Shown: positions 1 to 37,818 of the stretch, in pieces
How the letters are laid out: every line of letters starts with the position of its first letter
How positions within the stretch are numbered: position 1 is the stretch's first letter
Virus record (IMG/VR): IMGVR_UViG_3300045884_000242
Span: 1-37,818 of that record
Source of the DNA: a virus
Strand: one strand, 5' to 3'
DNA length: 37,818 bases
Notes under the pieces: model-generated
What the model was told of the DNA's origin: nothing
What the model saw: only the letters and a program-made list of their open reading frames with translations
The model's database searches: none
Made by a program: the position numbers and the translations under genes

Positions 1-213
1 TACGCCTCACTGTGGGGGCGCGGCGACCTGTACCGCGTCACCACAGTGGGCAGCGTCGAGCACTCCACGGAGGACAGCTTCGAAACGGTGTGCGCCGAGA
101 CACTGGTTGTCGCCGCGGTATTGGATCGGGCTGTCCTGTTGACACACAGTGAGCGTCGCCGCCTTAACCGTGAGTGGACTGAGGCGGATAAGCGGATGGG
201 GTGGGCATCGTGA
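1..213 (+). CDS. Small phage protein, 5' truncated by the window edge
   Basis: Reading frame 1 is open from the first base to a TGA at 211-213, giving the last 70 residues of a protein whose start lies outside the window. It is hydrophilic, with a charged C-terminus (SERRRLNREWTEADKRMGW) that resembles small conserved early proteins of actinobacteriophages. No catalytic motif or membrane segment is visible. Its stop overlaps the GTG of the next gene (GTGA), so it belongs to the same early operon. The function is unknown. Codon use is typical of the other genes here. Confidence 0.75.
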   Translation, partial: YASLWGRGDLYRVTTVGSVEHSTEDSFETVCAETLVVAAVLDRAVLLTHSERRRLNREWTEADKRMGWAS

Positions 214-455
214 ACTTCAACGAAATCCTCGACAGTATGAGCGCTCCGGACTCGGCCGCGGAGATGCTGCGGGTGGTAACCACCATCCTGACCGCATCAG
301 ACATGACGCCGGATGACCGTGCCGGGTTCGCGACGGGGTTCCTCTGCGGAGTGACATACACGCTGAGCTGCCATACCGAAGGCGACATTCGCAACGCCGC
401 CCAAACCTTTCGTCGGCTCGCAAACGAGTGGGAAGCGAACGGGGTGATCGCATGA
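210..455 (+). CDS. Hypothetical early protein (81 aa)
   Basis: This is a short, mostly helical, soluble protein of unknown function. I chose GTG at 210 because it overlaps the upstream stop as GTGA, the coupling pattern used through most of this operon; an in-frame GTG at 201 would add three residues. The sequence begins MNFNEILDSMSAPD and has two cysteines (FLCGV and LSCHTEGD) but no paired zinc motif. Its own stop overlaps the next ATG (ATGA at 452-455), implying translational coupling. I do not recognise the family. Confidence 0.75.
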   Translation: MNFNEILDSMSAPDSAAEMLRVVTTILTASDMTPDDRAGFATGFLCGVTYTLSCHTEGDIRNAAQTFRRLANEWEANGVIA

Positions 456-1315
456 CCTGCCGTCTGTTCGCCGCCCTCACCGATGCGCTGCTGTCTTCGT
501 GGCGGTCGGAGGCCGTTGACCGGGCGGACCAGTTTCGTTGGCCTGTCGACGATTCCGACCTGCTCAACGAGGTCGAGGAGGAGGCCGAAACGTTCGAGCC
601 GCTGGTTACCGTTCTCGCATCCGGCGGTGGCGGTGGCGGTGGCGGTGGGCATGAATCCATCAACATCGCCTGGGATACCCCCGAAACGTCTGCGCGCCCC
701 GATGGGTACTACGACGGAGTTCCTGACGGCTACTACGTGCGCGAGACGCCTGATGGCGAGTTCCTTGAGCCGGTTGAGCCCGTTTGCGCAATGTGCTTTC
801 ACCCGAAAAACTCTCACCGTATCGATGGGCCGGATGGCGCGAATTACAGCATCGGGTGCGGCGAGACGCTCTGTTTCTGTGGCGGTTTCGAGCACTTCCA
901 GTCGTCTGCGGCGGGCGATCGCCGATGCGACGGCGATTACATCTATGGGGTCTATGGGGATGAGTACTACCGCTGCAACAAACCAGCGGGCCATCCCGGT
1001 ATCCACGGCTACGACTGCAGCTTTGACATCGTTGAAGCGTTCAAATCGTCTGCGCGCCCCGCCCCCCCGCGGGTTGACAGCGCGGACCCGTCCCCCACCG
1101 CTGCCCCCACCCAACAGGTGGCGGTGGGGGACGGCCAAACGCCGGATGGGCGCCCGACGTCGGAGCTGCTCAACGAGGCCGTGCTCACGCTCGTCCTGTT
1201 CTCCGACTGGCTCGTCGGCACCACCCGGAAAACATATTGGCGTACCGATATAGAGCCGCTGCTCGCCGAATTGTGCGACAGGGCAACCGAATTAGCCGAG
1301 ATCGAAGGCGACTGA
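452..1315 (+). CDS. Cys-rich early protein with polyglycine linker (287 aa)
   Basis: Unrecognised protein with three visible parts. Residues 1-55 are helical and acidic. Residues about 57-65 are a nine-glycine run encoded by alternating GGC/GGT codons, which looks like a flexible linker. The middle (about 110-185) is rich in Cys, Tyr and Gly, with CAMC, CGETLCFCGG and RCNKPAGHPGIHGYDC, suggesting metal binding. A Pro/Ala/Thr-rich stretch follows, then a helical C-terminus. ATG 452 is chosen from the ATGA overlap; an in-frame GTG at 428 is less likely. The gene contains a long perfect dyad at 1090-1132. The role is unknown. Confidence 0.75.
   Translation: MTCRLFAALTDALLSSWRSEAVDRADQFRWPVDDSDLLNEVEEEAETFEPLVTVLASGGGGGGGGGHESINIAWDTPETSARPDGYYDGVPDGYYVRETPDGEFLEPVEPVCAMCFHPKNSHRIDGPDGANYSIGCGETLCFCGGFEHFQSSAAGDRRCDGDYIYGVYGDEYYRCNKPAGHPGIHGYDCSFDIVEAFKSSARPAPPRVDSADPSPTAAPTQQVAVGDGQTPDGRPTSELLNEAVLTLVLFSDWLVGTTRKTYWRTDIEPLLAELCDRATELAEIEGD
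1090..1132. repeat. Long inverted repeat inside a coding region
   Basis: GTCCCCCACCG at 1090-1100 pairs perfectly with CGGTGGGGGAC at 1122-1132 (11 bp). Between them CCACC (1107-1111) and GGTGG (1117-1121) pair around a CAACA loop, so one GC-rich hairpin of 16 bp with a six-base bulge can form in DNA or mRNA. It lies in the Pro/Thr-rich linker of the 452-1315 gene, where codon choice is free. No T tract follows on the plus strand. Confidence 0.6.
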
Positions 1316-1322
1316 AAAAGAC

Positions 1323-1353
1323 GGGTGCCGTCCGGTCGAGTCGGACGGCACCC
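1323..1353 (-). terminator. Perfect 12-bp hairpin with a T tract on the minus strand
   Basis: GGGTGCCGTCCG (1323-1334) and CGGACGGCACCC (1342-1353) form a perfect 12-bp stem with a 7-base loop. Read on the minus strand the stem is followed by GTCTTTTT, the form of an intrinsic terminator. On the plus strand the stem has no U tract and lies between the stop at 1315 and the ATG at 1381. It may stop antisense transcription, or act on the plus-strand mRNA as a stability or attenuation hairpin. The structure is certain; its direction of action is inferred. Confidence 0.55.
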
Positions 1354-1380
1354 CCGACACAGAAGGAAGTGGTTCCAACC

Positions 1381-1674
1381 ATGTCACACCCAAAATATCG
1401 CACGCGCCTACTGCTGGCGTGTGTGGCGACCGGCGCGGCAATCGCGTCGATGATCACACCGCCGGCCGCCAACGCTGTACCCGGGCAGTGCGGCGGCGGA
1501 GGGTTCGCCGGGAACGGCGGCTCATTCTGCGACACCGACGCATGGGCGGATGGGTCATTCTGGCACCAGGAGAGCGTGTGCGTGCTGGGTTTTTGTGGGG
1601 CCAACGCATTCCGTGCCTGTGCGGTGCCCGGTGGACGTGTCCCCACCGACAGCGACCCGGCCACACCATGCTGA
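1381..1674 (+). CDS. Secreted small Cys-rich protein, CDGP-like (97 aa)
   Basis: Predicted exported protein. Residues 1-32 form a classical signal peptide: basic start (MSHPKYRTR), hydrophobic core (LLLACVATGAAIASMI) and an ANA cleavage site. The mature part of about 65 residues has six cysteines and a GGGFAGNGGSFCD motif followed by DGSFWH, similar to small mycobacterial secreted CDGP-type proteins. Disulphide bonding is likely. It has its own ribosome site (GAAGGAAG at about 1362-1369), unlike the coupled neighbours, and a hairpin upstream. A host-like secreted protein in a phage early operon could alter the lysogen or infected-cell envelope; that is inference. Confidence 0.75.
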   Translation: MSHPKYRTRLLLACVATGAAIASMITPPAANAVPGQCGGGGFAGNGGSFCDTDAWADGSFWHQESVCVLGFCGANAFRACAVPGGRVPTDSDPATPC

Positions 1675-1967
1675 CCGACTGGTCGCCGCTGCCTCTGCTC
1701 ACCGCCGGCCAATCATCCGACATCGAAGCGTGGGCGGACATCATGTATTTGCGTTCGCTGGCCGAACTCATCGAGGCCGCCGCCGGTGAACTGTTCGCCG
1801 CGGCGCAGCGCGATGAGCTGACCTGGGAGCAGTTCTGGGCGCTCGGACGATTCCAAGCGTTCGGCGGACAGATACCAATGATCGGGTACACCCTCGAACC
1901 GTGGCCACCAGACCGGGCCGCGGAAATGCTCGAAGCGTGGCGGGCCGAACCGGCGGTGACGGCATGA
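1668..1967 (+). CDS. Hypothetical helical protein (99 aa)
   Basis: ATG at 1668 starts seven bases before the upstream stop, and the gene ends in an ATGA overlap with the next. The protein is acidic, helical and Trp-rich (MLTDWSPLPLLTAGQSSDIE, then LTWEQFWALGRFQAFGG). There are no cysteines, membrane segments or recognised motifs. Its place between two secreted proteins gives no functional clue beyond membership of the early operon. The family is not recognised. Confidence 0.7.
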   Translation: MLTDWSPLPLLTAGQSSDIEAWADIMYLRSLAELIEAAAGELFAAAQRDELTWEQFWALGRFQAFGGQIPMIGYTLEPWPPDRAAEMLEAWRAEPAVTA

Positions 1968-2224
1968 AGGCGGTGAGAATCGCTCTCCCCAACCATGATT
2001 CGGGAGCGGGAATGGCATCGGCGCGGACGTACCTCAGCCGCGACCCCGAAGTCACCGTCAGCACCTTCGATGACCTGCCCTACATCTACCTTGACACCAG
2101 CATGTTCCAGCTCGCGTTATCCCCGCAGGGATGGGCAGTCGTCCTGCCCGCGGTGGCCGCGATGCTGCCCGACGAGGAGCGCGCCCAGGTGCTCGCGGCA
2201 ATCACGGAAAGGCTTGACGCATGA
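1964..2224 (+). CDS. Hypothetical protein (86 aa)
   Basis: ATG at 1964 overlaps the preceding stop (ATGA) and the gene ends with another ATGA overlap at 2221, so it is translationally coupled on both sides. The product has a predicted beta-rich centre (VTVSTFDDLPYIYLDTSMFQ) and an acidic helical C-terminus (LLPDEERAQVLAAITERLDA is the approximate region). No signal peptide, metal site or enzyme motif is visible. Function unknown. Confidence 0.7.
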   Translation: MKAVRIALPNHDSGAGMASARTYLSRDPEVTVSTFDDLPYIYLDTSMFQLALSPQGWAVVLPAVAAMLPDEERAQVLAAITERLDA

Positions 2225-2589
2225 ATCGGGAATCTCTGCGGGAGAAGTGGATACCGCTGGCACTATTCCACGCCGCCATTGTGCTGCTCACTGCTGTGGT
2301 GTGGTTCTGGATACCCGACGCCCACGCTGACGGGGTGCTCACCCCCGACGAGCAGGCCTACGCCGACGCATACAGTGCGGCCGCGATCTGCCCGGTGCTC
2401 GCCGAATACCCCACAGAGGCAGGTGTTATGGGTGTGATGGTCGGCATCCACCAGAGCGGAGGCTTCACCTTCGATGATTCCGCCGATGTCATCAATTACG
2501 CGGTGGCGACTTGGTGCCCGGAGTTGTTCCCGTTACTGCAGCAGATCGGCGATCGGGCCCGGGCATCAGAAAAGGGGATGCGGGTATGA
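2221..2589 (+). CDS. Exported DUF732-like protein (122 aa)
   Basis: The N-terminus has a charged start (MNRESLREKW), a hydrophobic stretch (LALFHAAIVLLTAVVWFWI) and DAHADG, fitting a signal peptide or membrane anchor. The mature part (LTPDEQAYADAYSAAAICPV ... VINYAVATWCPELFPLL) matches the DUF732 layout common in mycobacterial secreted proteins: a helical domain with one Cys near the start and a Cys-Pro near the end, probably disulphide linked. The biochemical function of DUF732 is unknown. A second DUF732-like gene lies at 35872-36156 on the other strand. ATG is set by the ATGA overlap. Confidence 0.75.
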   Translation: MNRESLREKWIPLALFHAAIVLLTAVVWFWIPDAHADGVLTPDEQAYADAYSAAAICPVLAEYPTEAGVMGVMVGIHQSGGFTFDDSADVINYAVATWCPELFPLLQQIGDRARASEKGMRV

Positions 2590-2858
2590 ACGACAACATC
2601 GACGATGCCATTCGCAGCGCAGGTGACAGCCTGTTCTCACCTGAAACTCTGGATGACATCACAGCCCGGCTAGCGTTGATCGCGCACTCCGAATGCAACT
2701 GCGGGACAACGCCGCACGAGAACGCGCTGCACGATCTCGCGGTGGATGACGTGCCCGTATTGCTGCGGGTCGTCGAACGCCTACACAGGAAGCATCCGCC
2801 GAATCTCAACGCGGACTGCTCCGGGATGTGCGTCGACCTGGGGAGCGAAAATGGGTAG
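2586..2858 (+). CDS. Hypothetical protein (90 aa)
   Basis: ATG 2586 lies in an ATGA overlap with the preceding stop. The sequence starts MNDNIDDAIRSAGDSLF and has four cysteines (SECNCG and DCSGMC), which could hold a metal. The middle helix (VDDVPVLLRVVERLHRK) resembles small actinophage early proteins with the pattern of a DVP(V/A)LL helix. No enzyme motif is visible. The gene overlaps the next start at 2851 by eight bases. Confidence 0.7.
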   Translation: MNDNIDDAIRSAGDSLFSPETLDDITARLALIAHSECNCGTTPHENALHDLAVDDVPVLLRVVERLHRKHPPNLNADCSGMCVDLGSENG

Positions 2859-3672
2859 GCAGGTGCGGCGGGTGCCGCTCGACTTCGACTGGCCGATTTA
2901 CCAAGTGTGGCAAGGATTCCTGCAGCCCGACGAGCTAGTACCCGATCCGTGCCCGGACTGCTGGCGTTCCGGCTACGCGGGACAACGGCACTACGGATCA
3001 GGTGTCACCGCCTCGCACTCCTGGGTATTCGCGTTAATGCGCCTGCTTGGGATGCTCGCCGGTGACGTCGCCGACCAGCAGCGCCACGACGGTGTGCCGG
3101 TCACGCAGCGAATCACTGGCCCGGGTGGGGTGGAGCGGATGCACCCGTACCTGCAAGACCTGCAGCGAATAAACGTTTACGAGCATCGCCGGCCGTCCGC
3201 TGACATCGTGGCACTCACCGACGGGTTGCGCGGTGAACGTCCCCGGGTGAGCTTCGGTTACGACGATGACGTGGCCGCCGCGGCGCTGCGGGCACTCGTC
3301 AAAGCCGCTGGGCTACCGGAGGATTGGGGCACCTGCCTGGGCTGCCGGGGGCGCGGGAGCGTCGAGAGGTATCCGGGACAGTACGCCGACGCTGAGGCGT
3401 GGGAATGGACCGAACCGCCTCCGGGTGACGGCTGGCAGCTGTGGGAGACGGTCAGCGAGGGCAGTCCGATATCGCCGGTGTTCGACAGCGCCGAAGGTTT
3501 GGCCGGTTGGATGTCCTCACCCGCGTACACGTGGGGCGCGGCAAGTCCGATGCGTTACGCGGATGCGCTGACGTTCGTCCGGGGTGACGGGTGGGCGCCC
3601 AGCTTCGTCGTCGCCGACGGCCGCCTGACTTCCGGTGAGCAGTGGGTGGCGGACCTGGGGGGCGAATCGTGA
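2851..3672 (+). CDS. Conserved phage protein with CxxC zinc motifs (273 aa)
   Basis: Soluble protein with two cysteine pairs: DPCPDCWRSGY (about residue 30) and TCLGCRGRGS (about residue 160). These look like a split zinc knuckle of the kind seen in DnaJ-type or treble-clef folds (CxxCxGxG in the second). The region between is helical; the C-terminus is Trp- and Gly-rich (GWQLWETVSEGSPISPVF). Large proteins of this type are common in mycobacteriophage early regions and have no assigned function. ATG 2851 overlaps the upstream gene; the stop overlaps GTG 3669. A role in binding nucleic acid or processing mRNA is only a guess. Confidence 0.75.
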   Translation: MGRQVRRVPLDFDWPIYQVWQGFLQPDELVPDPCPDCWRSGYAGQRHYGSGVTASHSWVFALMRLLGMLAGDVADQQRHDGVPVTQRITGPGGVERMHPYLQDLQRINVYEHRRPSADIVALTDGLRGERPRVSFGYDDDVAAAALRALVKAAGLPEDWGTCLGCRGRGSVERYPGQYADAEAWEWTEPPPGDGWQLWETVSEGSPISPVFDSAEGLAGWMSSPAYTWGAASPMRYADALTFVRGDGWAPSFVVADGRLTSGEQWVADLGGES

Positions 3673-4043
3673 GCACCGCACGGGAGGCGGTAGCGCGGGC
3701 GCTGTTGCTGTATGGCGACCCCAGCTTGCGTGCAAGCGCCGAAATGCTCGCCGACAAGGCCATCGCCGCGCACCTCGAATGGCTTGCCGCGCACGGCTAC
3801 GAGGTGATTTTGCTGCCCCGCGCGCAACCAGGTTGGTGGGATACCTACGAGGACGAAGGCGATCCTCCCGACCATAGGTCATTCAACGATCAGTCTTTCG
3901 ACCACTTCGTCACCGTGTGGAATGACCATCCCACCGAGGTGCAGGTCAGCTACCGGGGAGAGCCGATGGAGCCGATGAGCCCTACGGCGGCCCGCGACCT
4001 AGCTGCCGCACTCCTGGCCGCAGCCAAGGAGGTCGAACAGTGA
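3669..4043 (+). CDS. Hypothetical protein (124 aa)
   Basis: GTG 3669 is taken as start from the GTGA overlap with the upstream stop; an upstream in-frame GTG at 3642 would only add residues lying within the previous gene. The product is helical at both ends (LRASAEMLADKAIAAHLEWL and TAARDLAAALLAAAKEVEQ) with a polar Trp/Asp-rich centre. No recognised domain. It is coupled to the whiB gene downstream by GTGA at 4040. Confidence 0.7.
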   Translation: MSTAREAVARALLLYGDPSLRASAEMLADKAIAAHLEWLAAHGYEVILLPRAQPGWWDTYEDEGDPPDHRSFNDQSFDHFVTVWNDHPTEVQVSYRGEPMEPMSPTAARDLAAALLAAAKEVEQ

Positions 4044-4279
4044 CCGCCGTCGACCTCAACCTGATGTCCCTGGCGGCGTGCCGCGACGTCGACCCGGAGT
4101 TCTTCTTCCCGAACGGTCGCGGTGTCGCCGCCGTCCACCAGGCGCAGCGGGCGGAACGGTTCTGTCGTGCCCGCTGCCCGGTGATGGGTTGGTGTGAGCA
4201 GCGGGCCAAAACGCTGCGAGTCACCGACGGCGTGTGGGGCGGGCACTACCGCACCCAATCGGGCGGCGATCATGCCTAG
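4040..4279 (+). CDS. whiB: WhiB-family iron-sulfur regulator
   Basis: WhiB-like (Wbl) proteins hold a [4Fe-4S] cluster with four cysteines and usually bind the host sigma factor to change promoter choice. Visible here: Cys14 (LAACRDVDPEFFFP), then Cys42, Cys46 and Cys52 (FCRARCPVMGWC), followed by the conserved turn GVWGG. The length of 79 aa is normal for phage Wbl proteins. The odd point is the second cysteine pair: it is CX3C here, while the family normally has CX2C; the CX5C spacing that follows is normal. Cluster binding may be altered. Phage WhiB proteins such as that of TM4 block host WhiB2 function, so this one may act on host transcription. Confidence 0.88.
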   Translation: MTAVDLNLMSLAACRDVDPEFFFPNGRGVAAVHQAQRAERFCRARCPVMGWCEQRAKTLRVTDGVWGGHYRTQSGGDHA

Positions 4280-4481
4280 GACATCGGTGTGCGCGTGTGG
4301 GCATCGCCTCGACCAGCACACCGTGTCCCACTACCCGCACTACCGGGAGCCGTGCCGCGCCTGCCTGCACTGCGGGAAACGCAGCGGCCCCCAAGGCTGC
4401 TGCGACAACCAACGTTGCTGCCCGTGCCCCAACCACACCCCGGAGGATCTGCCGATGCTCGACTTTGAGGTGACACCGTGA
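4272..4481 (+). CDS. Small cysteine-rich zinc-binding protein (69 aa)
   Basis: A 69-residue protein with eleven cysteines in pairs and clusters: CACGH, CRACLHCG, GCCDNQRCCPCPNH. With four to five histidines as possible extra ligands it can hold two zinc ions. ATG 4272 overlaps the end of whiB by eight bases and the stop overlaps GTG 4478. A zinc-ribbon protein next to whiB and an HTH gene suggests nucleic-acid binding or a protein adaptor role in regulation, but no specific family is recognised. Confidence 0.75.
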   Translation: MPRTSVCACGHRLDQHTVSHYPHYREPCRACLHCGKRSGPQGCCDNQRCCPCPNHTPEDLPMLDFEVTP

Positions 4482-4825
4482 GCGACAAGCATCCCGAGTT
4501 GACGCAGCAGCGCAGCGAGGCGGTGGCCGAGCTGACCGGGATGGGCCGATCAGCGCCGGCCATCGCGGAGGTACTCGGCATCACGGAGCGGTCGGTGCAG
4601 CGGTATCGCCGCCGTCTCGGCATATCCCAGCGCCCCCCCGTGCCCCTGACCGAAAGTCAATTGGTCGCCGCCGCACAGCTTTTGGACGACGGCTGCTCAT
4701 ACACCGAGGTCGCCCGCACCATCGGCTGCGCCGGTAACACCGTGGCCAGGCATTTTCCCGGGTGCGGCTGGACGCGGGCACAGATCAACGAGCACCTGCG
4801 GATGACCCGGCGGTGGGCAATATGA
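4478..4825 (+). CDS. Helix-turn-helix DNA-binding protein (115 aa)
   Basis: Two HTH units are visible. Residues about 10-45 (RSEAVAELTGMGRSAPAIAE then LGITERSVQRYRRRLG) are a homeodomain-like HTH of the helix-turn-helix 38 or resolvase type. Residues about 60-90 (SQLVAAAQLLDDGCSYTEVA then TIGCAGNTVARHFPG) form a second, similar unit. Such proteins bind DNA as regulators or serve as terminase-like or recombination accessories. It lies directly before the exonuclease and RecT genes (ATGA overlap at 4822), so it may control or assist that module. The exact role is not known. Confidence 0.8.
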   Translation: MSDKHPELTQQRSEAVAELTGMGRSAPAIAEVLGITERSVQRYRRRLGISQRPPVPLTESQLVAAAQLLDDGCSYTEVARTIGCAGNTVARHFPGCGWTRAQINEHLRMTRRWAI

Positions 4826-5979
4826 CGCTCCCGCAGTGCGACGTGTGCACCCCGCTCGGCCATGGACACCGCCAGCGCGACGATGAGGCCGCCGTGTGGG
4901 ATGAGGGACGGAAGGAATGGCTGTGTGCGGCGTGCAGGGCACGGTTCGTCGGCCCCGGGTATTGGGACCATTCCCGCGTCATCCTGCCCTACGGCGCGGC
5001 GCAGGACGAGTGGCTGGCCGCCCGCGCGAAAGGGATCGGCGGATCCGACGCGGCAGCCGTGATCGGCCTGTCCAAGTACGCCTCCCCGTTCTCGGTGTGG
5101 GCCGAGAAATGCGGGCACGCCCCGCCGCGCGACCTCGACGACAACGAATCGGTCCAGTGGGGAACCCTGCTGGAACCGATCATCCGCGAGGAGGCGTGCA
5201 GACGAGTCGGGCTCACCGTGGAGCTGCCGGGGACGCTGCAATCCATCGAGCATCCGCACATGCTGTACAACCCCGACGGCATCCTGAGCGACGGGTCGCT
5301 GCTGGAAATCAAGACGACCAGCGCGTTTTTGGCCCACGAGTGGGATGCGGATCTCGGGATCGCCCCCGACGTCGCTGAGCTGCAGGTGGTCCACGGCATG
5401 GCTGTCACCGGGGCGCACGGCGCGTGGGTGGTCGGCCTGATCGGCGGGCAGCGCCTCGAGATGGTGTGGGTGCCGCGCGACGAGGAGCTGGTGGCGACCG
5501 TCATCGACGCCGAACAAGCCTTCTGGGACAACCATATTGTGGCCGATGTGGCGCCGCCCATCGACGGGTCGGACGCGACCACGGCAGCGTTGGCCGCGCG
5601 ATGGCCCCGCCGCACGGGTGTCGAACTGGTTGTCGACGACCCGGTGGCCGTCGGCGCTGCGGCGTGGGATTACCTGACGGCGCTGAAAGCTGAGAAGACC
5701 GCACTAGAAGCCAAAGCGACCGCAGTCAACAAGCTCACCGACATGCTCGCCGGGGCCGACGCGCTCACCGACTGCGACGGCCGCAGGCTGGTGGCGATCA
5801 AACGCGGCCAGTTCCGCGAGAAAGCGTTCCGCGATGAGGAACCCGACGCGGACCTGTGGCTCAAGAAGGTTGATGTAGTCGACCGTGACGAACTGAAAAC
5901 CAAACAGCCCGACCTGTATCGCCGATACCAGGCGACATCTATCTACATCCCGAAACAACCGACCAGTAAGGACAAATGA
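4822..5979 (+). CDS. YqaJ-type (RecE-like) phage exonuclease
   Basis: Double-strand DNA exonuclease of the PD-(D/E)XK superfamily that makes 3' single strands for the annealase encoded next. Family signatures in order: GIGGSDAAAVIGLSKYASPF (the YqaJ start motif), VQWGTLLEPIIREEA (helix with the conserved E), MLYNPDGIL (catalytic D), LLEIKTTSAF (the E-X-K), and AELQVVHGMAVTG (conserved Q). The 385-aa length is typical, but the first 50 residues carry an extra zinc-ribbon-like pair of motifs (CDVC and CAAC). ATG 4822 is set by the ATGA overlap. It forms a RecET-like recombination pair with the next gene, used in phage DNA recombination and repair. Confidence 0.9.
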   Translation: MTLPQCDVCTPLGHGHRQRDDEAAVWDEGRKEWLCAACRARFVGPGYWDHSRVILPYGAAQDEWLAARAKGIGGSDAAAVIGLSKYASPFSVWAEKCGHAPPRDLDDNESVQWGTLLEPIIREEACRRVGLTVELPGTLQSIEHPHMLYNPDGILSDGSLLEIKTTSAFLAHEWDADLGIAPDVAELQVVHGMAVTGAHGAWVVGLIGGQRLEMVWVPRDEELVATVIDAEQAFWDNHIVADVAPPIDGSDATTAALAARWPRRTGVELVVDDPVAVGAAAWDYLTALKAEKTALEAKATAVNKLTDMLAGADALTDCDGRRLVAIKRGQFREKAFRDEEPDADLWLKKVDVVDRDELKTKQPDLYRRYQATSIYIPKQPTSKDK

Positions 5980-7070
5980 GTATGGCCCGAGATTTGGCCG
6001 CCCGTGCCGCGCAGGCCGTGGAGCAGCAACGCAACGGCAGCGGTGAGACCCTGCAGCAGCAGTTGGTGAAGATGGAGGCCCAGTTCCAGCGGGCCATGCC
6101 CAAAGGCATGGAGGCGGTGCAGCTGATCCGTGACGTGATGACGTGCATGAGCCAAACACCGAAACTGGCGTTGTGTGAACCGAAATCCGTTCTCGGGGCG
6201 GCGATGACGTGCTCACAGCTGGGTCTGCGGCCGGGCGTCGGAGCACTGGGCCATGCGTGGATTCTGCCGTTCTGGGACTCCAAGTATGAGATCCCCGGGC
6301 AGCGCGGCAAAGGTGCGAACCGCGCGCAGCTGATCATCGGCTACAAGGGGTTCATTGAACTGGGTCACCGCTCCGACCGGATCGCGTCGCTGCACTCCCG
6401 GATCGTGTATGCCAACGACCTGTTCGACATCGAATACGGTGCGGCTGAGGATAAATGGCTGCACAAGCCGTGCCTGGACGGGCCCCGGGGCGCACCACGC
6501 CTGTTCTATGCGGTCGGCAGGCTGGCCAACGGCGGCTATTCGGTCACCGACCCGATGACGGTGGCCGACATGGAAGAACACCGGGACCGGTTCGCGATGG
6601 CCCGCAAGGACGGCAAGGTGGTCGGGCCGTGGGCTGACCATTTCAACAGCATGGGCCGCAAGACCATGCTGCTGCGGTTGATGGCATTGATGCCGAAATC
6701 CACCGAAATGCAACGCGCCATCGACAACGACAACAGCGTCCGCGTCGACCTGGCAACCGAGGCGATCGACACGCCCATGCACATCGACGGGGAGGTGATC
6801 GACGCCGAACCGCCGCGGGAGGTCATCGAAGTGTCCGCGCCACCAGAGCCACCCACGATCGTCGCGTTGATCAGCCCCGAGCAGTCACGCCGCCTGCACG
6901 CGCTGCTCGGCGCCGAAGGTCTGGGCGGGAAGACCGCGGAGGAACGCCAAGCCCGAATCGACTGGCTCTCAACCGCAGTCGGACGAACCATCACGACGTC
7001 GAAAGAACTGACCAGTGTTGAGGCCGGCGAAACCATACAGATGCTCGAAGCCGCACAGGCACAACCGTGA
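5976..7070 (+). CDS. recT: RecT-family single-strand DNA annealing protein
   Basis: Single-strand annealing protein that pairs complementary strands produced by the upstream exonuclease. The RecT core is clear: KLALCEPKSVLGAAMTCSQL, GLRPGVGALGHAWILPF, AQLIIGYKGFIELGHRS and, later, GPWADHFNSMGRKTMLLRL. The length of 364 aa is slightly longer than the usual 270-350, owing to a C-terminal tail (after about residue 270) rich in Glu/Pro with a helix at the end, possibly a contact for host single-strand binding protein. ATG 5976 overlaps the exonuclease stop as ATGA, so the two are made together. Mycobacteriophage Che9c carries the well-known equivalent pair gp60/gp61. Confidence 0.93.
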   Translation: MSMARDLAARAAQAVEQQRNGSGETLQQQLVKMEAQFQRAMPKGMEAVQLIRDVMTCMSQTPKLALCEPKSVLGAAMTCSQLGLRPGVGALGHAWILPFWDSKYEIPGQRGKGANRAQLIIGYKGFIELGHRSDRIASLHSRIVYANDLFDIEYGAAEDKWLHKPCLDGPRGAPRLFYAVGRLANGGYSVTDPMTVADMEEHRDRFAMARKDGKVVGPWADHFNSMGRKTMLLRLMALMPKSTEMQRAIDNDNSVRVDLATEAIDTPMHIDGEVIDAEPPREVIEVSAPPEPPTIVALISPEQSRRLHALLGAEGLGGKTAEERQARIDWLSTAVGRTITTSKELTSVEAGETIQMLEAAQAQP

Positions 7071-7246
7071 CCGGCGGCACCCTTCGTGACGACGTGGAAC
7101 TGTCCACCCTGGCCCAGTTCGGTGACATCGAACTCGCCGAAACCGCCGGTGTTGTTGTGGACCTCGTCATGGACATGCTTTGCGCGGTGCTGATGATCAA
7201 CCCGGCGGCACTGGACCCCGACCCCGGGACGGGGGAACGCGACTGA
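7067..7246 (+). CDS. Small hydrophobic-centre protein (59 aa)
   Basis: A short gene with GTG at 7067 overlapping the recT stop (GTGA) and a TGA at 7244-7246 that overlaps the next ATG. The protein is acidic with a hydrophobic helix (GVVVDLVMDMLCAVLMI) that is too acidic for a clear membrane segment and may be amphipathic. The exact two-sided coupling in a strict operon supports it as a real gene despite its size. No family is recognised; position suggests a partner of RecT or of the replication initiator. Confidence 0.65.
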   Translation: MTGGTLRDDVELSTLAQFGDIELAETAGVVVDLVMDMLCAVLMINPAALDPDPGTGERD

Positions 7247-8184
7247 TGCCCTGGTTTTACGTCGATGACGGCTTCTCGGATTCCAAGCCTGTACTGAATT
7301 TGCCAGAACGTTATCGGCTCGCCGCGTGTGGTCTATGGGTGCTCGCCGGGTCATGGTCGGCCAAAGAAGAAACCGACGGGGAGGTTCCCGATGAGGTTTT
7401 GGGGCAGTTCGGGCACGGCAATACGATTAACGCCCTAACACGTCACCTATCGTCCGGCCCGGCTCCATTGTGGAAATCGACGGACGACGGTATCCAATTC
7501 CGTGGATGGGCTAAATGGCAGCGTACGCGCGCCGAATTGATGGCCAAGCGAGCTTCTGACGCGGCGCGTCAGAAGCGTCATCGTGGGCGCAATGCGCCAC
7601 CTGAGGCCGCCGACCTACTGACGGCAAACGGACGCGAAACCGACGGCAAACCGACGGCAAACGGACGCGAAACCGACGGCAAACCGACGGCAAACGGACG
7701 CGAAAACTATACAGAAACCGGTTCCACCAGCGTAAACGCAGCACTGTCACAGTGTGACCCCGCGCGCGCGGGCGCAGACCCGACCCGACCCTTAACTGTA
7801 GTTACGTATGAAGCAGCGTTACGTAACGAACCGCGCGCGCGCGCGGCGGTCCCTGAACTCTTCGACGCGCAGTCCGCCACACCGGCCGCCGAACTCGTCC
7901 GCGCAGTCATCCCAAGCGAACACCCACCCGCCGTGCAAACCGCGCTACGCCTACGGGCAAGCGAACTGCTCCACAACGGCACACCCGCCGACGACGTCAC
8001 CGCCGCGCTGCGCCTGTGGCTCACCAAAAAGCACCTCGGCCCCAACTCGCTCGCCTCACTGGTCTCCGAAGTCATCAAGACCCGCGCCGACCCCACCGTC
8101 AACGGCGCAGCCACAACCAAAGCCCTCGGCTACCGCCAGCTCGGAGCCGAACTCATCGCCGAAATCCACGGAGACCAACCATGA
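7246..8184 (+). CDS. Phage replication initiator (replisome organiser-like)
   Basis: Likely origin-binding protein, the counterpart of lambda O. Residues 1-110 look like the winged-helix start seen in many actinophage replication proteins: WFYVDDGFSDSKPVLNLPE, ACGLWVLAGSWSAKEETDG, then FRGWAKWQRTRAELMAKRAS, ending in a basic patch (RQKRHRGRN). Residues about 125-154 are a tandem repeat (TANGRETDGKP twice, then TANGRE) encoded by 11-bp DNA iterons. The C-terminal 110 residues are helical and may contact the helicase or loader. ATG 7246 overlaps the preceding stop. An origin placed inside the initiator gene is a known arrangement in lambdoid phages. Confidence 0.78.
   Translation: MPWFYVDDGFSDSKPVLNLPERYRLAACGLWVLAGSWSAKEETDGEVPDEVLGQFGHGNTINALTRHLSSGPAPLWKSTDDGIQFRGWAKWQRTRAELMAKRASDAARQKRHRGRNAPPEAADLLTANGRETDGKPTANGRETDGKPTANGRENYTETGSTSVNAALSQCDPARAGADPTRPLTVVTYEAALRNEPRARAAVPELFDAQSATPAAELVRAVIPSEHPPAVQTALRLRASELLHNGTPADDVTAALRLWLTKKHLGPNSLASLVSEVIKTRADPTVNGAATTKALGYRQLGAELIAEIHGDQP
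7620..7707 (+). repeat. Eight tandem 11-bp iterons, probable replication origin
   Basis: Eight head-to-tail 11-bp units run without gaps: GACGGCAAACG, GACGCGAAACC, GACGGCAAACC, repeated in that order, with the last unit GACGCGAAAAC differing at one base. Three units make a perfect 33-bp repeat. Because 11 is not a multiple of 3, each unit is read in a different frame and codes for different residues, so the conservation acts on DNA rather than protein. The 11-bp period puts the sites on one face of the helix. This is the form of an origin iteron array inside an initiator gene. Confidence 0.8.
7742..7845. other. Dyads and alternating CG tracts next to the iterons
   Basis: Just after the iterons lie a dyad CACTGtcaCAGTG (7742-7754), a (CG)5 tract (7761-7770), an AT-richer patch (about 7791-7830) with TACGTA twice, the second within the perfect palindrome GTTACGTAAC (7818-7827), and a (CG)7 tract (7832-7845). 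Alternating CG can adopt Z-DNA, and the AT-richer patch between the two tracts could be an unwinding element. It is still coding sequence of the initiator. The signals are direct observations; the origin role is inferred. Confidence 0.5.
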
Positions 8185-8642
8185 CCGACCAGCCATCAGC
8201 GGCATCCATCGCCGCCACCACCGAAGTCCTCGAACTGGCCTCGCTGCTCGACCACCGGATACCGCGCCCCGACAAGGCCCGCATCCTGGCCTGGGCCAAG
8301 CAGGTCGACCGCCACCGCCTGGGCCGCGACGACCTGCTCGACGCCGTGCAGGCGTTCTACGACCGACCCAGCGCGCAGCCGGTCAGCGTCGGCGACGTCG
8401 TCGCGGGGGCCAAGCGCATCAAGCGTGACCGCCTCGACCGCGAAGACGAAGCGCAGCGCGACACCCGCCGCGCCGAGGCCGACACCAAGGCCGCAGACGA
8501 GGTCCGCGCAATCTCGGCCGTAGTCCTGTCCGGGCGGGTCACTGAAGCGGCCCGCGATGGTCTCGCCACCTGCTACGGCCGGCACGGGGCGATGGCCGCG
8601 ATCCGGGAGTTCTTCGCCGCGAAAACGCAGGCGCGCAAGTGA
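8181..8642 (+). CDS. Probable helicase-loader-like replication protein (153 aa)
   Basis: Helical, charged protein immediately after the initiator (ATGA overlap at 8181), in the position of lambda P. The centre (DKARILAWAKQVDRHRLGRD, DLLDAVQAFYDRPSAQPVSV, GDVVAGAKRIKRDRL) matches a domain common in actinophage replication regions that resembles small helicase loaders of the G39P type: a helical repeat around an AVxxFY motif followed by a GDxxxxAKxIRRxR basic helix. No Walker A is present, so it is not a DnaC-type ATPase. The assignment rests on position and this weak resemblance. Confidence 0.55.
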   Translation: MTDQPSAASIAATTEVLELASLLDHRIPRPDKARILAWAKQVDRHRLGRDDLLDAVQAFYDRPSAQPVSVGDVVAGAKRIKRDRLDREDEAQRDTRRAEADTKAADEVRAISAVVLSGRVTEAARDGLATCYGRHGAMAAIREFFAAKTQARK

Positions 8643-8965
8643 CCCCCGAGCGCATCGTCGAAATCCTGGCCGCCCACCTCGAATGCGATTGCGGCCAATG
8701 GGCCGACGACCTCGACGAGCAGATCGAACACCAGGCCGACGCACTCGCATCCCGGCTCTGGCCCGTGCTCGGGCACCCCGACGAGGTCGACGAGCTTCCG
8801 GTCGGGTCGGTCATCCTGTGCGGCGACGGCCCGACGGCGCTGCAGTCGACTCCGCGCACCGAAGGGCAGGCGCCCGGCTGGATCGCATCCGGGTCAGTCT
8901 GGGTGCTCACCTCCGACGAGTTGCCACTGCCGTGCCGCGTGCTGTGGCAGGCCGACGACGCATGA
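8639..8965 (+). CDS. Conserved mycobacteriophage-type protein (108 aa)
   Basis: GTG 8639 forms the usual GTGA overlap. The sequence has a helical N-terminus with CDCGQWADD, a short helix, then a beta-rich half (DELPVGSVILCGDG and GSVWVLTSDELPLPCRVLW). The LPVGSVIL motif with the later PARVLW-like end is typical of small actinophage early proteins of unknown function. No metal pair beyond the single CDC, no membrane segment. It closes the coupled replication block; the next probable start is 65 bases further on. Confidence 0.72.
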   Translation: MTPERIVEILAAHLECDCGQWADDLDEQIEHQADALASRLWPVLGHPDEVDELPVGSVILCGDGPTALQSTPRTEGQAPGWIASGSVWVLTSDELPLPCRVLWQADDA

Positions 8966-9030
8966 ACACGGATAGCGATTACTGCCCCCTGCAAAAACGA
9001 CAGAGCGACGAACACCCGGAAGAGGTACCC

Positions 9031-9312
9031 ATGACCACCCCCATCCCTCCCACACGCACAACACGACCACCCCACGGCTGCAGCGGTTGCGACGCCCGCT
9101 GGGACGGATTCAACACCGCGCACTGCGGCACGGGAGGCTGTCATCGGACCTTCACGGGCCTCAAAGCGTTCGACGCCCACCGGAAGGGCTCGCACGCCAA
9201 GGGCACCCGCCACTGCGTCGACCCCGCCACCGTCGGCCTCGTCGACGCCGGGCGCGGCTACCCATGCTGGGGCCACCCCGGCGACGGCACCAAATGGTGG
9301 GGCGACGCATGA
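9031..9312 (+). CDS. Small zinc-finger-like phage protein (93 aa)
   Basis: Zinc-binding protein with CSGC, then HCGTGGCHRTFTGLKAFDAH (a C2H2-like finger whose FTGLKAFDAH segment is the helix), then RHCVDP and a conserved tail VGLVDAGRGYPCWG. This family is frequent in mycobacteriophages and probably binds nucleic acid. ATG 9031 is chosen because GGAAGAGG lies seven bases upstream and because the conserved region starts close to it. ATG 8962 (ATGA overlap with the previous gene) would add 23 low-complexity residues and cannot be excluded. Confidence 0.75.
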   Translation: MTTPIPPTRTTRPPHGCSGCDARWDGFNTAHCGTGGCHRTFTGLKAFDAHRKGSHAKGTRHCVDPATVGLVDAGRGYPCWGHPGDGTKWWGDA

Positions 9313-9560
9313 CCCCTGAAACGAAATCGGACACCATCGAAATCCGCGTCAACGGCGAACTGTTCTGCGAGTTCATCGTCGACCACATGTCCATCGAAGT
9401 CACCCGCCGGGAAGTGCTGCTCCGAGGCCGCTGCCGAGACAACTACGCCGACAAGGTGATGTTCTCCAGTGAGGCGCTGGACCGACTGGGTTACGCCCTG
9501 GATGCGTCGGACATCCCACCGGTTCGGCGCACATGGCTACGCCGATGGTTCGGCCCATGA
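9309..9560 (+). CDS. Hypothetical protein (83 aa)
   Basis: ATG 9309 overlaps the previous stop and the gene ends in an ATGA overlap at 9557. The product looks like a small beta-sheet protein (DTIEIRVNGELFCEFIVDHM, then VTRREVLLRGRC) with a basic Trp-containing tail (VRRTWLRRWFGP). No recognised domain; a small accessory factor or antirepressor-type protein are both possible, neither supported by motif. Confidence 0.68.
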   Translation: MTPETKSDTIEIRVNGELFCEFIVDHMSIEVTRREVLLRGRCRDNYADKVMFSSEALDRLGYALDASDIPPVRRTWLRRWFGP

Positions 9561-9649
9561 CCGCACCCGGTTACTGCCCCCACTGCCCACACCCGCGCCA
9601 CGACGGCCGGGTATGCGACTTCTGCGACTGCGAGGAGAAACTGAAATGA
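9557..9649 (+). CDS. 30-residue zinc-knuckle miniprotein
   Basis: Very short gene with ATG 9557 overlapping the preceding stop (ATGA) and its own TGA at 9647-9649 overlapping the next ATG 9646. The protein is GYCPHCPHPRHDGRVCDFCD followed by CEEKLK: five cysteines and three histidines in CxxC-type pairs, enough for one zinc ion. The strict two-sided coupling and the ordered CxxC pairs argue that it is translated, and it is similar in style to the other zinc miniproteins in this region. Confidence 0.62.
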   Translation: MTAPGYCPHCPHPRHDGRVCDFCDCEEKLK

Positions 9650-10152
9650 GCGACCAGCTCGCCATCGGATTCGATGACATCACACGCGGCGCTATCCTCT
9701 CGCCAGACCTCAGATACCGCTACCACCTACACCGCTCATGGGGCTCAGGGCCGCGTGTCGGGTTCGCGATGCTCAACCCGTCCAAAGCGGACTCGGACAT
9801 CGACGACCCGACCATTGTGCGCTGCATGGGATTCGCCCGCCGGTGGGGCTACGACGGCATCGAAGTCGTCAACAGGTTCGCGCTGCGCGCAACCGACCCC
9901 GATCAACTCATGGACTACTCAAGCGTTGATGCATTCGGCCCAGACAACGACAAATGGCTAAAGACGATGGGGGCGCTCCCGCTGGTAATCGCCGCATGGG
10001 GATCGCACAGGGCTGTCCGCCATGCGCCACTACTGCCGGACATTGAATGGCATTGCCTCGCAATCAATACCGACGGGCAACCGAAACACCCGTTGTACAT
10101 CCGTGGGGACGCCATGCCGATACGGTGGTCAAACCAGGATGACACCAGGTGA
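9646..10152 (+). CDS. DUF1643-family protein (168 aa)
   Basis: The signature of DUF1643 is clear: RYHLHRSWGSGPRVGFAMLN followed by PSKADSDIDDPTIVRC and GYDGIEVVNRFALRATDP, then a conserved AAWGSH and a C-terminal HCLAINTDGQPKHPLYI. The family is widespread in phages and bacteria, has an N-x-S/P and D-DxT catalytic-looking core, and its biochemical role is not established; nucleotide or DNA-base related activity has been suggested from fold and context only. ATG 9646 is set by overlap with the preceding miniprotein stop. Confidence 0.85.
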   Translation: MSDQLAIGFDDITRGAILSPDLRYRYHLHRSWGSGPRVGFAMLNPSKADSDIDDPTIVRCMGFARRWGYDGIEVVNRFALRATDPDQLMDYSSVDAFGPDNDKWLKTMGALPLVIAAWGSHRAVRHAPLLPDIEWHCLAINTDGQPKHPLYIRGDAMPIRWSNQDDTR

Positions 10153-11162
10153 CCACCTGCCGGGCCTGCGACGGCCGCGCGCAACTGTTCCTGTGCCGCA
10201 GATGCCAAACCGAACTACGTGACATGCTCGAAGCGTATCCATGGTGGCTGAATCGACTGACCGAATCCGTTGTGGGCCAAGCCAAACTGGGCGACGGCGG
10301 CAGGCGAACCCAGCGTGTCATGCACGGCGACGACGAACTGGCCTCCCATATCGGGCTGCTACCGAAATGCCGATGCCCCGAAGACGAGGACTGCACCTGC
10401 GACCTCGCGACCGCACGCCGTAAACGCCACCGGGCTCAGCTGCGTAAGGCCGCCGGGACGGGACGGGTGAGCGAAGGCGCGGCGGAACTGCACGAGGACG
10501 CCGCCAACGTGTTGGGCACATGGGTGAGACACCTGATCGAGTCGCGCGGGGTAAGCATCGCGGAGGCGTTCGGCATCGAACTGCAGCCGGTGGCGCCCAT
10601 CGGATTCATCGGCCCACTACTGCCCGGATGGGTGCGCACCAGACCCGACGTGTATATCTCCTCGGTGCGCATGGCCCGCTGGCTGCACGCCAACATCAGC
10701 GCCATCGCCAACGACGAGGCGGCCGGCGAAATCTTCGACGAGCTGACCGACACCCGCAGGCGCATCGAACGCATGGTCAACCGGGCGCAACCACGCAAGA
10801 TGCTAGGCAAGTGCCCGACCTGGATCGAGGAGACCGGCCATGCGTGCGGCCGGGAGTTGTCCGCACCCGAAGACGCCACCGAGATCCGCTGCCGCGACTG
10901 CGGCGAGAAACACCAGTGCAACCGGCTTCAACTGCTGCTGACGATGGACTCCAACCGCGAACAGATCACCATGGCCCGGGTCCGCGAGATCAACCGCCGC
11001 CTACCGCAGGAGTTCCGGATTGCCGAGCGCACAATGCGCCGCTGGGTCGCCGAGAAGAGGCTGCGGCCGAAGGGTCACGACGACGCCGGTGAGCCGCTGT
11101 ACCTCTGGGCCGATGTGCGTCGACTCAACGCCCGTGACGACGCGGTGGCGCGGTCAGGCTGA
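10149..11162 (+). CDS. Zinc-ribbon and MerR-like HTH DNA-binding protein (337 aa)
   Basis: Multi-part DNA-binding protein. Residues 1-22 are a zinc ribbon (CRACDGRAQLFLCRRC). A Cys-rich insert follows (CRCPEDEDCTC). The middle is helical. About residues 225-260 hold a second zinc ribbon (GKCPTWIEETGHACGRELSA ... CRDCGEKHQC). The C-terminal 70 residues are a winged HTH of the MerR or excisionase type (FRIAERTMRRWVAEKRLRPK then LYLWADVRRL). This protein is common in mycobacteriophage right arms. GTG 10149 overlaps the DUF1643 stop. It is probably a late or middle regulator, but the target is unknown. Confidence 0.82.
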   Translation: MTTCRACDGRAQLFLCRRCQTELRDMLEAYPWWLNRLTESVVGQAKLGDGGRRTQRVMHGDDELASHIGLLPKCRCPEDEDCTCDLATARRKRHRAQLRKAAGTGRVSEGAAELHEDAANVLGTWVRHLIESRGVSIAEAFGIELQPVAPIGFIGPLLPGWVRTRPDVYISSVRMARWLHANISAIANDEAAGEIFDELTDTRRRIERMVNRAQPRKMLGKCPTWIEETGHACGRELSAPEDATEIRCRDCGEKHQCNRLQLLLTMDSNREQITMARVREINRRLPQEFRIAERTMRRWVAEKRLRPKGHDDAGEPLYLWADVRRLNARDDAVARSG

Positions 11163-11166
11163 GGCG

Positions 11167-11247
11167 ATGCCGAAAACTACAAAACCCGTGGTAGCATCCG
11201 GTTTGACCGCATGCGGATGCACTGACGAACCGTGCGCGAATGAGTAA
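11167..11247 (+). CDS. 26-residue Cys-containing peptide
   Basis: ATG 11167 opens a short frame (MPKTTKPVVASGLTACGCTD then EPCANE) that ends in TAA at 11245-11247 and overlaps the HNH start (ATGAGTAA). A purine stretch (GAGGCG) lies just upstream of the ATG. The peptide has three cysteines close together. The overlap arrangement matches the translational coupling used elsewhere, but at this length chance is not excluded, so the call is tentative. Confidence 0.42.
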   Translation: MPKTTKPVVASGLTACGCTDEPCANE

Positions 11248-11512
11248 AGCGTGGTCCGGTGGCAGCACTAGGGCATGGCGAGCACTTCGCAACGAAGTAC
11301 TCGAACGCGACAACCATCAATGCCGACTCAGGTATCAACGCTGCACCGGCATCGCCACCGAAGTGCACCACCTCGACGGCAAGGTCAACGGAGACAACCC
11401 GCACCGCTGCGTCGCGGCCTGCCACAACTGCCACGCCATCGAGACACGCGCCGCCATCCGACCACAGCCACAAGCCGCTAGGACACCCGAACGACACCCC
11501 GGACTGCGCTGA
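11240..11512 (+). CDS. HNH endonuclease (90 aa)
   Basis: Metal-dependent nuclease of the HNH class. The core is clear: LRNEVLERDNHQCRLRYQRC (first zinc pair), ATEVHHLDGKVNGDN (the HH with the following D and N of the beta-beta-alpha-metal fold), and CHNCHAIETR (second zinc pair). The size is that of packaging-associated HNH proteins, which work with the terminase in cutting cos DNA. It sits directly before the probable cos gap and the small terminase gene, the usual position for such an enzyme. ATG 11240 overlaps the upstream stop. Confidence 0.9.
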   Translation: MSKAWSGGSTRAWRALRNEVLERDNHQCRLRYQRCTGIATEVHHLDGKVNGDNPHRCVAACHNCHAIETRAAIRPQPQAARTPERHPGLR

Positions 11513-11595
11513 CCTGCGAAGTTACACATACACAGGCCGCTCACCTGCATAAACACCCCCTGGTGGGGACCGGTAACGGGTACTTAGCGGACACC

Positions 11596-11605
11596 CGGCC
11601 GGTAG
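11596..11605. other. Candidate cos (cohesive end) site
   Basis: The 183-base gap between the HNH and small terminase genes contains CCGGCCGG (11595-11602) inside CGGCCGGTAG. This GC-rich decamer resembles the 3' single-strand extensions of several mycobacteriophages, which commonly have a CGG(C/T)CGG core. The gap also has an AT-rich stretch (about 11612-11652) unlike its surroundings, which could hold a promoter or terminase binding sites; I see no convincing -35/-10 pair. The cos call rests on position and weak similarity only. Confidence 0.35.
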
Positions 11606-11654
11606 GTCGCTCGCATTCTGTACACTTTTTGCGCTTTTTCGTCCTAAAAATTTG

Positions 11655-11683
11655 CCCGACATGGGCGCTTTTCCCGACATGGG
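11655..11683 (+). repeat. Tandem CCCGACATGGG dyads before the terminase start
   Basis: CCCGACATGGG occurs at 11655-11665 and again at 11673-11683, 18 bases apart. Each is an interrupted dyad (CCC...GGG). The second runs into the ribosome-binding purines GGGAGG and ends 12 bases before ATG 11696. A matching pair with one base change lies at 15203-15236 before the scaffold gene. They resemble in placement the start-associated sequences known from cluster K mycobacteriophages, but the sequence is different. Confidence 0.6.
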
Positions 11684-11695
11684 AGGTTAGCTGTC

Positions 11696-12145
11696 ATGCC
11701 TGGTCATGGCCCGGCGCCGAAACCGGCCGATATGCGTGCTCGCCGCAATGTTGATCCCATTGCGATGCGTGTGATGACACCCCAGGCCGTGACTCAGCCG
11801 AAGTTGCCACCGCGGTATGTGGTTGTCGGTAAGGAGCGGGTGAGGCGTGCGTGGCCGAAGCCGACTCGTGATTGGTGGCAGATGTGGGCCGATAGTCCGT
11901 TGTCGGACGAGTTCACGGCCACGGACTGGTCGGAGTTGGCGGCTACTGCGCTGTTGCACGCCGCGGTGATGGACGGCTGCCTGAAATATGCGGCTGAGCT
12001 GCGGTTACGTGTCGCTAAGTTCGGTGCGACACCGGAGGATCGGGCGCGGTTGCGGATCACATTCGTGACAGCCGACAAGGCTGAGCAGAAACCCCCGGCC
12101 AAGCCGCGAACCGACCGGTACCAGGGTTTGCGGGCGACCAGCTAG
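11696..12145 (+). CDS. terS: Terminase small subunit
   Basis: DNA-recognition subunit of the packaging motor. It begins MPGHGPAPKPADMRARRNVD, a typical start of actinophage small terminases, followed by a Pro-rich linker and a helical domain (TRDWWQMWADSPLSDEFTAT then DWSELAATALLHAAVMDG) and ends with a basic tail. At 149 aa it has the usual size. ATG 11696 has GGGAGG upstream and the paired CCCGACATGGG dyads. It is followed after ten bases by the large subunit and preceded by the HNH nuclease, completing the packaging group. Confidence 0.85.
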   Translation: MPGHGPAPKPADMRARRNVDPIAMRVMTPQAVTQPKLPPRYVVVGKERVRRAWPKPTRDWWQMWADSPLSDEFTATDWSELAATALLHAAVMDGCLKYAAELRLRVAKFGATPEDRARLRITFVTADKAEQKPPAKPRTDRYQGLRATS

Positions 12146-12155
12146 TCCGGTGTAA

Positions 12156-13844
12156 ATGCCCTGGCGTGGTCCCGAGTTCGATGGCGAGTTGCCGACGCTC
12201 GGGTTCGTGTTCCTTGACTGGTGTTACGACAATCTGGTGGTTCCCGATGGGCCGCTGGCGGGTGAACAGTTCCTGATGACCCCTGATCAGGCTCAGTTTT
12301 GGCTGAATTTCTATGTGCTGCACCCTGTTTCGGGTCGGCGGGTGAACCGGCGGGCGGTGTTGTCGCGGGCGAAGGGGTACGGCAAGTCCCCGGCGATGGC
12401 CGCATATGCCATTTTCGAGGCGCTCGGCCCGGCTGTACCGGCCGGTTGGGACGCCGCAGGGGAGCCGGTCGGGGCTTTGTGGCGGGATTTCGGGTTCAAA
12501 CCGAAGGTTCAGATCCTCGGTGTGTCGGAGGATCAGACGGCGAACACGTGGGACCCGCTGTTGGACATGATCCGTAATGGTCCGCTGGCCGATGAGCCGG
12601 GTGTCGAGGCACTGGAGACGTTCGTCAACGTGCCGCGGGGCCGTATCGAGGCGGTGACGAGTTCGGCGACATCGCGTGAGGGTTTCCGGCCGGTCGCGGC
12701 GGTGTTCGACCAGACCGAGGCGTGGATACAGAGCAACGGCGGGCTTCGGCTGGCCGCCGCGGTACGTAGAAACCTGACGAAAACGGACGGGTCGTCGATC
12801 GAGACACCGAACGCGTTCAGGCCCGGGCAGGACAGTGTTGCCGAGGCGTCACACAAGGCGTGGTTGCTGCAGCAGGAAGGCAAGCTGCGCAACGAGACGG
12901 GTATCTACTTCGATCACCGCGAGATGCCGCCGGACATCGACATCACGGATCGGGATTCACTGTGGAACGGGTTGCGGTACGCCTACGGATGCTCCGCGGA
13001 CGCGCCATGCGCCCTGGCCGAACGCGGTGACCATCCCGCCCATGAGCCCGGATGGGTGAATCTGGACCGTGTCATCGCCGATTTCTGGGACCCCGCCACC
13101 GACCCGTCGGATGCCCGGATGTATTTCGGCAATCAGATCACCTCCGCTTCGGATGCGTGGGTGAGCGCGCAGGAATGGTTGGCGTGCGGCCCGCAGCGCG
13201 GCGACGAGCCGCGGGTGATTGATCGGCGGGAACCGATCGTGCTCGGTTTCGACGGATCACGCTCACGGGTGAGAGGCAAAGCGGACGCCACCGCGCTGAT
13301 GGCGGTGACCGTCCGCGACGGGTACGCGTTCGATGAGCCGTCATGGACGTGGGAACAGCCGGACGGCGCCCCGGACTGGGAGGTGCCGGCCGTCGAGGTC
13401 GATGCGACGGTGCGGGAGTGTTTCAAACGGTTCAATGTGGTTGGGTTTTACGCTGATCCGGCGCGCTGGGAGTCCTACGTCGCGGATTGGGAGTCCGTTT
13501 TCGGGGCGAAATTGAAGGTGAAAGCCTCTGTGCGGCACCCGATTTCGTGGTGGATGACCGGTATGCGCGGCGTCGTCGTCGCGAAGGCGATAGCGCAGTC
13601 GCACACCGCGATCATCAACGGGGAGATGGCGCACAACGGGTCTTCTGCGCTGACTCGCCATGTCCTCAATGCGCGGGTGAAGATCCGCGGCGATCAGAAA
13701 CACCTGGGTAAAGAGTTTCCCGACTCGGTGAACAAGATCGACAAGGCTGTAGCACTGGTGATGGCATGGCAGGCCCGCACGGATGCGGTGGCCGCGGGCC
13801 TGGCCGAGGTGAAGAAGCGGCAGGCGCCGCGCCGAATCTACTGA
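12156..13844 (+). CDS. terL: Terminase large subunit
   Basis: ATPase and nuclease of the DNA packaging motor, 562 aa. The ATPase half has a Walker A-like loop at residues 70-78 (SRAKGYGKS) and a Walker B region at 179-190 (PVAAVFDQTEAW), where the usual DE is DQTE, as in related actinophage terminases. The nuclease half begins at about residue 360 (IVLGFDGSRSRVRGKADATA, with D366 as metal ligand) and has a late acidic helix (NKIDKAVALVMAWQ). The start MPWRGPEFDGELPTLGF is typical. It is not interrupted by an intein or frameshift. Confidence 0.93.
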   Translation: MPWRGPEFDGELPTLGFVFLDWCYDNLVVPDGPLAGEQFLMTPDQAQFWLNFYVLHPVSGRRVNRRAVLSRAKGYGKSPAMAAYAIFEALGPAVPAGWDAAGEPVGALWRDFGFKPKVQILGVSEDQTANTWDPLLDMIRNGPLADEPGVEALETFVNVPRGRIEAVTSSATSREGFRPVAAVFDQTEAWIQSNGGLRLAAAVRRNLTKTDGSSIETPNAFRPGQDSVAEASHKAWLLQQEGKLRNETGIYFDHREMPPDIDITDRDSLWNGLRYAYGCSADAPCALAERGDHPAHEPGWVNLDRVIADFWDPATDPSDARMYFGNQITSASDAWVSAQEWLACGPQRGDEPRVIDRREPIVLGFDGSRSRVRGKADATALMAVTVRDGYAFDEPSWTWEQPDGAPDWEVPAVEVDATVRECFKRFNVVGFYADPARWESYVADWESVFGAKLKVKASVRHPISWWMTGMRGVVVAKAIAQSHTAIINGEMAHNGSSALTRHVLNARVKIRGDQKHLGKEFPDSVNKIDKAVALVMAWQARTDAVAAGLAEVKKRQAPRRIY

Positions 13845-13858
13845 CAGGAGTTAGTGCG

Positions 13859-15220
13859 TTGGCGTTGACTCCCGATGGCTGGTTATGGCGCTTGGCGCAG
13901 CAGATGGATATGCGCAGGGGCCGTCTCGAGGTCCTGCGGTCCTATATGGACGGCAACGCTCCACTGCCCGAGGGTGTGGATGGGTGCCGGGAGGCGTACC
14001 AGAAGTTTCAGCGCAAATCGCGCACGAACTTCGGTGAACTGGTCGTCGATGCGGTCGCCGAACGGATGTGTATCACCGGATTTCAGGTTGGCGAACAGGA
14101 CAATTCGGTGGCGTGGGACATCTGGAAACGCAACCGGATGGCCGTCAAGAGTTTCGACGTGTTCCGGGACATGCTCGGCCTGTCGGCCGGGTATCTGATG
14201 CTGTCGCCGGGGCCGCGCGGCGTGGTGATCACCCAGGAGCGACCCGAACAGGCCGTCACCGAATCTGATCCGACGCTGCCCGAGATCGTTCGGGCCGGGT
14301 TGAAAATCTACCGCGACGGCCCCGAGGGCGCGGATTTCGCCTTCCTGCACCTGCCCGGGGTGGTGCGCAAGTACCGGCGGCCGTCGACCGACAATAACGG
14401 CATTCTCAAGACGTTGCCTTACGCGACCGAGGGTTGGGAGCTGGTCGCGGAGTCCGGCACCGGGCTGTCGTTCGTGCCGATGTTCCCGTTCGACAACCGT
14501 GAGCGGCGCGGCGAGTTCGAGACACATACCGATCTGCTGGACCGCATCAACTGGATTATTCTGCAGCGGCTGGTGATCACAGCGATGCAGGCGTTCCGTC
14601 AGCGCGCATTCAAGGGCGATTTACCGTCTGAGGACGACGACGGCAACGAGATCAACTACGGGGATATGTTCAAGCCGGGGCCGGCCCAGTTGTGGCAGCT
14701 CCCTGAGGGTGTGGACATCTGGGAGTCTCAACCCGGTGATCTGACGCAGATCCTCGCGGCAGCCAAGGACGATGTTCGCGATCTCGCCGCGGTGACCCGC
14801 ACCCCGATCTCGGTGTTCGTGCCCGACGGCGCCAATCAGACCGCCGAGGGTGCGGCGTTCGCGCGTGAGGGCCTGGTGTTCAAGACAACCGACCGCGCGG
14901 CGCGGGCCGGGGCGGTGATGGCGGCCGCGATGGCGGGTGCTCTGGCGATCGAGGCCGGTGAATCGACGCCGGTTGAGGACGTGGAGACGTTGTGGGCGCC
15001 GTTCGAGGCGCGGTCGCTGTCCGAGCGTGCCGACGCATCGACGAAGGCCGCCGACCTGCCGTGGCGCACCCGTATGACCGATGTGTGGGGGTTCTCGCAG
15101 GAGCGGGTCGACGAGATGGAAGCTCAGCGCGCCGCAGACGCAGCCCTGACGACAGCATCTGCCCCGCCGAATGAACTTCCTCGCGATATAGGCGAGGTTT
15201 TGCCCGACACGGGCACCTGA
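13859..15220 (+). CDS. Portal protein (SPP1 gp6-like)
   Basis: Forms the dodecameric ring through which DNA enters the head. The N-terminus (LTPDGWLWRLAQQMDMRRGR, then YMDGNAPLPEG) and the following TNFGELVVDAVAERM are the family start, and the long helix region near residues 300-350 (VRDLAAVTRTPISVFVPDGA) is conserved in this portal type. The length of 453 aa is normal. I chose TTG 13859 because CAGGAG lies eight bases upstream and conserved sequence begins there; no nearer ATG or GTG is in frame. Its last codons overlap the first CCCGACACGGG dyad. Confidence 0.9.
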   Translation: MALTPDGWLWRLAQQMDMRRGRLEVLRSYMDGNAPLPEGVDGCREAYQKFQRKSRTNFGELVVDAVAERMCITGFQVGEQDNSVAWDIWKRNRMAVKSFDVFRDMLGLSAGYLMLSPGPRGVVITQERPEQAVTESDPTLPEIVRAGLKIYRDGPEGADFAFLHLPGVVRKYRRPSTDNNGILKTLPYATEGWELVAESGTGLSFVPMFPFDNRERRGEFETHTDLLDRINWIILQRLVITAMQAFRQRAFKGDLPSEDDDGNEINYGDMFKPGPAQLWQLPEGVDIWESQPGDLTQILAAAKDDVRDLAAVTRTPISVFVPDGANQTAEGAAFAREGLVFKTTDRAARAGAVMAAAMAGALAIEAGESTPVEDVETLWAPFEARSLSERADASTKAADLPWRTRMTDVWGFSQERVDEMEAQRAADAALTTASAPPNELPRDIGEVLPDTGT

Positions 15221-15236
15221 AAACACCCGACACGGG
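15203..15236 (+). repeat. Paired CCCGACACGGG dyads before the scaffold start
   Basis: CCCGACACGGG at 15203-15213 (inside the portal 3' end) and at 15226-15236 repeat the motif found before the small terminase gene, with C in place of T at one position. The second copy continues into GGGAG, ten bases before ATG 15247, so it overlaps the ribosome site. A partial third form, CCCGACAC, lies at 1353-1360 before the secreted protein start at 1381. A role in translation or regulator binding is inferred. Confidence 0.6.
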
Positions 15237-15246
15237 GAGTCATCTG

Positions 15247-15810
15247 ATGAGTGAAACCGAAACAGAACCGGCGGCCGATGCCGACAAGGCCGCGCCGAAA
15301 CCGGACGCGGCACCGGAAACGCCCGAAAAGCCCACCCAGGGCGAGAAGGACTGGAAAGCCGAGGCGGACAAGTGGAAATCGCTTGCCCGCAAGCATGAGG
15401 ATCAGTCGAAGGCCAACGCCGACAAGGCCAAGCAGTTCGATGAGATCACCGAGGCGCAGAAGTCCGAACTGGAGAAGGCCAACGACCGGGCGGCGCAGGC
15501 CGAGGCGCGCAACGCCGAGATCGAGCTGCGCGCGTTGCGGGCCGAGGTGGCTGCGGCCAAAGGTGTTCCGGCGACGCTGCTGTCCGGTTCAACGCTGGAG
15601 GAGCTGGAAGCGTCAGCGGATGCGCTGATCGCGTTCCGTGGCGCTCAACCGCCACCCGATTTCGGTGCCGGTGACCGCGGAGGCGACGCCGGGAAACCAT
15701 CACAGATGACTCGCGATGAACTGAAACGGCTCTATGCGGCCGGGAAGCACGTCGAGATCGAACAGGCCCGCAAAGAGGGCCGTCTCGACGGGCTGTTCAC
15801 CAAAACATAA
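15247..15810 (+). CDS. Head scaffolding protein
   Basis: Assists capsid assembly inside the prohead. The 187-aa sequence is highly charged, rich in Ala, Glu and Lys: an acidic, Pro-rich start (MSETETEPAADADKAAPKPD), a long coiled coil at about residues 35-105 (KSLARKHEDQSKANADKAKQ and on), a disordered Gly/Pro linker, and a C-terminal basic helix (TRDELKRLYAAGKHVEIEQA) that should bind the capsid protein. Its place between portal and major capsid is diagnostic. No protease domain is attached and no separate head protease is visible nearby. Confidence 0.88.
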   Translation: MSETETEPAADADKAAPKPDAAPETPEKPTQGEKDWKAEADKWKSLARKHEDQSKANADKAKQFDEITEAQKSELEKANDRAAQAEARNAEIELRALRAEVAAAKGVPATLLSGSTLEELEASADALIAFRGAQPPPDFGAGDRGGDAGKPSQMTRDELKRLYAAGKHVEIEQARKEGRLDGLFTKT

Positions 15811-15817
15811 CCCCTAG

Positions 15818-15825
15818 AAGGAGGT
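15818..15825 (+). promoter_or_regulatory. Strong ribosome-binding site for the capsid gene
   Basis: AAGGAGGT is a full match to the anti-Shine-Dalgarno end of 16S rRNA, nine bases before ATG 15835. Most genes here rely on overlap coupling; this perfect site fits the need for very high capsid output and fixes the start. Confidence 0.8.
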
Positions 15826-15834
15826 TGACGGACA

Positions 15835-16701
15835 ATGGCCGTCGATACATTCATTCCCGAAGTCTGGGCGTCGCAGCTGTTGATCGCCCTCCAGGCCCAG
15901 TACGTGTTCGCTCAAGGCGGTGTCATCAACCGCGACTACGAGGGCGAGATCTCGGCCTACGGCGACACTGTGCACATCGGTTCGTTGTCCGCGCCGACGG
16001 TGGCCACGTACACGAAGAACTCGACCGCGATCGACCCGCAGACGTTGACCACCGCGGATCAAACCCTGCTGGTCGACCAGTCGAAGTACTTCGCGTTCGA
16101 GGTCGACGACGTCGACGCGCGGCAGGTCCGAAACAATGGCGACCTGATGTCGAAGGCTGCGTATCTGGCGGCGCAAGCGCTGGTGTCCACGACCGACGCG
16201 TTCCTGTCGGGTCTGATGACCACCGGCGCGGGAACAATCCTCACCGCCCAGGACGTGGGCACCGCCGACGCGGCATATCTGCTCATCCGCAAGCTGCGGG
16301 TTGTGCTCGATAAGGCCAATGTGCCCGCCACGGGCCGGTTCCTGATCGTGTCGCCGGAACTTTATGCGGTGCTTCTGGGTGATGCCCGGTTCATCAACAC
16401 CGCGGCGTATGGGTCCAGTGCACCGATTCTCAACGGTGAGGTCGGCAAGATCATCGGGTTTACGGTGATGGTGTCCAACACCCTGCCGGCGGGCACCGCC
16501 GGGACCGGTGCTGAGGTGTCGAACTTCGTGGTGGCGGGTCATTCGATGGCCACCACGTTCGCCGATCAGATCAACAAGGTGGAGGCCTACCGGCCACAGA
16601 ACTCGTTCTCCGACGCGCTGAAGGGCCTGCACCTGTACGGCGCAAAGGTCGTTCGACCCGAGGCGCTCGCGGTGTGCGATGTGGATGTGACGGTCGCCTG
16701 A
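15835..16701 (+). CDS. Major capsid protein
   Basis: Main head shell protein with the HK97/P22-type fold. The start MAVDTFIPEVWASQLLIALQ and RDYEGEISAYGDTVHIG are hallmarks of this actinophage capsid family; QTLLVDQSKYFAFEVDDVDA follows, then the helix SKAAYLAAQALVSTTDAFL and the conserved end FADQINKVEAYRPQNSFSDA with LHLYGAKVVRPEALAV. At 288 aa it is compact, and there is no sign of a cleaved N-terminal delta domain; scaffolding is by the separate upstream gene. It has the best ribosome site in the window and is followed by a strong hairpin. Confidence 0.92.
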   Translation: MAVDTFIPEVWASQLLIALQAQYVFAQGGVINRDYEGEISAYGDTVHIGSLSAPTVATYTKNSTAIDPQTLTTADQTLLVDQSKYFAFEVDDVDARQVRNNGDLMSKAAYLAAQALVSTTDAFLSGLMTTGAGTILTAQDVGTADAAYLLIRKLRVVLDKANVPATGRFLIVSPELYAVLLGDARFINTAAYGSSAPILNGEVGKIIGFTVMVSNTLPAGTAGTGAEVSNFVVAGHSMATTFADQINKVEAYRPQNSFSDALKGLHLYGAKVVRPEALAVCDVDVTVA

Positions 16702-16712
16702 TAGCGGCCCCC

Positions 16713-16742
16713 GTGGGGGCGGGCCGACCAGCCCGCCCCCAC
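16713..16742 (+). terminator. GC-rich 12-bp hairpin after the capsid gene
   Basis: GTGGGGGCGGGC (16713-16724) pairs perfectly with GCCCGCCCCCAC (16731-16742) around a six-base loop. No U tract follows, so it may be a U-less mycobacterial terminator or, more likely, a processing or stability hairpin that raises capsid mRNA relative to the genes after it. Confidence 0.6.
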
Positions 16743-16767
16743 CCCGTCAAACAGAAAGAGAGGCCAG

Positions 16768-16989
16768 ATGGCCGCCGTCCAGGTCACTGTGAAGAACAAT
16801 TCCGGTCAGACCGTGACGCTCACGCTCGACGACGAGACCGACGCCGAGCGCATCGAGTATTTCCAAACACTCAAACGCCGCGGCGATATCGTCGACGTGT
16901 CGGTGAAGAAACCAGCAACGGCGAGTCATTCCACACGCGCGCAACACAAACCCGGTGGCGGTAGTGGCGGTACTGGCGACGTCATCTGA
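16768..16989 (+). CDS. Small head-region protein (73 aa)
   Basis: Short protein between capsid and the first connector. The N-terminal half is a beta hairpin-like segment (VQVTVKNNSGQTVTLTLDDE), followed by a helix (DAERIEYFQTLKRRGDIVDV) and a Gly-rich, basic tail (KPGGGSGGTGDVI). Similar small proteins occur after the capsid gene in other actinophages and may be head decoration or joining proteins. ATG 16768 has AAAGAGAGG upstream. It overlaps the next gene's start. Confidence 0.68.
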   Translation: MAAVQVTVKNNSGQTVTLTLDDETDAERIEYFQTLKRRGDIVDVSVKKPATASHSTRAQHKPGGGSGGTGDVI

Positions 16990-17509
16990 CGTAGAGACCG
17001 CGATAGGCCGGTCGTTGACCGGCCCCGAAACCGCTCGGGTGGCTCAATTGCTGGCCACCGCATCCGATGCGGTGACGGCCGAGGCGAACGGGTTTCGGTT
17101 CGCGCCTGGCGACTACACGGCGGCGCGTCGAGTCCGCCGCGGCCGGATCCGGTTGCCCGCAAAGGTCGATTCGGTCACCTCGGTGTCCGGTGTGGATGAG
17201 CGAACCGGGCTGGCAACCCCGCTCACCGGCTGGACGCTGGCCGGTAACACGGTGTACGGGGTGGATGCCTGCATGGCCATTGTCGAATTCACCGTCACAG
17301 CTGCGGTTCCTGCGACGGTCGTCGCATTGGTTGCGGGTGTGGTGGCCGCGACGGTCACGGGACCGGTAGCCGGTGCGCAGTCGATGGGCGCAGGGCCGTT
17401 CACGGTGAGTTTCGTCGACGGAACCGGCCGGGTGTGGCTGTCGAAGTCGGACAAAGCGATCCTGGCCCGGTTCCGGTCGCCGAAACCGGCGATAGAACTG
17501 GTCGTGTGA
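16955..17509 (+). CDS. Head-to-tail adaptor protein
   Basis: First connector ring under the portal (gp15/gp6-like adaptor). The start TSSDVETAIGRSLTGPETAR and VAQLLATASDAVTAEANGF are the helical bundle typical of this family; YTAARRVRRGRIRLPAKVDS and the later AILARFRSPKPAIELVV are conserved ends. At 184 aa it has the usual size. The start is uncertain: GTG 16955 lies within the upstream gene, and GTG 16964, three codons later, fits equally well. Neither has a clear ribosome site, so coupling from the upstream gene is likely. Confidence 0.8.
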   Translation: MAVVAVLATSSDVETAIGRSLTGPETARVAQLLATASDAVTAEANGFRFAPGDYTAARRVRRGRIRLPAKVDSVTSVSGVDERTGLATPLTGWTLAGNTVYGVDACMAIVEFTVTAAVPATVVALVAGVVAATVTGPVAGAQSMGAGPFTVSFVDGTGRVWLSKSDKAILARFRSPKPAIELVV

Positions 17510-17833
17510 ATGTTCGGCCTGCCGGTCATCGCGGAACAGGTGACCCGTCATCGTGGCGGTGGCCGTGACGAGAACGGCAGGCTCATCCCCAGCACGTCGA
17601 CGTCGCTGACGGCTATCGGAGTGGCCCCGGGCGCCGGTAGTGAGCGGCTGGAGCGTGGCCGTGACGGCGAGGACATCGCCTACACCGCCTACTTCCCGAC
17701 CGGCACCGACCTTCTCAGCGCCGATGAGCTGACGCTGCGCGGGCAGCGGTTCCGCATCGTCGTCAACGAATGGCGCACCACACCGCCGCTGCCCGGCGGC
17801 CTGGAGGTGCTCTGCATGCGGGCTCAAGGATGA
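17510..17833 (+). CDS. Head-to-tail stopper protein
   Basis: Second connector ring, which closes the head pore (gp16-like stopper). The 107-aa beta-rich sequence has the family pattern RHRGGGRDENGRLIPSTSTS, then DIAYTAYFPTGTDLLSADEL and TLRGQRFRIVVNEWRTTPP ending in a short LEVLC strand. ATG 17510 follows the adaptor stop directly and the gene ends in an ATGA overlap at 17830. Confidence 0.78.
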   Translation: MFGLPVIAEQVTRHRGGGRDENGRLIPSTSTSLTAIGVAPGAGSERLERGRDGEDIAYTAYFPTGTDLLSADELTLRGQRFRIVVNEWRTTPPLPGGLEVLCMRAQG

Positions 17834-18141
17834 ATTTCCAGCTCGACCTCAACGGCGGCGCTGAGGTGCTCAAGGAGATCGCGGCCGCCCATATCGCCGA
17901 ACTGGGTAATCAGCTCGCCGCCGCAGCCGGTAAGGACGCCACGGTTGAGCTGCTCGTCACCGACCGCGCCAAGGCGCGGGTCAGCGTTCCGGCGGAGTTG
18001 CAGGCCAAAGACGGTGTGCTGACCCGCGCGGCCGCCGAACTCGGCCTGGAGGTGCGGCCGGCCCCGGTTCGCAAACGCAAGCCCCGCGCCGAGGGTGAAC
18101 CGGCCCGCAAGCGCACCCGGCGCAGGAAGACCGCCAAGTGA
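17830..18141 (+). CDS. Head-tail junction protein with basic tail (103 aa)
   Basis: Neck protein with a helical front (LNGGAEVLKEIAAAHIAELG), a short conserved middle (VTDRAKARVSVPAELQAKDG) and a strongly basic C-terminus (VRKRKPRAEGEPARKRTRRR). The VPAELQAKDGVLTRAAAELG motif recurs in mycobacteriophage connector genes at this position. The basic tail may contact DNA or the phosphate-rich portal exit. ATG 17830 overlaps the stopper stop; the stop overlaps GTG 18138. Confidence 0.75.
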   Translation: MNFQLDLNGGAEVLKEIAAAHIAELGNQLAAAAGKDATVELLVTDRAKARVSVPAELQAKDGVLTRAAAELGLEVRPAPVRKRKPRAEGEPARKRTRRRKTAK

Positions 18142-18587
18142 CCCGCGAGCCGGTCGACGTGGCGCGCCTGGTCAAAGACTGGCTCAAGACTGATCTGGCG
18201 GCCCGGTTCCCGGAGCTGTCGGTGCGCCTCGAGCTGCCCGCGGACTGGTCGCTGGGGTCCGATCCGGTGCTGATGGTGGCCGACGACGGCGGACCGCTGG
18301 ATGACTGGCCGGTGGCGACGGCACCGTCGATCCGGGTCACGTCGTGGACGTCGGGCCGGGACACCACCTACGCCTACGCCGCGATGGCCCGACTGCTCAC
18401 CGCTCGTGTTCCCGGTGTGGCCGCGGTGCTGCCCGGGACCGCGTTCCTCGAGGCGCGCGACTCTCGGACGGGCGGGGACCTCACGTCGTTCACCGTGGCG
18501 ACCAAGGTCCGCCTCCGTGAGCCCGAGATAACGACCGCGCCCGGTAGTTCGACGCTGCCCGCCGTGCTGCCGTTCGTCCTCGGGTAG
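18138..18587 (+). CDS. Tail terminator protein
   Basis: Caps the tail tube at its head end (gpU/gp17-like). The 149-aa sequence starts REPVDVARLVKDWLKTDLAA and has the alternating beta strands typical of terminators (APSIRVTSWTSGRDTTYAYA, then TSFTVATKVRLREPE). It is the last connector gene before a 93-base gap and the major tail protein, as expected. GTG 18138 is set by the GTGA overlap. The gap after it contains only weak GC-rich dyads and the ribosome site of the tail gene. Confidence 0.75.
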   Translation: MTREPVDVARLVKDWLKTDLAARFPELSVRLELPADWSLGSDPVLMVADDGGPLDDWPVATAPSIRVTSWTSGRDTTYAYAAMARLLTARVPGVAAVLPGTAFLEARDSRTGGDLTSFTVATKVRLREPEITTAPGSSTLPAVLPFVLG

Positions 18588-18663
18588 CGCACACAGTATT
18601 CGGCCCCAGCCCGGTCCCGGGTGGGGAGTTCCCAACGCCCGCAAGGGCAATGCACCGCCCTTG

Positions 18664-18671
18664 AAGGAGGG
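18664..18671 (+). promoter_or_regulatory. Strong ribosome-binding site for the major tail gene
   Basis: AAGGAGGG lies nine bases before ATG 18681, mirroring the site of the capsid gene. The two most abundant virion proteins are thus the two genes with near-perfect ribosome sites. Confidence 0.75.
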
Positions 18672-18680
18672 AAAAATCGC

Positions 18681-19481
18681 ATGGCCATCAATCCCGACGC
18701 CACCCTGATCCCAGACGAAGCCGAAGTGTGGTTTGTCCTCAAGGCTGATGTCGCCGACATCGCCGACTACATGCCCACCGATCCGACCGATGACCTCGAA
18801 GCGCTCGGATGGGAGGAAGTCGGACTGATCGACGACGCCAAAGGCATCCCGCTCGATCCGTCCGGCGAGATCAAGGAATTCGACGCCTTCGGGCACCCCG
18901 CGTTCCGGGTGAAGTTCAAGAAGGGCAAGCTGAAGTCCGGGTTCACCGCGCTCGAAACGAACTCGGTGACAAAGAAATTCGTTCTCCCGGGATCGGCGTC
19001 GAACAAGCGGGGTGTTCCCCGCGACGTGCAGGGGTATCTGCTGTACCGGTTCGTGGATGAGGAACGGGCTACGGCGTGGGTGCAGCTGCGTCCGGCGCTC
19101 ATCGAGCTGAAAGGTCACGGCGGCATCATCGACGGGGAGCTGTCCTATGCGGAGCTGACAGTGCATCACACCGCCGACGCGAACCGCGACGTGTTCCAGG
19201 TGGTGGACTACACGGCCGATGACACGGTGAAGACGTTCACGATCGCCGGGGGCGTGACGTCCTACACCGTGACCGTGGACGGGCAGACCACGGCGTCGAT
19301 CGCGACGAAGACCGCGGCGGCGTTGCAGTCCGCGTTGCGTGACCTGTCAACGGTGGAGGCGCTCGACGTGCCCGGCGTGACGGTGACCGGCCCCAGCGGC
19401 GGGCCGCTGGTCGCCACGTTCACCGGGACTGTGACCACGGTGTCGGCTACCGGTACCGGCGGGACGGTCACCGTCTCATGA
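18681..19481 (+). CDS. Major tail protein with added C-terminal Ig-like domain
   Basis: Tail tube protein. Residues 1-180 are the tube domain: MAINPDATLIPDEAEVWFVL, then LGWEEVGLIDDAKGIPLDPS and a conserved FRVKFKKGKLKSGFTALETN. Residues about 185-266 form a separate Thr/Val-rich domain (TFTIAGGVTSYTVTVDGQTT ... VPGVTVTGPSGGPLVATFTG) that probably decorates the outside of the tail. The same domain type occurs twice in the minor tail protein at 22409-23806. At 266 aa it is larger than a bare tube protein for this reason. Confidence 0.9.
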   Translation: MAINPDATLIPDEAEVWFVLKADVADIADYMPTDPTDDLEALGWEEVGLIDDAKGIPLDPSGEIKEFDAFGHPAFRVKFKKGKLKSGFTALETNSVTKKFVLPGSASNKRGVPRDVQGYLLYRFVDEERATAWVQLRPALIELKGHGGIIDGELSYAELTVHHTADANRDVFQVVDYTADDTVKTFTIAGGVTSYTVTVDGQTTASIATKTAAALQSALRDLSTVEALDVPGVTVTGPSGGPLVATFTGTVTTVSATGTGGTVTVS

Positions 19482-19795
19482 CGGCGGCGGCCGAGAATCC
19501 GATCCCGATCAACGCGCCACGCCCCCAGGATCACAAGGCGAAGAAGTCCGCGCAGGCACGCCAGGCCGAGGCGGACGGCTACGTCGACATCGAGCAATGC
19601 GGCGTGACGCTGCGTATCCCGATCGCGGGCAAGGTGCCACTCAAGGCGTATATGGCGTTCAAGAACGGCGACGAGATCGGCGGCACCGAGGCGTTGCTTG
19701 GGGCTGAGCAGTGGGCGGCGTTCCTGGCCACCGAGCCGACTGTCGACGACTTCGCCGCGGTGGGGCAGAAACTCACTGATCTGGTGGGAAACTAG
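19478..19795 (+). CDS. Tail assembly chaperone, short form (gpG-like)
   Basis: Helps the tape measure protein fold and the tail tube form around it; not part of the virion. The 105-aa product is made by normal termination at TAG 19793. It starts with a polar region (ENPIPINAPRPQDHKAKKSA), then a domain IEQCGVTLRIPIAGKVPLKA YMAF-type, and ends ... KLTDLVGN, directly on the slippery heptamer. ATG 19478 overlaps the major tail stop (ATGA). Confidence 0.88.
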   Translation: MTAAAENPIPINAPRPQDHKAKKSAQARQAEADGYVDIEQCGVTLRIPIAGKVPLKAYMAFKNGDEIGGTEALLGAEQWAAFLATEPTVDDFAAVGQKLTDLVGN

Positions 19796-20181
19796 TTGGC
19801 CTCCTCGCGCTGCTCGATGAGCACGGCGACGAGATAGAGGCCGACCTGCAGCGCTTCTACCAGCTCGACCTGTGCGACTTCTACCGCGGTGACCTCTCGG
19901 TGCGCCGGCTGGGTGTCCTGGTACGGCAGCTGCCGGCCGAGTCGAGGCTAGCTACCGCGCTCAACGACGGACTCCCGGTGTGGGGTACCACCGATCATCT
20001 GCTGGCCGACCTGTGGGCGTTGACGGCGCGGGCGCATTCCGAGAAGGACTCACTACCAGAGTCATTCGACCATCCGGCCCGGGCCGAGATGACCGTCAAA
20101 GCGAAAACCGAACACCTCAAAGCGCTCAAAGAGAAGTACCGGAAACGCAAAGCTCAACGGCGACAAAACAAGGGGAGGTGA
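19478..20181 (+). CDS. Tail assembly chaperone, -1 frameshift form (gpGT-like)
   Basis: Fusion made when ribosomes slip back one base at GGGAAAC (19786-19792): join of 19478-19792 and 19792-20181, 234 aa. The added part (LLALLDEHGDEIEADLQRFY then QLDLCDFYRGDLSVRRL) and helix-rich, basic end (LKALKEKYRKRKAQRRQNKG) is the T domain. This G/GT pair is conserved in long-tailed phages and the ratio of the two forms matters for tail assembly. The T part has no ribosome site or start close to the shift, which supports expression only by frameshifting. Confidence 0.88.
19786..19792 (+). other. -1 programmed frameshift site GGGAAAC
   Basis: The heptamer reads G GGA AAC in the zero frame, the canonical X XXY YYZ pattern, and the next codon is the TAG stop of the short form. 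Moving to the -1 frame opens 129 further codons to 20181. Confidence 0.88.
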
Positions 20182-20185
20182 CGCG

Positions 20186-22408
20186 ATGACGACCATAGGT
20201 TACGCGACTCTGCAGATCATCCCCTCCCTCAAGGGCGTGACTGACGCTATCGACAAGCAGATTGACGGCAAGGCCGTTGAGATCATCGTCGAGCCGAAGG
20301 TCGACCCGAAGGCCGCCGACACCGCCGGTAAGAAAACCCGCGAGCAGGTTGAGAAGCACACCAAAGAAGTCAGGGTCGAACCTAAAGTCGACCAGGCCGC
20401 CAGCCAGAAGACCGGGAAGGCGATCGGTGAGGCGATCACCGCCGGCCTGGAAGGTGTCGGCGTGGGTGCGGGCCGCACCATCGGTGAACGGCTGTCGGCG
20501 AACATGTCGGAGTCAATGAAGCGCACACTGCCCGCTATCGGCGGCGCGGTGGGTGGCATGTTGGGGGCGACGATCGGCCAAGGTCTGGCCAATGCGCTTA
20601 ACTCGGAACGGCTCGCCAAGGCGGGGCAGGCCATCTCCAGCGGGCTGACGAAGGCGGTGGAGAAAATAAACCCCGGCTTGCAGATCGCGAAAACGGTCGG
20701 CAACGGCATATCCGGCGGGGTCGACAAGGTCACCGCCGGTTTCGCCAACATCACCGCCGGGGTGTCGAACCTAAAGGACATGCTCGGGGAGGATTCTTTC
20801 GCCGCGGGACCTTTGGATGCTTTCTCGGGTGCGCTGGCGAAAGTCGCCCCCATCATCGAGGCCGTGACCGTCGCTCAGACCCTGTGGAATGTCGCCATGT
20901 CGGCGAATCCGATCGGGCTGGTGGTGATCGCGATCGGCGCACTGGTCGCGGGCCTGGTGTGGTTTTTCACGAAAACTGAGCTGGGGCAGAAGATCTGGAA
21001 GGGCTTCACCGAGTATTTGAAGGTGGCGTGGGAGGCCATCAAGGTTGCGTTCAGCGCTGCGTGGGATGTCATCAAAGCCGTGTGGGAGGCGATGGTCACC
21101 AAAGCCGGCGAAGTGTGGAACGGCATTAAGGACGCGTTCGGCAACATCGTCGACTTCTTCGGGAGCCTGCCCGGCAAGATCGCGACCGCCGCGTCGGGTA
21201 TGTGGGATTGGCTCAAGGACGGGTTCAAGTCGGCGCTGAACTTCATCATCGACGCCTGGAACGGGTTCCGGCTGGAACTGAAGGTGCCATTCACTGATTC
21301 AACATTCACCATTGATACGCCCGACCTTCCGCGGCTGTCCGGTGGCGGCTACACCGGGAACGGCCCTGCCGGCCGGATAGCCGGGGTGGTGCACGGCGGT
21401 GAATACGTCATCCGCAAGTCGTCGACCGATCGGCTACAGGCCAACTACCCGGGGCTATTGCCGATGCTGAACGGCTACGAGTCCGGCGGGCTGGTCGCCG
21501 GAACGGCGGAACTGCGCAGGATCATCAGCGAGCGGTTCGGCATCACCGACATCGGTGGGTGGCGGCCGCGGGACAAAGCCGGGGAGCATGTGACGGGCCG
21601 CGCCCTGGATGTGATGGTCGGCAATGACCGGGCGAAGGGTGACGCTGTGAAGGCGTTCGCGTTGGCCAACGCCGCGGCGATTGACCTGAAATGGGTGATC
21701 TGGCGCCAACACCTCACCTATGCGAATGGCACCGGCTACGACCAGCCCGACCAGGGCAACCCGACCGCCAACCACATGGACCACGTACACATCTTCTCGG
21801 GGCCGGGAATCACCAACGGGCTACGCGGCGCGCTGGGCGGGCTGGGGGTCAAACCCGCCATGCAGGCACCCGCAACCGCTCCCACGCCGACTCCCGCCGT
21901 TCCTGCGGTCAGTCCCGCGCCCGACACAGCAACCACCCCAGCGGCATCGTCGTCCTCGTCGAGCGTGAGTATGCCGTCGTCGTTCTCCGGGCTGGCCGGT
22001 TGGGGGCTCAACGCGCTGCCGAACCCGACTGCGGGCCTGCCCGATGAGAGCCCTTGGAAGCAGGATAGTGCGAAGAAGTTTGCCGAGGCCGGCGCTGCCG
22101 CGGTGTCCGGTCAGGTGGCTTCTGCGCTCAACGTTTTCGGCATCCCCGACGCGCCGCCGTTTCTGCAGGCCATCTCCCATTTCGTCGGTGGTATCAAGGT
22201 GGGCCGCACCGGCGGGTCGGCGGCCCCGGTGTCCGCTACCCCGATCATCCGGGGGGCGCCCGACGTCGGCGGTATGGCCGGTGCGACGAACGGGAGGCCC
22301 GCCTCGGTGACCAACTACAACATCCGCACCGCACTCACCGAGGACGCTTTCATCGCGGCGCAGCGCAAAGAACGTGAACGCGCCGCTGCGAGAACGATGA
22401 GGTGGTAG
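20186..22408 (+). CDS. Tape measure protein with M15-like peptidase domain
   Basis: Sets tail length and is ejected with the DNA. Residues 1-200 are helical and charged; 225-265 hold hydrophobic helices (NPIGLVVIAIGALVAGLVWF); 270-360 are Trp/Ala amphipathic repeats (VAWEAIKVAFSAAWDVIKAV). Residues about 440-540 form a peptidase-like domain with the M15 pattern: EHVTGRALDVMV (H468, D475) and NHMDHVHIF (H533, H535), probably a zinc-dependent cell-wall peptidase used at entry. Ser/Pro linkers follow. At 740 aa it is short, implying a tail of roughly 110 nm or less by the usual 0.15 nm per residue rule. ATG 20186 has AGGGGAGG upstream. Confidence 0.9.
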   Translation: MTTIGYATLQIIPSLKGVTDAIDKQIDGKAVEIIVEPKVDPKAADTAGKKTREQVEKHTKEVRVEPKVDQAASQKTGKAIGEAITAGLEGVGVGAGRTIGERLSANMSESMKRTLPAIGGAVGGMLGATIGQGLANALNSERLAKAGQAISSGLTKAVEKINPGLQIAKTVGNGISGGVDKVTAGFANITAGVSNLKDMLGEDSFAAGPLDAFSGALAKVAPIIEAVTVAQTLWNVAMSANPIGLVVIAIGALVAGLVWFFTKTELGQKIWKGFTEYLKVAWEAIKVAFSAAWDVIKAVWEAMVTKAGEVWNGIKDAFGNIVDFFGSLPGKIATAASGMWDWLKDGFKSALNFIIDAWNGFRLELKVPFTDSTFTIDTPDLPRLSGGGYTGNGPAGRIAGVVHGGEYVIRKSSTDRLQANYPGLLPMLNGYESGGLVAGTAELRRIISERFGITDIGGWRPRDKAGEHVTGRALDVMVGNDRAKGDAVKAFALANAAAIDLKWVIWRQHLTYANGTGYDQPDQGNPTANHMDHVHIFSGPGITNGLRGALGGLGVKPAMQAPATAPTPTPAVPAVSPAPDTATTPAASSSSSSVSMPSSFSGLAGWGLNALPNPTAGLPDESPWKQDSAKKFAEAGAAAVSGQVASALNVFGIPDAPPFLQAISHFVGGIKVGRTGGSAAPVSATPIIRGAPDVGGMAGATNGRPASVTNYNIRTALTEDAFIAAQRKERERAAARTMRW

Positions 22409-23806
22409 GTGGCGGTAGCGACAATCACCCTGGAATCGTCCAACGGTGACTCGGTGGTGGTGTCCGCACCCAACGACGACTACCTCGACGACGACATCAT
22501 CCTGGACACCGACCCGCAGGGCGTTTATGACACCGGTTTCACGGTGCGCACCCAGTCGGGGGCGTTCGAGCCGGGCGGGCGGATCGTCGGGGAATCCATC
22601 CCGATCCGCGAACCCGTCCTACCATTCTGGCTGACCCCCGCATCACGGCCGAGGTTTCAAAAGCTGTGGGGCACACCGGGAAACTTCCGCAAGGTCAAAT
22701 ACCACTACGACGGGCCGTCCGGGAGGCGCAGCCTGACCCTGAAGCTGGCCAAGGAAATTCAGTACACCACTGAGGACGGTTTCGACGCCGACATAGACCA
22801 GACGTATCACGCGGTCGTGTCGGCGCTCGCCGTCAACCCGATGTACGAGTCGGCCGAAGACGTCGCCGAATGGGTGAACCCCGGCAACTGGGCCGTCTAC
22901 ATCGCCGCCACCTCAGGCACGTTCAAACTCGGTTTCGCCGGTGTGCTGACCGATCCCATCGCCTATAACGCTTCGGCCGCGACGATACAGACGGCGCTAG
23001 AAGCCCTGCCGGCATTCGAGCCGGGTGACGTCACCGTGACGGGCACCGCTCAGGAGTTCACCGTCCTCACCCCGTCCGACATCCCCGGCGAGCTGACCGT
23101 CGACAGCGCCGCCCTGGCGCCGATCTCCTTCAGTCTCACCCTCGGTGAGCTGAACTTCACCCTGACCGTAGGCGGGGAGACGACCGCTCCGATAGCATTT
23201 TTCTCGTCGGCATCGACGATAAAAGAGGCGCTGGAACAGCTTTCGACGGTCGGTGAGGACGGGGTCAGCGTCTCAACCACATGGTTCGGTTTCACGCTGG
23301 GGTTCGTGTCCGGCCCGCTCAACGGTTTTCTGGCCGCCCTGTTCAGCGGGCAGTCCACGGCCGGGTTCCACGTCGCCCGCGTGGTCAACCAGCCGAACAC
23401 CGGCTGGTTCGAGGTGTGGAACCCCACCGATCAACCGCTGTGGCTGGAATGGACGTTCGACCCGGCGCTGGCGTGGCGGTTCCCAGATTTCGGTTTCGGA
23501 CAAGAGCGCAAATGGGGCCGTGCGGTAGGGCAGGACGCCGCCCGCATGATCGTCAGTCCCGAACTCGAACAACTGCTTTCGGTGATGTCCGATCCGTTCA
23601 TGGACACCTATGTCAGCGCCGATTTGTCGAACGCGGCCGGGTTGTTCAACGGTGTCGAGCCGCTCTACGCCGTCCCGCCGTACACGGGTACCGAGGAAGC
23701 TCCGGTGGTGGTGCCGGTGGTGTGCCTCGGGCCGGTCGCTGCGACAGCGACGCTGCGGCAAAGACGTTTTTGGTCGGCAGAGTCCGGCCTCGAGGACACG
23801 CCGTGA
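22409..23806 (+). CDS. Minor tail protein, distal-tail (Dit)-like
   Basis: Probable distal tail hub protein, in the standard place after the tape measure. Residues 1-145 (SNGDSVVVSAPNDDYLDDDI, then IPIREPVLPFWLTPASRPRF and KVKYHYDGPSGRRSLTLKLA) match the mycobacteriophage tail protein at this position. Residues about 165-325 hold two copies of a Thr/Val-rich domain related to the C-terminus of the major tail protein. The last 140 residues (WFEVWNPTDQPLWLEWTFDP and on) form the second hub part. GTG 22409 directly follows the tape measure stop. Confidence 0.85.
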   Translation: MAVATITLESSNGDSVVVSAPNDDYLDDDIILDTDPQGVYDTGFTVRTQSGAFEPGGRIVGESIPIREPVLPFWLTPASRPRFQKLWGTPGNFRKVKYHYDGPSGRRSLTLKLAKEIQYTTEDGFDADIDQTYHAVVSALAVNPMYESAEDVAEWVNPGNWAVYIAATSGTFKLGFAGVLTDPIAYNASAATIQTALEALPAFEPGDVTVTGTAQEFTVLTPSDIPGELTVDSAALAPISFSLTLGELNFTLTVGGETTAPIAFFSSASTIKEALEQLSTVGEDGVSVSTTWFGFTLGFVSGPLNGFLAALFSGQSTAGFHVARVVNQPNTGWFEVWNPTDQPLWLEWTFDPALAWRFPDFGFGQERKWGRAVGQDAARMIVSPELEQLLSVMSDPFMDTYVSADLSNAAGLFNGVEPLYAVPPYTGTEEAPVVVPVVCLGPVAATATLRQRRFWSAESGLEDTP

Positions 23807-25578
23807 CAGCGACGTTCGCCGAGCCGTATACGGGTTCGGACCACGACGACTTCGTCGCGTGGGCGCGCGAAGTGCGGGAGTACCGCATCGAACGCGCGCA
23901 CGACCGCCCGCACATCCGGCTGTATGACGGGGACTGGGTGTACCGCGGCACCGTGTACGGCGAGAACGCCGGCTCACTGAACATCATCGTCAACGAACCC
24001 GGAACCATCTCACTTCGCCTGCCGATCGACCTCGACGAGCCGCGCCGCACCTGGGCCGCGTTCTGGGCCTTGGATGAGGAAGCCCGCGGGACCAGCAACA
24101 TCCACATCATCGTCGAGACGATGGGCGCCCGTATCGGCGGCCGGATGAAAGCGAAGAACGGTGTGCGGCTGGTACGCAACGCCGCCGGCGATGAAGTCAT
24201 CATCGATTTCTTGGACGACATCGCCGAACTCCAATACGTGCACACCGCGGGAAACCCTTTCCTCCCAATATCTTTGATTCAGCAGCCAAAGGCGTGGATG
24301 CTGCTTATGCAGGCCGACCACGGGATTCTGCTGACGATGGCGGCGAACATGCCGCGCCTGCAGCTGGCCAACATTGATATCGGCGGCATCCTGGATCTGC
24401 TGGACCCCACGAACTGGACTGTCGAGGGTGCCACCGACGCACTCGGTGGGCTTTGGCAGCACTCGCAGATCGTGGTTAAGCCGCGCATCATCGGGGACTC
24501 GGCCGCGCCGCTGGCGCTGATCGTCGGCAGCATCCGCACGTCCATATTCGACGTCGCGGCCCCGATCGTCGAGGACGCCGAAATACAGTGGGATCTGCGG
24601 CGCTGGCTAGACGGTGACCCGGAGCCGTGGCCCGGCGCGGGCACGTGGTGGATACGCAACGGGACGCTGATCGTCGACCTCGTGGACAAGTCGGGTTTCC
24701 GTTCCGGCACCTCGCTGGGCGGGAACTTGTTGACGGGGCTCACCCGCACGGTTGCCGGGCTGCTGTCGAATCATGTCGAAGATAGCTACGACCTGTTCAC
24801 GGGTGAGACCATCGACGAGACCGGCTACCGGCTGCCCGGGTTCCTGGGCACCGAGGCACCGCACCCGTATGTGATCTACCGTGACGGTGACATCACCGGC
24901 ATTCAAACCAGCGAGTTCGCCCGTTCCCCGGGCGGCCCCGGGCGGATAACCGTGGGCGGCCAGTCGATGCCTGGCGTTAACGAATTGATAAGTGCGGCGA
25001 TCAATTACGGCGGCGATGTTGCGGGGGACAACATCGATGCGGTCATCGCCGCCGGTTTGGGTGGCAGCGCCGGCTACACGTTGTCCGTGGGCTCGCTCGG
25101 CGGTGCTGCCGATGCGTTCCTCGCTCCGATCTACCGTGATTCGATCCTGGCGTACATGTCGGTGCCGCTGCTGGCGCGGGTCGCTAAGCAGGGCTGGGGT
25201 CATTACCTTGAGACCGCCTCGACGACTGTCACGCAGGCTTTCACCGCCGCATCCGTGATGGACCTGCGTGCGCGTCGCCGCGAAACCGACCCTGACACGG
25301 CGTTCACCTTGCAGGTCGCCAACGCGGCGCCGTGGCTGATCGGCGCCAACGGGTTCGGGCATTGGTGGCTTGGTGACCGTGTCGGCGGCACATCGAAGTA
25401 TCTGATGCCGCGGGTGTTCGTGCGGCGCTGCCGAAACCTCGACATCGACTGGGACGTAAACGGGTTGAGGATAGACGCCAAGTTTGGCGACACCCGCCCC
25501 GAGGTCGACGGACTCGACCGGATAACCCGAATCATCACCCAGGCCATGTCCGGGCTGACACAGATAGGTTTGATGTGA
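23803..25578 (+). CDS. Minor tail protein, hub (Tal/gp27-like)
   Basis: Large baseplate hub protein, 591 aa, comparable to gp37/gp27-type proteins in other siphoviruses. The N-terminal region has the pattern RIERAHDRPHIRLYDGDWVY then GSLNIIVNEPGTISLRLPID, typical of the hub start, and the C-terminal region contains the conserved LDIDWDVNGLRIDAKFGDTR with RITRIITQAM close to the end. No enzymatic motif is visible. GTG 23803 overlaps the upstream stop and the stop overlaps GTG 25575. Confidence 0.85.
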   Translation: MTATFAEPYTGSDHDDFVAWAREVREYRIERAHDRPHIRLYDGDWVYRGTVYGENAGSLNIIVNEPGTISLRLPIDLDEPRRTWAAFWALDEEARGTSNIHIIVETMGARIGGRMKAKNGVRLVRNAAGDEVIIDFLDDIAELQYVHTAGNPFLPISLIQQPKAWMLLMQADHGILLTMAANMPRLQLANIDIGGILDLLDPTNWTVEGATDALGGLWQHSQIVVKPRIIGDSAAPLALIVGSIRTSIFDVAAPIVEDAEIQWDLRRWLDGDPEPWPGAGTWWIRNGTLIVDLVDKSGFRSGTSLGGNLLTGLTRTVAGLLSNHVEDSYDLFTGETIDETGYRLPGFLGTEAPHPYVIYRDGDITGIQTSEFARSPGGPGRITVGGQSMPGVNELISAAINYGGDVAGDNIDAVIAAGLGGSAGYTLSVGSLGGAADAFLAPIYRDSILAYMSVPLLARVAKQGWGHYLETASTTVTQAFTAASVMDLRARRRETDPDTAFTLQVANAAPWLIGANGFGHWWLGDRVGGTSKYLMPRVFVRRCRNLDIDWDVNGLRIDAKFGDTRPEVDGLDRITRIITQAMSGLTQIGLM

Positions 25579-25994
25579 GCGAACTTCCGTTGAGCCTGGA
25601 GTCGGCTAAAGCCATCGCGGACAAGGTTATCGGGGAAACGGTCATCCCGAAGAAGGTGCCCGCCGTCGATGACATCGACGGTCAGATCGCCGCGGTGGGT
25701 GCCGCGATGGCGGACGCGCTGATGACAGCTACAGAGACACCGCTGCACGTGCTCTCACCTGTGGTTGGGGCTCTGTCCGCGCAGCTCGTCGCGTTGGGGA
25801 TCCGTCAGACCGAGCATGTCGACCAGGCCGCGGTGAACGCGCCGACGTGGGTCATTGACGGTATGCGCCAGGAGTCGGTGAAGCTGCCCGATCCGCCCGC
25901 GCATACCGAGGCGGAGCCATTCGTGGAGCGCACCGCGACCGCCCCGCCGCAGCCCCGGCGAATCAGTTCGGCCTCGCGGGCAGTTCGCCTGTGA
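25575..25994 (+). CDS. Small minor tail protein (139 aa)
   Basis: Helical protein between two large tail genes, coupled to both by GTGA overlaps. It starts SELPLSLESAKAIADKVIGE and has an acidic centre with no cysteine. Small proteins at this position in mycobacteriophages are annotated as minor tail proteins. The C-terminus is Pro- and Arg-rich (PPQPRRISSASRAVRL). Structural role assumed from position only. Confidence 0.68.
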   Translation: MSELPLSLESAKAIADKVIGETVIPKKVPAVDDIDGQIAAVGAAMADALMTATETPLHVLSPVVGALSAQLVALGIRQTEHVDQAAVNAPTWVIDGMRQESVKLPDPPAHTEAEPFVERTATAPPQPRRISSASRAVRL

Positions 25995-28060
25995 CCACCC
26001 CCGGTGGTGTCCCGAACCTGCCAACCGGCGCGCTGACCCTCGACACCCTCGTGGGCAAGCTGCACGACATGTCCCCGTCGGCGATGCGCGGCCGCGGCGC
26101 CGCGCGGGTGCCGGCTATATTCGATTCGTCCATGGGTGGCAATCCCATGTCGGATTACAGCTTCCTAGGGCTGATGATGCAGCTGTGGGGCGGTTTCAGT
26201 TCGGCCATCGCCAACGCCGACCCCGCCGACATCACCGGCCCGGATGATCTGCCGGGCCTGCTGGTCACCTTCATCGAGGATCTGCCGATCGTCGGCGAGT
26301 TCGTGACGCTGATGAAAGAGGTCATTAACGGCACCTTCGATATCGGCGACGTGGTGACGGCGATCGAGAACAGCTTCAACACCCTGGGGTCGATGCTGGG
26401 GTTGCCTAGTCCACTGTTCGACGTGGATGCCATGGTCGACTGGTTTTCGCAGAACTTCCCGCTCGTGAGCGGTTTGATAGACGCGGTGCTGGGGGGTTTG
26501 GATCGGGTGCCGCTGTCGGCGATCGTCGGCGGCGCAAGCAACTATCTTGCCAATCCACACTTCACGTCCGGGGCGCTGTCCGCTGTTGCGGATTGGTCGA
26601 TAGACACGACCGGGACTCACAGCACGGGTGTTGAGGGTGCCGGTTCGGTGTCGGTCACCGCCGACGGCTACGAGCATTCCTTGTACTCCAACCGGATGGG
26701 CGTGTCGGTCGGCCAGGAGGTGCCGATGTCGGTGTGGGTGGACTGGTCGGAGTTGGCGTCGGCCGGTTCGCCGATCCGGCTCTACGCCGTGCCGTTCGAC
26801 GCCGCCGACGCCGAGTTGCCGTGGGTGCTGCTGGACTCCATCACGTCACCACCGGGCAATGCACCGGATTGGACGCAACTCGTCGGCGAATACACCGTGG
26901 CCTCCGGGGTGGTTGAGGTGTCGATGTTGCTGCATGTGGATGCCACGGCGATAACGGGCACGGTGCGGTTCTCCGACGCGGTGCTGGATAAGGACATCGT
27001 CGGCGATATCGCGCCGCTGGAATGGGTTGAGGAGCTTGTTCCGAGCCTGAACGGCCTTGAGCAGTACACGCAGGATTTGGTGGACGCCGGGATAGGTGTG
27101 GTGACCGGCATTTTCGGGTCCGGTGGGACTGTCGCCGAGTGGATCGACGAGGTGACGTCGTGGTTCGACGACACGCAGGCCACGGCCGGGCAGGCGTCGG
27201 ATGCGCTGGCTCAGGGTGTCGGCGTCGCACAGTCCATGTTCAACACCTGGTTCGGTGTGTCCACGGCGACCGGTGCCACAAGTGAAGTGGCGCAAACATT
27301 TTCGGCGGTGCGCGCCAGTGTTGCGGGCGGATACACATTGCAGACGTTCACCGCGAACAATGCGGCGTGGGCGCCGCCGTCGTCGTTGCGTACCGCTGCG
27401 GAGGCGTACGCGGTGGGGATCGGCGGTGGTGGTAAGGGCAGGTCGGGCACCAGCAGCACCGGCGGCGCGGGCGGTACCTCGGGCGGGTTTGTGTCGGTGA
27501 AGATAGACCCGTCCACGTTGGCGTCCACACTGGAGGTGACGATCGGTGCGGCCGCGAGCACGGCCGGCGCTAATGGTGGCTTGACCAGGATTAAGAGCGG
27601 GTCAACGACTTTGGTTGAGTCGAGGCCAGGTGTGGGGTCGATGTCTGCGGCGGTGGGGCATGTGGCGTCGAGCAGTTTGCCCGGCAACGGCGGTGCCGGC
27701 GGCGACGTGGTCGGCAGCAGCGGGACCGCCGGGGTGGCGGGTGATTTGTCGGCGACCGCGACCGGCGGCGCTGCGGGCAGCGGGGCCACAGGCCCTATCG
27801 GCGCGACGGCGGGCTCCGGTGGCGCGGGCGGCAACGGCGTTTACACCAATGTTCCGTTGTGCGGGGGCGGCGGCGGTGGTGGCGGCGGCGGGGCGTACAC
27901 CGGTTCCGCATTAGGCGTCGGGCACGGCGGCAACGGCGGTGCCGGCGGATTTCCGGGCGGTGCGTCCGGTGGTGGCGGCGCGGGCTCGGGTGGCGCGGGC
28001 GACGACCCGGGTAGTCCGGGTACGCCCGGCAACGGGATGGCGGCGCTGCTGTGGAGGTGA
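25991..28060 (+). CDS. Minor tail protein with Gly-rich C-terminal domain (689 aa)
   Basis: Probable baseplate or tip fibre protein. Residues 1-175 are helical and hydrophobic, residues 180-330 form a carbohydrate-binding-like beta sandwich (SNYLANPHFTSGALSAVADW starts it; it has the lectin-type pattern of CBM 4/9 modules). After a helical spacer, residues about 470-689 are strongly Gly/Ala-rich (GIGGGGKGRSGTSSTGGAGG, a run of eleven glycines near the end) and resemble collagen-like or polyglycine sandwich tips of phage receptor-binding proteins. The Gly tail superficially resembles PE_PGRS proteins but has no PE domain. Confidence 0.8.
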   Translation: MTTPGGVPNLPTGALTLDTLVGKLHDMSPSAMRGRGAARVPAIFDSSMGGNPMSDYSFLGLMMQLWGGFSSAIANADPADITGPDDLPGLLVTFIEDLPIVGEFVTLMKEVINGTFDIGDVVTAIENSFNTLGSMLGLPSPLFDVDAMVDWFSQNFPLVSGLIDAVLGGLDRVPLSAIVGGASNYLANPHFTSGALSAVADWSIDTTGTHSTGVEGAGSVSVTADGYEHSLYSNRMGVSVGQEVPMSVWVDWSELASAGSPIRLYAVPFDAADAELPWVLLDSITSPPGNAPDWTQLVGEYTVASGVVEVSMLLHVDATAITGTVRFSDAVLDKDIVGDIAPLEWVEELVPSLNGLEQYTQDLVDAGIGVVTGIFGSGGTVAEWIDEVTSWFDDTQATAGQASDALAQGVGVAQSMFNTWFGVSTATGATSEVAQTFSAVRASVAGGYTLQTFTANNAAWAPPSSLRTAAEAYAVGIGGGGKGRSGTSSTGGAGGTSGGFVSVKIDPSTLASTLEVTIGAAASTAGANGGLTRIKSGSTTLVESRPGVGSMSAAVGHVASSSLPGNGGAGGDVVGSSGTAGVAGDLSATATGGAAGSGATGPIGATAGSGGAGGNGVYTNVPLCGGGGGGGGGGAYTGSALGVGHGGNGGAGGFPGGASGGGGAGSGGAGDDPGSPGTPGNGMAALLWR

Positions 28061-28067
28061 CGACCTG

Positions 28068-28355
28068 ATGGGTGTGGCGACATTGATGGGCACCGACATG
28101 TCGGCGTGGGCGCACGGCACGAGGCACTACCAGATCGACGACGGAACCCATCTGGCGGTGGAGTCGTGCCTGATGTACGAGGCACCGGTGGTCGGTGAGC
28201 AGGCGGTAAAGCAGCTGGGCCGTCCGACGGTGATCTTCGCATGCACCGAGACCGGCGAATCTTTGGACGGCGACGACGCTTTGACCCCGCTGCACAGCTT
28301 CGAGCCGGGCACGAGTCATGAGGATGCGCTGACCATGGCTGGGCACACGGTGTGA
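28068..28355 (+). CDS. Small tail-region protein (95 aa)
   Basis: Starts MGVATLMGTDMSAWAHGTRH and ends LHSFEPGTSHEDALTMAGHT. The family recurs between minor tail genes in mycobacteriophages and has no known function; the ACTETGESLDGDDALTPLHS segment is characteristic. ATG 28068 lies seven bases after the upstream stop with GGAGGTGACG as ribosome site; the stop overlaps GTG 28352. Confidence 0.75.
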   Translation: MGVATLMGTDMSAWAHGTRHYQIDDGTHLAVESCLMYEAPVVGEQAVKQLGRPTVIFACTETGESLDGDDALTPLHSFEPGTSHEDALTMAGHTV

Positions 28356-29722
28356 CGGGTCCGCCACCGAGGACCACCCGCAGTTTCGGGGTGGGCTGGT
28401 ATCCGCGGGCAACGTCGTCGACTGTCTCGGTCCACGGCACGGGCATCGCCTCCACCATGGTCCTCGGGTCTGGTGCGGTGACGCGCGGCGCTGTCGACGT
28501 GATCGGCGCGGGGATCGTCAACGTCCCGATCCTCGGGCTGGGTGTGGTGATCGCCGCGGGTCCGACGCAGACGATCAACGGCCAGGGCATCGCGTCAACG
28601 GTCGCGCTCGGGTCAGGGTCGGTGACGCAGCCCTCCGCGCCAACGCAATTCATCGACGGCGCGGGCATCGCCTCCGAGGCGCTGCTCGGGTCAGGTGAGG
28701 TTACGGTGGGCGCGGTTGACATCACCGGCACGGGCATCGCGTCGGCGGCCACGCTCGGTGTCGGGTCGGTGACGTCGACCGCCATCCTTACCGGCCAAGG
28801 CATCGCCTCGAGCGCGGCACTGGGAACCGGCGCAGTCACGACACTCACGACGATCACCGGTACCGGCATCACGTCGGCCGCAGCCCTCGGTGTCGGGTCG
28901 GTGTTCCGGGCGTTCATCGAGACCAACGTCGCGCGCACCAATCAGGCGCGGCCCGCGGGTTGCTCGGGTTGCTGGGTCACGCTCACTGGTGGTGGTGCCG
29001 GCGGTGGTCGCGCCCGGTCGGGTTCGGGCACCAACAACGGCGGTGGGGGCGGTGGCGGCGGCGGGGCTGTCGTCGCCCGCGTCTTCATCCCGGTAGCGAG
29101 TCTGGGCTCCACCTATTCGGTGACCGTCGGCGCGGCGGGAACGGCGGTGGCCGGCTCGACAGCGACAGCGGGCACCGCAAGCGTCTTTAGCTCCGGTTCG
29201 ATCACACTCACCGCGGGCGGCGGCGGCGCAGGTGGTGATTCGGGGGGCCAAGGACGCGGCGCCGCGGGCACGGGTGGTGTCGGCAGCGCATCGGGCATCA
29301 CCGCGAGTGTCTACAGCGGCGGCGCGGGCGGCCAAGGCGGCGCCGGTAACGTGTCGCCGCGCGACGGTCTGGTCGGCACGGACTCGGCCAACGCCGCCCC
29401 CGGTGGTGGTGGTGGCGGGGCGCGCAGCTCCGGCGGCACGAACGGTGCAGGCGCAAAGGGCGGCAATTCCGCCTTGTACACCGGCGCGGCGGGCGGTTCC
29501 GGCACCGGCGCGGCGGGCACCAACTCTTCGACCGGGATCGCTCCCGGATCGGCGGGGGCGGGCGGCGGCGCACAGGCGGCGCTCGGCGGGTACAACGGCG
29601 GCGCGGGCGGCTACTACGGCGCAGGTGGCGGCGGTGGCGGCGCGAGCGGGTCAGGAAGCGCATCCTTCGGCGGTACCGGCGGCAACGGCGGTGCCGGCGC
29701 GACGCTGGTCGAATGGGTTTGA
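28352..29722 (+). CDS. Minor tail fibre with tandem GIAS repeats and Gly-rich tip (456 aa)
   Basis: Residues about 25-190 contain seven degenerate repeats of 21-26 residues with the core G-x-GIAS-x-x-x-LG-x-G-x-VT (for example TGIASTMVLGSGAVT, QGIASTVALGSGSVT, TGIASAATLGVGSVT). They probably form a beta-solenoid or stacked fibre shaft. Residues about 205-456 are Gly/Ala-rich with polyglycine runs (NNGGGGGGGGGAVVARVFIP), as in the tail gene at 25991. The end ATLVEWV is a conserved terminus of such tips. Likely a receptor-binding fibre. GTG 28352 is from the GTGA overlap. Confidence 0.78.
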   Translation: MTGPPPRTTRSFGVGWYPRATSSTVSVHGTGIASTMVLGSGAVTRGAVDVIGAGIVNVPILGLGVVIAAGPTQTINGQGIASTVALGSGSVTQPSAPTQFIDGAGIASEALLGSGEVTVGAVDITGTGIASAATLGVGSVTSTAILTGQGIASSAALGTGAVTTLTTITGTGITSAAALGVGSVFRAFIETNVARTNQARPAGCSGCWVTLTGGGAGGGRARSGSGTNNGGGGGGGGGAVVARVFIPVASLGSTYSVTVGAAGTAVAGSTATAGTASVFSSGSITLTAGGGGAGGDSGGQGRGAAGTGGVGSASGITASVYSGGAGGQGGAGNVSPRDGLVGTDSANAAPGGGGGGARSSGGTNGAGAKGGNSALYTGAAGGSGTGAAGTNSSTGIAPGSAGAGGGAQAALGGYNGGAGGYYGAGGGGGGASGSGSASFGGTGGNGGAGATLVEWV

Positions 29723-29774
29723 GTTGAGACGAGGCACGGTCATAGCGAGCAGCGGCAAAGGCGGTAAGGCATCC

Positions 29775-29999
29775 ATGGGCACATTCACCGGCCGGTACGA
29801 ATTCAGTTACGACACACCAGGGGTGGACGCGGAAGGCAATGCGACGTTGACACCGACGACGCTTGCGATCGGCGGCGTGTCCGAGGATGTCGCCCGCGGT
29901 ATCCGGGCCGGGCTCCGCAAAGTCGCATCCATCACCAACGTTTCGGTGGCGCGGGTGATGGAAGACCGCGAAAACGTCACCAACGACCCCACAGCATAA
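29775..29999 (+). CDS. Small tail-region protein (74 aa)
   Basis: Compact polar protein: MGTFTGRYEFSYDTPGVDAE, then a helix EDVARGIRAGLRKVASITNV and a polar end. ATG 29775 is chosen because of the purine-rich GGCGGTAAGG upstream. An in-frame TTG at 29724, directly after the previous stop, would add 17 residues and is possible. No family is recognised; its place suggests a virion or tail assembly part. Confidence 0.65.
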   Translation: MGTFTGRYEFSYDTPGVDAEGNATLTPTTLAIGGVSEDVARGIRAGLRKVASITNVSVARVMEDRENVTNDPTA

Positions 30000-30011
30000 G
30001 AGAGGAAACCA

Positions 30012-30425
30012 ATGGCGAACGGTATTTACGCGAAAGCGAAAGAGAAGTTCCTTTCCGGCGCAATCAATCTCAGCTCCGACACCATCAAGGCGGTGCTGGT
30101 GGACTCGGCGGATTACACGGTGAATCTGTCGACGCATGAGTTCTTGTCTGATGTGCCTTCTGGTGGTCGGGTGTCGACGTCGGCGGCGCTGTCCGGTAAG
30201 TCGGTCACGGGTGGGGTTTTCAACGCGACCAGCCCGATCGTGTTCTCCGCGGTGACCGGCGACCAGTGCGAAGCGATGATCCTTTACAAGGACACGGGCA
30301 GCGCGGCCACGTCACCGCTGATCGCCTACTACGACACCGCGTCCAGCGGATTGCCGGTCACCCCGAACGGCGGCGACATAAACTACACCATCGACTCCGG
30401 CGCGTCGAAGTTGCTGTCGCTGTGA
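30012..30425 (+). CDS. Conserved phage structural protein (137 aa)
   Basis: Very common tail-region protein of actinobacteriophages. The markers are GIYAKAKEKFLSGAINLSSD, TIKAVLVDSADYTVNLSTHE FLSD-type, and AMILYKDTGSAATSPLIAYY with LPVTPNGGDINYTID near the end. It is mostly beta. The role in the virion (probably tail tip or fibre attachment) is not established. ATG 30012 has AGAGAGGAAA upstream. It ends in a GTGA overlap with the next gene. Confidence 0.85.
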   Translation: MANGIYAKAKEKFLSGAINLSSDTIKAVLVDSADYTVNLSTHEFLSDVPSGGRVSTSAALSGKSVTGGVFNATSPIVFSAVTGDQCEAMILYKDTGSAATSPLIAYYDTASSGLPVTPNGGDINYTIDSGASKLLSL

Positions 30426-31249
30426 CACTCAAAACCTGGTCTGACGGCGAAACCCTCGACGGCCCCGCGCTGACCGATATCGCCACGGCGGTCAACGCGA
30501 ACACCGCAGCCATCGCCGGATTGTCCGGTGGCGGTGCCACGAATCTGACCGTGTCCCGCACTGCCACCGCCGTCACTGTCGTGTCCGACACCGGCACCGA
30601 CGCGACGCTGGCCGCCGCGGATGAAACCAGCGCCGGGGTGATGACCTCGGCGATGCAGACAAAACTCGCCGGGGTGGACACCGGGGCGACCGCGAACAGC
30701 GCTGATGCTGTCTTGCTGGCGCGGGATAACCACACCGGCAGCCAAACCGCTTCCACCATAAGCGATTTCAGCGCCGCCGCCGACGCGCGTGTGGTGGCGG
30801 GCATCGCCGGTAAGCTCGACATCTCTGCAGCTGCCGAGCTGATCCGCGACACCATCGGCGCTGCTTTGGTCGCCGGGACTAACGTGACAATCACCCCCGA
30901 CGACGCAGGCGACACCATCACTATCGCAGCGTCCACTGTCGTCGCCCCCAACACGCAGACCGGCACCGCCTACACCCTCGTCCTGTCGGATGCCGGTAAA
31001 GCTGTGGAAGCCAACAATGCCAGCGCCAATACTGTTACCGTCCCACCGAACAGTTCGGTTGCGTTCCCTGTCGGTACGCTCATCGAGATCTGCCAGCTCG
31101 GAGCTGGACAAACCACCGTGGTCGCCGGATCGGGTGTCACCATCCGCAGCGCAGGTGGGAAACTCAAACTCACAGGCCAGTATTCGGCTGCCTCCCTGAG
31201 GAAACGAGCTAGTGATGAGTGGTTGATCGTCGGGGATCTATCGGCATGA
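30422..31249 (+). CDS. Minor tail protein, fibre-like (275 aa)
   Basis: Tail fibre-like protein. It starts TLKTWSDGETLDGPALTDIA and NANTAAIAGL, a trimer-forming helix of phage fibres, then LTVSRTATAVTVVSDTGTDA and a GVMTSAMQTKLAGVDTGATA segment. The motif DNHTGSQTASTISDFSAAAD is widely found in phage fibres. The second half is a beta-rich tip (PNTQTGTAYTLVLSDAGKAV ... FPVGTLIEICQLGAGQTTVV). GTG 30422 is fixed by overlap. Confidence 0.82.
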   Translation: MTLKTWSDGETLDGPALTDIATAVNANTAAIAGLSGGGATNLTVSRTATAVTVVSDTGTDATLAAADETSAGVMTSAMQTKLAGVDTGATANSADAVLLARDNHTGSQTASTISDFSAAADARVVAGIAGKLDISAAAELIRDTIGAALVAGTNVTITPDDAGDTITIAASTVVAPNTQTGTAYTLVLSDAGKAVEANNASANTVTVPPNSSVAFPVGTLIEICQLGAGQTTVVAGSGVTIRSAGGKLKLTGQYSAASLRKRASDEWLIVGDLSA

Positions 31250-31971
31250 GCATCCAATTGGCGCGGCGTGGCGCTATCTCAAAGAAGCCCGTCACGACAC
31301 CGCTGGCCGGAACCCTGCTGGGACAGTGGGGATTCGAGGACGACAACCTCAACGACAGCAGCGGCAATGGCCATCATGGCGCCTTCGAGTACGTCAGCGG
31401 ATCGTCGTACAGCTACATCGACGGCCCACAATCCGGCACAAGGGCAATCCAGTGGGGCGCTGACGGTCAGGGCGTGAACGTGGGCCGTACCGGCCTGGAG
31501 CCCACCATGGACGGCTACACCATCATGGGATGGATAAAGACCGGCACCGTCCCAGACAATAGCTATCCGGGCATCCTCGGCAAGTCCCGCGACGGCGCGG
31601 GTTCGTCCCGAAGCCGGATCGGTGTCGTTTACGAGGGCGGTACCAAAAAAGGCGCGTACCTGGCCCGGTGGAAGAACGATATACAGGTAGGCAACTTCGG
31701 GTCGGTCAATGACACCAACTGGCACCACATCGCGCTCGTGGACGGCAACACAGCCTGGGCGTTCTACATCGACGGCGCGGGCGGCGGCGGCGGACGCGCT
31801 TTCGACAACACCAGCAGCCCGACATGGGAAGCCTACGACTGGAAGATAGGGAACAACACGGGCGTGGGCACCATCGCCCTGACCGGTCAAGCGGTGTCGG
31901 GCGTGCGGATCATTCAAGGTCAGTTGACCGCCGCACAGGTGGCCGACTGGATGAACACCCCGATCACCTGA
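31246..31971 (+). CDS. LamG/concanavalin-like lectin tail protein (241 aa)
   Basis: Contains one LamG-type beta sandwich, residues about 22-240: LLGQWGFEDDNLNDSSGNGH (the WxFD-N-DSSGNGHHG start of this fold), GYTIMGWIKTGT, WHHIALVDGNTAWAFYIDGA (the Hxxxxxx-G-xxxFYIDG signature) and a final VSGVRIIQGQLTAAQVADWM. Such domains bind sugars, so this is a good candidate for host surface glycan recognition. It is the last clear tail gene before the lysis block. ATG 31246 overlaps the preceding stop. Confidence 0.87.
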   Translation: MSIQLARRGAISKKPVTTPLAGTLLGQWGFEDDNLNDSSGNGHHGAFEYVSGSSYSYIDGPQSGTRAIQWGADGQGVNVGRTGLEPTMDGYTIMGWIKTGTVPDNSYPGILGKSRDGAGSSRSRIGVVYEGGTKKGAYLARWKNDIQVGNFGSVNDTNWHHIALVDGNTAWAFYIDGAGGGGGRAFDNTSSPTWEAYDWKIGNNTGVGTIALTGQAVSGVRIIQGQLTAAQVADWMNTPIT

Positions 31972-31997
31972 ACCACCAACGGGAGGGAGCCCGTCAC

Positions 31998-32339
31998 ATG
32001 AACACTATCGTGAATTTGATCGTCGCCAAGCTGCTGGAGAAGCTCGCGCCGCAAATCGCCGAGATGCTCGCCGGCCTCGGAAAGCAGCTGCTGGAGAAGA
32101 TCGTCGCGCTGTTGCCGGTCATCGTGGCCGCCGGAACGAAGGCGCTCGGTGAGCAGCTGCGGGCCGCGCTGCCCGGCCTGCCGCTCGTCAGCGCGGTTGC
32201 GCTGCCCGACCTGGTGGAGAAGATCCGCTCCGACGCCAGCGACGTGCTGCCCGACGATGTGGACATCCCGATCATCAGCGACCTCGGTGAGAGGCTGCTG
32301 GGCTTCGACCTAACCGACCTATTGACCGGCCGCAAGTGA
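31998..32339 (+). CDS. Amphipathic helical protein upstream of lysA (113 aa)
   Basis: Residues 1-50 are almost entirely alternating hydrophobic and Lys/Glu helix (NTIVNLIVAKLLEKLAPQIA and EMLAGLGKQLLEKIVALLPV) with a short strongly hydrophobic stretch (IVALLPVIVAAG); the rest is acidic. It has its own ribosome site GGGAGGGAG and overlaps lysA by GTGA. In phage Ms6 a small protein made just before LysA acts as an endolysin export chaperone; this could be a counterpart, but sequence homology is not shown. A tail or lysis accessory role remains open. Confidence 0.65.
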   Translation: MNTIVNLIVAKLLEKLAPQIAEMLAGLGKQLLEKIVALLPVIVAAGTKALGEQLRAALPGLPLVSAVALPDLVEKIRSDASDVLPDDVDIPIISDLGERLLGFDLTDLLTGRK

Positions 32340-33562
32340 GCAAATCCGACGACTACGCGGCTGCTGTCATAGCCGAAGGGCAGCGGCGCGGCATCACCGA
32401 AGCCGGGATCGTCATTGCGATAGCAACGGTACTTGTCGAGTCGGGCTATCCGATCAAGATGTGGGCCAACAAAAAGGTGCCCGAATCGCTTCTGTTGCCG
32501 CATGATTCGATCGGGTCGGACGGACTGAGCTGTGGCCTGTTTCAACAGCAGGTCCGCAGAGGCGCCAACGGGCAATGGTGGTGGGGGCCGGCATCGACGG
32601 TGATGGACCCCGCGCTGTCGTCGGGTTTGTTCTTCGAGCGGCTGGCCAAACTCGACTACAACGACACATCACGCTCACCCGGCAGCTACGCGCAAGCCAT
32701 CCAGCGCAGCGCATTCCCCGCCAGGTATGACCAGCGGATGGATGAGGCGCAGGAACTTTACAACCGTTTGGCAGGAGATCAGCCCGTGCCAGCAGTCAAC
32801 CGACCCGCCTTCAACGAATTTCCCATCTGGTCGTCGAACAATCAGGACCGGGGCGGCACGAAGATCGACTGCTTCCTCCTGCACACGCAGGAGGCCGGGG
32901 GCGGTGACAGCGCCGCCGAGGACTTGTCGAACTGGTACAAGAACAGCAACGGCGTGTCCTACCATTACGCCTGCAGTCAGGCGTCCGATGGCGGCGTGAC
33001 CGTCGTCGACAACGTGGACACCGACCGGGCATCCTGGTCGGTGCTGTCGGCGAACAACCGCAGCATCAACTTGTGTTTCGCCGGGTCACGTGCGGCGTGG
33101 AGCACTGATACGTGGATGGCGAAGGCGGGCAACGCCATCGACGTCGCCGCCTACCTCGCGGTGGCCGACTGCCGCAAGTACGGCATTGCGATACAGGTGG
33201 TCCCACCGCCCTACACCGGCCGCATCCCCGGAATCAGCGATCACCGCTATGTCACAAAGGTTTTGGGTGACGGCACCCACACCGACGTCGGCGACAACTT
33301 CCCGTGGACATACTTCGCTGAGCGGATCACCCATTGGGCCACACCGGAGGATGCGCCCAAACCGGAACCACCGCACGGAAAGCGGTTCCCGGAGGACTGG
33401 ACCGACCGGGAGCTGCTCATCGAGCTGCTACGTCAGCAGCGCGGGGCGATGCTCGAAGGCTGGCCCCAAATAGGCGGCCGCACGCAGGTCGACTACCTGG
33501 CGCATCTCGGGCAGAAGATCGACGCGCTGGCCGCGACGCTAGACAAGGTGCCGGAGCTGTGA
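32336..33562 (+). CDS. lysA: Endolysin LysA: N-terminal hydrolase plus amidase_2
   Basis: Peptidoglycan hydrolase for host lysis, 408 aa, three parts. Residues 1-145: a helical domain with ATVLVESGYP (E35) and GLSCGLFQQQ, similar to lysozyme- or transglycosylase-type N-terminal domains of mycobacteriophage endolysins. Residues about 160-330: an N-acetylmuramoyl-L-alanine amidase (amidase_2) with CFLLHTQEAG (H183), VSYHYACS (H210) and GTHTDVGDNFPW (H315, D317) as the zinc-site pattern. The C-terminal 60 residues are charged and likely bind the wall. There is no signal peptide. GTG 32336 overlaps the upstream stop. Confidence 0.9.
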   Translation: MSKSDDYAAAVIAEGQRRGITEAGIVIAIATVLVESGYPIKMWANKKVPESLLLPHDSIGSDGLSCGLFQQQVRRGANGQWWWGPASTVMDPALSSGLFFERLAKLDYNDTSRSPGSYAQAIQRSAFPARYDQRMDEAQELYNRLAGDQPVPAVNRPAFNEFPIWSSNNQDRGGTKIDCFLLHTQEAGGGDSAAEDLSNWYKNSNGVSYHYACSQASDGGVTVVDNVDTDRASWSVLSANNRSINLCFAGSRAAWSTDTWMAKAGNAIDVAAYLAVADCRKYGIAIQVVPPPYTGRIPGISDHRYVTKVLGDGTHTDVGDNFPWTYFAERITHWATPEDAPKPEPPHGKRFPEDWTDRELLIELLRQQRGAMLEGWPQIGGRTQVDYLAHLGQKIDALAATLDKVPEL

Positions 33563-33705
33563 TGACCACCCTGACCGCCGACACGTTCGCGCAACTCATC
33601 GGCGACGTCGAGCAGCCACCACGGTACGTCCACCGTGACGGCCAGGCAGTCGACCTGCGGATGCACGCGCACGTCTGCCATGTGGAGAGAGAGGTGCAGC
33701 GATGA
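33562..33705 (+). CDS. Small protein between lysA and lysB (47 aa)
   Basis: ATG 33562 shares its first base with the lysA stop (TGATG) and its own TGA overlaps the lysB ATG at 33702. The peptide (TLTADTFAQLIGDVEQPPRY then VHRDGQAVDLRMHAHVC) is polar, with several His and one Cys. The two-sided overlap and actinophage-type placement support a real gene; function unknown. It is too polar to be a holin. Confidence 0.62.
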   Translation: MTTLTADTFAQLIGDVEQPPRYVHRDGQAVDLRMHAHVCHVEREVQR

Positions 33706-34883
33706 GCTGGGACGGCATATGGAGACTCACCGATCCGCCGATGTCGGGCGATCAGGTTAGCTTGATCCAATCCCGTGCGTTACGTGCATTCGCCTCATAT
33801 GCGGTCCCACTCGGCGTCACCGTGAACGGCCTGTACGACGCGCCCACGGCGGCGTTCGTCGCCGAGTACCAGCACCGCAAAGAAATGGGCGGATACCGGC
33901 CGGAGCTGCCAGTCAACCCGACCGCGCGCCGCGGTGACTGTGATTACGCAACAAAGCAGGCATTGGGTATCCTGCCGATGGCCCCGCCGCCCGTACGTAA
34001 AGGGCCGGAGTATGTCGGCTATGCCGTCCCCGGCACCTGGGGGCAGTGGAATGTCGGCCCGCACTGCATGGCCGTCAACCGGGCATCCAATGTGTGGGTT
34101 CAGGGTGTGCAGTGGAACACCAACGCCTTCCTTAATCCTGATCCGCAGCATTCCTATGTGGAGGCCCGCTCTGAGGGGACCGCCGAGTTGCTGCGGTTGG
34201 CGCTGCCCGATCCGCGGCCGAAGATCATCGCTGGCTACAGCATGGGCGCTGACGTGGTGGTGCGTTTCCTGCACGCCTGGCCCGCGGATCGCCGCGACGA
34301 AATCAAAGGCGTGTTCACGTTCGGGTCACCAGGCCGGCCACCGGGCCCGACGAAACTCGGCCCCGATCCCGGCGGCCAAGGCATCTCCGGGGTTTTCACA
34401 CCGGAATGGGCCCGGGCCCGGGAATGGTCCTACACCATCGACGGCGACATGTACTCCGAAGCTGTCGGTGTGATGAACCCGATCTATGAGCTGCTGACCC
34501 GCATGGAGGCGACACCGGAGTTCGCCAAGTACCTCTTTACGTGGCTGACCGGAATCCCGCTCGATTTCGGCGCGATCCTGTCGAACGTGAAAGCGCCGCC
34601 GACCGAGATCGGCGCGGTGCTGCTCGGCTTGGCCGGTGGCGGCGTGCCCGGCTTCGCCGCGCTGGCCCCGATAATCAAGTGGATCACGGGCGGCGATGAC
34701 CTGATCAGCCTGCCCGAGATTCTGCTCAACATCCCGGCTATCGTGATCAGTCTCGTCGGGCTGCTGAAATTCGTGTTCACGGGCGCGCATGGTCATTACT
34801 GGGTTGATCCGATCTTCGGCGGGATGACCGCGGAGGACCATGCTGCGGCGACGGTTCGGCAGATCACCGGGTCGCGGCCGTGA
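33702..34883 (+). CDS. lysB: Mycolate esterase LysB
   Basis: Releases mycolic acids from arabinogalactan, breaching the outer membrane of mycobacterial hosts late in lysis. The fold is an alpha/beta hydrolase: GYSMG with S180 as nucleophile, Asp in TIDGDMYS (D247 or D249) and His in GAHGHYW (H363 or H365). Residues 1-70 look like a peptidoglycan-binding start (DQVSLIQSRALRAFASYAVP then VNGLYDAPTAAFVAEYQ), as in LysB of D29-like phages with an extended N-terminus. Between D and H is a helical linker (DFGAILSNVKAPPTEIGAVL). The length of 393 aa is normal. LysB is found almost only in phages of mycolate-bearing hosts. Confidence 0.93.
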   Translation: MSWDGIWRLTDPPMSGDQVSLIQSRALRAFASYAVPLGVTVNGLYDAPTAAFVAEYQHRKEMGGYRPELPVNPTARRGDCDYATKQALGILPMAPPPVRKGPEYVGYAVPGTWGQWNVGPHCMAVNRASNVWVQGVQWNTNAFLNPDPQHSYVEARSEGTAELLRLALPDPRPKIIAGYSMGADVVVRFLHAWPADRRDEIKGVFTFGSPGRPPGPTKLGPDPGGQGISGVFTPEWARAREWSYTIDGDMYSEAVGVMNPIYELLTRMEATPEFAKYLFTWLTGIPLDFGAILSNVKAPPTEIGAVLLGLAGGGVPGFAALAPIIKWITGGDDLISLPEILLNIPAIVISLVGLLKFVFTGAHGHYWVDPIFGGMTAEDHAAATVRQITGSRP

Positions 34884-34975
34884 GCACCGCGCACGCGTGG
34901 GTGGTGCTGATCGTCGCCTGCGCTGCTCTCGCTCTGGCGCTGGCCGCGTTCGCGTTCGAGCTGGCCCGACTATGA
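34880..34975 (+). CDS. 31-residue single-span membrane protein
   Basis: GTG 34880 overlaps the lysB stop (GTGA) and the TGA at 34973-34975 overlaps the next ATG. The peptide is nearly all one transmembrane helix (WVVLIVACAALALALAAFAF) with a short charged end (ELARL). Such miniproteins next to LysB may act as holins or holin helpers. The perfect coupling and the clear hydrophobic helix support the call. Confidence 0.65.
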   Translation: MSTAHAWVVLIVACAALALALAAFAFELARL

Positions 34976-35049
34976 GCACGCCGCTGATATTCGTCATCGC
35001 GGCCGCGCTGGGTGTGCTGGCCGGCTGGCTTCGCAGGGGGTGGCCGTGA
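34972..35049 (+). CDS. 25-residue single-span membrane protein
   Basis: ATG 34972 overlaps the previous stop (ATGA). The peptide (STPLIFVIAAALGVLAGWLR then RGWP) is a single hydrophobic helix with a basic, Trp-containing end, giving an N-out or N-in anchor by the positive-inside rule. It ends in GTGA overlap with the holin-like gene at 35046. It may work with its neighbours in membrane permeabilisation. Confidence 0.6.
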   Translation: MSTPLIFVIAAALGVLAGWLRRGWP

Positions 35050-35243
35050 GTCCATGGCAGCCCAACCGTGATGCAGTCGTCACCATCCTGACCGGTGTCC
35101 TCGTGTTGTTGTGGGTGGCGTCGATGGTCGCCCGGATCTGGGTCGACCTACCACAGGCGACCGTCCTGGACGCGGCCATGCCCATACTGATCGGGTTCTG
35201 GTTTTCGACTCAGGCCACGAAGAAGAACGGAGCCACCCCTTGA
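35046..35243 (+). CDS. Holin-like protein with two membrane segments (65 aa)
   Basis: Probable holin, forming the inner-membrane lesion for lysis. Two hydrophobic segments: VVTILTGVLVLLWVASMVA (about residues 11-30) and a weaker TVLDAAMPILIGFWFS (about 41-56), with a basic tail (TQATKKNG). GTG 35046 is preferred to GTG 35040 because it overlaps the stop of the preceding miniprotein. Size and topology match class II-like holins of mycobacteriophage lysis cassettes. Confidence 0.72.
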   Translation: MSPWQPNRDAVVTILTGVLVLLWVASMVARIWVDLPQATVLDAAMPILIGFWFSTQATKKNGATP

Positions 35244-35614
35244 CCAGCCGCAGAGTTCAGACCGCCATCGCGCTGGTGTTCCTGTTCGTGGGGATCCTCA
35301 GCGTCGCCAATGCGTTCCAGTTCAACCGCTACGTCAGAGCCACGGTGGTCAGGGACAATGCGCAGGAGGAATGTCAGCGGGAGACGCTGATCGCGTTGCG
35401 CGGGTGGGCGCAGGCCCGTGTCGCCACCGAAACCGCGTATTCGGCGCGTGATGACGCCCTGGCTGATGTGGTCGCCACCATCGAGGAGGGCGGGAAGGCC
35501 ACCCCGGAGCAGACACGGCGCCTACTGGTCGCTGTCCAAGGTGCGCAGACCGCCCGTGATGCGTTGTTCCGCAATGCGCGTGAGCATCCGCTACCCGTCT
35601 GCAAGATCGACTGA
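35240..35614 (+). CDS. Single-span membrane protein with helical ectodomain (124 aa)
   Basis: TTG 35240 overlaps the holin stop (TTGA), the only start consistent with the coupling. A transmembrane helix follows at residues 8-26 (TAIALVFLFVGILSVANAF), then a charged alpha-helical domain with two cysteines (EECQRE and VCKID). The plan (N-anchor plus coiled coil) resembles Rz-type spanins or the second, LysZ-like membrane proteins found in actinophage lysis cassettes. It is the last gene of the late operon, 28 bases before the terminator stem. Function inferred from position. Confidence 0.68.
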   Translation: MTSRRVQTAIALVFLFVGILSVANAFQFNRYVRATVVRDNAQEECQRETLIALRGWAQARVATETAYSARDDALADVVATIEEGGKATPEQTRRLLVAVQGAQTARDALFRNAREHPLPVCKID

Positions 35615-35642
35615 CGGAGTAGGCCGAGAGGCTCACCCAATC

Positions 35643-35677
35643 CCGCCCTCAGTCCTCACGGGCTGGGGGCGGTTTTT
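35643..35677 (+). terminator. Intrinsic terminator of the late operon
   Basis: CCGCCCTCAGTCC (35643-35655) and GGGCTGGGGGCGG (35660-35672) form a 13-bp stem with two G-U pairs and a TCAC loop, followed by TTTTT at 35673-35677. It lies just after the last late gene and before genes on the opposite strand. The 35678-35871 remainder has only a weak TCCCGC/GCGGGA hairpin near 35693-35715 and the dyad at 35841. Confidence 0.9.
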
Positions 35678-35840
35678 CGCGCGATAATGGTTCCCGCACG
35701 CCGAAAGGCGGGAGGTGCGCGTCTACTGTGCCCCACGCTATCGGCACGCTGCACCAGCTAACTTTCCGCTGCAAACAAGAGCCAGATAACAGCCATTATG
35801 TCAACCTGGATGGGTGAATAACCGCAGGTCAAACGATGGT

Positions 35841-35857
35841 GCTAGCTGACAGCTAGC
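35841..35857. repeat. Inverted repeat GCTAGCT-gac-AGCTAGC
   Basis: A perfect 7-bp dyad with a 3-base spacer lies 15 bases past the stop of the minus-strand DUF732 gene. No T tract follows on either strand, so it is either a weak end-of-transcript hairpin for the int operon or a binding site for a dimeric protein. Confidence 0.5.
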
Positions 35858-35871
35858 GGCCGTGTGGCAAA

Positions 35872-36156
35872 CTATACGTTGCAATGCTTCTTCACTGTGG
35901 CCAGGACCGCCTGCGCGACATGCTCGTCGTAGTCCTTCCGTACGGCGGCCAGGATCTCTGTGTCCTTGGCCCCCATTGAATGCACCACGCACATAGATCC
36001 GACGGTCACCCCGAGCTGGAACGTCGTTGACACCCCGGCGGCTTTCAGGTCGGCCGCCATGGCGTCGATGTAGTCCCCTTCGTCCGCACTTGCCGGGGCC
36101 GCGCAGAACAGCATGGTGGCGGCGAGCACTGCGGCGATTCGTGGTGTGGTGAGCAT
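35872..36156 (-). CDS. Secreted DUF732 protein downstream of int (94 aa)
   Basis: Exported small protein. A signal peptide occupies residues 1-24 (TTPRIAAVLAATMLFCAAPA then SADE cleavage region). The mature part is a DUF732 domain: DEGDYIDAMAADLKAAGVST, then GVTVGSMCVVHSMGAKDTEI and AQAVLATVKKHCNV, with two cysteines fitting the usual disulphide. It lies 57 bases past the integrase stop on the same strand and has a good ribosome site (AACGAGGAG), so it may be read in the lysogen with rep and int. It could change the host surface or protect the lysogen; DUF732 has no known function. Confidence 0.8.
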   Translation of the reverse strand: MLTTPRIAAVLAATMLFCAAPASADEGDYIDAMAADLKAAGVSTTFQLGVTVGSMCVVHSMGAKDTEILAAVRKDYDEHVAQAVLATVKKHCNV

Positions 36157-36213
36157 TGTCGTTTCTCCTCGTTGTGAGTGATTCTGCGCGGTCAGGCGAC
36201 AGCGCGGAACGGA

Positions 36214-37068
36214 TCAAGCAGCGTCGCGGTAGCGCATCAGGTTCAGCCCGGCGATCGCGTCACGGCGGCGGCGATCCGGCACCCGCGTGTAGATCTGCGT
36301 CGACTGGATCGACTTGTGCCGCATCAGCTCCTGCACCACGCGGATGTCGTTGCCGTCGTCGAGCAAGCTGCTCGCATACCAATGCCGCAGGCTGTGCGGT
36401 GTTCCCCGCACCCCGGCGCGGCGCATCGTGCGGCCGATGACGTCCGACACGGATTTTGATCGGACGTGCTCCGACGGGCAGGCCCGCATCGGGAACCACC
36501 ACCCCGACTCGGGCATCCGCGAAGCAACTTCGACCAGCGCCGGATGCAACGGAACAGACCGGACCTTGCGGCCTTTACCCTTCACCCACAGCAGCCGGGC
36601 ACCCAGGTCGACGTCCTCACCGCGGACCCGCGCTATCTCCCCCACCCGCAGCCCGGCGAGCAGCGCCAGCAGAATCATGGTCCGCGTCGACGACCACATG
36701 CGGGCGCCGAGCAGCCTGGGCACGTCGGCGTCGGAGATGGGCCGCGGCTCACGCTCAGGCACCTTCGCCGACCCGACCTTCACCATCGGATTATCGGTGC
36801 GCCGGTCCACGACCTGCAGCCACTTGAACCACGCCGCCAGATAGCTGGTATAGGTGGCGGTCGTGGAGTCCGACCATTCATCGTGGGAGGCGATCCAACC
36901 GACGACGTCGACCGGTTCGGCGTGCCCCGGCTGCACCCCGGTATCAGCGTGGAACTGCTCGACGACCCGGCGGCGCTCGCTGATGGTGACGTGCGACAGG
37001 CGTTGCGCGTGCTGCCACACAACCCAGTCAGCTAATCCGATGGTGCCCGCTCCTCTTTGTGTTGACAT
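36214..37068 (-). CDS. int: Tyrosine integrase
   Basis: Site-specific recombinase that joins attP to the host tRNA attB. All catalytic residues are present: R141 (LLAGLRVGEIARVRGEDVD), Lys in WVKGKGRKVR (near 163-169), H225-xx-R228 (PHSLRHWYAS), H251 (LMRHKSIQSTQIYTRV) and Tyr260. The 284-aa length from ATG 37068 is compact; the arm-binding N-terminal domain is short or missing. ATG 37068 is preferred to 37128 because CGGAACC precedes it. The protein ends RYRDAA, resembling a degradation tag, as reported for integrases of phages with integration-dependent immunity. It lies directly downstream of the repressor and attP core. Confidence 0.92.
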   Translation of the reverse strand: MSTQRGAGTIGLADWVVWQHAQRLSHVTISERRRVVEQFHADTGVQPGHAEPVDVVGWIASHDEWSDSTTATYTSYLAAWFKWLQVVDRRTDNPMVKVGSAKVPEREPRPISDADVPRLLGARMWSSTRTMILLALLAGLRVGEIARVRGEDVDLGARLLWVKGKGRKVRSVPLHPALVEVASRMPESGWWFPMRACPSEHVRSKSVSDVIGRTMRRAGVRGTPHSLRHWYASSLLDDGNDIRVVQELMRHKSIQSTQIYTRVPDRRRRDAIAGLNLMRYRDAA

Positions 37069-37155
37069 GGTTCCGATTGTCGGGTGCGCGATGCGCTGGC
37101 CGGACCGTTTTGCGTGTTTATGTGACATACGTCTGTTTGCTGTCTGGGTGTGAGG

Positions 37156-37503
37156 TTAGGCGGCCAGCGGTGTTACGGACACAAAAGGGCAGTCTGACTG
37201 GCTAATAATCCGCAGGTCCTCCGTTCGAGTCGGAGTAGGGGCACCCACTCCCCCGGCGCCGTCGGGGCTGGTTGTGCCGCTGGTGATCCAGCTGACCGGC
37301 ACGCCGGTAGCTAAAGCCCACGCGTTGAGCGTCGTGCGTCGCGGCGTCCCGTGTCCTGTTTCGGCATTGCTGATGGCGGCGCGGGAGATCCCCGAACGGG
37401 CCGCCAACTGTTCCTGGTCGAGTCCGGCGAACTCGCGGGCGATCCGCAGGCGGTGTTTCACCTCGATAGGCGGCACACTGCCTTGCTCGTATGCACTGGT
37501 CAT
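37156..37503 (-). CDS. rep: Phage repressor with attP in its 3' end and ssrA-like tail
   Basis: XRE-type repressor of the lytic genes, 115 aa. Residues 14-72 are the HTH (EVKHRLRIAREFAGLDQEQL, AARSGISRAAISNAETGHGT). The region from about residue 87 to 99 is encoded by the antisense of a tRNA 3' half (GAPTPTRTEDLRI), the attP core. The C-terminus reads SQSDCPFVSVTPLAA, ending in LAA as the mycobacterial ssrA tag does. In BPs-type phages the full-length viral repressor is degraded and integration removes the tag, giving a stable shorter form; the same is inferred here. ATG 37503 lies 7 bases after a -10 box, implying a leaderless mRNA. Confidence 0.88.
   Translation of the reverse strand: MTSAYEQGSVPPIEVKHRLRIAREFAGLDQEQLAARSGISRAAISNAETGHGTPRRTTLNAWALATGVPVSWITSGTTSPDGAGGVGAPTPTRTEDLRIISQSDCPFVSVTPLAA
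37202..37247 (+). other. attP: attP core: 3' half of a host tRNA gene
   Basis: Read on the plus strand, this matches the 3' half of a class I tRNA with exact spacing: anticodon-stem 3' strand TCCGC (37209-37213), variable loop AGGTC, T stem CTCCG/CGGAG around TTCGAGT (37219-37235), acceptor strand TAGGGGC (37236-37242), then A and CC. No 5' half exists upstream, so it is an attachment core and not a tRNA gene. The AATCCGCAGGTC segment is most like tRNA-Lys. It lies inside rep, about 140 bases upstream of int. Confidence 0.87.
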
Positions 37504-37510
37504 GGCGCGA

Positions 37511-37539
37511 ACTATATGCACAGTTACGCAACCCGTCAA
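37511..37539 (-). promoter_or_regulatory. Leaderless rep promoter
   Basis: On the minus strand TTGACG (37539-37534) and TATAGT (37516-37511) are separated by exactly 17 bases. Seven bases (37510-37504) separate the -10 from the repressor ATG, so transcription should begin at or next to the A of ATG. The spacer holds the operator-like GTTGCGTAAC. Confidence 0.8.
37523..37532. promoter_or_regulatory. Operator-like dyad O1 GTTACGCAAC
   Basis: GTTACGCAAC is a near-perfect dyad (GTTRCGYAAC) placed between the -35 and -10 of the rep promoter. A related site lies at the opposite promoter, fitting control of both by one dimeric protein, either Rep or the Cro-like product. Confidence 0.6.
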
Positions 37540-37566
37540 GCATGGAGAGCGCTTTCTATGTGAGTA

Positions 37567-37576
37567 ACTACGCGAA
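37567..37576. promoter_or_regulatory. Weaker operator-like site ACTACGCGAA
   Basis: This site differs from GTTACGCAAC at four or fewer positions and lies between the two promoters, 44 bases from the first and 26 from the second operator centre. It may be a third operator, as in lambda-type switches, but the match is weak. Confidence 0.35.
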
Positions 37577-37592
37577 TCGCCATCAATCAATG

Positions 37593-37602
37593 CTTGCGTA
37601 AT
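37593..37602. promoter_or_regulatory. Operator-like dyad O2 CTTGCGTAAT
   Basis: CTTGCGTAAT is the same motif in the opposite orientation (ATTACGCAAG on the minus strand) and overlaps the proposed -35 (TTGCGT, 37594-37599) of the rightward promoter, so a bound repressor would block RNA polymerase. Confidence 0.6.
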
Positions 37603-37622
37603 TATCCGCACACGTCTAGTTT
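37594..37622 (+). promoter_or_regulatory. Leaderless rightward (lytic) promoter
   Basis: TTGCGT (37594-37599) and TAGTTT (37617-37622) are 17 bases apart, and seven bases follow to ATG 37630, mirroring the rep promoter on the other strand. The -10 fits TAnnnT; the -35 is a moderate match. A competing -10-like TAATTA at 37599-37604 has no good -35. Confidence 0.6.
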
Positions 37623-37629
37623 CGGACAC

Positions 37630-37818
37630 ATGCCGCAACCACCACTGTCGGTCACCGAGGCCGCCGAACAAGCAGGGGAACCCAGACGCACGATCCAGTG
37701 GGCAATCCAGCAAGGACATCTGAAAGCCCACAAAATGCCCGGCCGCACCGGCGCTTACCTGATCCAGCAACGCGACCTCGACCGCTGGCTGACCAAGCGT
37801 GAGCAGGAAACGGCGTGA
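37630..37818 (+). CDS. Cro/Xis-like winged HTH protein (62 aa)
   Basis: Small DNA-binding protein of the MerR/excisionase type: LSVTEAAEQAGEPRRTIQWA (HTH), then IQQGHLKAHKMPGRTGAYLI and a final helix QQRDLDRWLTKREQE. It is divergent from rep and is the first rightward gene, the place of Cro in BPs-like phages; the fold is also that of excisionases, so it may repress rep, direct excision, or both. ATG 37630 is chosen for the leaderless promoter; an in-frame ATG further upstream at 37594 would overlap the -35. Its stop is the last base of the window. Confidence 0.8.
   Translation: MPQPPLSVTEAAEQAGEPRRTIQWAIQQGHLKAHKMPGRTGAYLIQQRDLDRWLTKREQETA

What the first reader, a model, noticed from the sequence alone, without database searches (positions are those of the whole stretch)
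37156..37503. Integration-dependent immunity switch: attP inside the repressor, with an ssrA-like -LAA tail
The repressor frame runs through the antisense of a tRNA 3' half (codons about 87-99) and then 16 residues that end PLAA. The mycobacterial ssrA tag also ends LAA. In phages BPs, Brujita and Charlie this arrangement makes the viral repressor unstable and the integrated, truncated form stable, so lysogeny depends on integration. The HTH, the core, the int gene and the divergent HTH gene are all in the expected order here. The tail sequence and core are seen directly; the behaviour is inferred.
Basis: partly seen in the sequence, partly recalled or inferred. Interest (0 to 1): 0.93.

Follow-up and report, generated by a model that had tools for sequence, protein, structure and literature searches.

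The report
Phage repressor trimmed by chromosomal integration
This phage fragment carries a known kind of switch: its repressor gene contains the site where the phage joins the host's lysine-tRNA gene, so joining the chromosome should cut a destruction tag off the repressor and make the bacterium immune. It is a well-supported new member of an established system, not a new one.

Summary
The 115-aa repressor (37156-37503, minus strand) reads from a HTH_3 domain through the antisense of a tRNA 3' half (core 37206-37245) into a 16-residue tail ending PLAA. The integrase beside it ends RDAA, and a divergent HTH gene follows.

The target is almost certainly tRNA-Lys(TTT). Joining a mycobacterial tRNA-Lys 5' half to the window's 3' half gives a tRNA-Lys for ARAGORN, and the repressor would then stop at a tRNA-derived TAG as a 102-aa protein ending DLRI|KSP.

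Real Mycobacterium lysogens with related integrases show this design. Four have attL repressors ending DLRI|KSP*, and a fifth uses another frame. In all five the matching attR remnant, read in the same frame, ends in -AA (5/5, against 0/10 in the other frames).

Caveats: no sampled genome carries the window's exact core (T-arm CTCCG/CGGAG), so its host is unknown; one lysogen shows that a T-arm mismatch is tolerated. Repressor instability and integration-dependence are inferred, not measured.

Novelty is low: integration-dependent immunity is established. The added points are a mosaic repressor (Gordonia-type HTH, WST1-type tail and integrase) and use of all three antisense frames of tRNA-Lys(TTT).

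The parts
37156..37503 (-). Immunity repressor, viral (full-length) form, 115 aa; ATG at 37503, TAA at 37158-37156
   Evidence: ORF; PF01381 E 3.3e-12; phrog_2328 transcriptional repressor E 4e-28; annotated immunity repressors are the best phage matches
37285..37449 (-). HTH_3 DNA-binding domain (residues 19-73)
   Evidence: Pfam match; N-terminal 84 aa are 56-65% identical to Gordonia phages Doggs, Dmitri, RogerDodger and mycobacteriophage Bipper, and only marginally similar to WST1
37206..37245 (+). attP common core = 3' half of tRNA-Lys(TTT) (anticodon-loop edge, T-arm, acceptor); antisense encodes GAPTPTRTEDLRI
   Evidence: Alignment with host tRNA-Lys genes; chimera called tRNA-Lys(ttt) by ARAGORN; WST1 core 82% identical over 55 bp
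37159..37206 (-). C-terminal tail lost on integration, ISQSDCPFVSVTPLAA (codons 100-115)
   Evidence: Translation; C-terminal 29 aa (core plus tail) 69% identical to WST1
37159..37167 (-). ssrA-like C-terminal tag -LAA
   Evidence: Sequence; mycobacterial tmRNA tags end ALAA; -AA ending found in the matching frame of 5/5 related prophage remnants
37174..37188 (+). TACGGACACAAAAGG: DNA motif in the tail, conserved among relatives that read it in different frames; possibly an integrase-binding element
   Evidence: Alignment of 19 att-flanking sequences; role inferred
36214..37128 (-). Tyrosine integrase, 304 aa, 27 bp downstream of the repressor on the same strand; ends RDAA
   Evidence: PF00589 E 7.6e-27; 68-74% identical to integrases of Gordonia Meyran/Ewald, WST1, Charlie, Redi; -AA end
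36217..36225 (-). ssrA-like C-terminal -DAA of the integrase
   Evidence: Sequence; a tag on the integrase is part of the known system (PMC9262239)
37511..37539 (-). Candidate repressor promoter TTGACG-17-TATAGT; the -10 ends 7 nt before the ATG, so a leaderless mRNA is likely
   Evidence: Promoter scan 10/12 matches, shuffles mean 0.1; leaderless reading inferred
37524..37601 (.). Candidate operator region: TTACGCAA..CAAGCAT (37524-37543) facing ATGCTTGCGTAA (37590-37601), overlapping both divergent promoters
   Evidence: Inverted repeat, 9 of 10 pairs; word positions; function inferred
37630..37818 (+). Divergent small HTH_17 protein (Cro- or excisionase-like), 62 aa, at the end of the record
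   Evidence: PF12728 E 2.7e-10; weak PHROG hits to excisionase/recombination directionality factors (E about 2.5e-5)

Best explanation
The locus is an integration-dependent immunity switch of a temperate phage whose host, judged by its lysin B and its relatives, is a Mycobacterium or close relative. [quoted passage not shown] The co-transcribed integrase also ends in -AA. When the integrase recombines attP with the 3' half of the host tRNA-Lys(TTT) gene, the phage supplies the new tRNA 3' half. The repressor gene then reads on into the antisense of the host tRNA 5' half and stops at TAG after I-K-S-P. The resulting 102-aa repressor has its HTH intact, lacks the tag, is stable and confers immunity. 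Shown by sequence: architecture, tRNA rebuilding, predicted stop, tags, and the same geometry in real lysogens of related phages. Inferred: proteolysis of the long form, activity of the short form, and that immunity requires integration.
For: The HTH, core and tail are in one ORF. The integrase is 68-74% identical to those of Charlie, Redi, WST1 and Gordonia Meyran/Ewald. A simulated attL with mycobacterial tRNA-Lys genes gives 102 aa ending DLRIKSP, TAG 9 nt past the core edge, in 24 of 26 tRNA-Lys loci; the two exceptions are already-disrupted tRNA halves. The chimeric tRNA is recognised as tRNA-Lys(ttt). Related lysogens G644, G651, G519 and G458 have attL repressors with an HTH that end DLRI|KSP*, and G674 uses another frame, ending KVRSSTD*. 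Their attR remnants in the matching frame end YEAA, DEAAA, ASAA, KNAA and SFAA; the other ten frames do not end in AA (Fisher p = 3e-4). Host tmRNA tags end ALAA. Both repressor and integrase of the window end in AA, alone among about 39 genes. Mechanism demonstrated for BPs: PMC4557955, PMC9262239.
Against: No genome carries the exact core: 0 exact in GTDB genome contigs, only an Ilumatobacteraceae tRNA-Lys with changes for a relaxed pattern, and 0 at 3 mismatches or fewer in 397 Mycobacterium and 351 family genomes. The host is therefore unidentified. No lysogen of this very phage was found. Stability and immunity are untested. The divergent gene resembles excisionases weakly, whereas the literature says these systems lack an evident directionality factor (PMC9262239).
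Confidence: 0.91

Rival explanations
1. attP lies in the repressor and integration does trim it, but the switch does not work through ssrA-like proteolysis. The tail blocks oligomerisation or DNA binding, or is degraded through a different signal, and the -AA end is incidental.
For: Some integration-dependent repressors of M. [quoted passage not shown] The window's structural genes are nearest to MabN prophages.
Against: The -AA ending recurs in the one correct frame in 5/5 related lysogens while the rest of the tail differs in sequence and length. The published BPs long and short forms bind DNA similarly, so the tail does not block binding there (PMC4557955).
Confidence: 0.08
2. An ordinary repressor with an attP core that merely overlaps its 3' end. 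Both forms are active and immunity does not need integration.
For: Activity of the two forms was not measured here, and phage genes sometimes overlap att sites without a regulatory role.
Against: Repressor and integrase are the only window genes ending in AA. The arrangement is kept in many related phages and lysogens with different HTH domains and different frames.
Confidence: 0.04
3. The record is a defective or misassembled prophage remnant, so the intact attP is an assembly join and the switch is not functional.
For: The record is a linear fragment with no end repeats that stops exactly at the end of the divergent gene; right-arm genes are missing.
Against: Integrase, repressor, amidase endolysin and lysin B frames are intact. 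The tail is homologous to that of WST1, and an attL/attR misjoin would not give a perfectly tRNA-compatible core in frame.
Confidence: 0.03

Closest known systems
Integration-dependent immunity of mycobacteriophages BPs, Charlie, Redi, Brujita (clusters G, N, I, P; Broussard et al. 2013 as cited in PMC9262239)
   Same: attP inside the repressor ORF, repressor and integrase adjacent on one strand, tRNA attB, ssrA-like endings, host-derived stop on integration; the integrase is about 68% identical to that of Charlie and Redi.
   Different: Charlie and Redi read the tRNA-Lys antisense in another frame (stop TAA at the core edge, inferred); the window's repressor HTH is of another family, and its predicted stop is TAG after three host codons.
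Mycobacteriophages WST1 and IdentityCrisis
   Same: Closest core and tail: same frame, core plus tail 59-69% identical, core DNA 82% identical to WST1, integrase 68-70% identical, repressors end -EAA.
   Different: N-terminal HTH half is only marginally similar and the T-arm of the core differs.
Gordonia phages Doggs, Dmitri and the Wizard group; mycobacteriophage Bipper
   Same: Repressor HTH half 56-65% identical; annotated immunity repressors next to or near tyrosine integrases; [quoted passage not shown]
   Different: Different core, tail and integrase modules.
M. abscessus prophages prophiT36-2a and 2b (PMC9934374)
   Same: Integration-dependent switches that share one att core but read it in different frames.
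   Different: There the target is tRNA-Thr and two frames are reported; here three frames are seen over tRNA-Lys(TTT) in related elements.

Membership tests
Integration-dependent immunity (BPs/Charlie type) | attP common core lies within the viral repressor ORF | tested here: met
   Core 37206-37245 within ORF 37156-37503
[quoted passage not shown]
   Host 5' half plus window 3' half = tRNA-Lys(ttt) by ARAGORN; full acceptor and T-stem pairing
Integration-dependent immunity (BPs/Charlie type) | Matching attB present in an identified host | tested here: inconclusive
   TAATCCGCAGGTC segment of tRNA-Lys in 25/28 genomes, but exact core absent; T-arm mismatch tolerated in lysogen G651
Integration-dependent immunity (BPs/Charlie type) | Host-derived stop at attL truncates the repressor | tested here: met
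   In silico 102 aa, DLRIKSP then TAG; the same end in four related lysogens
Integration-dependent immunity (BPs/Charlie type) | ssrA-like C-terminal tag on the viral repressor | tested here: met
   Ends PLAA; host tmRNA tags end ALAA
Integration-dependent immunity (BPs/Charlie type) | Integrase co-oriented next to the repressor, with its own tag | tested here: met
   36214-37128(-), 27 bp away, ends RDAA
Integration-dependent immunity (BPs/Charlie type) | Divergent Cro-like gene and shared control region | tested here: met
   HTH_17 gene 37630-37818(+) and an inverted repeat in the intergenic region; excisionase resemblance leaves Cro versus RDF open
Integration-dependent immunity (BPs/Charlie type) | Full-length repressor unstable, truncated form stable and immune | not testable with these tools
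   Needs expression and half-life measurement

The most novel reading that the evidence does not exclude
tRNA-Lys(TTT) acts as a frame-independent landing pad for this kind of switch: its antisense is open in all three frames across the 3' half and has a stop in all three frames in the 5' half. Any HTH domain can therefore be joined in any frame to the core, and repressor heads are exchanged at the core between phages (possibly by the integrase itself in double infections), changing immunity type while the integrase-tail module stays.
Probability: 0.35. Interest if true: 0.55.

Novelty: new member of a known kind. Interest (0 to 1): 0.36.

Why it matters
It adds a member with an unusual head/tail combination to a switch that ties lysogeny to integration through proteolysis. 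The comparison of real lysogens tests the model at sequence level in several cases: the matching frame, and only that frame, carries the -AA tag in the other end of the prophage. It also suggests why a tRNA gene can serve as the switch point for repressors read in any frame, and gives a simple rule for finding such switches and their prophage forms in genomes.

Tried and rejected
Exact host attB: two genome-wide pattern scans and two mismatch-tolerant searches (397 and 351 genomes, partly overlapping) found no host with the window's T-arm. The single relaxed hit, an Ilumatobacteraceae MAG tRNA-Lys(CTT), was rejected as host because it differs at the T-stem and acceptor, and because the phage's lysin B (cutinase-like) points to a mycolic-acid host. 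No near DNA relative of 35600-37818 exists in the phage collection, and the core was not found in viral contigs. An early chimera test used an off-by-one core start and gave no clean tRNA; it was corrected (one search is superseded). The idea that tRNA antisense in general is stop-rich in the 5' half was weaker in a diverse set of 32 tRNAs than in the Lys-heavy first set; only tRNA-Lys(TTT) and one tRNA-Met have the three-frame property. The 2013 Mol Cell paper is not held in the library, so its content is cited through later papers.

Full report
WHAT IS THERE. The window is a 37,818-bp linear viral record, and its last 1.6 kb hold an integration/immunity cassette. On the minus strand lie a 115-aa repressor (37156-37503; PF01381, E 3.3e-12; phrog_2328 'transcriptional repressor', E 4e-28) and, 27 bp downstream, a 304-aa tyrosine integrase (36214-37128; PF00589). 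A divergent HTH_17 gene starts at 37630. The record also codes an amidase endolysin and a lysin B; lysin B points to a host with a mycolic-acid envelope (general knowledge). Its structural genes are nearest to prophages of M. abscessus cluster MabN and to IdentityCrisis/WST1.

THE CORE. Codons 87-99 of the repressor are the antisense of AATCCGCAGGTCCTCCGTTCGAGTCGGAGTAGGGGCACC. tRNA-Lys(TTT) genes with TAATCCGCAGGTC at the same place occur in 25 of 28 Mycobacteriaceae genomes checked and nearly all begin GCCCCTA, which pairs fully with the window's TAGGGGC. Host 5' half plus window 3' half is recognised as tRNA-Lys(ttt); the attP sequence alone is not. The T-stem CTCCG/CGGAG differs from the sampled hosts but is fully paired. 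No genome with this T-arm was found, either exactly in the GTDB contigs or at up to 3 mismatches in 397 Mycobacterium and 351 family genomes. The host is therefore unidentified. A differing T-arm is not fatal: in lysogen G651 the rebuilt tRNA carries CCCAGG..CCTGG while the host half left at the other end carries CCTAGG..CCTAG, and BPs too has core mismatches that keep tRNA pairing (PMC9262239).

WHAT INTEGRATION DOES. Joining the repressor to tRNA-Lys antisense gives a 102-aa protein ending DLRI|KSP, stopped by a TAG 9 nt past the core edge, in 24 of 26 tRNA-Lys loci. The two exceptions (L044, L069) are disrupted tRNA halves. The tail ISQSDCPFVSVTPLAA is lost.

TEST ON REAL LYSOGENS. A search of 397 Mycobacterium genomes found 14 with related integrases. 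Five have both prophage ends readable. At attL, four repressors run from an HTH domain through the core and end DLRI|KSP* (G644, G651, G519, G458); the fifth, G674, uses the next frame and ends KVRSSTD* (HTH matches, weak for G674 and G458). At attR next to the integrase, the remnant read in the same frame ends GYEAA, CDEAAA, EFASAA, AKNAA and SVSFAA; the ten other frames do not end in AA (Fisher p = 3e-4; random-tail background 3.4%). In the window, only the repressor and the integrase of about 39 crude gene calls end in AA. tmRNA tags end ALAA in 7 of 7 mycobacterial genomes. For the window's own HTH family, IMG/VR prophage contigs L010, L011, L014, L025 and L026 show repressors stopped by TAA inside tRNA antisense, while free-phage records of the family carry longer tails, several ending -AA.

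MOSAIC STRUCTURE. The N-terminal 84 aa are 56-65% identical to Gordonia phages Doggs, Dmitri and RogerDodger and to Bipper, but only marginally similar to WST1. The C-terminal 31 aa are 69% identical to WST1 and 59-63% to IdentityCrisis and Bunker, and not significantly similar to the Gordonia phages that share the head. The break lies at the start of the core. Ewald and Meyran likewise share a tail but have different heads.

THREE FRAMES. Window, WST1, IdentityCrisis, Bunker and four lysogens read the core as ..PTRxRTxDLRI (frame 0). G674 reads it as VPPPGLEPGTCGL. Charlie, PhancyPhin, Meyran and Ewald read it as CPxQGSNxxPADY. Of 32 tRNA genes of one Mycobacterium genome, tRNA-Lys(TTT) is one of two whose antisense is open in all three frames over the 3' half and has a stop in all three frames in the 5' half. 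The literature reports two frames over one tRNA-Thr core as a unique arrangement (PMC9934374). In the tail a DNA motif, TACGGACRNNAAAGG, is kept at a near-fixed distance from the core by phages that read it in different frames, so the DNA itself is probably under selection, perhaps for integrase binding (inferred).

CONTROL REGION. A promoter TTGACG-17-TATAGT lies just upstream of the repressor ATG, 7 nt before it, which suggests a leaderless message. A weaker TTGCGT-17-TAGTTT lies 7 nt before the divergent ATG (own reading of the sequence). An inverted repeat overlaps both and is a candidate operator.

VERDICT. Observation confirmed; interpretation supported. This is a new member of integration-dependent immunity, with the head/tail mosaic and the three-frame use of tRNA-Lys(TTT) as modest additions. 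Proteolysis, activity of the short form and dependence on integration remain inferred from BPs (PMC4557955, PMC9262239).

Noticed in passing
window 37174-37188 and the tail regions of L002-L005, L028, L031, L033, L071-L084: DNA motif TACGGACRNNAAAGG about 20-30 bp from the core edge is conserved among phages that translate it in different frames, suggesting a DNA-level role such as integrase binding.
   Followed up: partly
L090, L104, L112 (one Mycobacterium genome, G651): Three tRNA-Lys 3' halves in a row mark two tandem elements of about 12 and 52 kb; the rebuilt tRNA has a phage T-arm that differs from the host's.
   Followed up: partly
L100, L110 (genome G937): A 14-kb element in tRNA-Lys whose own integrase gene runs antisense through the core and ends DLRI|KSP*, so here attP lies inside the integrase gene; the other end has no -AA tail.
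   Followed up: no
window 35872-36156 (-): Small protein with a signal-peptide-like start between the lysis cassette and the integrase; no Pfam or PHROG match.
   Followed up: partly
window 37630-37818 (+): The divergent HTH gene matches excisionase/RDF profiles weakly, although integration-dependent systems are said to lack an evident directionality factor.
   Followed up: no
tRNA-Lys(TTT), L133: Antisense is open in all three frames in the 3' half with a stop in all three frames in the 5' half; only one other of 32 tRNAs of that genome shares this.
   Followed up: yes
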